This document shows, piece after piece, positions 1 to 64,000 of a stretch of 64,000 nucleotides of DNA. Each line of letters begins with the position of its first letter. Position 1 is the first letter of the stretch. A model generated the notes under the pieces. It searched no databases and was not told where the DNA came from. It saw only the letters and a program-made list of their open reading frames with translations. The translations under genes and the position numbers were made by a program. This stretch comes from Thamnidium elegans (lineage: Eukaryota; Mucoromycota; Mucoromycetes; Mucorales; Mucoraceae). The DNA is taken from NCBI GenBank assembly GCA_025201345.1, contig JAIXMG010000038.1, forward strand, positions 1 through 64,000, written 5' to 3'.

Positions 1-1683
1 TCTTCTGACTTCTTTTCTTCATGACGTCTGGTACTTGATTGATGATGAAATCCACGTCCTCCTCCTCTACCACCACGTCCACGCATATTATTAAACCCAC
101 CTCTAAAATTATTATTAAATCCAAACATTTCTTGAGGAGGAGGCATACCAGGGAAAGGTTGCATATACATTTCTTCATTGTTATTAAATTGAGGTGCAAA
201 ATTAGGGTTCATAAAACCGCCAGGACGCTGATCCATTTCGTTGTTATTCCAATCACCGTTAAAGCCTGGGAATCGATTGTTCATAAAAGGTGGTCGGGCC
301 ATATTCATCCAGTTCATGTCAGGTGCAGGAAACATATCAGGTGGCATCATCATGTTTTCGTTGAAATTGAGTGGCATAGATTTTCTCATTGGCATCTTTC
401 GTTCTTCGGCATTATCTGATGTCGTTGTTGTTGTTGGTGGTGGTACATTCGTTTTTGGAGCAGTAGAAGACTATATATTTAAAACTGTCAATAATAATAA
501 TAATAATAATGAAAACATCAATGTATATGTATTTACCTCTGGTTCCTGCTTTGGTTCCTCAGTGGTATCCATTGGGTCTTCATCACCAGTATGAAGAGGT
601 TCGGGTTGTTCTTCCTTTTTCTTTTCTTCTTCTTCAATATAAGCTTCAATAGCTAATCGTAATGTCTTGTTGGGAATGCTTTGATCGATCGTAACATTCT
701 CTGCGTGACATGAAGGACAAGAATTTGATTTTTCTAAACTTGTTGTAATACCTGAAAAAAAGAATTAAAAAAAATGAATATGCAATAATAAAAAAGAAAG
801 AAAGTTATAGTGATAGTAGTAGTATTCTTTTTTTTTTTAGCTGCTATTTTTTGTTCCTCCCAAGTCATGTAATAAAACCAAAAAAATAAAACCACATTTT
901 AAAAAAGAAAAAGAGATTGGCATCAAAAGTTCCCCCATTTCAGACGATGCTTTGTTCTGAATAAAATATATAAACGAGAAAAAAAAATATACAAACTAAA
1001 AAAAAATAATAGATTGTCAAAAAAGCAATCATACGTACATTCTTTACAAAACGATTTTCCACAGCAAGATAAAAGCACCGCTTCAGTCATTAGTTTTTCG
1101 CAAACAAGACAACATAATTCTTGAGGTTTTTGACCTTGTTGACTATTTTCATTTTCTACATTTCTTTTTTTTAAAAATATTAGTAATTAAATAAATAAAA
1201 ACACGTCTTTTTTTTTTGTATGTGTGTACCTTTGAGGTCTAGAAACAAATTGTCCTTTAGGTACATTAGGACAATAATAAATCCAATGGCCAGGTTGTCC
1301 ACATTTAAAACATGTATAGCCAGTGGGCGGTTTTTGAGTTTCAGGCGGAATATTTGAAGGGTTATTAGCGGCAGCAGCGGCGGCGGCGGCAGCAGCAGCA
1401 GCAGCCGATCTTTGCATTTGTTGTTGCCTTTGAAACTGTTGCATCATCATCATTTGTTGAAAGTGTTGGTACTGTACTGGGTTCATCATACCCATTTTCA
1501 TGACAGGATCAAATGTATTATTCATCATGGGTCGAAACGGTGGTTTAGTTACATTATTACTTCTAAAAAAAATAAAAACTTTGATTAGCATATATTTATT
1601 ACTATGAAAAAATGTATTTACTGTTGATCTTTAGACTCTTGAGTAAATTGATCAGGTCTATCCTCTGCGTTAGATTCATCCAT
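1..1683 (-). CDS. Mpe1/RBBP6-like zinc-knuckle and RING protein (3' end off window)
   Basis: Probable pre-mRNA cleavage/polyadenylation E3-like factor of the Mpe1/RBBP6 family. Exons read 1683-1622, 1562-1230, about 1159-1040, about 752-475, then on to the left edge. Visible in order: a Met/Gln-rich segment, a run of about 14 alanines, a CCHC zinc knuckle (CFKCGQPGHWIYYC), and a RING/U-box-like finger split by an intron (CCLVCEKLMTEA...CCGKSFCKEC...CPSCH). A Glu/Pro-rich acidic stretch and an Asn/Gly/Met-rich tail with RGG-like repeats follow. Knuckle followed by this RING type is the RBBP6/Mpe1 signature. The start ATG follows an in-frame TAA, so the N-terminal ubiquitin-like DWNN domain usual in the family is missing from this model. 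It diverges from VPS4 across only about 230 bp. The exact borders of the 0.3 kb intron are approximate. Confidence 0.75.
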
Positions 1684-1915
1684 ATTTATATATGATTATA
1701 AAAAAAAAAAGAGTTGCTAAAAAAAAAGGGAAATATCATGGAGACATAAATATTTGGCTATTAAATCATGACGTATTTTAAAGGAGTCACGTTTTTTTTT
1801 GTCTTCAGAGTCACACCAAAAAAAAAAAGTTTAATGCGATGCCAAGAATTTCCCTTCACACTTTCCTCTTCTTTTTTTCTTTTTAAAAAAACCTTATCAT
1901 ATTAATATTGAAATA

Positions 1916-3477
1916 ATGTCCAACACAGACTTTCTAGCAGTAGGTTTGAACTTACTTTTTTTTAAAAAAGTTTAAATTTTAACAGCAAAAAGTAGAAGGC
2001 TATTGAAATAGTAAAGAAAGCAACAGACGAAGATCATAAAGGAAACTATAAAGAGGCATATACCCTTTATCAAAATGCACTTGAATACTTTATGACTGCA
2101 ATTAAATGTAAGTAATAATTTATAAGCAAAAGAACCTAGTAAATTGAAAAGTATAAGCGAAATAGACGAAAAAAATGATCGCTTAAAAGAACCAATTCGA
2201 AAAAGATTTATGGAATATTTGGATAGAGCTGAAATGTTGAAAGAATTCCTGAACGAACAAGAAAAGAAACAAAGGGAACCAATAGGTGCAAATGGTGTAT
2301 CTAAAAAGTAAGTAAAATACAAAAACTTGTGCATAAAAAAAAGCCAAACTTACACATAAAAAAAAACTTTTTTTTTTTTTTTAGAAAAAAGAGTAATAAT
2401 GAAGAAGAAGATGATGATCCAGATATGAAAAAAATGCGAGCCAGTTTAACTGGTGCTATTTTAACCGAGAAACCAAACGTACGATGGAATGATGTAGCTG
2501 GGTTAGAAGGTGCAAAAGAAGCTTTAAAAGAAGCTGTCATCTTACCAATTAAATTTCCTCATTTATTTACTGGACAACGTAAACCATGGAGAGGTATTTT
2601 ACTTTACGGACCTCCCGGTACTGGTAAATCATATCTCGCCAAAGCGGTAGCAACAGAAGCCAATTCAACTTTCTTTAGTGTTTCATCATCCGATTTAGTT
2701 TCCAAATGGTTAGGAGAAAGTGAAAGATTAGTAAAGCAATTATTTCAAATGGCTAGAGAGAATAAACCGTCTATTGTATTTATTGACGAAGTAGATTCAT
2801 TGTGTGGTACAAGAGGAGAAGGCGAATCAGAGGCATCACGTCGTATCAAGACCGAGTTTCTAGTTCAAATGAACGGTGTAGGTAACGACATGGACGGTGT
2901 CTTAGTACTTGGCGCAACCAATATCCCGTGGCAACTAGATTCTGCCATCCGCCGAAGATTTGAAAAACGTATATATATTCCACTTCCTGAATTACATGCC
3001 AGAGCAACCATATTTGCATTAAATGTTGGATCGACACCCTGTAAATTATCACAAGCCGACTATCGAAAACTAGCAGAGATGACAGAAGGCTATTCTGGTT
3101 CAGATATAGCAGTTATTGTACGAGACGCATTAATGCAACCGATCCGTAAAGTACAAATGGCAACACATTTTAAGTGGGTAGAGGCACCTTCTAGACAAGA
3201 TCCAAGTAAAATGGCAAGTTACTTAACTCCTTGCTCACCAGGTGCGGATGGTGCGCTAGAAATGACTTGGGTTGATATTGAACCAGATCAACTTTTAGAA
3301 CCGGATTTAACTGTACAGGACTTTCTAAAGGCTGTTAATACTTCTAGACCTACTGTAAATAAAGCTGATATTATGCAACAAGTTGAATTCACTAAAGATT
3401 TTGGTAAGTTTTACATACACAAACAAAGCAAAAAATATTCATGCCATAATTTTTCTGTTGTAGGCCAAGAAGGATAA
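1916..3477 (+). CDS. VPS4: Vps4 AAA ATPase (ESCRT-III disassembly)
   Basis: Five exons (1916-1939, 1996-2107, 2166-2307, 2385-3403, 3464-3477) give 436 aa, the usual Vps4 length. The N-terminal MIT domain (starts MSNTDFLA, then [12 protein letters not shown]) binds ESCRT-III tails. A charged linker leads to one AAA cassette with Walker A GPPGTGKS, Walker [11 protein letters not shown], sensor-1 GATNIPW and an arginine-finger region AIRRRFEKR. The beta-domain insertion and C-terminal helix follow. Vps4 hexamers pull apart ESCRT-III polymers in multivesicular-body sorting and membrane scission. The first exon is only 24 nt, so simple ORF calling misses both it and the MIT exons. The start matches the conserved MSNTDFL N-terminus. 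The last exon is 14 nt. Confidence 0.95.
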
Positions 3478-3580
3478 ACAACAAATATTTGGGAGAAGGA
3501 GATATAAAATAAAATAAAAAGGGAGCTCCAACTCGTAAATAAATTCTTTCTTTCTTACTTTTTTCATTTGCATTTGTCAA

Positions 3581-5457
3581 ATGAGGTTCACATTGCTTAT
3601 TCAGATGTTTGCGTTTTTAATACAGCTTAGCGAATTTTCATGTCAGCAACAAAGTAGTGTATATATGCTGTTTTATGTGCCTTCAGTTTTTATTCATAAT
3701 TTTAGAAATTATTAGATGCTCCAAACACTCCGTACTCGTTTCATAACATGGCACTAGTTCCTCTGTGGAAAAAGAATACCTGGATGACTCTTTCGATTTA
3801 TATTAATTCAGACAACTTGTTTTCTGACTATAAAGCAGAACCCAATTGGAAATTTCAGTTACAAAATAATGATAGTCCAATATTAACAAATGCCATGGTT
3901 GATATTACAGTAAATTCCTCATTATATGTATGTATATGTAACTACAATTTAACTAACAGAATTTTTCTGATTAGCATAAAAATGTTGCGCTTTATGCTCA
4001 CATCTTTCTTGTAAAAGATTCATTTCCAATTGACCCAACAAATTCTTCCTTTTCGATAGATTCAATAGTTTATGTTTGTCACGGTAACATTTTTTTTTAT
4101 TGTATCGTACATAAACAAACACTAACCCATCAAAAAAAAAAAAAAAAAAAAAAAGGTCTAACAAAATTCTATCAAAATAAACCTTACTGGCATAACACAA
4201 TCACAATAAGTCTAGTTCATCATCCAAAAGATTACATAAGTAAAGATACTTTACATCCGGCTACTTTAAAACGTAAGATTATAGTACTAGCAAAAAAAAA
4301 AAAAAAAAAAGTAAAAAAATAACAAGTGTATGCATTCTAGACTTTTTAAATAATCAAGGACGTCAACGAGTTGGTTTTTACAGACCAATTGTATTTCCCA
4401 ACGATTTTTGGTTAATACAAAAAGATGCTTATCCAATTAACAATACAACAGGGTAATATATTTTTTTCTTTATTAGCAAGTTTTTGCTAATATATATATA
4501 TATTATAGTGTGTTACCACTAACAGTTCAACTTGAAACCATTAACCTCTGGAAATTCAATGTTTACGCCGTCTTGGCAGACGAAAAAAAGACCTCACCGT
4601 CATACTCAATAGATGAAACCAAACGATTTATGATCAACATGAACCCTTCATATACCTTAAGTTTCAGTTTAATTACCTGTCTCTTGCACGGATTATTTGA
4701 ATTGTTGGCTGTTAAAAATGGTTCGTACCAATTTCTCCTCTTTTTTAATTTAAACCGTACTAATAATTATAGTATTTTAGATGTCTCCTTCTGGATGGAA
4801 AAAACCAACAGTATAGGCGTCTCAATCTCTAGTATCATCCTCAACCTATCTATTCAAATCATTCTATTTGATTCAAAGAGTACTTTAACAGGCGCAATTC
4901 AGTTGATTCGTATATGTATAGAAATTTGGAAACTCTATCGATTATTCACGTGTCAATATTATTGGATATTGATTCAACATCCAAAGAAGACGAGGTTTGT
5001 GATAAGAATGGTACCTATACAACACCCTACTTTAATTAAAAGAGGAGAAAACACAACAAAGATGCTAGATTCTACTGCACTACAGTATATAGCTTGCATC
5101 ACTATACCATTATTTCTGCTGTTTAGGTTTTGGTCTTATACTGCTACTAGTACAAATTTCGCTCACTTTTTTATGATTATACCTCAATTATATATAAACT
5201 ATCAGATGAATATGGTCAATCACGTCTCGATAGATACGATGGTATATAAATCTATTAATATTGCAATAGGTAAATAAAAAAAAAAAAAAAAAAAAATTCA
5301 AATGATCCATTTTTTTTAATAACAAATAATAATAGACGGTTTATTTGCACTAGCAATAGGTATACCTATTCTACAACAACTTTCATTTACAAAAAGCAAC
5401 ATTATTTTTCTAGTTTACATTTTACAAAAGTATTACATTCAAATGAGAAAAAAATAA
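3581..5457 (+). CDS. CLPTM1-family multi-pass membrane protein
   Basis: Member of the CLPTM1/CLPTM1L family, ER/Golgi multi-pass proteins linked to receptor trafficking and lipid scrambling; the fungal role is not known. The model starts at the 3581 ATG with a hydrophobic signal-anchor and splices into the exon at 3716; donors at 3654 and 3657 both keep frame. Family landmarks follow through several small exons: PLWKKNTWMTLSIYI, VALYAHIFLVKDSFP, YRPIVFPNDFWLIQKDAYPI and VLPLTV. The helical region contains FELLAVKND, SFWMEKTNSIGVS, LQYIACITIPLFLL and PQLYINYQMN. The last exon (5336-5457) ends YYIQMRKK, shorter than animal CLPTM1, which continues with a conserved YQRWIY segment. The stop lies 16 bp from the stop of the convergent gene, so transcripts should overlap. 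Confidence 0.88.
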
Positions 5458-5473
5458 AAAAGTTTTATTTTAT

Positions 5474-8200
5474 TTATTTAGGTGAAAAAGTCCAAGGAAT
5501 TTGATTTTCAATAGCTGACCAAGCAGGTATATACGACTTTTCAGATTTAATCAAAGTAGGATTTATCTTTTTAAGCGACAAATCCAAATCACTTGCCTTC
5601 TCTGCGGCTTGAAATATTAAGAAATTACGATCATCTTTCTTGTGTTGTAATAAATAGTTTCCTGGTGTCAACAACATTTTATGTAATTTAGAAAATGTAT
5701 AGCGAAGTAATTCACTTTCCAACATGGGTCTCCATTGACCGCCCATAATATCAACCATTTCTTTTCGATCAACACGTACAAGTCTATTATTAACGACATC
5801 GATACGTCCTTCCAGAACTGTAGCATGTCCACCCACATAAGATCGAAGCCAGTTCGTTGACCTTTCAGCTGCTGTTGTAATTTCCTCTCTTCCTTGATGA
5901 ATCTGATAATCCAATTTACTAGTTAAATAAACCCTACGATCTTTTGATCCAGGTTTCTTGGTTACCTATCCCATATTTAAATTAGATAAACATGAATATT
6001 TATATAAATGTATATATAAAGGCTTACATTTTCAATTAATTCACCATCTACTTGATGTCGAATCAATATATTCATATCACCAAATGTCCACATATTATAC
6101 TGTAAATTTTCTTCCTGATCATTTTGTTTATCTATATTTCCTTCAGGCACAAGTGAAATATCGTGTCTGTTAGGCCAATCCAAACATAAGCTTTTAAACA
6201 CTACATCGTAAACCAACTTGTTTTTTTCACGAGCCGTCATTTCTTCTCTCGGTAAAGGGCGATCAAATATTAAAGTTTTCCTATTATCCTTCTCAACTAC
6301 TTTAATTGGTATATAAAGATCCAAAGAAATATCATGTACAAGCTCTACAATTGCAATCAAACATTCAGAAGAAATAACAATATCAGCTTCATTATTTTGT
6401 ATCAGTTGAGTGATATTTTTATCTTCGCTGACACTAGGAGGGAGTTTTTTCTTATAATACAAGCCATTATCGTCGTCATCGTCTTCTTCTTCGATATCAA
6501 TTTCGTCACTTTCTTTTGGTGGTGTAAAGATATACTTTTTAAACAAGTCTAAACGACGTGGTGTTTCCATTGAAGATGTTTTACAGCTAGCAATTTTCCC
6601 CTGCAAATAATAAAAAAAAATAAGTCTTTTTTATGTACATTTATATAAACTCCTTATTTTACCGTTTGTAATAAACTATTTTTAAAAGATAAAATGGAAG
6701 AATCTGCTACAGAGTTTGGAGCAGGCATATGTAAAAGGTTGAAATATTTATAAAATTGAGGGTACTGTAATAATCTCATATTTTCATTCTCGCAATACTC
6801 TTGTGCCATTTTTTCAACCTTCTCGTCCAATACATCATATACACCAGACTCACAGATTTGTTTCCTCTGCTCCCTTATAAAATTATCTTGTTCGCGCTTT
6901 ATCTCCGTACACATATGTTTATACATTTCCATATCTGATTCAGATAGATTTGTAGATCCCTAACGCCAATAATAAGTATAAAACTCCCGTTTTCTAGTTT
7001 TTTCTTCTTTTTTTCGGTACTTACAGTTTTTAATGCTTCTGAAACACGAAGAAATCGTACATGATCGTCTTTTGTAAACTTGGAACATGTTGTTGCATCG
7101 GGTTGATTTGAAGTATCCAATCCAGCAGCCATAGCTGCGATTTCCAAATCAGAGGGTTCTGTTGCAGTTACTTGTGACCTATTGTACCTCAACATATCTG
7201 TCAAGACTGTATCTAAAACTGTAGGTCCTGAAATTTTTTGTTTCTTGCGTACATTTGTTTCTGCAGCTAGTGGGGGGAGCACTTCGGCAACTGGCTCAAT
7301 CTTTGGCACTCTTTCCGTTGGGCGGATTGGCTCTGGTTGTCGTTGTAGTTCACATATTGACTCTACTGGTTCATCTGATTGTTCCACATCCTCCTCCACA
7401 TCCTCCTCCTCCACATCCTCCTCCTCCACATCCTCCTCCACATCCTCCTCCTCCTCCTCCTCCTGTTGCTGCTTGTCTTCATCCATTAATTGATCACTTT
7501 GTCTTTTATTAATTCTCTGTTCAGCTAATCGAATAATATGTTCCAACTCGGCATCAACAGCTACTGGTGGGTACATTGTATATGCCTCGTACGCTTCTCT
7601 AGTAAAAAAAGTATCGGTTTCAAATAGTTCTTTGTTACGTTTAATGAGATCTTCCTCTGTCGCGTCAAGTGAAAAGCTTTGTAAGCCACTATAGGATTGA
7701 TTGATCGGTTTAGGAGTCGTATCATCAGTAATTGGACTAGGTACTATATCCTCTTGTTGACATTCTTGTCGTGTAGACTCTTGTCGTACATACTCTCCTT
7801 GTTCAAATTGTTGTTGTTCGAATTCTTGTTGTTCAAATTGTTGTTGAGTTGCATGTCTCATGTCAACAAATTCATCGTCGTAATTTTGTTCAATATTATC
7901 ATAAGCTTCGGTAATTATATCTTCCATATCACTTTCACTTCCACTTTCACTTTCACTTCCACTTTCGCTTCCACTTCCTTCTGAAGAAGAATCTGAAGCA
8001 AGATCTAGTTTACGTAGTAACAAACTTTCATTGGTTAATTTTCCCTGAATCGGTATTTGGTCGTTTTCCACAGACATTTGATCTGCTTCTGCTGCTAAAT
8101 GTAATGCAAGATCTCGACTCTCAGGGTCGGATTCTTCTTTGGGAGTGAGTAATTTTTCACTGTCTTCACTTTGAAGACGTCCAACTGGATTTTCGTCCAT
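5474..8200 (-). CDS. Large acidic protein with NARG2/ICE2-like C-terminal region
   Basis: Four exons (8200-7025, 6959-6663, 6600-6028, 5965-5474), all phase 0, give 845 aa. The N-terminal half is disordered: Ser/Glu/Gly repeats, QQQFEQ-type Gln/Glu repeats, and an (E)nDV low-complexity block from CTC-rich DNA at about 7380-7470. The C-terminal third is ordered, with motifs YNMWTFGDMNILIRHQVDG, SKLDYQIHQGREEIT and LRSYVGG. These resemble the C-terminal domain of NARG2/ICE2, the little elongation complex subunit 2 that helps RNA polymerase II transcribe snRNA genes. The resemblance is from memory of the family pattern and not from a search; a different nuclear scaffold is possible. The gene model itself is well supported. 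Nuclear location is inferred. Confidence 0.6.
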
Positions 8201-8378
8201 ATATAAAACTGTGACAAAAAGAGTTTTATCAAGGAGGAAAAAAAAAAAAATTGTTTCGCGAAAAAAAAAAACTAAACACGCTTAATGCAGATAATACAAG
8301 CTGTCAATTACTTTACAATATAAGCCTCATTATAAAGAAATCCTTCTTTTATATTTACAAAGCATTTTTTTTATTAGC

Positions 8379-10611
8379 TTATTCTTGAAAGTTCAAGAAG
8401 TCTTGCCATTTATGATCATACTTGCTATCCACCTTGAAGTTATCAGTATACTTATTAAACGTAGTAGTAACTTGATAAATAGCCTCTTTTAAAGCTACAG
8501 AAAAAGAAAAAAAGAAAAAAAGATGCGTGTTACTTTTTTTTACCATCATACATTATATATGTTTACCTAAAATAACCGCCTCAACTTCTCCAGGAACCAT
8601 TTTCTGATCTAACAACTTCTTATAGGCTATAGGAGAATCCTTTACATACCTTTCAACATCTACCAAACACCGCAACAAGCTATTCAATATACCATCAATG
8701 TCATTCTGTACAAACCCAAACGAATCTTCTTTTAAAGATACAGCAGTTAAGCTTCCGAGAGATTGCACAGCCCAAATAACTAATTGGTACCTGTCAAATA
8801 CAGTTTGCATACGTCTTAATACCGTATCAGCATAGAGAGGTTCTAAAGCACCAATAGAACCAAATCTAAACTCTAATGATTTAATCATATCCACAACTAT
8901 ACTCTTTTGTAACCAGATAAAGGGCTCCATCTTTGGTTGAGGTAAACGACCAGGAATATCTTCTGCTAATTCTGAAGCTTCTGAAAATACAGAACTGGTT
9001 CTATCGTCATGATAAATTTGTTTCTTTTGGGCTGTAGTACAGACTGGTTCGTTTGAAAACTTTAAGCGGTTAGAGATGTTTTGTTTTATGGATTTTGCGG
9101 CCGGCGTAAGTGCAACTGCGGGTCGAACTCCATTATATTCAATATCGATTTTGGTACAAAGATCCTCCATGACAAGTAAACATTGTGTCATGATTTTATA
9201 CCAGTAACTTTCTTGTAATTCATTTACAACTATATTGAAGAGTTCCTTACGTTTATCAGGGCGCTTTGTGGAAAGAAGGGCGAGCTCAGAAAAGGCTGCG
9301 GCTTTGATATTATCATTTTCCTTTTCAGAAAGACCTTGAAGCAAGCACTCGAATTGGTTAGCATACGGATCGGTATAAGGTAAAGTCTGCAATAATAAAT
9401 TAGTACACAAATAAAAAAAAAAGCTAGTAAACAAACTTACATAAGAATAGGCGACATCATAAATACGATTAGCAAGGTTAAAAGTGGTTATTGTAAGAAT
9501 ACCAGCAACAAATAATCTTAAAAAGAGATGTATATTGCTCCAACGAAATCCTACAATAGGTGAATCCAATACTCTTTTGCTTGTTTGTTAATAAAGCAAT
9601 TTTTGACATATTTATATACATATATGTCTACCTGTAATAAGAACCAAAGATACGAGCAACAAAGTAATAAATTGATCCATTACAGAAAATGAATAGACCA
9701 AACGTGTATGCGAAAGACCACAGAGCTTTCAAGACAGATCTAAAAAGAACTATAGCAAGACTATTCTTGATTTCATAATGAAAAGGTTGCTAAATAAAAT
9801 ACATTATTATCTTTTTTTTTCACAATACATATGAATATATATTACCTGGACATTGTTGATCTTTACAACAAAAGTTCTATTCGATAAATATCCTACAGTA
9901 TAATTAAGGCCCAAGATAACCCCATAAAGGTAAACAAATATCTTTTCTTGATTTAACTGTCTAGCGCCTAAATAATGTCTACAATAGTAAAATAAGTTTA
10001 TATATTTTTATATAAAGTAGTTTTATCTTTTCTTTTTTTTTTACTCAGGAGCTTTTAATAAGAAACTCGAAGTATATTTCTCATCCATAATCCAAGATAA
10101 GTAAGAACAAATAATAACAAGACTAGTACTAACATGAACGATTAAAACAAACAAGTTATCTGTACAGGTACAAACAGATAAGAATTCCGCAATATTACTA
10201 GAATAAGTAGGTTCCCAAACTAATTGTTGTTGTTACTACTAGTATTTTTTTTCTACCACCATTTTTTTTACCTGTAAACTTTAAGTTTCGCAGTACAGAA
10301 ATTATTGAACCAACCGCGAAAAGTAAAAACGAAAATAAAACGGTCTTGAAGGAAAGTACATTGATATAAGTGCCTAAAAAACACTTTAACCTAAATATTC
10401 TATACTTGTTAAAAATATTTGTTTACTTACTGTAATTAAGGGACAATTCTAATCGAGTCAAGATTGCTAACACTACGCAGAACAAACCAAGCGTTACATT
10501 GTACCGTTTAAATTTTAGTCTGGTCACGTTACGATAAGCTTTTGTGTATGTTTGACAAGTACGCGGTATTGATTTTTTTAGATCAACAGGTGGTGTTGAC
10601 TTCAATGGCAT
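8379..10611 (-). CDS. NDC1: Nucleoporin Ndc1 (nuclear pore / SPB membrane ring)
   Basis: Eight exons (10611-10431, 10373-10272, 10219-10045, 9978-9846, 9789-9632, 9573-9441, 9386-8567, 8494-8379) give 605 aa, with phases consistent throughout. The N-terminal half has about six hydrophobic helices, including one near residues 40-58 and others around FKTVLFSFLLFAVGSII and LFVLIVHVSTSLVIICSYL. The soluble C-terminal half carries the Ndc1-like segment FECLLQGLSEKEN...AAAFSELALLS. Ndc1 anchors the nuclear pore complex and, in fungi, the spindle pole body in the nuclear envelope. The start at 10611 (MPLKSTPPVDLKK) was preferred over an upstream in-frame ATG preceded by a Phe/Lys-rich unlikely leader. 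It diverges from the universal stress protein gene over 408 bp. Confidence 0.85.
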
Positions 10612-11019
10612 TTGCTTTTTTTTCAATAGTAAAGGAGAGGAGAGAAAAAAAAAGAAGACACGTCCTTTCATTGTGTCTTTTTGCATGAAATGTCAAGTCA
10701 CGTAAAAAAAAAGATACCCCTCTTTTCTTCCTGTTACAGAGGTAACTTTTGAATCATATTACTTGTCTAAACGAATAGGTTCTTCCCGGAAAGGTGTATT
10801 TACACGGACTAGTCATTTTATCTCAAAAAAAAACGTCCCACTGCTATTTTATATATCGTCCCCCAACCCTTATTTTTATACACTTGTAATTCAAAACCGA
10901 AACATTTCTTTTTTTAGTGTGTATTATTTGTTACACAAATGCATATAGAGCGTACGATTCCGATTCCACTCTCTTTTTAGTATCCTTTTTTCTCGACCCC
11001 AAAAATCAAAAAAGAAAAG
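10612..11019. other. Divergent intergenic region, NDC1 / universal stress protein
   Basis: About 0.4 kb between two start codons. It holds A- and T-runs and pyrimidine-rich blocks just upstream of the 11020 ATG, consistent with two fungal promoters. No specific operator or TATA element could be assigned. Confidence 0.5.
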
Positions 11020-11392
11020 ATGACTACACATACAATTCCAGTCATTCAACAGCCAGATGATTACATCCGTGGTGTCTCATTTGACACCATGACCGACCAA
11101 GACCAACCCGACTACTCATTTACTTTAAGAGGCAAAAACCAAGGTTATCAACGTACCAGACGTAGTCGAACTTTTATGGTAGCAACTGATTTAGCAAACT
11201 ATAGTGATTATGCTTTAGATTGGGCTATTGAGGTTTGTCGAATAACAAGAAAGTTTAAATAGAGTTAATACTCATATAAAAGTAAATATGTAGAATCTTG
11301 TTGATCATGGAGATGAGATCATTGTTTTAAGAGTTCTCACGGTAGATATGAGTGGTTAGTGTTTATATATATGTGTAAGCCTCACATTAACG

Positions 11393-11426
<34 letters not shown>

Positions 11427-12098
11427 CGACCAAATTTAAAAGCCATGTTAAGACATGAAGAGCTTCAGTCAAAAGAAAGAGCCTCACTTGTTATGAGTAA
11501 AATTATGGCAGCAGGCGGACCTGATTTAAAGGTAGAAAAAAAAATCGTAAATATTATGTAATGATTTTTAAATCATTGTAATAGATTAGTGCAGTTATTG
11601 AATTTGTGATAGGCAAAGTTCAAGAAACAATTCAAAGCATGGTAAAAAAGGCGTCAGATATAATATATGTGCGAAAAAACTGACGTAATAGACATATGTA
11701 TATAGATTTCTGTCTACCAGCCTTCTATGCTTATTGTTGGAACCCGAGGTCTATCCGAACTAAAAGGAATGTTTATTAACAGTGTCTCTAAATATTGTTT
11801 ACAACATTCTCCTGTACCTGTAGTAGTAGTTCGCCCTGAAAACAAGGTCAAGAAGCAAAAGAAATCAAGCAAGAAAACAAAGCGTCTGAGTGGTATGTTT
11901 AGAATCAACAGCCACTCTAGTATCTCTAGTATGAACTCTAAGGGCTCTGATTCGTCAGATAGCAGTTCTGAGGACGAAGAAGTTGTCGCAACTGAGAAAA
12001 AAGTACAGCGGTTGTCTGTGTTTGATAAGATCGGTCGTCATTCAAGGTCTTCTTCTCCTGCTCGTCCTTCTAATACCATAACTCCCACTAAAAAATAA
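11020..12098 (+). CDS. Universal stress protein (UspA) domain protein with Ser/Lys-rich tail
   Basis: Five exons (11020-11232, 11294-11354, 11422-11531, 11585-11641, 11706-12098) give 277 aa. A Usp/adenine-nucleotide alpha-hydrolase-like fold starts near residue 48 (RTFMVATDLANYSDYALDWA) and continues through DHGDEIIVLRVLTVDMS. It ends in the ATP-binding signature LIVGTRGLSELKG...NSVSKYCLQHSPVPVVVVR, matching the G-x2-G-x9-G(S/T) pattern, so it probably binds ATP. A basic, then Ser-rich, then acidic tail (KKQKKSSKKTKRLSG; SDSSDSSSEDEE) follows, typical of fungal Usp proteins and a likely phosphorylation target. A single CDS over the long last ORF would miss two thirds of the domain. Cellular role unknown; cytosolic or nuclear by composition. 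Confidence 0.88.
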
Positions 12099-12250
12099 AT
12101 AAATCTCTTTACATTTTTAACTTATATATAAAATTATAGTATATACAAAATACGAAGTTTTATTAAATAATAATAGATAAAGGGGATAGAAAAAAGTGTA
12201 ATAATATTCTTTTAAATGGAAAAAAAAGTAAGAGAGAGAGGGGGGGTATT

Positions 12251-14192
12251 TTAGATACGTTCAACTTCATTAATTTGATACTTCTTGGGACCATCGGAGC
12301 TGCTTTGACTAGATCCATCAGAATCACTATGTTTATGATCTTTATGTTCTTCCATAATAATATCAGTTGGAAGGCCATCCAATGCAGGATCATATTCCAT
12401 ACTCTTGCCTGGTCCTTTGAACCATTGACGGGCTCTGAAATGATAATAAGCAACAGACAGGCCCATCACACCGCCAAACACAACAATAGCATAATTCATA
12501 TTTTGAGGTGTAACAGGGTACTCGGTAGGACAAACAAACAATATAGATGTCAACAAGATCCACACCAAACTAATAACATTAATCACATCAGAGAAGGGAC
12601 CCAAATGAAACGGACCACGTGTAAAGACCTTTCTAGCTACCGTCAACTTGAGAGCAATAGGAATAAAATAAGCCATGGAAGAAGCGATGGTATTAACAGA
12701 CACGATAGCATTAAAAGCAGTTTCATTGATAATATACAATAAACCAACAATGATAGCAAAGATTATGTTGGCCCAAACAGCCCAAACAGGAGTCAAAGTC
12801 TTTGGATTGATAGTAGCAAGTTGCTTAGAAAAGGGCATAGCACCATCTCTGGCAAATGCGTAGACCATTCTAGAACTACCTAAAGTCAAAGCAGATCCAG
12901 AAAAGAACATGGCGCCCATAATAATGGTTGTAAACACCACAGTCCATTTATATCCAACACCATCCAAAAACACTTGTGTCATGGCAGGACTAATAGAGGT
13001 ATTAACAATTTGTGCTTGAAAATCTTGTACACAAAAGTTAACAGAGATCAAGAACAACAAACCAAATACGGCGGCAGCACCAATTGCATAAAGAATACCA
13101 CGAGGGGCACTACGACCAGCGTCAACAGTTTCATCAGACATATGAGCAGCACTATCAAACCCAGAGAGAGTATATTGACATTGCAAGAGACCGATTAAAA
13201 AGCCATAACCACTTGAACTAAAACCAGTTTCATTTTCAAAGTTGGTAAAGACCCATTTAGCGCTTGCCTTGTTGGGAGTTATCACAAGTGCAACAATCAC
13301 CAACAAAAGAGTACCGATCAAATGCCAGTAAAGAGAAGTTTGATTAAAGAAACCATTATATTTAACACTAACAGAGTTGATGATACCATGAACAACTGCA
13401 ATTACAATAAAAATACCGTATTGCCAGTAAATGGAAGGGCTATTATTTTCATCGCTAATATGAATAATAGAAGCAATAAATTGAGAAAGACCAAGATCAG
13501 CCGACGTAATAGCAACTAAAAAAAATAAAATAAATTTAATTGAAATATTCTTAATTCAAATACGAAAAAAGAAGTGTGTAAGAAACGTTACCAGTCTATT
13601 ATGCAAAATATATATTAGATAAAGTTTTTTTTTAAAAAAAATAGATGCAAGAAACTTACCAAACCAAGCCAGTTACACCAACCAGTTAACCAACACATAA
13701 TTGGTACCCATTCAGGAGGGGCAAGTTTAGATACCCAAATATAGAGACCACCAGTAATGGGATAAGCAGAACAAATCTCAGCTAAAGAGAGGCCCACACC
13801 AAATGTGAATACTGATACAAGGATCCAGCCCCATACAACAGCAATTGATCCACCAGCTTGCATAGCGTCACCCCACAACTATTTAAAAGAACACGTTAGT
13901 TTTTATGTATATGTATACAATCAAAAAGAAACTTACGGGAGTAAGACCTGATAGAATTGAACAACAACCAAATGCGATAGCAAAGTTAGAAACTGTCGAC
14001 ATCGTTTTGTTCATTTCCTAATTAAGTAAAAAAAGAAATTTAGACAACAAATCAAAACGAAGTGATCGGCTCTTCTCTTACTTGTTTATAACCCATCGAA
14101 TGCATGAGCTCTTCTTCCGTTTGGAATTGAGGTTTATTTACACCAGTTTCATTGACTTCATTGTTGCTTAGGTTACGGGCCATACCAACCAT
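12251..14192 (-). CDS. APC-superfamily amino acid/GABA permease
   Basis: Twelve-helix amino-acid-polyamine-organocation transporter resembling fungal GABA/choline/amino-acid permeases (Uga4/Bat1 type). Exons are 14192-14082, 14017-13937, 13878-13660, a proposed 4-nt microexon 13595-13592, and 13515-12251. With the microexon the sum is 1680 nt (559 aa); without it the frame breaks at exactly this point. Landmarks: SNFAIAFGCCSILSGLTP at the first helix, YPITGGLYIWVSKLAPPEW, FDSAAHMSDETVDAGRSAPRG (conserved cytoplasmic loop), SSRMVYAFARDGAMPFS, TPVWAVWAN. The hydrophilic tail is His/Asp/Ser-rich (EEHKDHKHSDSDGSSQSS). Plasma or vacuolar membrane; substrate cannot be told from sequence. It is convergent with the universal stress protein gene. 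Confidence 0.9.
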
Positions 14193-16886
14193 ATAATTAT
14201 TTGCTTTGCGGATGAAGAAATTTTCGGGTAAAAATTGAAATAGTGCTTTTTAAAAAAGTGATTGACTTTTTTTCTGGTGTTCCAAAGAAAAAAAAAGGGT
14301 TCGAATATAAAACTTGCTTATCGATTTGAGTTTTATTCTTTTTTTTTTATATATATATGTATAATAAGTTTTTTTTTTATATATGCGCAAGAAGTATAAT
14401 AGTTCAAAAGAAGTAAAAGAAACTGAACTATTATTTTTTTTTAGAAAAAAGTATGTAAAGAAAAAAACGAAAAGTATATATCCAAAAAAAAAAACGCTCC
14501 CTTTTATACTAACAAAAAAGCGTTGTAATGAAAAAAGGGGGAGTTTCTTTTTTTTTACTAAAGTATGTCGCCACTTTAATACAAAGTTTTTTTTTAGACC
14601 TTTTCAAATCACTTTTCATCATCTTTCAACCCTTTTACTCCGCAAGATTTACCTTTTTGCTTACACAAAATAATTCAAACAACGATTTTTTTGAAGAGTC
14701 TAAAAAAGGGAAAGAATGCCATTGTGTCATGTTGTGTACTTTTTAACCTATTCATGAACTTTTTCAGTTCCTGGAAAGGGGAATGTCTCTTTTACCACCC
14801 TATAATATCTATCCGCTGACAAATATGTTAGTGATACTAACCCTTTATAAGACAACCTAATCTTAAATATTGGATCACTTGACCATATTACACTTCCCCC
14901 ACATTTTGATTTATCCTGCAACCGATATTAATTTAGAACCTCTTTTTTTCGCTGGTATCATTTTTTTTTAAATCCTTTAACCCAATGATACCCAATCAAA
15001 ACCATTATCTCTCACGCATCTTCCAAAAGAAGCTTGTATATTACTAATAAACACTTTTATTTTTTCATTTCACTTGTTTTGGTAGTATTTTTCTATAATT
15101 GATAATAGATAGAGAATTGCGCGTGAGTGTGAGTAAACGAATAGTAGTAACCCGAAAAAAAAAATTGAAATGATGCCCTCATTTTTTTAGTGTGTACATG
15201 TAAGGAACCTAATGAAAAAAAAAAAAAAATCAAATGCACGATTCGTAAGCAAAAGTGTAATGATTTTTTTTACCCATTCGTTTTATTTAGGAAGAAATAG
15301 GAATATCTTATTTCAATTCAATATATATAAAAAGTGGTTCAATAAAAAAAAAGATTCATAGGATTTCTGGTAGTGTTCAACATACATACCCTTTAACTCA
15401 GTACGATATATATACATATATATATATAAACTGCTTATAATAATAATATATTATGCATGTATTTTATTATCGCGTTTTTCAAATTAATAATTTAAAAATA
15501 TACACATGGCATACATAAAAACGTATAGTCCATGCTTTTCGTGGGAATCATTGTACTCCACTTATGCTATTTTACAAAATTCCCATGCGGAAAAGGAAAA
15601 AAAAAAATGGGGGGAGGGATTCATTCTATCAATACAATTATGAACCAAATACATGTATTACCAGCCAAAAGTAAATGCTGTAATTTTTTTTATATGTAAT
15701 CTATATAAATCTATTGTTTTCGACATGGTACCAAATTCACACTAGTTTTAATTGCTACTATTTTATATTGGTATATCTTTTTGCTATCTAATCTCATTTT
15801 AGATATCCTTTTTTTTTAATCCGTCCTTTCGCTTTTACCAGAGGCAGCCTTAAGCATAAACCAACTATGCATTTATTATAGCCACGTTATTAGTATACTT
15901 GAGCATTGGATCTTTTAAACCCGTATCTCCAATTTTTTTTTATAAAAAAAAAAGTTATCTATTTAATCGTAGTCTTTTAGAAGTACTACTAAGCAAAATC
16001 TCATGGTTCACAAGGTTCATTTAACCCCTACTATAAAAAAAAACCATTATACTAACCAAATAGTTATATCGTAAAATAAAAAACATATAAGGAAAAACTT
16101 GTCAAAAATAAATGACTTGGTGTTCTCATGATACAAAATGCACAAAATAAGTCTTCCTATTGCTTAAAAAAAAGAGTGTATTTTACCCAAATCTAATCTT
16201 TTTTTTTTTTTTTTTTTTTTTGTTGATAAGAGAACAACACGGAATAAAATGATTAACGGGAATACAAAATAAAAATGGACCCAATAAAAAGTCGGTGCAA
16301 TCTAAAAAAAAAAAAAAAAAAAAAAAAAGTTCCTGTATACGTAGTTACGCACCCTCATCTCACATGGTTTTATACGAAACAAGTATTCTTTTTTTTTTTT
16401 TGATTTTTGGTTCTATTAAACTGCATATAGAGTTTCTTTATATTAAAGGTACTTGCTTTACTATATTTGGTTTTTTTAGACTTTTTTTTCTTGCAGGTAC
16501 CATTAAATTTACTCCGAAAAAAAAACTTGATCGTAAAGAGATCAACTTCTGTACAAAAAAGTATATTACTTTCTACTATGACTTTTTTTTCAGGTAATTG
16601 ATGATAACACAACATAGGTTGTCAAGTATTACCACATATGACGAATTTATTCAGGGCCAATTAAACCTAAACTCTGATCATGGTAACACCATTCAAAAGA
16701 ACCTATTAAACTACCAAAAATCCAGATTATTCTAGACATCAAATCCATTTTTTTTTAAAAAAAAATAGCAAAGCAAGATAATAGATAGTTTTTATTTATA
16801 CACAACAGCAATAATAATAATAATAATAATAAAGAATACTAATATACACATGTATATATATCCCTCTATAATTTTATTATTATTAT
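14193..16886. other. Gene-poor AT-rich intergenic region
   Basis: About 2.7 kb without a convincing gene. Open frames at 14383-14746 and 16295-16615 are Phe/Lys-rich translations of T- and A-runs and are not coding by composition. There are long homopolymers near 16198-16220 (T) and 16303-16328 (A), a TnAn block at about 16748-16766, and an (AAT)n tract near 16811-16832. Both flanking genes are on the minus strand, so the left part should hold the permease promoter and the right part the Lon 3' end. Confidence 0.6.
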
Positions 16887-19800
16887 TTACTTGGTGACCT
16901 TGGCAGTCTCTTCTTCCTCATTTAATAAAGTTCCCCAAACATTTTCTGCCTCCTCCTTCTTTACATCATCAAATACAACATCATAAACGTCTTTATAAGT
17001 ATCACAAGGAACACCAGTTAATCCTTCCTTGATATAATCGGGTAATTCATCCCAATCAGCTTGATTATCCTTGGGGAACAAGATGGTATCAACCTTGGAA
17101 CGTTTAGCAGCAATCGTCTTTTCCTTTAATCCACCAATCTTTAAAACCTTACCCGTAACAGTTAATTCACCTGTCATGGCAATATTAGAACTGACCGGTC
17201 TATTAAGAGCTAACGAAACTAATGCAGTTGTCATAGTAACACCAGCGGAAGGTCCTAAAAATAAAAATAAAACGTTAGTTTATCACACAAAAAAAAAAGA
17301 CAATATGCAGCCTTTTTTTGTTTAAAAAAACACTTTACCATCTTTAGGGACAGCACCGGCAGGACAATGCAAATGAACCTTTGCCTTATCAAAGAACTTG
17401 TTTTTAGGGAAATGAGTAGCCATTAAAGACTTTGCAAAAGTATATGCAATACTAGTAGATTCCTTCATAACGTCACCAAGTTGACCAGTCTTTGAAAGGT
17501 GAGGAGTAGATTTAGGTCCAAGAGAGGATTCAAGAACAGATTCGATATAGAGAGAAGTACCACCTATATATATTTTTTTTTAAAAAAAGCAATAATGTTA
17601 GTTTTTTTTTTTCTCGCAGCAATAAAAAAAATAATGTTACCCATGCTAGTCCATGCTAAACCCATAACAACACCAGGAGGTGTTTGCTCATAAAGTCTTT
17701 CGGTTTGATATACTTGAGGACCAACATAATCCTTCAAGTTACTACCATCAATATTAATAGAGATATCACTAGAGATAATCATAGGCTTAGCAACTTCTGT
17801 TTCAGACTGAATTTCTTCTGTCTTGTTAGCAGTAGTATCTTCCACTGGCTTTACATCCTCAATCTTTTCATCTTGATTGACTTCTTGTACGACCTTGAGT
17901 GCAGCCTTTCTAAATACCTTATCAATATGCTTCTTTAAATTACGTACACCACTTTCACGACAATAGCTCTTGATTAACGAATCAATAGCTTCGGGAGTCA
18001 AATTAACATTCACGTTTTCAAGGCCAGCTGCCTTCTTTGCAGTAGGAGCCAAATACTTTTCAGCGATAGCAGCCTTTTCTTCAGCAATATAACCAGATAA
18101 CTGAATGACTTCCATACGATCCAAAAGAGGGCCTGGGATAGTATCGAGTACGTTAGCGGTACATACAAACAAAACCTTTGATAAATCAACAGGTACATCC
18201 ATATAATGATCCAAGAAACTACTATTTTGTTCAGGATCTAATAATTCCAAAAGAGCAGAGGAAGGATCACCTTGATGACCTCTACCAAGTTTATCAATCT
18301 CATCGATTAAAATCAAAGGGTTTTCAGTTTGAACTTTTTTCAAGGCTTGAATGACTTTACCAGGCATAGCGCCAACATAGGTACGACGATGACCCTTGAT
18401 CTCTGCTACATCAGTTAAACCACCAACAGAGAACCGGAAGAATTCGCGATCTAATGCACGGGCAATACTTTTACCAATAGAGGTTTTACCAACACCAGGA
18501 GGACCAGAAAGACAAAGGATTTTACCTTCTACAGTGCCTCTTAATTTTCCAACTGCAACAAATTCCAAGATACGATCCTTCACATCCTTGAGACCGTAGT
18601 GATCTTCATCCAATACGGTGGTAGCATGAGGTATATTATAGTTTTCACGAGAACGTCTTCCCCAAGGGATTTGAGTGATCCAATCCAGATAGTTACGTGT
18701 GACATTGAATTCAGAAGCAGCAGGTTCGAGATGAGCAAGCTTCGTAATCTCCTCATCAAAGACTTTTTTTACTGCAACAGGCATAGCAAGCTTTGCAGCC
18801 TTCTCTTTAAACCCTTCTACCAACTTATCTTTACCGTCACTTTCCAATCCAAGTTCCTTTTTAATTCCCTTTAATTGTTCCATTAAATAATACTCGCGTT
18901 GTCTCTTGGCAATTTTGCTTTCAACATCCTTTGAGATTTTGTTTTGTAATTGAGCGTTCATTAATTCTTTTTTAAGTACGACAAGTGATTTTTGAAGTCT
19001 TTCTTCTACTGGTAAGGTTTCCAAGACGTCTTGAAGTTCAGAAGCTTCACCAGCGGAGACAGCAGCAGCAAAATCAGCAAGCTTGGATGGTTCGTCAAAT
19101 ACGTTACCGGCTGATTGTGACATACTGAAACTAGCAATTTGATCTCTAAAGAGAGGATTTAGAGAGGCAATCTCTTTAAATACAGAAACGATTTCAGAAG
19201 TTACTGCTCTGATATAAGGGCTCTTTTTAGAAAACTCGGGTTCTACAAAGTTGTCCACATTCACGAGTGAAACAGCATAATCATCTGCTAAAAATGAGGT
19301 TGCATATTGAGAATCTGATTTAATGGCTTCAGCTGCTTCATCTGATAAGAGTTCATCTGATAACGAAAAAAAAAATTAATTTTTTCTTTTCTTTTTTGTA
19401 TTAGTATTACGTACCAGTCTTTTGAACAATAGCCTTTTCTGGTTGAAATTCAGATTCAATAGCCTTTTCAACATTCTCAGCAACCTTTTCAGTTTTTTGT
19501 TCTGCAGCCACTTCTTTATTTGCCACTTCTTCTACTGCTGCCATATGATGTTTATCTTTAATAGGCAACAACTCGTTAATCTTGATACGTCTATGAGGAT
19601 ACAACACAGCGGTCAATCCAGTTTCTTCTTTTCCCGAGGTAGCTGGAAACACACTCGTGATTTGTGCAAACACACCAACTTGATGTACTTGATCAATATT
19701 GGTGATCGTATCGACATCTAAATTTTCATCCTTTAACAAAAATGCACCTACATAAGGCTGACCACGTTTCATTAATTCCTTAATAGCAGCAGTTACTGTG

Positions 19801-20324
19801 GGTTCTTTAATTACGACCGCCTTATAAAATCCAGGAAATAAAGGTCTACCGGCAATAGGAAGTGCCAACACTTGAGGATATACTTCAGGTACAATAGGTT
19901 TTTGAAGTTGGTTATCAGCGACATCCCAAGAATGATTCTTGTTGGAGCCGTCATCGCCTTTGTTACCGTTACTTCCATTCTCTCCTCCACCACCACTTAT
20001 TGAACTTCCACTGCTGGGTGGGGTAGGCGGTTGATCCGCATTATCTTTGGGATCACGATCCTTCATTTCTACTTGACTGTAAGAAGAAGCAGCACGACGT
20101 AAAGCTGCTGGACTGCGAATAGGTTGTAATCCAATATAACATGACTTGTTCTTTACAATGCGTTCTGCACCCCAAATGGAAACGTTGGATTGACTACGGC
20201 TGGTAGAAAATGAACGTAAACTTAATGGTTTTGTATTTGGTGTTTGTAATTGAGACCATATTGCCTGATTCACCTTGGAACGAGGAATAGTTTTTGATAC
20301 ATGAATCAAAAAGGAATGACTCAT
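16887..20324 (-). CDS. PIM1: Mitochondrial Lon protease (Pim1)
   Basis: Four exons (20324-19415, 19356-17641, 17563-17339, 17254-16887) give 1072 aa, normal for mitochondrial Lon. A basic Ser/Arg-rich presequence ([17 protein letters not shown]...RSFSTSRSQ) and a Gly/Asn-rich linker come first, then the LON N-domain ([20 protein letters not shown]). The AAA+ module has Walker [15 protein letters not shown] and Walker [12 protein letters not shown]. The peptidase domain has the catalytic serine in PKDGPSAG and the catalytic lysine in [12 protein letters not shown]. An acidic insertion ([18 protein letters not shown]) sits between ATPase and protease domains, as in yeast Pim1. The enzyme degrades oxidised matrix proteins and helps maintain mtDNA. 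The last intron lies between Asp-Gly and Pro-Ser of the active-site motif. Confidence 0.96.
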
Positions 20325-20845
20325 TTTTTTATTAAAAAAGAAGGCGAAAGAAAGAAAAGAAAAAAAAAACTGCGTAGTTGTAATTCTGCGTTTTAAAATG
20401 AATTTTAATTTTCTCACCCTGGTTCCAAGTCAATTCTTACTAATCACTTTTTTGGTTTAAACTTTTTTTTGCATAAATCGTAAAGTCAACGGTGATATCT
20501 TGATTTTTTTGTTTTAAAAAAAACTTGGTTTTATCTCTAGATGTTATTTCGGAACAATCTCTGTAGTATATGTTTACAACTCATCTTTCTAACCAATATG
20601 AATACCGAGATTTTTTTTACTTTGTTTTCATTTACTTTTTACAGTTATTTTTAACAATGTAAAAAACTTGACAGCTTCAAAAAAGGATGAGTTCATATGA
20701 CCCAACATGTATTCGTTTTTTTTTTTTTTAAAAAAAAACTTCTTTTAATCTATTTTCAACCAATCAAAATTACTACACGTGCCTATCACGTGATTATTTA
20801 AAAATATATTTTCAATACAAACCCTAAAACTTTTTTTCGACATTT
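20325..20845. other. Intergenic region, Lon promoter side
   Basis: About 0.5 kb upstream of Lon and of the tRNA gene. It contains a T-run followed directly by an A-run at about 20718-20740 and an ACGTG-containing stretch (CACGTGCC/CACGTGAT) near 20775-20791. No protein-coding segment seen. Confidence 0.4.
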
Positions 20846-20928
20846 GACGGCTTGTCCGAGTGGTCTATGGAGTTGGTCTCGAAAGCCAATGTACTTTGTA
20901 CGCGCAGGTTCAAATCCTGCAGCCGTCG
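20846..20928 (+). tRNA. tRNA-Ser (anticodon CGA)
   Basis: Class II tRNA of 83 nt. Acceptor stem GACGGCT pairs with AGCCGTC, with discriminator G at 20928. The anticodon stem TTGGT/GCCAA closes the loop CTCGAAA, so the anticodon is CGA, which decodes the serine codon UCG. A variable arm (TGTACTTTGTACG) and a T-arm with CAGGTTCAAATCCTG are present. There is no intron, unlike the yeast tRNA-Ser(CGA), which is interrupted. The A-box and B-box (GGTTCAAATCC) are intact. Confidence 0.95.
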
Positions 20929-20929
20929 A

Positions 20930-20935
20930 TTTTTT
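20930..20935 (+). terminator. RNA polymerase III terminator of tRNA-Ser
   Basis: Run of six T two bases after the tRNA discriminator base, the standard Pol III stop signal. Confidence 0.8.
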
Positions 20936-21118
20936 ATTTGATTGTTACATTGTTGGTGTAACGTCTGACGAACAAAAGCAAGAGCGGTGTATATAGTCAG
21001 GCATGTGACTATTTTAAAGGACTGCCTTTACCCTTTTTTTTTTCTCTCTCTAAGAATTTTTTTTTTCCGTTTGAGTATTTTTTTTTATTTAAAACCGTTT
21101 TAAAAAAAATAGATCAGA

Positions 21119-22213
21119 ATGGCTCCTGTTAAGAAGAACACCAAAGCACCTGTCAAGAAGACACCTGTCAAAAAGGCCGCTGCACCTGTCAAGAAGGCTG
21201 CTGCCCCTGCCGAAGATACTGAAGCTGGATCCAAGAGAAAGCGTGTTACATTCTCCAAGAAATTAACTGAAGAGGAGCCCAAAACTAAGAAGGCTGCTAC
21301 CAACAAGAAGAAGGCTGCTGCACCTGTTGCCGCACCCGTTGTCGAAGAAGAAGAGAGTGAGGATGAAGTTGTACCTGTTGCCGCTGCTGTTGTTGAAGAA
21401 GAGGAGGAGGAACTTACTGAGGAACAAGAAGAAGCATTAAGAAAGGAGATCTTGGGTGACATTGCTAGTAGCGAAGGTGAAGATTCTTCTGACGAAGAAG
21501 CTGATGGTATCGACGCCAACGAAAACGTTGTTGCATTGGATACTGAAAAGTTAAAGGAAAGTATGGCTGAGACCAAGAAGGTATTCGATAAGAAGGCCAA
21601 GGCCACCAAGGTAAGATAGAGATATAAAAGGGAAAAAAGGCTTTAAACTCATATATATATATATATTATGTATAGGCTGCTAAGGTTGAGGAGAAGGGTG
21701 TTGTTTATGTTGGTCGTATTCCTCATGGTTTCTATGAAAAGGAAATGAAGGGATATTTCAGTCAATTTGGAGATATTTCTAGACTTCGTCTTTCTCGTAA
21801 TAAGAAGACTGGATCTTCTAAGCATTACGCCTTTATTGAATTTGAGTCAGCCGATGTTGCTCAAATTGTAACTGAAACTATGGATAACTATCTTTTATTC
21901 AACAATCTCCTTAAATGTAAAATGATTCCTACCGAAAAGGTCCATGAAAAGTTATTCGTTGGTGCCAACAAGACCTATAAGCCTTTCAACTATGTCCTCC
22001 GTAACCGTCAACAACACAACAAGCCTATGGATCAATCCAAATTAGCCGCAAAGCATGCCAAGATTCTCAAGGATGAACAAAACAAGCGTGAGAAATTAAA
22101 GGAAGCTGGTATCGATTATGACTTCCCCAGCTATGTAAGTTTTTATATGTAATTATTATAATATTTACTTATTTTAACTTTTTTTTTATTTTTGTGTGTG
22201 TGTGTAGGCTTAA
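21119..22213 (+). CDS. Nop15/NIFK-type nucleolar RRM protein (ribosome biogenesis)
   Basis: Three exons (21119-21610, 21676-22134, 22208-22213) give 318 aa; the last exon is only Ala plus stop. The N-terminus is a Lys/Ala/Pro repeat (APVKKTPVKKAA type) followed by acidic Glu tracts (VEEEEEELTEEQEE), typical of nucleolar proteins. One RRM near residues 175-255 has RNP2 GVVYVGRIP and RNP1 KHYAFIEFES. The extension LLKCKMIPTEKVHEKLFVGANKTYKPFN followed by basic helices matches the Nop15 / MKI67-FHA-interacting family. These proteins bind pre-60S particles and are needed for ITS2 processing. A minus-strand ORF over the first exon is only its mirror image. Confidence 0.88.
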
Positions 22214-22580
22214 GTTTCCTTTTTGTTTAATATTTTTTGTTCATGCCATTCCACTTTGTAATTTTTATTTTTTTTTGTTTTTTAAAAAAAAGGGGTTTTT
22301 TTCTTATTTCTATCACCATTTCATTTTTATTATTTTAGATCTCATTAACAAAAAAAAATAAAAAATAAAAAAACTTGTTTAAATATAACGCATTCCTTAT
22401 TGTCGGATTTTTTTTAGGATGTATAAAAAAACAAAGCATTCAATTATTGAGGGGGAAAAAAGATGTTTAATAGTACATGTGTGTGTGTGTGTGTGTTATA
22501 TATGTATAAAAAGAAAGAAAGAAAGAAAACTACTACTACTACTATTACTGCTGCTACTACTAAAATAAAGAGAAAATAAA
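22214..22580. other. Convergent intergenic region
   Basis: About 0.37 kb between the stops of the nucleolar RRM gene and the bZIP gene. It contains T-rich tracts, a (GT)n microsatellite at about 22479-22496 and trinucleotide (ACT)n/(GCT)n repeats at about 22530-22562. No gene seen. Confidence 0.5.
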
Positions 22581-23306
22581 CTAATCTCTTTTATCATTGA
22601 TTTCGGGATATTTTCTATGATTCATGCTTGAAACAGTATGATAATGCAAAAAACAATTATTATCAATACTTGCAGAATTGGCAACGGGTTGCTCCGTATC
22701 CAAATACTGTTTCAACATCTTTTGAGCCATGATTTTACCACGTAACCTATCACATGTCGCCTTCAAGTGCCCGTTTTCGTGCTGAACATGATCTAACTGA
22801 CGTAGCAGCAATTCATTTTCCTTGGTTAAACTTGAAATCATAGACCTCATTTCCCCATACTGTTGATTCTTCTTGGCTCGGTATTTGGCAGAAGCTGTCT
22901 TATTTCGGAGTCTTCTTTCATAAAGTGATAACGAACCTGGCGCATTTTCTGTCTCGGACTCGGTACCTGCAGTGGTACAATAAGGATGGTAGTAAGTAGG
23001 TGTTTGTACCTGCTTAACTAGCTTATGTTTCAGTACGTTTGGTGAACTGGAGAAGGAAGAGGTAGAAGATCTCGAGTAGTTGGAAAACGTGCGAGACGGA
23101 GGAGAAGAAGATCCTGATTTACTGCTGGTGGAAGGAGGAGGAGTATTGGATTGGTTAGATGCTGAAGGCGACGGACTCCCGGCTACAGGTGAATTAGTAG
23201 TGTAAGCCGTTCCTGGTCGAAGTACGCCGACAGGCGATGTAATAGATGATATGGCCATAGGTTTCGCATGATACTGATCTGTTGACAATGGTAAAAATAA
23301 GGACAT
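22581..23306 (-). CDS. bZIP transcription factor
   Basis: Single-exon gene of 241 aa. Residues 1-115 are Ser/Pro/Thr-rich and disordered. The basic region RRLRNKTASAKYRAKKNQQ has the bZIP signature N-x7-R (N-KTASAKY-R). A leucine zipper follows in heptads (ISSLTKENELLLRQLDHVQ, then HENGHLKATCDRL). The basic region most resembles the fungal Cys3/Met4-like and Gcn4-like classes, so control of amino acid or sulfur metabolism is possible but unproven. No intron interrupts the DNA-binding region. The start ATG at 23306 is the first in frame and follows an A/T-rich leader. Confidence 0.88.
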   Translation of the reverse strand: MSLFLPLSTDQYHAKPMAISSITSPVGVLRPGTAYTTNSPVAGSPSPSASNQSNTPPPSTSSKSGSSSPPSRTFSNYSRSSTSSFSSSPNVLKHKLVKQVQTPTYYHPYCTTAGTESETENAPGSLSLYERRLRNKTASAKYRAKKNQQYGEMRSMISSLTKENELLLRQLDHVQHENGHLKATCDRLRGKIMAQKMLKQYLDTEQPVANSASIDNNCFLHYHTVSSMNHRKYPEINDKRD

Positions 23307-23535
23307 TTTTTTTTTTTGGATAAATTATTAAAATAAAAAGTGGAACAAAAAGAAACTCGTTTTTTAAAATAAATAAAAAAAAAAACCGTCTTTCCTTTTA
23401 TAATGTTTTTTTTTTCATATCAATATAGACTTGTTCAAACGCCATTACCCAGTAATTTCGTGTGCTATGAGCCACAGTTAAAAGATGATTCCGTATGGAA
23501 CCGGGTAGTAAATCTTCCTTAATCCAAAATCTCAC

Positions 23536-23571
<36 letters not shown>

Positions 23572-24592
23572 TTAGATATATTATTTCTTCAATTGGATTT
23601 AAATAGATCAATTGGTAATGGTACCAATAAGATATTATCCACTAAATCTCTCTTTTTTTTTTTTTTTTTTTTTACACTTAAAAAAAAAAAAAAAAAACGA
23701 CCCTCCTTAATTAGTTGGGGTTCTTGTTTCTTTTTTCATATGTATGTAAAATTAAAAAAAAAAGGTTGCATGTGCAATTAATTTCGATTACATATCCTGT
23801 CAATTGAATAAATAAATAAAAACCCTTTAAGTCGTTGTAAAATATTATACTCATACAACAACTATTAAGAAATACCTAAATAATTATTAGTAATACATAA
23901 ACTATCCGGATAGCAAACAATAGATAAAAAGGGGGTTACGCACAAGAAAAAGAGAGATAGAGAGAGGGAAAAAGAGAAAAGGATAAAGCATTGGTTAATA
24001 ATAAAATTCGTCATGCCAGGACATAGACATCATCGCAATCCGAGGAAAACAAAAAAAAATTAAGTATATATTAACGGTATCATCATCGGTCATTTTGCAT
24101 AAAATAATCAAAGCTAGTACTATCTTAGTATACACATAGTTTGCATAAACTACGCTTTATTAGTGATGTGAAGTCCCCTTTCCTTCCATTCCGCGAAAAA
24201 AAAAAGTATTAATATTAAGAAACAACACCTTGATTAAAAAAAAAAAGAACATCAAAGATCCATACAAGTTTTTTTTTTTTTTTTTTTTTTTTTTTTAGGT
24301 TTATCTGTTTTGTTTAAAACAATTGTTTATAAAAATAGATAGGAGTTGGTTATATGCTTTGATTGAGTTTATTGAAGTATTTTCTTGGGAAGTAGATTTT
24401 GTATGTGAAGTGAGATATTGAATGATATGAATAATGAGTTTTTTTTTTGAAAATGTATGATATCGATAAAATAAAAAAATATGAAGAAATGAAAGTAAAA
24501 CAAAATAATCGTATACAAAAAAAAAAGGTTAGATTTTCTTTGTTTTATATACGATAAATTTTTTGCTCACTGTAACATAAAAAATTAAAAAA
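23307..24592. other. AT-rich intergenic region with long homopolymers
   Basis: About 1.3 kb. It contains A-runs at about 23540-23568, a T-run plus A-run at 23651-23697, a purine-rich stretch (GAGA type) near 23945-23985 and a T-run at about 24268-24297. No plausible ORF. It should hold the promoter of the bZIP gene and the 3' end of the next minus-strand gene. Confidence 0.5.
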
Positions 24593-25402
24593 TTAAGCTT
24601 CATCAGAAGCTCCAGCTTCTTCTGTTTCATTAGCAGCGGCCTGGTTAGTTTCTAGGCTTTCAGCTCTTTTATCCACTTTTTTATTACCTTCATCTTCAGG
24701 TTCATCCTTTTCCTCGTTTTCCTTTTCTTCTTCACCTTCCTTTTCTTCTTCACCACCTTCCTTTTCTTCTTCGCTACCTTCTTTCTCTTCTTCGCTGCCT
24801 TCTTTTTCTTCTTCCTTCTCTTCTTCTTCTTCCTTCTTGACAGGTGCTTTGGCGGGTGCAGCTACGGGAGCGGCAACGGGAATAACGGGTGCATTAGCGG
24901 TAACGGGAGCGACAGGCGCAGTAGCAGCAACGGGAGCGACAGGAGCGACAGGACTAACAACTGGTGCGCCAGTAGCAGGATCGACAACGCCACTGCTAGG
25001 GGTGGTTACGCCATTACATGCAGTACTACCAGGCGTAGATCCACATCCATTGTCCACTAAGGCTTGAATAGCAGGAGGGATAACAAGCGGTGTAGCGTCA
25101 GCCGCGGCAACAGGGGCTGCAGAAGGAACCATTTGAGGTGGAGCAAAAGCTGGTACGGCTACTGGTACGGGAGCTGTTGTGGCTGCGACAGGTTGAGTCT
25201 TAGCGGCCTCCTGAGACATAAGTTTGTTAAATTCAGTAATCACATTCTCAATTTGCTCCCTGTTTATTTGGTCCTGAGTTTTTACCATTCCTGTAGCACT
25301 ATTTATATTAGCTGCTTGACGCTTTCTCATCATAATACGTTGCTCACTGATTTTTTAAAATAAAAAAAGGATAAGAACACATGTAAAAACAAAAATTTGA
25401 TA

Positions 25403-25464
<62 letters not shown>

Positions 25465-25549
25465 GGTGAAGTTCGGCTCCGGTAGCAGCGGCGTGTACAG
25501 CGGCAACAGCCATTGTAATAGTGAAGATAGTGATGGTAATAAATTTCAT
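24593..25549 (-). CDS. Secreted acidic Ala/Pro/Val-rich protein with Kex2-like sites
   Basis: Two exons (25549-25464, 25346-24593) give 279 aa. The first exon encodes a clear signal peptide (MKFITITIFTITMAVAAVHA). A basic RMMRKR-like stretch (MMRKRQAAN) follows soon after and could be a dibasic Kex2 cleavage site. The middle is an Ala/Pro/Val repeat region (APVAPVAA type) holding one Cys pair (NGCGSTPGSTACNG). The next part is a tandem acidic repeat (EEEKEGS units), and KVDKRAESLE near the C-terminus gives a second possible KR site. No known domain recognised; a cell-wall or secreted matrix protein is the best guess. The intron holds a 57-base homopolymer. Confidence 0.8.
25405..25461. repeat. 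57-nt poly-T tract inside an intron
   Basis: Uninterrupted T on the + strand, that is A on the coding strand of the secreted-protein gene. It begins right after the GT of the splice donor and fills about half of the intron. Exact length may be affected by sequencing or assembly slippage. Confidence 0.85.
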
Positions 25550-26049
25550 GATGATTTTTTATTTTCGTTTATTGATCTGTTTCTTTGTATCGAACTGTAA
25601 TGAGAGGAGAGATAGAAAATAATCGTTTTTTACAGAATGTATATAAGAAAGCTGTAAAATTATAATAATAATGTAAACCAAATAAGAGGTGATTCGAGTA
25701 GATCTAATTCAACCTCTTTATATATGAAAAAAAAAAAAATAATAAAATTTTGTAATATATGCATTAACTATTAAATGATACAAGGCCCTGAAAATGTTCT
25801 TGTCTAAATTTTCTCTTTTAGAAGGGGAAGGGGGTAGAGGAACTGCTTTTTGTGTGTCTCCTCAACAATCCTTGAAAATTTACTAAACATTTTCTCAAGT
25901 TGCATAATAGTCTTTATTTTTTATATCCCTTCCTTTTTTTTTAAAAAATAAAATAAAATATAACCGCTAGTATAATGAATTAATGAATTATGCTTTTTTT
26001 TTACAGGTATACAAATGAAATCAATTTAGTGACAATATACATACTAGTT

Positions 26050-26080
<31 letters not shown>

Positions 26081-26428
26081 TTTTGTGTGTGTGTGTCGCC
26101 AAAAGAAAATTACATTATATATTTTTGTTGTTTATCTATTATGTTACATCACTAAGCATATCTTTTTTAATTATCTTTCCTTCTTTTTTTTTTTCTGTAA
26201 TTTTTTTCTTTTGAATAAAATATCACATGTAAAGATAGAGTAAAGAATTTATTGACAAATATAAAGTTTAAAAAAATTATGATAATACGGTAATAGATAT
26301 AATAGTAGTTAAAAAAAGAATATAAAATAGAACGGAGGCATACAGAAAGAGTGAGAGAAAAATAATACATGTATATATAAAAAGAAAGGGGTTTATCATC
26401 ATTCATAATAACAATAACACCATCCATA

Positions 26429-26465
<37 letters not shown>

Positions 26466-26662
26466 AACGGCTTTAAAAGAATAACATGGTTTGATATGCG
26501 GAAAAGACGTGTAATGGAAAGGGATGTTACATCTGTATTTGTATCGTTTAGTATGATAGTTTTCTGAGAAAAAAGAAAAGACTATCTCCCTCCTCTTTGC
26601 CCCTTCTTTTTTCCCAATTATATCAAACTCAAACAATGCAATTCCAAAAAAAGATTGACAGA
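25550..26662. other. AT-rich intergenic region
   Basis: About 1.1 kb between the start of the secreted-protein gene and the stop of the CRIB gene. T-runs and a (GT)n tract near 26080-26096, and an A-run at about 26430-26461. ORFs here are Phe/Tyr/Ile-rich translations of the A/T tracts and are not supported. Confidence 0.5.
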
Positions 26663-27426
26663 TTATGAGATTTTCTTGGCAGCCCTGTGTGCACGTTTGC
26701 GAGCTATGGAGGACTTTGATATAGAGCTATTTTTCATTCCAACAACTTTCTTCTTGTTTTTCTTTATTGAGGGGGTGGCTATAGATGTTGTTGCAGGGAT
26801 AGGGAACTGTTTGATATAGATAGAATTACCATATGAAGAAGACCTCGGTGGAATGATGGGCATCTTGTCATCATTTGGTAACGGTTTAATCAAACCGGAA
26901 AGGACGATCATTTGTGCAGCGATTTTATCAGCCTAAAACAAATATAATAATTAATGCTTTATTAGTTTTATTATTATTATTACATACCTCATCGTCGTCA
27001 CCGTCTTTTAAATGATGCATATGTGTAGAATTGTTTAAATGCTATGATTTATTTTATTAGTTTAAATTATAGCTTATATATGTATATACAAACCTTGAAA
27101 TTAGATGGCCTTCCAATAATACTTTTAGTTACCACCTTTTTCTTTTTATGATGCTTTGGCTTTCTTCTTGATATACTACTTATGTTTGCAGTATAATGAT
27201 ATTGCTGCACCTTTTTTTCTTTTTTTTTCTTTGGATCACGTAAATTCCCAAAAAAATTATTGTTTGGTAAAATTGAAGGTTTTTTGTTTACAGAATCTGC
27301 ATTATTTGACTCCGTTGCAGGTTCAACCATTGTTCTTTCAGAAGATGAAGTAGAACATGAAAACCGCTTCGATTGATGTTGTTTAGGATAAACAAATATC
27401 TTTGACTTGGAAATAGTACCACCCAT
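26663..27426 (-). CDS. Probable N-myristoylated CRIB-domain (Cdc42/Rac effector) protein
   Basis: Three phase-0 exons (27426-27094, 27041-26988, 26932-26663) give 218 aa. The N-terminus MGGTISKSK fits the N-myristoylation pattern (Gly2, Ser6), with basic residues following, suggesting membrane anchoring. A Lys-rich run precedes SIIGRPSNFKHLN joined by splicing to NSTHMHHLKDG. This resembles the CRIB motif I-S/G-x-P-x2-F-x-H-x2-H-V-G of PAK, Gic and CDC42SE/SPEC proteins, but the second half is degenerate: the H-x2-H-V-G spacing is altered by three residues. The C-terminus is basic (KKNKKKVV, RKRAHRAAKK). A small lipid-anchored Rho-GTPase effector is the likely role. The CRIB is visible only after the splice, which joins the motif halves. 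Confidence 0.62.
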
Positions 27427-27579
27427 TATCTTTTTGTAATAGAAAAAAAAAAATAAAGAAAAAAAGAAAAGGGGGGGGGGTTTTTTTAAGTCGCATATCA
27501 AATAACTTTATGTTTTCAGATAAAAACAATAACAACAAATTTACTTTTTAAGCCAATCTTAAAAACTTTTTTAGAAAAG

Positions 27580-27611
<32 letters not shown>

Positions 27612-28188
27612 CATCTATCAAAGTCTAGTATTTACTCTCTTAAAAAAAAATCGATCAGTATAAACAATAATGTACAAGTACTTGTTTAAAAAAATGTAAG
27701 TGTACATTGTTATTTTTTATGGAAAAAACTTTTGCACGCTCCCCCCCTTTTTTTTTGTACAACCCATGTTTTTTGAAGAGTAAACTGAATTTAACAAAAG
27801 GGAAATGACACACTAGCTAAAAGTGGCCATTTTAAAATTGTTTATACATTCACAACTCTACACCCTTACAGACTGTACCACATATCAACTTTAGATTTAT
27901 ACGTAATCATTAATAACGACAGAAGTATACATCATACCTCAATATCCGAATAATGTAAACTAAACTATAAAAAATTGCGAGCCAATTATATTCTTTTTTT
28001 TTTTTTTTTTTTTTTGCGAGCTGAATTCTTAAGGAAATTGAGTTGCGTAATGAAAATAAAATAGGAAACTGAATACGCGTCCTAAAACCAAAACTTATAT
28101 CATATAAAAAAAATGTATTTTGACATTGTCTAGTAGTTACTCTCTCTTTCCTATCTTCTTAAAGTAAAGCTTTATAATAATAATAAAA
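27427..28188. other. Divergent intergenic region, CRIB gene / aldo-keto reductase
   Basis: About 0.76 kb between two start codons. It contains T-runs near 27584-27604 and 27993-28014, a C-run/T-run block near 27740-27760, and an (AAT)n tract directly before the 28189 ATG. No ORF of interest. Confidence 0.5.
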
Positions 28189-29372
28189 ATGTCATCTACA
28201 CCAGAAATCCCCAAAATGCAATATGCTCGTTTCGGAAACACTGGTATGAAGGTAAAATAGTTTAATAACACTAAAGCATTTTTTTTTAAAAAAAAAGAAT
28301 GTCACTTAAAACAAACAAACAAACAGGTTTCTAAAATCTGCCTCGGCTGCATGTCTTACGGAAGCTCATCTTGGAGTCCCTGGGTTAAAGATGAAGAAGA
28401 ATCTATCAAGCTGATCAAAGATGCCTATACCGCTGGTATTAACTTTTTCGATACCGCTAATACCTATTCTAACGGTCAAAGTGAGATCGTTCTTGGCAAG
28501 GCCTTAAGGGAAATTGGAGCCGTTAGAGGTCGTATTGTTATTGCTACCAAGGTCTACGCACCTGTATACGATGATGTATCTAAAAGTTTAAGAACTGGTT
28601 TGAAAAATGATCCGGAGATGGTAAACAGATATGGTCTTTCTCGTAAGCATATTTTTGATGCTGTTGATGATTCTTTAAAGAGACTTAGTGTTGATTATAT
28701 TGATCTTTATCAAATCCATCGTTTGGACACTGTAAGTTTGATATATATGTAGAAAGTTTTATTTTATCCAACGGCTAATATCTATTTCTCTAGGAAACTC
28801 CCATGGAAGAAATCATGGAAGCTTTACATGATGTAGTTCGTTCAGGTAAGGTCCGATACATTGGAGCTAGTACCATGGACGCATGGCAATTCCAAAAACT
28901 CAACGCAATTGCTGAGCGTAACGGCTGGACCAAATTTGTGTCTATGCAAAACTTGTACAACTTGGTCTATCGTGAAGAAGAAAGAGAAATGAACCCTTAC
29001 TGTGTGGATGCTGGTATTGCTGGTATTCCCTGGTCTCCTTTAGCTATGGGCGCACTTACTGGTAAAAACAGAAAGACCTCTCGTACCGAAACCAGATTCC
29101 AACTTCAAAACTTTTTACCTGATAAACAAAAAGAAAGTGATGATACTATTATTGGTCGTATTGAAGAGCTTGCAAAGAAACATAACAAAACTTGTGCTCA
29201 AATTGCTTTAGCGTGGCTTTATACTAAAAAGTATGTCACTTCTCCTATCGTAGGCGTTAGTAAAATTGAACAATTACACGACTTGATAGGTGCTCTTGAG
29301 ATCAACTTAACTGATGAAGAAGTCAAGTACTTGGAGGAACCTTATATCCCCAGAAATACTTATAGCCCTTAA
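28189..29372 (+). CDS. Aldo-keto reductase
   Basis: Three exons (28189-28251, 28327-28731, 28794-29372) give 348 aa, normal for the family. NAD(P)H-dependent (beta/alpha)8 barrel. The catalytic tetrad is visible: Asp in FFDTANTYSNG with Tyr five residues on, Lys in IATKVYAP, and His in DLYQIHRLD. The cofactor-binding end has PIVGVSKIEQLHDLIGAL. It resembles the AKR group of versiconal/pyridoxal/aryl-alcohol-type reductases common in fungi; the true substrate is unknown. Cytosolic, no signal peptide. The first exon is only 63 nt and ends GNTGMK. Confidence 0.93.
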
Positions 29373-29430
29373 ATATAAAAATAAAATATAAGCTTATTTT
29401 TTTGTATGAATACTTTGAGTTTTTTTTTTA

Positions 29431-29562
29431 TTACACAACTATGCTATATTCCTTATACTCCAGCATTTCAGTGGTCTTACTGATATGCTTGTATGTTTGT
29501 GATATCTTCCGAGAAGTTAATAGAGCAAACAATATCACCAGCATGGGCCATAAGTTGGGCAT
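29431..29562 (-). CDS. Possible small membrane peptide (43 aa)
   Basis: Minus-strand ORF starting MPNLWPMLVILFALLTSRK, with a single hydrophobic helix followed by a polar tail ending YSIVV. The ATG directly follows a splice-acceptor-like sequence (CTAATAATAAG), so it could instead be the last exon of something larger or a chance ORF. It lies 58 bp from the stop of the convergent aldo-keto reductase. Not recognised. Confidence 0.2.
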   Translation of the reverse strand: MPNLWPMLVILFALLTSRKISQTYKHISKTTEMLEYKEYSIVV

Positions 29563-30458
29563 CTTATTATTAGTGTAATTAGGATATCACAATTAGAAAA
29601 GTTAACGGCTGCTAACGTTACAAAGAATCAATATTAATCAAATTTCTTGAAACTTTTCGAATAATGCAAAATCAGTCTATACGAACTGAATTGTTCGGAT
29701 ATCTTGTGGCGAAAGACGTCTTTAGTAGCAGCTCTATTTAAGAATGGATTTCCTCAGAAGGTCTTCGATCCTCCGATTTAACATCACTGTTAGATCTAAG
29801 GGTGGAATCCGATTTCACAAAACTACTAACTTGAGGCAAAAAATACTGTGTTCTATGATTGAGATAATTATATATTCAGTAATAATTATTCTGCATAAGT
29901 ATTTTTTTTAGTGTCTATTACAAATGATAATATAATATGCTCTTCTGATGCATAGCAGATACAGTATTTTAGAATATGTTTTTATAACTGACTCGAGTAA
30001 TATGGCATATGTCGTTGTTACATGCACAATGTCAAATAAAAATAATATACGGAACAATGAGATAAAAAATAATCGATTGTCACGGCCAATAATTAATGAT
30101 AGCATTACGTTGATAAAAAAGAAAATCAATACAATAAACCAAATGAATTACAAAAGAAAATGTGCCGTCAATTGCAGAGTATAATAATATTTTGGATAAA
30201 ACTCCTCTTGTTGAAATTAATAATTTGACTTTTTGTGAAACACACAAAAAAAAACAGTTGTCCACTGCTAAAAAAATGGTACACCACCAATGCCAATTTA
30301 GAACGTAATTTTTTTGGTGCACCTCCAACAAATAACAGGTAAAAAACAAGTTTTTTTTTAATTACGTATGAGTACGTGAGAAAGTAAATATAGTATGATA
30401 GTTAAATAAACCTCTTCCTTTTTTTTTAGCAATGAATTCATATACAAGAAAGTATCTT

Positions 30459-30713
30459 TTATATAATCAAATGTCTAAATATTTCAAAAGGGGCTTCCTT
30501 TTGATATGGTGGTGTCGATGCAGGAATGGCCCTAAATTGGCACTTGTGGTGTGATGGCTCTGCCTGTTTCCCTGATTTATTGACCTCTGGTTTTTTAACT
30601 GTAATTACTTGATCTGACCATTGGTGACGGGTTCATTTGATCCTTGGTTTACTTCCTTCTCAAGCTCCTATTACTGTAAAAGCGTCTTCTATTCGGGGAT
30701 TCTAAAGGATATC
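30459..30713 (-). pseudogene. Decayed coding fragment, unknown (mobile-element-like)
   Basis: One minus-strand frame reads like protein with in-frame stops: segments NPRIEDAFTVIGA, then TRHQWSDQVITVKKPEVN, then HHKCQFRAIPASTPPYQK. Three internal TAG/TGA codons interrupt it. A short related segment (HHQCQFRT) is found on the opposite strand at about 30283-30305. The family is not recognised; transposon debris is the best explanation. Confidence 0.35.
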
Positions 30714-30735
30714 AACCGAAAATAATAATCTTCCG

Positions 30736-30904
30736 CTCATTTTGTCCTTGTCTCCTCTGTCCACCTCTATCTCTTTCTCTATTTCTCATAACAATGCTGG
30801 ATATTTTGTCAAAAAAAACCCCTTCCGCTTCTTCTGTCCTTGTCTCTTCTGTCCGCCTCCCCTACTCTATCTCTCTCTCTTTCCCGAAAATACTGGATAG
30901 TTTT
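30736..30904. repeat. Two-copy diverged pyrimidine-rich repeat
   Basis: Two adjacent units of roughly 80-90 nt share TGTCCTTGTCTC(C/T)TCTGTCC(A/G)CCTC, a CTATCTCT-type run and (A)CTGGATA. The first starts at about 30736 and the second at about 30826. Looks like an old tandem duplication. Confidence 0.55.
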
Positions 30905-31077
30905 CAGGAGATCGGTCGCCTTGGTAGAAAGAAGAAAGAAGATCGAAAGAGATACTTTTCTCTTTTGGAATTTTCTTTCTTGTGAGTATATCGAGGTGGC
31001 TGGTCTCCTTGCAAAAAAAAGGTACTGGTCACTTTGGTCACTTTGGTGACAAAAAAAAAAAAAAAAAAAAAAAAAAG

Positions 31078-31146
31078 CTGGTATTCTTTGGTCTCTCTCT
31101 TATAGTCGACACTGGATCAGTAAGAAAGAACTTGGATTGGTCGTAA
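31078..31146 (+). pseudogene. Possible retroelement aspartic-protease remnant (VDTGS)
   Basis: The + strand frame reads LVFFGLSLIVDTGSVRKN and hits a stop soon after. The hydrophobic-V-D-T-G-S pattern is the active-site signature of retroviral-type and pepsin-type aspartic proteases. The fragment is short and chance is possible; the surrounding region has other decayed coding-like segments, which raises the odds modestly. Confidence 0.25.
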
Positions 31147-31726
31147 ATTTTGGTGGCGATGTCCCCTGATTCTTGGTGAGGATTGGGTAGCTATAGTTTT
31201 AAAACCATGTCAAGGAAGCATAAATGGAAACAGGTGGTTCTAAATCTGAAGGTGAAATCAAGGTTTGAAGAACTGTCTGCATCTAGGTGTCTTTTCATGA
31301 AACCGTGGTGGGTTGATTTACTGCGTCTGTACAAAGTAATCATTGGTACTGAAGCATAACTTGCATGATAAGGTTAGGTTATCAGGTATAGTATTTCTAT
31401 AGGTCTTAATTTTAATTGTATGTTCCGCACTGCTAGCTTGAGGGTAATAGGTGTGTACAACTGGGCCATCTGTGGGAAATAATTGGCTTGTGAGGACAGA
31501 AGGGTAAGTGCTGTCGTGTGCTTACGTGTAACATACTTTGGCGCTGTATACTTCTATCTGGCAGTTCTAGTTTTCTTGCGATATTTATAGCCAGCCCTCA
31601 GCTCAAACTAAGGTACTCTGGTCATGTACATCGCAGTAGTATCTGGGGCCCGTGATGGAAACTGAGCGGGTGGGAACAGATGTGTTTCCACCTTCACATG
31701 GATAATCCTGTTAGTATCAAAGTGCT

Positions 31727-31750
31727 CTTTTTATATACATATATAAAAAG
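31727..31750. other. Perfect AT-rich hairpin
   Basis: CTTTTTATAT, loop ACAT, then ATATAAAAAG: a 10-bp perfect stem with a 4-nt loop at the end of the less AT-rich block. Could be cruciform, a transcription end or a relic terminus. Confidence 0.4.
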
Positions 31751-32639
31751 GTCTGCTTTGAGAACCAAGAGGAACACAATTTAATTTAATAAATAAAAGC
31801 TATACCTTTTTTTTGCAAGTTAATATTTTAAAAATTATATGACATTTTTTTTACTGATACGTACATGTCATGATCTTTTTTATTTCTTAAATTCAAAAAA
31901 GCGCTTGTACAGTTTTACCAGCCAATATTTAACAGTATGAGGTATAGTTTATAAAGGTGTATAAACAGGGCTTGTGCCTTTAAAGTAACTCTATGTCGGC
32001 TCATTTTACCTTGTTGGGTATAGTTCTTTTTGGTGTCTTACTTTATCTTCGTTCTACATGCTTGTAGTAATTCCAAATAATTTAGTAAGTATATTCGAAC
32101 TATTTACTTCTAATTGCATTACTTATAGGTCGCTGTTTATTTATGGATATATCAGAAATTCCTTATATATATATATTATAAATGGTATATAAAAAAACAC
32201 ATGAATTTAAACACCAAGAGTGACGTGAATAAAAAAAAGTATCCATATACACTGAAATTCTTTAAGAGGTTTAAAATCTAACTGACGTCCTAAATTGAAT
32301 ATTATATCCCTTTCAAAGAGGGGATCGTATAAGAAAGTTAGAGATAAAGTCAATGCTGAGACATGCCACTTTGATTTAACTGAGTGAAAAAATTATTCAT
32401 ATTGTAATAAGTCTCTAATACCCCTGGGCGACGCTGCTTAGTAAACATAGTGAGCAAAGCTAGTTATGTTATACTAAGAGGGTATTTACTATAAAAAAAT
32501 TAATTAGCCAATAGAAATGATGTATATTCAAAAATTGAAACTTACATAAAAATTTTAGAAAAGAAAACGTTGATTGTAATAGAAAATAATGGGTTAGAAT
32601 GGGTAATTAATAAATAAATTAGCTGTTTTAAGCTCTTAC

Positions 32640-33023
32640 CTAGATATCTCTAGTAATACCATCATAGATGGTAGGCCTTGAGATGTTTCGGTTTAAGAAA
32701 ACCTCGGCTTTTGATCTAAAATCATCAGTATTATTTTCACTGTTGTATTTATCATAAGAAAAAGATGGATGTTGCATATTTAAAAGTAACATAGTAGATC
32801 CAGAAATGCATATTGCTGTGACAGATACTGCAACATTTTTATTTTGGGATATATAATTACACCGCCCACTGTTCGATTTAAGAGTGAATTTCTTCCAAAT
32901 TTCAACCGTCTTTATATAAAGCCACTGCTGTACTTGTAAGTATATTATTTTCGAATTATCTAAAGCTGATATATTCTTGTAAAATAATAAAATAAACAGG
33001 TTACACTTGCTAACATGACACAC
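32640..33023 (-). CDS. Uncertain ORF, 127 aa, unknown
   Basis: Minus-strand ORF with ordinary amino acid composition (ends SRPTIYDGITRDI) in an otherwise gene-less stretch. The stop is followed at once by a splice-donor-like GTAAGAG. No domain recognised. It could be a relic, an orphan gene or chance. Confidence 0.2.
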   Translation of the reverse strand: MCHVSKCNLFILLFYKNISALDNSKIIYLQVQQWLYIKTVEIWKKFTLKSNSGRCNYISQNKNVAVSVTAICISGSTMLLLNMQHPSFSYDKYNSENNTDDFRSKAEVFLNRNISRPTIYDGITRDI

Positions 33024-33154
33024 ACAACGTTTAAAGGTAGAATCTGGCGATGTGATACAATCTTTACTTAAAGCTCAGACGATTGCTGTAAAAAAATATG
33101 CAACTTTTTAAATTCTAAATTTCGGTACAGTCCCTGAGACGTAATAAATCATCT

Positions 33155-33175
33155 GAAGCAATCTCCGATTGCTTC
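33155..33175. other. Short perfect hairpin
   Basis: GAAGCAATC-TCC-GATTGCTTC, a 9-bp perfect stem with a 3-nt loop. Flanked by two copies of a TTTGGTACAG/TTCGGTACAG-like motif (33121 and 33198). Function unknown. Confidence 0.35.
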
Positions 33176-33721
33176 CCTACAAAAAAAAAAAAACTTTGGT
33201 ACAGTTACCGAAAAAAAAAGTGCTAATTCTCGGTATCTAGTTTAGTTTTCACTAGATAAAAAAAATTCCTGGGGGTAAAACTATTTTGTATAGTAGAAAG
33301 ATATGGGAAGAGAAACTCATATTTCTTGGCTAGTTAGCTAATATTAACAGATGTAATAATCCTCAGCCAGAAAAAAAAATAAAATGTTTATAGCTTTCAT
33401 TTCATATAAAAAAAACCCTTTTTTTTTCTTTTTTACTTTGTAATTAATTATACAGAATATAAAGGAAATGATACAATATGTATTTCGTGACAAAATATAA
33501 CAAATGAATATTTTGACTACATTTACTCAAGTTAGTGAATACAAATAATTATCTTTTATCTCAGCCACTTTTGATTGCCAAAAAAAAAAAAAAAGGACTT
33601 TATGCCCTGAGCCTCATTAGAAAAGTCACAATATGCCCAATTAGGTTTCTTGTTTAAATTAGCAACAAAACTTATTTTTACCTTTTCTCTTTCACTTTTT
33701 ATTTCTTTTATAACAATAAGT

Positions 33722-36720
33722 ATGGGTTTTCGGCAAGTAGCTGACCAAGAGGATATAACAAATCAATATACGAATGATTTAGAAGAAGCCGTACCTTTAA
33801 CAGCAACGCCGAAACTGAGCGATAAAACTCAACATGCCGTAGTTGACGATGTTCCAGCTCATCTCGAGCAATACCTCCAAACACAACCTACTTTTGGCTT
33901 AACTGAAGACCAAGTATATGAACGAATGTCAAAATTTGGTCGAAACGAATTAGTCGAAAAAAAAAGAAATAAACTTTTACACTTTTTATCGTTTTGTAAG
34001 TCCTCCCCTTTTTTTTTAGCTTGAAACAATTTAATAATCTTTCTCCTTTTTTTTTATTATTCAGTTACAGGAGCTATTTCGTATTTAATGATTTTATCCT
34101 TGGTGTTCACTGCTATAACAGGAGATTGGCTTGATTTTGGTATTATTGCTGCTATGCTTGTCATTAACGCAGTAATTGGATACGTAGAAGAATCTCGCGC
34201 CGAAACATCTATTGATTCTTTAAAGAGTAGTCTTGCTTTACACTGTAGATGTTGGAGAAATGGTCAATTAAAAGAAGTAAATTCTGGAGATATTGTAGTA
34301 GGCGATATCATTGTTTTAAGATTAGGAGACATTGTACCAGCCGATGCACGATTATTAGGTATTGGTGCTACTGGTGAAGCGATTGAAACCGATATGCAAA
34401 TCGATCAAAGCTCACTTACAGGCGAATCATTACCCAGTAAGAAAAAACCTGGAAGCATCGTATTTTCTTCTTGTGTTGTAAAGCAAGGTCAACAACAAGC
34501 AATTGTTGTCCGTACTGGGCCTGATACGTTTATTGGAAAAACCGCTAGTCTTATTTCGGTTACTACAGGTTCTGGAAGATTTCAAAAAGTTATTAATTAT
34601 ATTGGCAACTTTCTTATTATTCTTTCAGTTGTACTTGTCCTCATTATATTTATACATGAATTGGTAACTGAAAGAATTGCAAATGGTTTTATTACTAAAG
34701 AACAAGTATTGATTACTTTAAATGAAATGGTTATATTAACTATTGCTGCGTAAGTTGTATATACATATAGCTTTTTTTTTTCACTCTTATCATTTACACA
34801 TTTTTTTTATAGTATTCCTGTTGGTTTACCTACTGTAATGTCGGTTACTATGGCTATTGGTGCTAAACAATTAGCAAAACGTCAAGTAATTGTAAAACGA
34901 TTAACTGCTGTTGAAGAATTCGCATCTGTCTCTATTTTATGCAGCGATAAAACCGGAACACTTACTAAAAACGAACTGACATTTGATGAACCTTACCTTG
35001 CTGGACCTTATGATAAAAATGATATCTTACTTTATTCATATCTTGCTTCTGAAGCAGCAACAGATGATCCAATTGAATTTGCTATACGAACTGCAGCTGA
35101 AACACATCACCCTCAAGTAGTAAACGATGGATCACATAAAGTACAAGGTTATGAAGTCATTTCATTTAAACCTTTTAATTCATCTGATAAAACTGCACAA
35201 GCAACTGTGGTAGATATTTCTTCTCAAGAAAAATTCCGTGTAGCAAAAGGTGCACCACAAGTTATTATGCAACTCGTACAAGGTAATGAACAAGCTGAAA
35301 ATATGATTCAACAATTCGCTAGTCGTGGGTTAAGAGCGTTAGGTGTAGCACGTACTGTCAATGGAATGGAAAAGTGGGAGTTGATTGGTTTACTTAGTTT
35401 AATTGATCCGCCTAGAGATGATTCTGCTCAGACTTTAGCTGAATGTCAACAGTATGGCATCTCTGTTAAAATGATTACTGGTGATCAAGGAATTATTGCT
35501 AAAGAAGTAGCTGGTAGACTCGGAATGGGCCAAAATATTTTAGAAGTGGAGGAATTAATTGACCCTAAAAAGTCTGAAAAAGAAATTTCAGATTTATGTG
35601 TCTATTCTGACGGTTTTGCTGGTGTTGTTCCTGGTACGAAACAGTATACATATATAACTTTAGTATATATCTAAAAACATTTTTTAATTTTTATTGCAGA
35701 GCATAAATTTCATGTAGTCGAAGAATTACAAAAAAGAGGTTACTTTGTTGCTATGACAGGTGATGGTGTCAATGATGCACCTGCTTTGAAAAAAGCAAAT
35801 GTCGGTATTGCTGTTGCCGGGTCTACAGATGCGGCTCGTGCAGCTGCAGATATTGTATTGCTAGCACCAGGTCTTTCAGCCATTATCGATGGCATCAAGG
35901 TATCTCGTGTTATCTTTCAACGTCTTCAATCATACGCCTTATATAGAATTACGTCGACAATTCATTTCTTATTATTCTTCTTTGTTATTACACTTGCTGA
36001 AAGTTGGAAAATGCCGCCTGTATTCCTTATTCTTATTTCGTTATTGAATGATGCAGCTACTTTAATTATGGCAGTTGACAATGTACAGGTATCACGTACC
36101 CCAAATATGTGGCGTTTACAACTTTTAATTGTACTTTCTTTTGTACTCGCTATTGCTCTTTCTGCATTTTCATTTGGTCACTTTTATATTTTCCGAGACG
36201 TACTTGGTTTCACTCCTCCTGAAATCTCTACGATCATGTACCTTCATATTTCTTCAGGTAAAAAAAAAAAGGACAATTTATATGTATAGTATTATTAACA
36301 CTCATTGTAGCTCCTCATTTTGTTATCTTTTCTACTCGTACTACTGGATTCTGGTGGAAGAGTCTTCCTTCGTTGGTATTTATCCTAGTTATTTTAGGTA
36401 CACAACTTATTGCACTTCTTCTTTCTGTGTACGGTATACCCAATAACCCCAATATTGCTGGTATTGGTTGGGTTACCAGTATTATTATTCTTGCCATTTC
36501 GTTCGCCACATTCTTTATTATGGATGTAATCAAAGTAGTTACAGTTTATGTATGGGAAAAGTTTGATAAGACATCTAGGTCTTCTGTGGCTGCCTTTGTA
36601 CCATCCAAGCCTGTCAAAGAATCGAAAGCTGCGAAATTTGTTCAAAAGCAGCAAAGATTTCGCTTTGGTTATGATAGAGCGCAACGAAGAGAATCAGTTA
36701 GCTCTGTCAAATCATATTAA
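33722..36720 (+). CDS. PMA1: P3A-type plasma membrane H+-ATPase
   Basis: Five exons (33722-33995, 34065-34749, 34813-35633, 35700-36257, 36311-36720) give 915 aa. This is the electrogenic proton pump that powers nutrient uptake. Motifs in order: TGES in the actuator domain (DQSSLTGESLP), the phosphorylation loop CSDKTGTLTKNEL, the nucleotide-binding KGAPQVI, and the hinge MTGDGVNDAPALKKANVGIAV. The P3A-type helix-6 segment LNDAATLIMAVDN contains the conserved Asp. About ten helices are present, and the basic-Ser C-terminal tail ends ESVSSVKSY, a likely phospho-regulated autoinhibitory region. The start is MGFRQVADQED; the region upstream in frame has no ATG. Gene symbol is by family analogy. 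Confidence 0.95.
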
Positions 36721-36997
36721 ATTATTCTATTATTTGTACATATTTTATCATAAACACACACACACACATACATAATGGTGCTACATTAAAAAATAAACAA
36801 ACTATAAACATGTAAAATAAACTGTTGATATATAATAATGATTAAAAATGTAAATCACCCGTTTTATATGATGCGTATGTATGTGTATCACGGTTATTTA
36901 TCGAAATTGAACTATTATGTCCATACTCTTTTATATAAAAAAAACCCGCTTATTTTATTTAAGTCTTATGTAACAAACGCAAGTTGAACCTGCTTTT

Positions 36998-39900
36998 TTA
37001 AAAAATAGTATGCTTATTTAAAATATAGTCCAAAGTTTCCGCCCAATATTTTATGGTTCTACGTTTTTTATATTCATAATTAGCTAGTTTCCTTGATTTT
37101 CTTTGGATGCTGCTTGTTATTTGATTCAAAAAGATCGTTTCATTCAAATGATAACCATGTTTTCTGTTAGAAACAGACATAATTAAAATCAAGCAAATCC
37201 AAGCCTCGATCAAGTATTGATTCTTTTCTTTTTTAACTCTTTCATATCCAATATAAACAAGCACATCCATCATTGTCTGAGAAAACTCTATTACCGACCA
37301 AATTGTTCTATCTATGTTCAATAATTCAAGTCTACACGTCCAATCCAACAAATACAATAAAAGTTTAACAATAGGTCTCCATCTTATTTTTTCATGGTGG
37401 CGAATCTCTGCTAATTTTGTTAATGAGTATGTTAAATTTCGAATATGATAAGTAAGCAATAAAATTAATTCGCTTTGTTCTTTGACAGGAAGTATTGGAA
37501 TCCATTGTGTAAGGCAGAGAGAAATAAATATATAGAAATATTCGTGATCAGGCAAATCTCCAAATTCATCAACTACTGGAATCTTATCATTTCGACATAA
37601 ATATAAAATGTCTTGAAACACTTTAGCAAAAAGATCTTTGATAATATGTGTTCCTTTAGAATTAATTTGTTTCCAGTAATATCGTTTTCCAAACAGCATT
37701 AAGTCTGAATGTGTTTCCTTGAATTGAGGATATATACGCTTCTCTTTTGGGTTTTTAGAAATGAGCGGTACTATCAATTGACGGTGTATGTAAACTGTAT
37801 CTTGTAATCCAATTACACCTCGTATATCAGGGTTTTTTAGATTGCGTACTTGTTTAATAACTTCATCCAAAGAGTAAATCGGCACAGCCCTGTTAATCAA
37901 ATCTTTATGAACTACATCTCCTTTCAAATAGTCACTAATATCGTAATTTCCGATATAAATACCATCATCTCTATAGTACTTCGATTGACGCTTTGTATTC
38001 ATATAAATATCATCAAACGCTTTTCGTGGTAAATCATCACTACGGAATACATTCTCATTGTTGTTTACGTTACTTGTTCTATGATTTTCTCTCGTTTCGT
38101 TGCCACGACTATGTCTGTTACTTTGATTACCTGCTTCATTGGCCCTACCACTACCTCTATTGGATATGGATGATATAAAATAAGGTTTATGTACATATAT
38201 ATCATCCATAGTTCTCCTGGGACGCTTTTTTCGCTTAGTTGTAGTAGTACTAGTTGATTTAGTGCGTCCAGTGTCTCTATTAGTAGGTTTTGCATTGGTA
38301 GCTGAAGATTTTTCAATAGGTCTTCGGCTAGTTCCTGTTGGTTGAATGTTATATCCATTTCTTGTCGACTGAATACTCTGTCTTGATATTCTATTAAACT
38401 CTATAGCTTGTGACTGATCTACGGAAGTGTTGGGTATAGAAGTATTTTGATAAGTAGGGTTCAATGCGGGTGTATCGATGCGGGTTATAGATGAAGTAGA
38501 GGCGCTGTTTCTATACTCAGGAATTAAATATCTGTCAATCCTACTACGATTATCTACTCTATCCGCATGATCAATTATACCATGGCGGCTAGTTGTATTT
38601 TCGTAGTCCATTCCATTGTTATCATCATAATCGTATTCCATTCTATCATCAATCCCAAATACGTTTTCATTATCATAGCCGTAGTTAACTATTTCTCTAC
38701 GATCAGTTATAGCATCACGATCATAGTTAATATTATCACTATAGCCATTCATAGAACAATCATCATCATCAGTACCAATACCGTGATCGGATATAAAACC
38801 ATAATCATCATGATCGTCATAATAAATACTTTCACTATTGTCAATTCTAATAGTGTCATCACAGTTATTTGTATTAACGGTAGATCCTTGAATATGGCGA
38901 TCAATCGAATTATTATTATCAACTTCATCATCAGTATCCTCACGAAACGCGGCAAAAATATCTTCAGCATTTCTAGAAATACGACTCGAATCTTTTTTCG
39001 GTACTGCAGTACTTGACGTCGCAGATGATCTCGTATTTTTCGCTAATCTGCGATTTCTAAGCTCTTCTTCCAATTTCTTTTGATTCAGCTTTAAATAAGA
39101 AGCTGGCAAGACATTTTTAAGGCTCTTTGCTTGTAGATCTCTAATATCCATCCTTTGCCTTTTTTGATCTCTGTATTCAAACCCATCATCGACGATAGGC
39201 ATATTACTACTAGTACTACTATTACCCGTTTCAACGCCATATCTTTTAATATGTTGTGGTTCCAGTGGTTCTGTTGGAAAAGCAAAAATTCTATTGAGCT
39301 GTTCCTCGGTCATCGACTCAACTTCCTCTTCTTCTTCACTATCACTTATCAACACTTTTCTTTTCTTTAGACGAGGGCGTCTAAAAACTACTTCTTCATC
39401 CGACTCATTATCAGGATCCACGGGTATACTTGAATCTATCGTAGGTACATGTCTAGGTATTGCTTTAGGATCAAAATCAAATGCAAAGATATCTGTGTTC
39501 GGCAATTCAACATTTCTGGATAAAGTGCTTCTTTCCTTTCGCTTACTACTTTTCCTCTTTGTTGTAAATGTAATTGCTTTTTTCGCTTTATGTTTATTGG
39601 TAGGTGGTAGAATCAATTTACTCAATCCATATTTTTGAAGTTCTTTGGGATACTCTATATTTGTAAGATTGTTGCTGAAGGACTCTGTCGATGGAGGGTG
39701 TGTTCTTTCAGGTATACTAGAGGAGGAGGATGCTGCAGATGTTGAAGGTGGTTCCATTGGTGTATCCTTTTTCTGTGCTCGAGAAGAGGATGAAGCTATA
39801 GTTTTAGGAGCTGGTGGGACCAACGAGTTTTTCTTTTGTAATTTTTTATCTGGCTTGGGTTTATTACGATATACACCTAACGACTCGAGCTCATATACAG

Positions 39901-40771
39901 AAATCTCGTCCATAGGTTCATCCACGAGTTGTGTATCAAATGGAGTAAAATCTGTGTCCATATCGTTATCATCTGGAGTCAGCTTAATATTTACAGCATC
40001 TTTTAATTTGGATTTTGTCGAAACTCCTCCAATCAATTTCTTAAACTGCGCATTTTCTAAAGTGAAAGGCTGCAATTGAATAGCGTTTCTCTTTCTTAAA
40101 GAAATGCCAGGTCGTGATGATCGAGTCGGTATTGAAGAAGATGGAGTAGCAGTTGAAGGTACAGACGTCTCAAGCTGTAGTTTTTGAGAACAGATATCAG
40201 TTGATACATCATCCGTACTAGTGTCTTCCCAAATAAATGGCGTTATCTCTTGCTCCGTTATTGACTGCGAAGCAGGAAAAGTCTGCGGCGAGTCATTTTT
40301 TATAATATCCAAATTACTCATATAAGCATTAATATTTTCTACTGAATTATTCAAGGAGTCCAAATGTTCGGCTATCTCGATCTCACTATCTGGTTGTGTT
40401 TGGGTATGGTGGCCATTGTTGGGTTCATTAACAATACTCCAAGAAGGATCGTGTTCAAGTGCTTGTAAAAGATCGTCATCACTGCCAAACATATCGTCTG
40501 AACTGTCATTATCGTTTGTAGACTGCTTAGGTTTAGAGGGTATATCAAGATCTAATAACTGTTCTATGGTAAAGTTTGGTATATCATCGAGGCTATGGTT
40601 AATTGAAAAGTCTAAGTTTTAAAACGGTATAGTTTTTTTTTAGAGAACGAAATATACAACGGTGAATATAAAGAAAATGGTACCTGACATTAAAAGATCT
40701 TCCTCGTTGTTCCAATCGCTGGTATTATCTTGAGAATTCATGATTACATTGGTACTATGTTCTAAACTCAT
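36998..40771 (-). CDS. Large low-complexity protein of unknown function
   Basis: Two exons (40771-40684 and 40611-36998) give 1233 aa; the spliced first exon begins MSLEHSTNVIMNSQDN. Residues up to about 850 are disordered: acidic Asp/Asn patches (DDDNDMDTDF, DSEEEEEVES), Ser/Pro stretches, several basic nuclear-localisation-like clusters (KRKSSKRKERS, RRPRLKKRK, TKRKKRPRR). The last 350 residues are ordered and helical (DIRGVIGLQDTVYIHRQLIV, LLYLLDWTCRLELL, KLLLY...). The layout of a long disordered acidic N-terminus and an alpha-helical C-terminus in a nuclear protein recalls fungal Mms22/Mus7-type replication-repair scaffolds, but I cannot name a diagnostic motif, so no function is assigned. 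Confidence 0.75.
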
Positions 40772-43700
40772 AGCTTTGAGCAAACAAGCTTTTTTTTTTT
40801 TTTTTTTTTTTGAAAAAAAATAAATAAAAAAAAAGGGTCGAGGTTGTAGCGCGTTTTTAAAAATCGGGATAGAGAACTAACGCGTAATCCTGTTTACTTT
40901 GTTTTAAAAAAAATACATCTGTAAAAAGCATAGCAGTAAGATAACTTTTCTTTACCTAAGCTTACGCCATTTAAATCTAACATTCAGATATTAATCCTAT
41001 AGTTTTTACTTAACAAACATATTATTTTTTTGCTTATAAGGAATGTGCCTTATTACCCGAGTCAGTTATAAAAATCCAATAATAGTAGCAGCACTCCTTA
41101 TGGACAAGAGGGAAGAAAAGATTTTTTTTTTATATGGAGACCATAAGTGGCTCTGATTTATTAGTGATGATATTAAGATCACGAGAATTGTTTTCAAGGG
41201 TTTTGGGTTTTTAAAAAAAAAAAAAAAAAATGAAAAGAGAACTGAGGAAGGGAAACAGTTTATGGCGTTCAATTACAATAAAATGACTGAGAGAAGAGCG
41301 AGGGGCCGTATTTGTAAAATTGAGAAATGCGGAAGAGGAAAAGGGGAGGAGCCCAGTTTTCAAGAAGAAAAGAACAACTGTGGTGTGGTAACTGCAGTTT
41401 AAAAAAATTGTTCACATAAGAAATCACTGCTAATTTTAGCAGTTATAATAAATAATAGTTTTTATTTTTTAAAGAAATAGGAAACGCGTTTTGGACCCAA
41501 GTTGTATGATACTATATACATATTTGATAAAACAAATAATTAAAAACGTACTTTTTGTTTTTTTTTTTTTCGATTTTCATTTTTGGGGGTCAACCCCTTT
41601 TGTTCTTTGACTAAAAATCACGGTTTTTTTTTTTTTGCGATTACTCCATATATAATTTGATTTTCTTTGTAACAAAAATGCACTCTATTTACGCGACGAG
41701 ATTTTACCCAATTTTTTTCTTCTTCTCATGATTATGTAAAATGTAGTTTTCGATTACTATTTTTAATTATATCAACGATTGAAGATATGCAATAGTCCTT
41801 TCTTATTCATTTATAAATAAAAGTGCTACAATGAAAAAGTGCTTTGAAGAAATAAACATTTTAAGGTCCTCTTAAACGAAAATTGAGTAAAAAAAAAGTC
41901 TTCAAATGTTGATTATTCGCTCATTGTTTTTATTAAAAGTATGATTTTAAATGTATTAGAAGCGCCTAAAAACGTAATTTATTATAAAAAAAAATTTTCA
42001 CAAAAAGTGAAAAGCGGATCGGGAGTAATTGCAAAAAATACGTGAAAGAAATCAAAAAAAAGGGGGTTGAGCCACCAAAATGATCAAAAAAGACCCAAAA
42101 AAAAATATATAGAACAACAAGCAGCTTTTGATATTTAATATCAAATACGTCATCCTAACGATTGACTTTTACTAAGCTACTCGAGCCAAAGAGTTATATC
42201 CTGATATTTAATTATACAAAGAAAACATCTTATTTAATACACTGTAAAAGTATCTTTTTTAGAAGTGATGCCTAAATATTCATGTAAAAATAAGTGCTTT
42301 GAAAAGGATAATGAACAAATAATGATGGGTTATAATATTTTAAATAGTTCTTGGATTCACCTACGTTACTTTATGAAAAAATATGTTGTATATCTTTTTC
42401 TATATTAGATTCATTTCAAATTCTATTAAAATGACACATAATTAATTTCTTTTTAAGATGCATATCATTAGTCTCTCCTACCATTTCGATTATTATCCTT
42501 TTGTTTATGAATAACATTGGTCAACAATACACTCTTGAAGACTAGAAGATTTCATATCATTTCTTCATAAATTAAATAAACATATCTCATATAAATTAAG
42601 GCCGATTGTTTTTTTTACTGTTATTATCTCTTTGATTTATAACAGTACACTTCCTAAAATCTACGTCTATAAAGTTATTCACCACTTGTTTAAAGGCTTT
42701 GGGGTGTATTTCTGATGTGTAGGACGGGGCAAATTAACTATAATGGCTTAAATATATAAGTGTTAAAATAAATATAGCTAAAAGATAATCGGTGAACACA
42801 TCTATTACGAAAGATACAAATATATAACAGCTATTTATTTACTACATACTAAAAGCTATATCCACTATGATATAATACAATACATAGTCCATTACAATAC
42901 TCAAATCTTCTCCGAAAGACAGCATTGATACCACCGTCCGTAATAGTATTAGAAACTTTGTCTGCTACAATACCAACACGTTTGTAATTTTCTTTTTAGT
43001 TTCATTGTCGCCCTAATTTTTTGTTTTGGCTCTTTTATTACCTGATTAACTGAAATGGATAATGATCTATAATAGTGTAATATTTTCGCCAAAGCGCTTA
43101 ACAAGTAATTATACTACCAATAATAAATAAGGTGATCTTGATGCAAACAAACGTAGTCATTATATTAATTTCTGAAAATATTTCGGTTTCAGTAAGGAGT
43201 GCACAAGGTCTATAGCTTTTGTCTACTAGATTTTTCATTGAAACTTGATGTGTATACATGTCAATATAATATTTTAATAAATAATACGCACTACTCGTAA
43301 TAAAGAGCATCTACGACTTTTTTTGTTGTTGTAAATATTACGATTTCTAATTGATAGATCTTTCTATTTATTTATTTCAAGTCCTGACAATAGTTAAATA
43401 AAAACTCTTTTTACCGTTTTTTTTCCCTTATAGATATGACGCCACTTTTTTTTTCTTTTCGTTCTTTTACCTATATTTTGTGTATAAGTACTACAAAATA
43501 CATACCGCAGTTCTCTTTAAAAACATTTGTATCCTATAGTACGCCTTCTCTTCTCTTGGTAAGATAGTTCAGTATACCTTTATAACATAATATATGTGAT
43601 AAAATTGGGAAATAGTTTTTTAAAAAATACATTTACTGTACCGAGTATCAAATAATAATCAAGTAATGAACAAAATGCTATTAAAGTTGTATCGATAGTA

Positions 43701-44758
43701 TTGTTAATTAATTAGAGAAACAAAATATTCGTGACCTCCTTCCCTCTGCCAAGCAATCCCATAACTAGCGAAGAAAAAGCCGCTCTTTGCTATATTGAAC
43801 ATTAACATTGGGATCTTAATAGATCGTTCAGTTTAGAAAGCCTTAGCATTATACTTACTGAAATTAATTTGCACCGTTTGTCTTTTTTACTCTTTCTTGT
43901 TATATCTACTAAATCAATTTTTTTAAATTTCCTTTTTTGAAGATTTAATTTGTTTGTTTTAAAATAAAGTTTTCGCTTGGATGGTGGTTTATTTGTTTAT
44001 ATAAGTAATCACATGCTATTAAATCAAAATATTTAGTTATAATAGAACTTTACCGAGCATGCAAACACTTGTGTGATTTTTACTGCTTTTAATTGATATA
44101 AACTTCTTTCTCTTTTGGTACAAAACTGAGATCTAAAACACAGCCAAATTAATTTTATTTGTGACTGAAGAAACTCGAAAAAAAATTTTATACCAAGAGG
44201 GGAATTTTAAAAAAAAAAATTCGTCTATAAAAAGAGAAGAATTTCAGCAACTATTTTATTTTTTCTTTAGCTTGCATTTTCTGAAAAAATAACGTTACTA
44301 CTACAGGGCGTAGGAATTAATTCGTTTTGATGGGAAAATATTTATGTATTAGTACTGTCTGGGAGAATTAGTTCTTAAGTTATCTGCGTATATCCTAAAG
44401 TAGCTCAAGCTTGAACAAGTGATCGTTTGAATATGGGTTGGATGTTACTGAATCCTTGAGTGAATGCCTCGGCAGGAGCTCGGTGACGGTACTCTAGCTC
44501 TCAAACTTTCTGGATGATATATTCCTAAGCCTAAAGTAGATACTATGTATCAATTACTGGCGGCAAAACCATATCACTGCCATTTTTCTTTATCCTAAAA
44601 ATTAAAACGAAAAAATTTCTTTATTAAATAGTAATACCAGTCACTTTACTGATTTTTTGTTGCAAATACAAAGAGGTTAAAAACATTTTATTATGGAAGC
44701 AACGGTTGATATTTTATTAAAATATTTAAGAAGGACTTGGTCTGTACAGTAAACACTT
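40772..44758. other. 4 kb gene-poor AT-rich region
   Basis: No supported gene. The left end should hold the promoter of the 1233-aa protein gene. A short coding-like minus-strand frame at 42849-42985 and a stop-bounded fragment near 44442-44520 are the only protein-like stretches. Several A/T runs occur, for example 40791-40811 and 41213-41230. No tRNA or rRNA recognised. Confidence 0.5.
42849..42985 (-). pseudogene. Short coding-like relic, unknown
   Basis: The minus-strand frame reads YKRVGIVADKVSNTITDG, then GINAVFRRRFEYCNG, then VLYHSGYSF and a stop, with no start codon and stops just upstream. Amino acid usage is unlike the A/T-run ORFs around it. Family not recognised; probably a fragment of a lost gene or repeat. 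Confidence 0.25.
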
Positions 44759-47681
44759 CTAATTGTTAACGGGTGCCATCTCATAATGTTGATTTCTTTC
44801 ACCTGTTGTATTTATTGTCTCGGCTAATTTTGCTCTAATCATTTTTGTGGCTTCGCCTGTGACGGTCGAGAAAATAGTTTCAGCAGGACCCCAAAGGTTA
44901 AGAGCGTAGATTACGTATACTATACTAAGACATAGGATAACTATAGCTAAATACAATGGTCTTTGCAGAAGTGCCATAAATTCATTCCATCCTAACACAA
45001 TCATCACTAAAATAACCCAAGGAGGTATCTTGGCTGTTGTTGATACTACAGATCTTTTCGCCTCCAAGAAAAATGCATCTGATTCTCGTTTAAACCTAGT
45101 TGTAATATCAATTTGTTTGGCCTCGGATAAAACTGTGAGTGTCCTTTCAAAGTCAAAGTCTTCATCTGATTCTAGTTTAAAATCTGGATCTCTACTCAAG
45201 TCGACTTTGGAAAATCGTTTGATTAATGATAATGTCTATTATAAAAGCAGTTAAGTAACTAATATCCCCTCTTTTTTGTAATTGTTTTTTACCTCGTCTC
45301 TGGCTTTTTTAAAGTGTGAGTCAATATCGTCCTGAGGTTTCCAGACTTTTGGAAGTCCATGTTCATCGTAACGAAATTTTTCCTCGAATCTATAAAGATA
45401 TCAATACCTATTTTTTATGTATATAAACATATGTGACACATATACACATACCTATTTCTTAATTTTAATAGTAATAGATTATCCGCTAGTTCATCATCCA
45501 CTTTTTTACGAAGAACAATCCAAGTTCGTTTCTTAAGCTCAGATACTGACTTTTTGATCTCTTCTTTAGAAGAATCGAAACCTATGCCATAAATAATATT
45601 AGTGTCTCGTAATTCTGTATTCATAATATTAGGATTTACTTTTTGCTTTCTTGGATAATAGCTTTTCACCATCAGAGACAGTAGATTTGTAGGCACCAAT
45701 CACTTTGTGCCACATATCATTAGTAGGTTGATTTAACTCGAGAGCAATGGGATCTGCAAGTTCAGTTTCTATTTGTTTTTCAAGAGCTTTATTCATTTTT
45801 TTAAATTCCGTAGTACGAGCTTTTGAAGATATTTCTTTAAAATCTTCAGTTAGCAGTTCTTGCTCACGAGAATAAGACCAGTCCGTTTCAGGTAACATGG
45901 TAGCTAAAGTATATAAAAAGTAAGTCTGATATGTATTCTGAATTTACTAACCTGCCTACCTTTTGCACCATTAATAAAGTATTCATTTGCTTGTTTTAAA
46001 CAAGTAGAGATAACCTGAGCAAAGTTATACGTAGGGTCTTTTAATTGTTTTCGAAGGTTTTCATCGAACATAATGACGGCTTTTTTATGCAAATTATTTA
46101 TTTGACCAACAAAGTATACACCCAATTGAATATTTAATTTTGCATACATCTCTAATCGTTTCTTTTGATATACGCCTTGATCATAACGGGATGCACTTTT
46201 ATCAAATGATTCTAACGCTTCATCCCTAATACCTTTCATCACTTTTCCTAGTTCTAAATTAACTTGGCCCTTTTCCAGGATCGGTGATTTATATGGCGTA
46301 ATCCTTTCGTTAAATACTTCAAATGCGGCCTAGCGTAAAAAAAAAGAAGCATAAATTAATCGGATAATTCAAATGGCACGATTTTCTTTTTTACATTTGA
46401 TATTTCGTCACATCTGTATTGAGCTAAAAGTTGTTGCTGCGTAGGTAAATCGAGATCCTTGTTTGTTAGCACTTTGTCCCAAATACTAGAAGCGTATACA
46501 TGATAACCATCTGCCGGAATACGTTTATGATATTCTGGACGAAATACAAAATTGGGATCTTTGGGATCATTAAATCTAAATGGTAACTTAGTAACCTTAT
46601 TTTTTTTTTACGTCACTGATAGAAGCTTTTTTTTTTTACCTTGAACGAAGTTTTATTACTTCTTGATCGAATTTATCGGGTAATAAAATTTTATGAGGTA
46701 AACCAGTAAACATAAAATCGAAATACTGAGTAATTTTACAATCCTCTAAACCTTCAGGCTAAAACAAAAGAATCAGTATACATATAGAATAGATATTTTT
46801 TTTTCCTACTTTTGACAAGCTGGCCCAAATCTTTTCGAGATCCGCTTTTAGTGTGTTTGCCAAATTATCTAATGGAGTAGCGCCAACAAAATCACGAATG
46901 ACGATCAATAATAAAGTTTTTTCTTTACTGTGTATGATAAAATAATTTAGTAATTATCATGTGCTAAAAAATCTCTAAAATAAATACCTCTTTTGGTTTT
47001 GAAATAATTGTAAATTGACTTCAAATACAGTCTTTAATAAACCCATATTGGCACCTTGATAAAGACCCACTTGATGCTCCCATAAATTAATAATAATGAC
47101 TTCACTTGTAGCCATTGAAAATAATGCGGATTTACGCTCAAAGTCTTGATCCTCTCCACGTTCACGACCATCTGTTCCTTCTACATCCATCACAAGAACA
47201 TGCATACCTTTAGCACGAGATAACCAAATACCCTTTGTCGTCTGTTTTCGTTGATTTTCATCCATTTCTGCAAACGATGTGCCGAATAATCTATTTAACA
47301 AGGTACCTAAAATGAAAAAAAAAATATTGAGTATTATTATAATATACCCTCCATCATATGGTCCATTATTTTTATTTAATATATTACTTTTTCCGGTACT
47401 TTGTGATCCAAATACTGCTACTACATCGTACTTGAACCCAGCATCAGAAAGACCCCAATCCTTCATATATTGCGAAAGCTTGTCACTATATACAAATATA
47501 ATTGAGTAAAAATATATGTATATATTTTAAGTTATGTACTTTACGAAAAAATTTGATGTTCGTCTACTACTTGAAGTCGAGGAATAGGTGCCAAATCGTG
47601 GTCCCAGTCTAAAATTGAGTTTGTTGAGTTTGTTGGCTCGGTCGGTTTGTTCTTTTCGTTTAGTAACTGGTTATTAACCAT
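44759..47681 (-). CDS. SEY1: Sey1/RHD3 dynamin-like GTPase (ER membrane fusion)
   Basis: About ten exons; the first are 47681-47545, 47485-47388 and 47306-46988. Sey1 is the atlastin-type GTPase that fuses ER tubules. Visible: G1 GSQSTGKST (an intron splits the serine codon of GKS), G2 region [12 protein letters not shown]3 [20 protein letters not shown]4 IVIRDF. A long helical bundle follows ([20 protein letters not shown] and onward), then two closely spaced C-terminal membrane segments ([15 protein letters not shown] and [17 protein letters not shown]) and a cytosolic amphipathic tail ending HYEMAPVNN. The start [13 protein letters not shown] is 224 bp from the inverted-repeat element. No truncation seen. 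Confidence 0.93.
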
Positions 47682-47904
47682 ATTTGTTATTTTATAAAAT
47701 AATAAAAAAGAAAGAGTTAAAGCAAAAAAAAACGAAAAAAAGAAAAACTTGTAGTGCTCGCGCTTTTAATTTAAGCGAATCATTGTTACAGATTTATCTT
47801 ACCCCAAGCATGACATTACACAAATGTAATATAAGCCAATTAGGGCTTAAGAAGGTAAATGTCACTATAAGGTTTTAGTTTTTTTTTTGTGAAATCGGTG
47901 TGTT

Positions 47905-48241
47905 GTTTCTTTTCCTTTTTTTTCTTCTTAAAAATGAATGATAATGTTGATAAAGATATAATTATATTTTAATAAAACGCAAAATAACTGAACTAATATG
48001 TAATATTGTGAACAAAGATGTGGATGCGTTCACATTACCACTTACTTGGATACCAGGGTAGGGTCTTGTGAGTAAGCTATTGTTGAATGATCGCAAGATT
48101 ATAAATCTAATTGTTCAATCTTTATTAGGTACGTATACTTCTTTTTTAATATGTAAATATACCTTTTATTAAAGACACACAATATTTTATAGGTAAAAAT
48201 GTTTCAGCTGATGATTATGCAGTCGCATCAACAGAATGGGC
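47905..48241 (+). repeat. Left arm of a 337-bp perfect inverted repeat
   Basis: From GTTTCTTTTCC at 47905 to GAATGGGC at 48241, every base I compared matches the reverse complement of 49451-49787. The arm contains the 5' flank, first coding-like segment, an intron with GTACGT donor and the first residues of the next exon of a nuclease-like gene. No target-site duplication is visible at the outer ends. Confidence 0.92.
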
Positions 48242-48881
48242 TAATGGGTCGAAGTCGGACATACTTTACGTATCGGGAGATAAAGCTACAAATGTCAGGC
48301 CTCCTATTCTGATCGAAATTCAATGCCAAGTTAACCAAAATTTCATGACAAGTCTTATTAGATCCTCAACTTCAGTGTATAATAGGTACAAAGTACTGCC
48401 AATTGTTCTTATTTTCGCTATCAAAGGTTTTTCTGATAATACTACTAAAGAAGAATTCACCACCAATAAGAGACAATATTTATTAAAAATAAGTTCAAAG
48501 TTCTGGGCGAAAGAATGCTCGTTGTCATCTATTGCATCAATCAATGAACATATTATTCAATCTCCAACGGATGAGTCGGTTGTATTAGGCTATTTTCTCA
48601 TTAGCGGTTCATTGTCTTTAATGTTGCTTGAACACAAATCAAATCCAACAGTACAATTAATATATAATATCACAATGCAGATTTTTTTAAGAGAAGGTAA
48701 TGGAAAGGCTAGCAAGAAAATTGTAACCGATCAAATCCTTGAAGATACCAAAAGACAGCTTGAAAAAATCCTTGAAGAAGACACTACCCAAGAGCCTGAT
48801 ATAAAGAAAATAAAACATCCGCTTTATTCAATCTGTGTCACAGCCTGGCAAAAGCAGGGAATGGAAAAACATATACGATGA
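47934..48881 (+). pseudogene. PD-(D/E)XK (Rpn/PDDEXK-transposase-like) nuclease gene, left copy
   Basis: Coding-like segment (VDAFTLPLTWIPG, in-frame TAG, then GLVSKLLLNDRKIINLIVQS) spliced at a GTACGT donor to an exon at 48193-48881. That exon reads DDYAVASTEWANGSKSDILY, then PPILIEIQCQVNQNFM, then YKVLPIVLIFAI. D(ILY)...E-x-Q fits the PD-(D/E)XK core of Rpn-type nuclease/transposase families that are multicopy in Mucorales. The second exon is intact for about 230 residues. The in-frame TAG, and the lack of an ATG in the right frame, suggest a pseudogene, unless the TAG is the acceptor of an unrecognised upstream intron. Family assignment is by motif only. Confidence 0.55.
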
Positions 48882-49030
48882 AGGAAAAGCGAAAGGACTT
48901 TTTTTATCATACACACCATCAGATAATCTAAAGACCTCCTATTATCATGCACAACGACGAATGAAAACAAATCAATGATAGTTTTATTTCATCTTATTTC
49001 ATCTTATATCGTTTTCAAAATAAACACTTT

Positions 49031-49758
49031 TTATTTATGAGCTTTTTTTTTTTCAGTTTTGCACACCAAACGGGAAGTCTGAGATTTAGTATCATCTGAA
49101 AAAGAAAATGCTTTGTTTGGGTTAGGTATAAACTGGCGCACGGCAAACAGCACATATGTCGATTTGTTATGTACATTTTCAGTACTTGAGTCAGGAGAAA
49201 ACAAAAAGCATTTGCGTGCCCAGAAAGTAGATTTAAGTCGTATCAAAGACAAATTTGTGTCCAGACAAAGTTCATCCTCATCAATTATGCTGGTAAAATA
49301 TTGAATTTATCGTAGGCCGGCGTACAGTATCGAATAATAGCTGACATCGAAGCAAAATTAACTTCTTTTTGAACAAAAACAAATATCGGCGTGAATCTAT
49401 CATCATCTTCATTTTGCGAAACATATATAATAAAGCCATCCTCTTTTTCGGCCCATTCTGTTGATGCGACTGCATAATCATCAGCTGAAACATTTTTACC
49501 TATAAAATATTGTGTGTCTTTAATAAAAGGTATATTTACATATTAAAAAAGAAGTATACGTACCTAATAAAGATTGAACAATTAGATTTATAATCTTGCG
49601 ATCATTCAACAATAGCTTACTCACAAGACCCTACCCTGGTATCCAAGTAAGTGGTAATGTGAACGCATCCACATCTTTGTTCACAATATTACATATTAGT
49701 TCAGTTATTTTGCGTTTTATTAAAATATAATTATATCTTTATCAACATTATCATTCAT
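49031..49758 (-). pseudogene. Right, inverted copy of the nuclease-like gene (decayed)
   Basis: Shares the 337-bp 5' part with the left copy and then diverges: AEKEDGFIIYVSQNEDDDRF, then TPIFVFVQKEVNFASM, where the catalytic-type Glu of E-x-Q is replaced (FVQ). The frame stops after YDKFNILPA and resumes in another frame as TFWARKCFLFS, which parallels KFWAKECSLSS of the left copy. About ten residues are missing at the break, so a deletion with frameshift is likely. It ends at 49031 and is convergent with the left copy. Confidence 0.55.
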
Positions 49759-49787
49759 TTTTAAGAAGAAAAAAAAGGAAAAGAAAC
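49451..49787 (-). repeat. Right arm of the 337-bp perfect inverted repeat
   Basis: Reverse complement of 47905-48241. Its outer end is 122 bp upstream of the MAT2B-like start codon, so part of that gene's promoter region may come from the element. Confidence 0.92.
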
Positions 49788-49909
49788 GATATGCTTATTT
49801 GACATGTATGAGTGACCAAAAAGTATATTTTTAAACCGCGTTTTTTTTTTCGTATATTTTTTCTCTGGGGGAAATATTATTGTTTCCCTTTTTTGTTATT
49901 ATTATAAAT

Positions 49910-50350
49910 ATGAAGGTTATTGTCACTGGCGGTTCTGGTCTTTTAGGAAGACCCACAATAAGAGAATTTAAAAAGGCTGGCTGCGATGGTAACAAATGAA
50001 CCTCTGACAAAAAAAAAAGTTCCTTATTTTATTGACGTGTTTTTTATTAGTTGTTGGTACAGCTTTCTCTCGCGCTAAATATGAATTATTAAAGGTAAAA
50101 TAAGTGCTTTCAAGTCAGACAGAATAAACTAAAATGTTTTTTTTTTCTATCAGCTTGATTTAACTGATTCAACTGCTGTCGAAAACTTTATCGAAGCTCA
50201 ACAACCTGATGGTATGTAGTGCGTATTTATAAATATTCATATATAAAATATTCATATATATATATATATATATCATAGTAATTGTCCATTGCGCTGCTGA
50301 ACGTCGTCCTGACGTGGCCGAGCAAGACCGTGATGGTGTTTTACGCGTAG

Positions 50351-50382
<32 letters not shown>

Positions 50383-51413
50383 TTACTGATTTTATCAAGA
50401 TGAACTAATGATAGACAACTTTTTTTAAAATTACAGTTGAATGTTGAAACTCCTAAAACTTTAGGTAGAATCTGTAAGAAGAGAGGAATTATGCTTATTT
50501 ATATTAGTACCGATTATGTATTTGATGGAACTGCGCCACCTTATGAGGTAGAAGATAAACCCAATCCTTTACAATTCTACGGTGAGACAAAATTGGGAGG
50601 TGAGGAAGCTATTAAAAGTGTTTATCCCGAAGCTGTTATTCTTCGTGTCCCAATCTTATATGGCGACACTGAATATAACGGTGAATCTGCTATCAATGTT
50701 TTAATTGATGTTGTTTTGGTAAAAATAATAATGATCAGTTTTTTTTTTTTTTTTTTTTGGTTATAGACTTGCTAATATTTTTACTTTAGAACCATGATAA
50801 GCCTACAGTCGTAGATAACGTGTCTTGTCGTTATCCTACCAATGGTAAATATACAGTAATGTATATATGAAAAACCTATTCTTGACCCTTTTTTTCTTTT
50901 CTTATAGTTGAGGATGTTGCTCGTGTCATTAAAGATTTATCGGGTAATTCATTTTGTAATAATTTATAACCAAAGTCGCTAAATCATTTTGTAATTTAGT
51001 TGCAAAGGTTAAGGATCATAAAGATATTAAGGGCATTTACCATTTCACTGGCCAAGAAAGTATAACTAAATATCAAGTCTGTGGTAAGTTGAGATCGAAA
51101 AAAAAGGAATGACGGTATATGATTGTAACTATTTTTTTTTTAAAAAAAAATAAAATAGAAATTGTAAGCAAAATCTTGGGAGCACCTATCGATCATCTTA
51201 CTCCTCAAAACACCATTGATAAAGCTGCATCAGGTTTGTTATGTGTTACATAGATATCTTGATCGATAATCTAATACTCTCTTTTTTTTTTTAAAAAAAA
51301 AAGTCTCGAGACCTGAGAACTCTCATCTTTCCATCAAGCATCTTAAAGAAACTGGTATTGATACTAGTTTTGTTAGATTGGCCGATTGGTTTTCAAAGAA
51401 TCTTTCCAAATAA
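49910..51413 (+). CDS. MAT2B / RmlD-like NAD(P)-binding protein
   Basis: Short-chain-dehydrogenase-type Rossmann protein of the RmlD_sub_bind family, closest to the regulatory beta subunit of methionine adenosyltransferase. About ten small exons (49910-49988, 50051-50094, 50154-50211, 50279-50346, 50437-50718, 50790 onward). Glycine motif MKVIVTGGSGLLGRP at the N-terminus; VIVHCAAERRPDVAEQD; YISTDYVFDGTAPPY; catalytic-type Y-x3-K in FYGETKLGGEEA; VILRVPILYGD. It ends LADWFSKNLSK. It probably binds NADP; whether it regulates MAT in this fungus or acts as a reductase cannot be told. Introns are 50-90 nt, several with TnAn tracts at the 3' end. Confidence 0.85.
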
Positions 51414-51768
51414 ATAAACACTCAAGGATATTTTTTGTTTTGTTCACAATGTATCCACTCTCAAATCGAACAATAAGAGCATGCGCAGCGGTTCACTTAA
51501 AATATTCACTACACTAGATTAAGTGATTTTCGTTTGTGCTATTTTCTGTTTTGGTAAATTTTACCCCCTCCTGACAGCGAATGCCCCCAAAACCTCGATA
51601 CATTAAAAAAAAAAGATGACCCAATCGCCCTGTAGTTAGTAGGTGGTAGATGTTCTAAATTTTGTTCCATTTTATTTTCAAAAATGTACCACTGAGTTCT
51701 ATTTGAGAGTGGGTGTGCTAAGTAACAAATATGCATGCGTAAAATTTTATTTTTAATAAGAAACCAAT
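51414..51768. other. Convergent intergenic region with MITE-like segment
   Basis: About 0.36 kb between the MAT2B-like and fimbrin stops. It is bounded almost exactly by 17-bp near-perfect inverted repeats (51455-51471 and 51696-51712, one mismatch; CCACTCTCAAAT core). It also contains the palindrome GGTAAATTTTACC. A minus-strand open frame (51539-51736) is probably relic or chance. Confidence 0.5.
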
Positions 51769-53889
51769 TTAAGCATTACGTTTCAATTGCTTATCAACAA
51801 CCATTAAGCTACCAATGAATGTCAAATTCTATAAATAAAGCATATTAGTACACGGGGGAGAGTAATATACGACTAGTATCTACCATCTTTGCTCTAACTT
51901 CAACAATATCTTCGGGAACCAGGAAAATAGTTGCGCCCAATTTACGTGCAATGGAGATAGCAAGACGAGCGTTATTAAATGCATCATCATCTGATAAAAA
52001 TATGAAACTATCAATTGAGTCCCAGAGATTGAATATGTAGATTGACTTAAATTCTTACCCGTATTACCGGCTGTGGCATGATTAGCATCTACAATACCAG
52101 GTTTCATACCGTTCAACACATCCAAGAAGAATACACCAGACCGAAGTGATGGATCTCTAAATGAATTCATCTTGTTTCGTTTACCATCCCTTTGAGCCGT
52201 TTCATTAGCCCATTTCACCATATCCATATCTGTCATAAGACGACCTCCTTCACTTAACGACTGTAATGTACGAATAATGTTTTCACGCATTAGCTGCCAT
52301 ACAAGACCCAACGTTAAAGTCTTTTGTTCATCTACAATATCTGCCCCCTGAATACCAACAAGAGAGAACCCATTGTCTTGACCAAGACGTACAGCATAAT
52401 TACAATTTTCTAATTGTTTAAAACGAGATAAAGGACGTTTTTTACTCACCATACTCCATTGAACAATACCCGGAACAACCTTATCAAATGCTTGTAAAAG
52501 AACCAAACCATCTTTTAAATCTTCAAACAAGTTATAGACACCTGGCTCGACATTAAGACTGTTTAACCAAAGAGTAAACATACGTGCTTCTCGTTCGCCT
52601 TCTGCATCGAAGGGTTCTATTTCAGGTGTCTCTTCTTCGTTCAATGGCTCCAGAGCAGGATGTGTGTTAAATAGATAAGCAACAAAAGCCAAATTAAGTT
52701 TAGGGTTACCACCCACCATGGCTTTTGGTGTAAGGTATTTACGACATCCAATGGCATCGGCATTTTGAAGTACGAGTTCAGCACGCTTTAACAAATCAGG
52801 TTCTTGCAAAGGAGCACGCGAACAAGACTCTGGTTTAATTTGATTTAACAGCACCGTATAGTTTTCGCCATCACATATATCTTTACTAAAATTCTTAACT
52901 CTACGTTCCCAACCCGCTGCCTTGAGATGATAATTAAACCATCTTAATAAAATAACATCAGGTGGTAACTTTAAAAACTCTTCCAAAGTTTCATCTTCTT
53001 CCAATAAACGATATAATTCAGGATGTTGTTGAATCGTAATCTTATTTAATAGACCTCTTTTAATAATTTGCCAAATTAAACCGAGAATTAAATGTTCTTT
53101 GGCTTCAATGATATCTTCGGGTCCGATGTTTACTACTGAACAACCAATGGCCTTGGCTGAGTTGATAACTATATTGTTGTTTTCTACCATTTGGAAGTTG
53201 TTCATGTTTTTTTTAACGTTGAGAACCCGTTCATCAATTGTATCGGGTACGGCATCGTTGATTAGCTTACATAGTATAAGTCCGTCCCTACATTCATCAA
53301 ACAGCTGCATTGTATTAGTAGGAATAGGTAAACGGTAACCAACATCGGGATCGATAGCCATTGTATCGTTGATATGACGTGTAAATTCGGTTCTTTCATC
53401 TTCATTAATTGTATGAGTTACGTCACTATTGGCGCCTTGTACACGAATTTTATGTTGATGTACATCAAATGCGCCTTTATTACGACCATCTTTTAATCGA
53501 TTTGCAAGCTACAAAAAAAAAAAAAAGGCCGAGTAAATATTTGTTTGATCTCCGATTATTTTCATGCAAAATTTTTTACGTCAATAAATTCTTCGACATC
53601 AACTTTTCCAGTTGAAGTTGAAGTTACTTGCTTTAAATTAGCACGGATTTCATCGTAGTTGTCGCTGTAGCCTGTATCTTTACATGCTTGTTGAATTTCT
53701 CTTTGGTCAAGTAACCCGTCTGCATCGAGGTCACATTCTCTACAACATATGTATGTTAGTGAGTCAATTTGGTTATTATACATATCAAAAAAAAAAAAAA
53801 TCTTACTGAAATTTATCAATTAAAGCATTAATATCATTTATTTGAAAATTGGGATATTTTTTTTGAAGCGTAAATGCATTAACAACCAT
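51769..53889 (-). CDS. SAC6: Fimbrin / plastin (actin-bundling protein)
   Basis: Five exons (53889-53807, 53739-53580, 53508-52059, 51990-51884, 51828-51769) give 619 aa, normal for fimbrin. The N-terminal EF-hand region has one canonical calcium loop (DLDADGLLDQRE); the second loop (STSTGKVDVEEF) has lost its calcium ligands. Four calponin-homology domains follow as two tandem actin-binding units, with motifs RDGLILCKLINDAVP, EDIIEAKEHLILGLIWQIIK, FEDLKDGLVLLQAFDKVVPG and EQKTLTLGLVWQLMREN. It cross-links F-actin in patches and rings for endocytosis. Gene symbol is by family analogy with yeast Sac6. It diverges from the MARVEL-like gene over about 250 bp. Confidence 0.94.
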
Positions 53890-54140
53890 TTTTTAATAAA
53901 TAATAAAAAAGAAACAAGAAGCCGGGGAAAGGGAATTTTTTCTTTAATGAAAAATAATTAAAAATAGCTTAGCGTTTTTATATTATTGTTGATATCATCA
54001 TAAAAGTGTCAGTGGTTTCATCGGAACAATTGTGACAAGCTTCAAAAAAAAAAAAAGAAAAAGAAAAAACTCTATTAAAATAGTTTCTTTTTTATCTTTT
54101 TTTTTCTTTTTTTCCCTTTTCTTTCAAAGTTATACTAAAT

Positions 54141-55099
54141 ATGTCAAATCCATTTAACGAAAACCCTTGGCAAGAAAGTGGTCCTCGGTTTGGTAATGCG
54201 TACGAAAGTACTAATAATCCAGCCCACATAAATACGTACCAACAACCTATTCATGCACCTCCATCACCTAGTAATTATATGCCTGCTTATAATACGACTG
54301 GATATAATAATACTTGGGGCACTGAATCAAATAAAACCGAATACCCACCTCAATCAGCATACGACGGACATAATATGGCTCCACCACCTATACAACCCAA
54401 CGCTTACCAATACACCGGTACGCCCTATGGCAACCCTTCATATCAAACAAATGTTCCATCAGTTACACCACTTCCTCCACATCACCCGACTAAACCAACT
54501 GGATCGGTAGGTCCAGAACCATGGACAGGCGAAGTATATCATCCTCCCAGCAAATGGAACTTTTGGCTTCGATTTCTTTTATTATTAGCTAGCATTGGTC
54601 ATTTAGGTTTCGCTGCTGGTGCTCGACCGGTAATATACATATATACATATATAATATACATATAAACTAATTTTTTATATATAAAAAAAATAGTATTCTG
54701 GTGAAGATATTCCGTTTTATACAACAGCTTGTTTTTATTATTTATTTGCTGTGGTAAGTTTATACATTTTTTTTTCATGCATGTATTGATACTATATATG
54801 TATAGGCCGTATTATCTATAATATGGACAGGTGTAAATACTTTCTCTTATTGTTATACGAGAGTAGCAAAAAAGAATCCAACAAAAAAAGGAGTTATATT
54901 TCTTTGTGATTTAATCATGGCTTTACTATGGGGTATTGGTGTTATTGTAGAAGTAGTTCAGTTTAGGTGTCCCAATGGCGGTAAATTCTGTACATTTTAC
55001 AATGTCAGTATCTTTTTTGGGTTCTTGGCATTTGCTGGCTTTATTCTAACTTTGTTTTGGGATGTTTTCAGTGGCTGTTGTAGCAAACGTAAATCGTAA
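54141..55099 (+). CDS. MARVEL-like four-helix membrane protein with Pro/Tyr/Asn-rich tail
   Basis: Three exons (54141-54629, 54694-54753, 54806-55099) give 280 aa. Residues 1-140 are disordered and rich in Pro, Asn, Tyr and Thr (NPFNENPW; PPPIQPNAYQ), with an NPF endocytic-type motif at residues 3-5. Four hydrophobic helices follow: FWLRFLLLLASIGHLGF, YYLFAVAVLSIIWTG, LIMALLWGIGVIVEVV and FFGFLAFAGFILTLFW. Cysteines sit in the last loop (RCPNGGKFC) and at the C-terminus (GCCSKRKS). The topology is that of MARVEL/SUR7-type proteins in fungal plasma membrane or vesicles. Role unknown. Confidence 0.75.
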
Positions 55100-56557
55100 T
55101 ACACTCGATTATATTTTTTTTAAAAAGAACAAAAAATAACATAATAATAGTATCTCTTAAATAAACTAATTCTTAATTTCTAAATCGTCTCCTTTTTTCC
55201 TTTCTTCTTTTTCCCTTTTAATGCAGATGCGGGCTATAGAAAATGTACATGTACAGACAAGTGATTGTTGTATAACCTGACACTTGACTATATCAAATAT
55301 GATTTTAGTACTACTAAGATCCTCCCCTTTTACTTTTATACTACTGGTAGGAATGAAAATTAAAATTCATAGTACATAGCAAAGGGCTTATCATTACTTT
55401 TTGTTTTAAAGTGGGAGTAACAACTATCGATATTGTGCCATTGTTTCATTTGTTTACCTGCTGCTATACAAACAAAAAGAAAAGAGAAAGGGTTTATTAG
55501 ACTATGCTAAGAGATCAAATAACAACGAGAAACAAATATTTTACTGCCATCGATCTCTTTTCAAGTTATTTCTGTTTATTCTATTTGCACCATCCGTCTC
55601 GTGACATATAGTACTGTTTTGATAAAAGATACTGGCGCCCTTTTTTAATTTTTTTTTTAACGCTGGTACCTTTTCAATCGGATAGGTAATTAAAAATCCG
55701 TCCATCAGTCCGGCGGAAGTAATGTGATTTCAAGCACTTTTTAATGACACATAATGGTAAGAGACGTAAATATTTGTAATCAAATATTAATATGTCAAGT
55801 AAAAACTCTTGGTGTTTACTATGCCATAGATAAAATTCTTTTAATAGATCTTTTTTTTTTTGGTACGCTAACACACATTATAATCAAAGGAGCAACTACT
55901 TGTTTTTTTAAAAAAAATTCAATGGGACATTATTTCGAACTAGCACAGAAAGAATTTTGCCAGATCGAAAAGTTATGTGGTGTTGGTGTCTTAAGTAACA
56001 TAGTACCGACGTACTATGAAAGGAAAGTAGCAGATCAAAAGAAAATGACTTAAAAATAATTAATCAAAATCAAATCGCAGTTTCTGGTTTGAAGATGACT
56101 TTGAATAATATTTCTAAAACAAGGTCAGGTCTTCTCGAGGGATTACACAAGAAGTAACTAGTTACACCAAATAGTTGGTACTGATTTGCAATGATAATAT
56201 ACAGATACCATTGATAGAGTGATGACAATAATTTTTTTTGTAGTTTTTGTATACGTATGTAACGGAGGAAAATGCTAAGCACCTATTTTTTTTTTTTTTT
56301 TAAAAAAAAACTAGTTTTCTAATAGGGCAAAAAAAAAAAAAACGCTCCTATTAAAGTTTATCAAATAACAATTGAGTATGAGAGTAGTGTAAGGTACCAA
56401 TGGCGATAAAATGACAGTGCGCTAAATAAAAATAAAATATTAAAGCAATACGCTGCCAATTGGGGGGAGGATGTAACGGATAATTAGTAATATATAGAAG
56501 AATATACATAAATATATCATGTTACCTTTATTAAAATCAAACAAAATGTCGATAGAG

Positions 56558-56595
<38 letters not shown>

Positions 56596-56738
56596 TTTAT
56601 TGGTTGCATATTACTATAGAATATTCTGCCTAACAAGGTTTTTTTTATATGTACAATTTTACTTTATTAAATAAAAAAACTAAGCTAAATGGAATGGGTA
56701 TTTTTTTTACGATAAGAAGTGTGTTTTTATTTTAGCTT
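55100..56738. other. Gene-poor AT-rich region
   Basis: About 1.6 kb between two convergent genes. An open frame at 55754-56053 is weak: mixed composition, T/A-run in the middle, no domain. A TnAn block is at about 56287-56311 and an A-run at 56560-56593. No gene supported. Confidence 0.45.
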
Positions 56739-57332
56739 TTATAAACCCATATCTTTTAATTCATTAATCATTACAGAAGTTTCTTCATCCATTAAATGTT
56801 TCTGTAAAGCTTTCTTTAATTTTTCGGCTTGATCCGCTATACTATGTCTTTTAACTCTCACAGGTTGCGGTTGAGGTTGTTGTTGCCATGGTAAAGAAGA
56901 ATGAAAACCATATGATCTCTTCAAGTTTCTTTTACATATACCCCTACCTTGTGGTTGATTCAGTGTTCTACGTAATAGCTTATCTAACGTTTGCGCATGT
57001 CCTAATTGTTCTTTATTTGTTGTTTCTTGTTGAACCAAACAGGCCTCTAAAGAAGAAGTTAACTTTTTTGAAAATATTATATCCAACATGGAAGTGTCTT
57101 GTGGAGAAGGTGGCGGCGCATGTGGTTGTAACATTTTAAAATCAAACTCTTCTTCTTCACTAGAACACTCGGACGCTCGGCAACTTTCTAAACTATTCTC
57201 TTCATTACTAATTTTCATTTGATTAGGGTAAAGATCATCCATAACTAACGGTGATCCATATTCAAATAAAGGATCTTCGTTCATATGTAAGAGCTCATCA
57301 GAGTATTCTGAATCAAGTAAAACAGTCGTCAT
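56739..57332 (-). CDS. Unknown 197-aa acidic/basic protein
   Basis: Single-exon ORF of 197 aa. Acidic N-terminal half (SSEEEEFDFKML; PHAPPPSPQD), then a central predicted helix (LDIIFSKKLTSSLEACLVQ) and a basic Gln/Pro-rich part (CKRNLKRSYGF; QQQPQPQPVRVKRHS). It ends in a charged coiled-coil-like helix (ADQAEKLKKALQKHLMDE). RVKRHS is a basophilic-kinase-type site. Composition suggests a nuclear regulatory protein; no domain recognised. It is divergent from the ELMO gene over 385 bp. An upstream in-frame ATG was not found, so the start is secure. Confidence 0.7.
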   Translation of the reverse strand: MTTVLLDSEYSDELLHMNEDPLFEYGSPLVMDDLYPNQMKISNEENSLESCRASECSSEEEEFDFKMLQPHAPPPSPQDTSMLDIIFSKKLTSSLEACLVQQETTNKEQLGHAQTLDKLLRRTLNQPQGRGICKRNLKRSYGFHSSLPWQQQPQPQPVRVKRHSIADQAEKLKKALQKHLMDEETSVMINELKDMGL

Positions 57333-57717
57333 TAGAATATGTATAAAAGATTTTTTTTTTCAAAAAAAAGAGAGAGAGAAAAAAGAAATGGAAGGGCAAC
57401 TACTAATACGTTTTGAATAAGCGATATCCACGTGATTTTAATTACAGAGTCATTGTGGCACCCAATCATTGCCTTCTTTTTTTACAATAAAAACCAATAT
57501 AAATATGCATTTGGCAACATTTTACAATGTTCAATATATCATTTACAGGCTAACACGGTGTTACTGGTCGTATTACTTAACAAAAATGAAAGAAAAAGAT
57601 AAAAAGGTTGTTACGGTTACAATCACGTGGAATAAAGTAAAAAAAAAAGCTTAATTTTTATTGTCCTCGTTCTTTCTTTTTTTTTATATACATATATTTG
57701 AAAATTTTATTTTCGTA
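57333..57717. other. Divergent intergenic region, unknown protein / ELMO gene
   Basis: About 0.39 kb. Contains a CACGTGATT element near 57430 and a second TCACGTGG near 57622, E-box-like hexamers that could be bound by bHLH/bZIP factors. A short ORF ending at 57654 has no support. Confidence 0.4.
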
Positions 57718-59096
57718 ATGTCTAATTCGTATGATATCGATATAAGACCTTCAGCACAAGAAGCTGTAAAAAGACTGTCTTCTGGCTTTAGTTTATCGGA
57801 AAGTTCGAATTATGTAATGTCACCAAAAGATGATAAATCGCTCAAGATTGCAACCTTTTCTTTACAAGGTTATTTAAAGGTAACATATATTTGTATATAT
57901 TTATTTTCAGCATGTTCTAATTAATATTTGTCATGTAATTCAGGAAAAAGAATTTGCTACTGAATTTTTAGAAAGAGGAGGTTTAGAATCTTTATGCGAT
58001 ATTATTAAAAACTCGAGTGGAAATACATTAGCTTATGCGCTCAATTCATTTTTATCGTTAATGGAGCATAATTCAGGCTGGGAAAACTTGGATGATGACA
58101 TTGTGGCCAGGATAGCTCATGTTGTTGTTAATGAACAACTTGCTACTATTGCTAGACCAGCTATTGCAATTTTATTAAAATTAACTTGTGCAAACCCAGC
58201 AAATACGTCAGAATTTAATTTAATAACAAATTATGGATATCCGACAATACATAAAGCTATGGAAAAGGAGCCAACATTAATTACGATACTTGTGGATAGA
58301 TTGATTAGTCAAGAATATTTATTATCTACTACTAGTCTATCGCTATTAATTGCGATGTTAAAATATGTGACAGATGAATACAGAAGTATATTATCAAGTG
58401 CTTATGATAACTCAAATTTAAAAAAGAATGTTTTGGTAACGTAATATATGTTAATATATTGTAAGTCTTCCATTTATTATACTGAATATATACATGTATA
58501 TATTATAGAGATTAATGAATAACCATCCTTCCGATGAATTAAAAGTAATGATATTAGAATATCAAACTGTATTCATTCATAATATAAATATGAGACACGG
58601 CACTGCTGTCTCGATGCATAATCCTCGTCATATAAATATGCTGAATGATATTTGGGATGCCGCTAAAGTAGACCAAGTTGATATTCCTGGTGCTAAAAAA
58701 TGGAAAAAAATTGGTTTTACTGTAAAGTACAAACATATAATTAAAAAGATATTTTATACTTATATTATTATTATTAGTCTGAGGTGCCTCAACGTGAATT
58801 TGGTAGAACCGGTGTATTTGGTTTAGAAGAAATGCATTTATTTGTTATAAAAAATAAGGACTTGTTTGCAAAAGTAAGTTTTTTTTAATTGTAATAATAA
58901 TAATAATTAAATTAATTATATTATATTACAACAATAGCTTATATCAGAACAAATACATAGACCCGAAGGTAAAAGATGTCCATTTGCTAAAGCAAGTATC
59001 GAAGTAACTGATTTATTATGCAACCTTTGGAATATAACTTCAACGAGTAAGTAAAATTTAAATACCAAAACAGTATGAGAATTACATTTAATAACG

Positions 59097-59127
<31 letters not shown>

Positions 59128-60196
59128 AGATGCCGTTGCTGAATTCCAACCACTTATACTCAGTTTTAATCATGTTCATTCAACTACACTACAAACTTAT
59201 TTTAGAATATTTCATGATATGGAAGCTACAACATTTGATTTTTCAAAAGTATCTGCTCTAGTACGAAGCCAATTAAGATCTGTGTTTGCCTCAACAAAAG
59301 ATATAAACGAATTTGACCGAAATATGTTTAATACACCTTATCAAGTTATTCGAGATCGTAGATTAAAAGAATTAGAATGGGCTGACGATTTACTAGGAAG
59401 AGATGCTATAAGTAACTTACGTACAAGATTATCAAAGCAATCTTATGAATTTTTAAAAAAGCAAAGAATCAGCTGTTTACTGGAAGGAGCTTGGTTCCCA
59501 TGCCCACAATCAAATCAAAGAATATCAGTGATGGTAAACAATAATAATAGCAACAATAATACTTTACTATCATCTCCTACTTCAAGTAATATAAGTACCG
59601 GTGGTATGATGACACCAACGTCTACTACTGCAGCTTCTGGTAAAAGATGGCGATACTATAAATTAAGTCGATCCAAAAAAGCAATTATGTATGGCGACTT
59701 TTCAGAAAAGATTGCTCCTGTCTTAAAGAGTTACGAAACATTACCCAACCGTATCGATCTTAGTTCTGTTAGTGAAATTAGAGCGATTCGAAAGATATCA
59801 ACTGCTGGTTTGACTAATGGTACATCTCAAATGTTTAATTCGTCTGGGTCTCCTACCGCAACAGATGTTACCGCAAGTAATGTATCGTCCTCTAGTAGCC
59901 TTAATAATTTATCTTTTGCTCTTTACAATGATAAAAGTATGACTATCGCCGACTTTTATTGTGCTACTTCTACTCAAGCTGCGGAATGGAAAGATGGCTT
60001 TAGTATGCTTCTGGACAAGAGATTTACAAGTAAAGAAACTGCTGAAATATTTCATACTTTAACCGAAGTGGGTGTCAAGGTGAAATTATTGCAAATTGCG
60101 GGAGATAGAGTTGAGATACCACATGGCGTTGTAGAAGTGCCACCTGTACCTCCCGGTTTGGGCTCTGGATTCTTTTATGATACAATAGAATCATAG
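57718..60196 (+). CDS. ELMO/CED-12 family protein (Rac GEF partner)
   Basis: Six exons (57718-57879, 57944-58435, 58509-58721, 58778-58873, 58938-59046, 59130-60196) give 712 aa. ELMO proteins pair with DOCK-type GEFs to activate Rac. Order seen: armadillo-like repeats (from FATEFLERGGLESLCDIIKN through AIAILLKLTC), the ELMO domain (DIWDAAKVD; FGRTGVFGLEEMHLFV; RPEGKRCPFAKASIEVTDLL), then a PH domain (SCLLEGAWFPCP, GKRWRYYKLSRSKKAIMYGD). The PH domain is interrupted by an Asn/Ser/Thr-rich insertion. It ends near a Pro-rich EVPPVPPGLG, a possible SH3 ligand for DOCK. The N-terminal Ras-binding domain of animal ELMO is absent in this model. Confidence 0.9.
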
Positions 60197-60310
60197 TTTT
60201 TTTTATCTTATACTACTTACTAATATACTAAATAAATAAAAAGAACCGAACTTTGGGTTGTATTCTATTACATATAAACTTATACTTTTATTATTTTTTT
60301 GATAAAGCAT

Positions 60311-63300
60311 TTAATTCTTAGGCTCCTTGGGTTCCTTAGGCTTCATTACTCTCTTTCTCTTTTTATTGGCACTTACTTTAGAAGAAATGGGTTTAGCTTG
60401 TTCAGCCAACTTCTCATCTTCCTCTAATAAGTCTTCCCACTGTACGAGTAACGTGTCCAAGTCACGACGCCAGAAGGTCTTGGGGGGAGTGTTTTTAATC
60501 TCATTTAATTCGGCAAGCTTTTCTTCTTTCTTTCTAATCAAGTCCTTGACCTTTTGCTCAGTGAATCCACGAACATTAATAGAAAAGAGGTATTCATAAC
60601 CATTATTATCATTATCATCTTCGTCGTCCTGGTCATCTACAATCAATGCATTCTTCTTTTTACGAGGGTAAATCAACTCCAAACCAAGTTCTTTCATATC
60701 AGCCATGACAAGTTCTTCTTTACGGTTGACATATTCTAACTGGCCACTGATAACAAGTTGAATGAATTTAGCTTTATTATCAAGGCGAACAAATTCATCA
60801 GTTAATACATCAATTAAATGCGCCTACATATTTAAAACAAATAAGTAATTTTTTCTTCTTTGTATTATATGTTAAATGTTTACCTTTCTCTTGTGATAAT
60901 AATCCAATCTCAATTCATAAAACTCTTCCAAGATTTGTTCAGCAGAAGAATACTTTTTGATCTTACCGTCTTTATCGAAACAGACAATATTGGTAGTGTT
61001 AATATTGTTTGTCAATTTAAGTGCTTTAAATAAACCCATATCTTCAGCCTTGGATAAATTGGCATTATCAAGTTCAATTGTAATTTCAACAGCCATATCA
61101 GTAGAATTGTTAGCGAAATCAACAATAAGAATATCGGGTTTCTTATCTTTGGGATCACGCATAATTTCCAAACTTTCTTTGAATGTGTCGGTCCAGAGAC
61201 GAATAGGTAATTCAGTGATCTTGATATGACCATCTGCACTTACTTCAGCGACGCCACTTGAAGTATACTTACCACGTTCAGTAGTAGGAGTGATGGGCCC
61301 CTTAAATCCACGATACCAAGGAATCATTGGCTTAATGTCATCACCATCCATAAGACGAATGATGTTTTCAATAAGATCCTTCGGGTTATAATTAGGAATA
61401 CTAGTACTCCAACCAGTACCAATACCATCAGCACCATTGACAAGTACCATGGGAATAATAGGAACAAACCAATTGGGTTCAATAGGTTTATTCTCTTCAA
61501 TCAATAGATCCAAGACATCATCATCGTGAGGGTGGAAGATGGTACGTGCAATCTTCGCGATTTTAGTGAAGAGATAACGAGGACTAGCAGCAGATTTACC
61601 ACCATCATGTCGAGTACCAAACTGGCCACAAGGAACAAGGAGATTAATGTTGTTACTACCTACATAATCTTGTGCCATATTGATAACAATGGAAGCAATA
61701 CTAGCTTCACCGTGATGATATTGAGTTTCACCAGCAACATAATTAGCTAATTGAGCAACTTTGACTTCCGAGTTTTTGCTACGTTTACTAGTACCATAAA
61801 ATACTTTACGTTGACCAGGCTTGAAACCATCGACAACAGAAGGAATAGAACGGATATTATCAGCCATACTGAAAAGCATCAATTCACGGTTAACGAAATC
61901 ACTAATCTTAATCTTACTGACATTATGATCAATAAAGATTCCAGGTTCATACCCAGCTAACCATTCTTTACGATCAGCAGCTCTCTTTTTGTTAAAGGCC
62001 ATATCAACCAATTGACGTTCTTCAGCAGATGCAACTTCAAATTCCTTTTTATGTGTAGCGAGATCACTAAAGTATCTTCTAGCATCTGCTTTATCGGAAG
62101 TACCCAAACCCTTGAAGTATTTAGGTTCCCATTCACTCTTTTTGTTGTGTTCAAGAGCCCAAGTTTCGTACTCAGGAATAGTAAAGAAAGATATTTCCTT
62201 CTTTGATCTCTTGTGACGACATCTGATAATAGGTGTAATGAATTCTAACAAGAAACCAGGAATATCCAATAATGAAGGGAACATACTATCAATAAAGTTG
62301 ATCAAAAGGCCCTTGATGTGAGAACCATCATGATCTTGATCGGTCATCAACATTAATTTACCATAACGAAGTTGATTGACATCAGTATAGGTTGTACCAT
62401 GCTTCAAACCAAGAATAGCCTTAATATTGGTAATTTCGGCATTGTTCATAATTTGAGAGTTAGTAGCATCACGCACGTTAAGTACTTTACCACGAAGAGG
62501 GAATACACCAAACTTGTCCCTTCCGACAACGGAAAGACCGCTAAGAACAAGAGCTTTAGCGGAATCACCTTCAGTTAAGATCAAGGTACAGCCTTTGTTA
62601 TGGGGGCGAACACCAGCCAAATTTGCGTCTTCAAGCTTATGAATCTTGAGTCTACGAGACATGGAACTACCATCAGCTTTAGTCATTTGTTCATCTTCCT
62701 TATACTTGACCCATTTGACAATATTATCGATAATACCAGACTTTGCGATTAAAGATAAAAATTTCTCGCTTACTTTATAAGTAGAACCAAAACTACTAGC
62801 ACGTAAAGTCATGTTTTCTTTAGTTTGAGAATCGAAAGCAGGGTTTTCAATAGCAGAGTTAATGAAAAGAGTCATATGATTTTTAATTTGGAAAGGACGA
62901 ATATTCTTGTTGTTTGTCTTTTTTTGAACTTCAGGCAATAAAGCCTTCACGATTTGATCAGCAATATAATTGACGTGAGTTCCACCTTTTGCAGTACAAA
63001 TACTATTGACAAAACTGATTTGATTGAATTGGCCATCACTGACAGCAAAATTAACTTGCCAGCGACTGTTCTTCTCAGGATCACAGATAATTGGCTTCTT
63101 TCCTTCAGCGTTACGGATCTCCATAGATTTGGTATATAATTCACAGTACTTTGTAAAGCCCTTGACAGGGATTTTAGTACCATTTAAACGAACATTAATA
63201 CCTTCTACACAACCAGCTAAATCATAGACACGCTTCTTGATTAAAGCTTCAAAATCTTCGTCCATTTCAGTCATACCAAACTTTGCAAGATCGGGTTTGA

Positions 63301-64000
63301 ATGAGATACGAGTGAATTGAATTCCTCGAGCGTTACTAGTAATCTTGGGCTTTCCAGTAATACTCATGTTATTTCTAAAGGTTTGACTATATTTCAATTT
63401 ACGTTCTTTATCACCAGTTTCAACAGTGAATTCGGTACTGAAAATGTTACAAAGCTTTGCACCATAACCGTTACGACCACCAGTCACTTTCTTTTCATTA
63501 TCGTTATAATTGGATGATGTCAAGAGATGACCAAAAATTAATTCAGGAACGTAGCAACCTTCTTCTTTATGTTCAGTGATTGGGATACCGAGACCATTAT
63601 TTTCAATAGAAATAAAATTTTCTGCACGATCAATAGAAACACTGATAGTATCCATAGTAGGATCACGGACCTTTTTTATATGTAATAAAGATAAGTATGT
63701 GTAACCTTATATCATAATTTTTCTTTTTTTTTTACCTTATTATCTGCAGCATTGACCAAGATTTCATCTACAATCTTATACAAACCAGGTACATACTTGA
63801 TCTTTTTACGCTTGATCATATCATCTTCAGAATCAAATACCCACATTTCTTGTTCTTCTGCTTCAACTGAACCAATATAAGTATCAGGACGAAGTAAAAT
63901 ATGTTCAAGTTGTGTCTTTTTTTGATAAATTTCTTCTACTGTTTTTTTATCAGTGGGAGAACTTTCTTTCATGACTACATCTGTATCAGCAACAGATCCA
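60311..64000 (-). CDS. TOP2: DNA topoisomerase II (5' end off window)
   Basis: Exons 63736 to the right edge, 63670-60884, 60823-60311; the N-terminus lies beyond 64000, in an open frame. Type IIA enzyme that passes one duplex through another. GHKL ATPase: KIVDEILVNAADN, ISIENNGLGIP, GGRNGYGAKL. Toprim: ILTEGDSAKALVLSGLSVV, PLRGKVLNVRDA, MTDQDHDGSHIKGLLIN. Winged-helix catalytic tyrosine in SAASPRYLFTKIA. The enzyme ends only about 30 residues after the core coiled coil (WEDLLEEDEKLAEQAK) with a Lys-rich KKRKRVMKPKEPKEPKN tail, so the long regulatory C-terminal domain usual in eukaryotes is missing. It is convergent with the ELMO gene, 114 bp apart. Confidence 0.96.

Follow-up and report, generated by a model that had tools for sequence, protein, structure and literature searches.

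Results

A perfect inverted repeat between SEY1-type and MAT2B-type genes

The window (the whole 64-kb stretch of Thamnidium elegans DNA analyzed, contig label C32) carries two convergent nuclease-like genes in the interval between divergent SEY1-type and MAT2B-type genes (Table 1). This arrangement agrees with the original prediction: PF05879 and PF04321 matches identify the flanking genes, and sequence and motif identify the convergent pair. The 5' parts of the two genes form the arms of an inverted repeat around a 1209-bp spacer. The repeat had been described as perfect, and comparison of the arms gave 0 mismatches. Exact identity stops at the very next base on both sides. The claim that identity ends abruptly inside coding sequence while the spacer halves are diverged also holds; the gene bodies are 49.2% identical, measured over 300 nt past the arm boundary, against 100% within the tract. 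In 20 Markov-1 simulated 64-kb windows, the longest exact inverted repeat within 5 kb was 14 to 17 bases, and the listed inverted repeats of 60 nt or more elsewhere in the window are 60 to 65 nt long and 70 to 77% identical.

The exon structure of the arms was read by hand and compared with the relative P0011. Relatives have a gap of 61 to 74 nt between the two searched peptides, comparable to the intron within the arm. An Rfam search of positions 47000 to 51000 gave no match at gathering level, and a structured RNA at the locus was rejected on this basis.

Table 1. Coordinates of features in the window and inverted repeats at other family loci. Positions lacking a contig label are window positions.
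Feature	Position	Strand	Description
tRNA-Ser (CGA) gene	20845-20929		
SEY1-type flanking gene (part)	46975..47466	-	PF05879 RHD3_GTPase, E 1.7e-59
Left arm	47905..48241	+	337/337 bases identical to right arm; about 30 nt before first ATG, short first exon, intron, N-module exon, intron, first codons of body exon (...STEWA)
Active-type gene	47934..48966	+	N-module; body carrying S-D...E-I-Q; C-terminal domain at 48820-48966 in a different frame
In-frame TAG in N-module	48059..48061	+	WIPG*GLVSK; relatives read GTD/GSD; position counted by hand
Intron within arm	48129..48192	+	GTACGT...TATAG; counterpart 49500-49563 (-)
Spacer	48242..49450	.	Diverged bodies and 3' ends of both convergent genes
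Degenerate-lineage gene	49088..49758	-	N-module as in + strand gene; motif D to F, E to F
Right arm	49451..49787	-	Left-arm content, inverted
Right-arm copy of N-module TAG	49631..49633	-	Deduced from 337/337 identity
MAT2B-type flanking gene (part)	50437..50766	+	PF04321 RmlD, E 2.6e-27
Inverted repeat	C1		Arms at least 4.9 kb, 99.86%
Inverted repeat	C45		1041 bp, 100%; genes diverge there
Inverted repeat	C62		628 bp, 99.2%; single body left
Inverted repeat	C23		349 bp, 97.7%
Inverted repeat	C32 (window)		337 bp, 100%
Inverted repeat	C12		318 bp, 97.5%
Inverted repeat	C4		318 columns, 90.9%; arm ends shortly before both start codons
Inverted repeat	C13		84 bp, 95.2%; inside body
TACAGTCGCTC-type ends	C23:253169, C23:255783		Outer ends of C23 arms
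TACAGTCGCTC-type end	C62:521032		
TACAGTCGCTC-type end	C35:77594		

The window genes belong to a dispersed nuclease-like family

A genome search with the + strand window protein returned 100 matches at E up to 10, and about 75 dispersed gene-like clusters at E below 0.05. In the longest members, an N-terminal module is followed by a nuclease-like body (S-D...E-x-Q), an extended helical region, and a small helical domain at the C-terminus. Weak matches to PF04754 (Transposase_31, bacterial Rpn) were found in 2 of 15 family members (best E 7.3e-4), and TIGR01784 matched 2 of the 15 with a best E of 0.012. The window protein gave no match to PF04754; the Mycotypha relative P0013 exceeds the cut-off of that model (22.1 versus 21). 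An active-type protein (pLDDT 74.1, pTM 0.54) and the degenerate protein from C42 (pLDDT 78.5, pTM 0.80) were modeled with AlphaFold, and helices and strands follow one another similarly in the two models. With the active-type model as query, structure searches returned many restriction-type and repair nucleases as weak matches, and a PDB sequence search gave chance-level helical matches only. The window genes are best read as members of a dispersed PD-(D/E)XK-type family related to Rpn/Transposase_31, and the active-type protein, judged by its sequence, is probably a PD-(D/E)XK nuclease.

Active-type relatives are present in Parasitella, Helicostylum, Mucor, Mycotypha, and Rhizopus, and none was confirmed among 82 pattern matches in prokaryote genomes. 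The degenerate C42 protein (P0010) had a single match in the protein collection, itself, so a spread of this protein to other species is not shown. The C42 pair is intact and both of its genes are annotated in T. elegans; one family gene is a 100% match to the T. elegans protein BDF21DRAFT_352390. The nuclease gene family of the window pair was not found in the literature searched by titles and the starts of abstracts.

Both genes of the window pair appear to have decayed. The + strand gene is broken by the TAG in the N-module and by a frame break ahead of the C-terminal domain, and the - strand gene has a frame break in the body near 49280. Both genes therefore look dead from their reading frames, and the identity of the arms at this locus need not reflect selection. 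The proximity and inverted orientation of the genes can produce it as a side effect.

Degenerate genes face active-type genes

Motif acids were counted in all 35 genes of the fetched stretches whose alignments span both columns. None of the 9 genes of the degenerate lineage retains both acids, at least one of the two being lost in each; genes were assigned to this lineage by similarity to C29s or C26s together with pairing, a grouping that is not fully independent of the motif. Outside the lineage both acids are retained in 21 of 26 genes, the + strand window gene included. In the C1 pair, both genes retain them. Four comparisons among degenerate bodies gave dN/dS values of 0.33, 0.48, 0.52, and 0.21, with synonymous sites near saturation, and these ratios suggest past constraint on the degenerate bodies.

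For eight of the nine degenerate genes (C4, C10, C12, C26, C29, C32, C42, and C56), the convergent neighbor is an active-type gene or the C-terminal part of one; for the ninth (C1:2306170), no such partner was found within the 2.7 kb examined. Neighboring family pairs within 4 kb are convergent in 12 of 16 cases (p = 3.8e-5 against one quarter), a count that takes in the C64 tandem pair and C5, which is counted as tandem and may be a single gene in two exons, and that omits the pairs more than 4 kb apart at C25, C48, and C10:197894.

Arms and bodies have conflicting ancestry

Body identity within a pair is 50.0% at C12 and 48.1% at C29, close to the value at the window. Across loci, degenerate bodies are 57 to 70% identical to one another, and the active-type bodies of C12 and C29 share 72% identity. 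The window degenerate body is 65.9% identical to that of C12 and 65.8% to that of C29, and the window active-type body is 58.7%, 58.2%, and 55.8% identical to the active-type bodies of C62, C29, and C12, respectively. The N-modules have the opposite relation, with a within-pair identity of 100% at the window and 97.7% at C12, and 63.6% at the unconverted C29 pair.

Phylogenetic analysis gave the same conflict. The body tree places the degenerate bodies of C32, C12, C29, and C56 in one clade (support 100/100), and the AU test rejects grouping of bodies by locus for the window (p = 1.8e-7) and for C12 (p = 1.6e-8). The N-module tree groups both C12 modules with the C29 active-type module (C29f; 99/98), and the AU test rejects grouping of modules by lineage (p = 0.000235). 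This rejection is driven by C12; lineage grouping is not rejected when C12 is left out (p = 0.234), and the window degenerate gene may stay with its lineage. By these comparisons the paired genes at the window and C12 are mosaics, and for C12 the direction of copying is assigned, on sequence, as from the active-type to the degenerate gene.

The original prediction had offered either recent gene conversion or a new inverted duplication of the 5' modules. Arm identity and the tree conflict uphold the first of these. The second, in which a copy of one 5' module was newly set before another gene body, would produce sharp ends and perfect identity, but the breakpoint falls at a homologous codon at both the window and C12. 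In the unconverted convergent pairs at C29, C26, and C42, each gene has a diverged 5' module of its own at that position, which means that a homologous target was there beforehand. Because the old lineages of both genes recur at these loci as convergent pairs, each with its 5' module, a fresh duplication is very unlikely. The ending of the C12 and window arms at a homologous codon fits copying that halts where the bodies have become too different.

Inverted repeats recur at other family loci

Eight of 34 fetched family stretches contain inverted repeats of at least 80 bp that are 91 to 100% identical (Table 1). The stretches were the best 30 genome matches and chosen further places, so this fraction does not describe a random sample. 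In the first sample such repeats were present in 7 of 30 stretches, corresponding to 6 places, and in 0 of 30 kinase loci (111.6 kb), which were the 30 top scorers from a longer list. Arm positions and gene layouts differ at C4, C13, C45, and C62, so the tracts do not share a single shape. Both C62 arms carry a dispersed repeat that is 99% identical between the arms and 91 to 93% identical to 38 other listed copies, and inserted DNA is thus also shared between the arms there. The repeat (C62:521316-523207) is high-copy, about 350 bp long, and solo-LTR-like (TG...CA), with GATCT flanking the right-arm copy.

Perfect identity and abrupt ends could also point to an assembly artefact. Against this, the two window arms adjoin different housekeeping genes and continue into bodies from separate old lineages, the spacer is not its own mirror, and similar tracts elsewhere in the family include some with 1 to 9% divergence, which leaves an artefact extremely improbable.

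A mobile element carrying the nuclease pair as cargo could instead account for the arms, which would be its long terminal inverted repeats and owe their identity to the last transposition. The dispersal of the family is in keeping with such an element, and the outer arm ends at C23 (TACAGTCGCTC in both arms) and at C4 (TACAGTG in both arms) resemble Tc1/mariner ends after TA. Open reading frames resembling, by eye, IS630/Tc1-like transposases also lie near family genes at C26:401084-401542 and C56:774549-774995. However, many genomic copies of an ordinary terminal-inverted-repeat transposon, named at the outset as evidence against the proposal, were not seen: a search of the 34.1-Mb genome with the arm DNA, which can miss very common words, matched the two arms themselves and no further copy. 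The TACAGTCGCTC pattern occurs at 4 genome sites, with 0 at the window, and a standard transposon of this type was rejected for the window. Arm ends vary among loci, and at the window and C12 the inner ends fall within coding sequence. No shared direct flank (target-site duplication) was seen adjoining the window arms. The window and C12 arms are about 59% alike in the N-module and so do not belong to one young element. We consider a mobile element an unlikely source of the arms. A single transposon family ending the C4, C23, and C62 arms was considered and dropped because there were too few sites.

A MITE-like repeat with 33-bp inverted ends (C12:912887-913275) adjoins the C12 left arm on its outer side, and related repeats lie near C42:71191-71495, C29:339662-339872, and C21:405160-405553.

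Discussion

Probable gene conversion between inverted paralogues

The window repeat is best explained as the footprint of ectopic gene conversion between the inverted paralogues of an old convergent nuclease/degenerate pair, with a probability of roughly 0.78. The agent would be conversion of the repair type, and we infer that it acted recently. The 5' modules are inverted, about 1.2 kb apart, and would be alike enough to pair. Repair of a break in one module would copy the other, and copying would end where the bodies have become too different. Some of these events could also invert the spacer, as a natural side effect of the recombination. In this nuclease family, near-identical 5' halves are then no indication of recent duplication.

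Gene conversion between inverted repeats is already known. In T. elegans it appears to act repeatedly on the 5' parts of facing active-type/degenerate nuclease pairs. In the Saccharomyces flip/flop region, as described in the available text of PMC9731477, inverted paralogous genes are likewise kept near-identical by gene conversion, paralogues are closer than orthologues, and the repeats of some strains contain LTRs. The yeast repeats are whole 4.2-kb two-gene units that lie 24 kb apart and flip repeatedly, whereas in T. elegans only the 5' parts of facing genes are involved, their separation is about 1.2 kb, and several loci of one family show such tracts. The same portion of that report attributes flipping of the interior to some conversions that resolve with crossing over (PMC9731477).

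This precedent bears on the idea that the window is an invertible cassette, in which recombination between the arms flips the spacer and switches which body follows which outer flank. In its favor, the arms are identical and inverted, and the homogenized yeast repeat, which is similar, does flip its interior. But both window genes look broken, the yeast authors, in the text available, call inversion a by-product (PMC9731477), and, because the arms start about 30 nt ahead of the ATG, the main effect of a flip would be to swap upstream sequences. A cassette function is quite unlikely.

Possible roles of the paired genes

Intact pairs such as C42 may comprise a nuclease and a non-catalytic partner that dimerizes with it and restrains, directs, or assists it. 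A broader scheme is tentative, and the odds are against it: Mucoralean genomes would hold old, dispersed two-gene units, each setting a nuclease opposite its catalytically emptied paralogue as a eukaryotic, toxin-antidote-like guardian pair. Recombination between the arms would keep the promoter or N-module common to both genes, so that co-expression and matching of toxin and guardian persist as the bodies diverge, and dead pairs such as that of the window would be relics. If degenerate partners do guard or steer nucleases, they would be a fungal counterpart, differently built, of the bacterial nuclease toxin-antitoxin pairs. A guardian role would also make the family a test case for conversion that keeps two antagonistic proteins matched.

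The closest bacterial comparison is the RpnL/RpnS system of the Rpn (YhgA-like) proteins, in which, according to the available sections of PMC10327210, one gene yields both the nuclease and the short product that restrains it. The likeness lies in the weak PF04754 similarity, the D...ExQ motif, and the pairing of a nuclease with a shortened relative (PMC10327210; PMC5350276). RpnS itself is the C-terminal domain, produced from within the gene of the nuclease (PMC10327210, same sections). The fungal shorter relative is, in contrast, encoded by its own gene, which faces the nuclease gene; it retains the N-terminal and nuclease-type parts, has lost motif acids, and lacks the C-terminal domain. 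With its shorter relative encoded separately and missing a different part, the fungal pair is analogous to RpnL/RpnS and not a member of that system.

The wtf genes of fission yeast, as far as the available account goes, are also a dispersed fungal family with non-allelic gene conversion and with full and short products. They encode unrelated proteins, and there one gene makes two transcripts. Arm-to-arm gene conversion likewise keeps the arms of mammalian sex-chromosome palindromes near-identical (PMC8981503 and PMC3403216, in their available text). The mammalian palindromes are much larger than the window tract of a few hundred bases, and the C1 palindrome is closer to them.

The C1 palindrome (C1:2207530-2218200) has an 897-bp spacer around a convergent family pair, and its right arm reaches the end of the fetched stretch. 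At C25, two inverted 3.0-kb stretches about 10 kb apart (305482-308500 and 315434-318451) are 99.9% identical and carry one family gene each.
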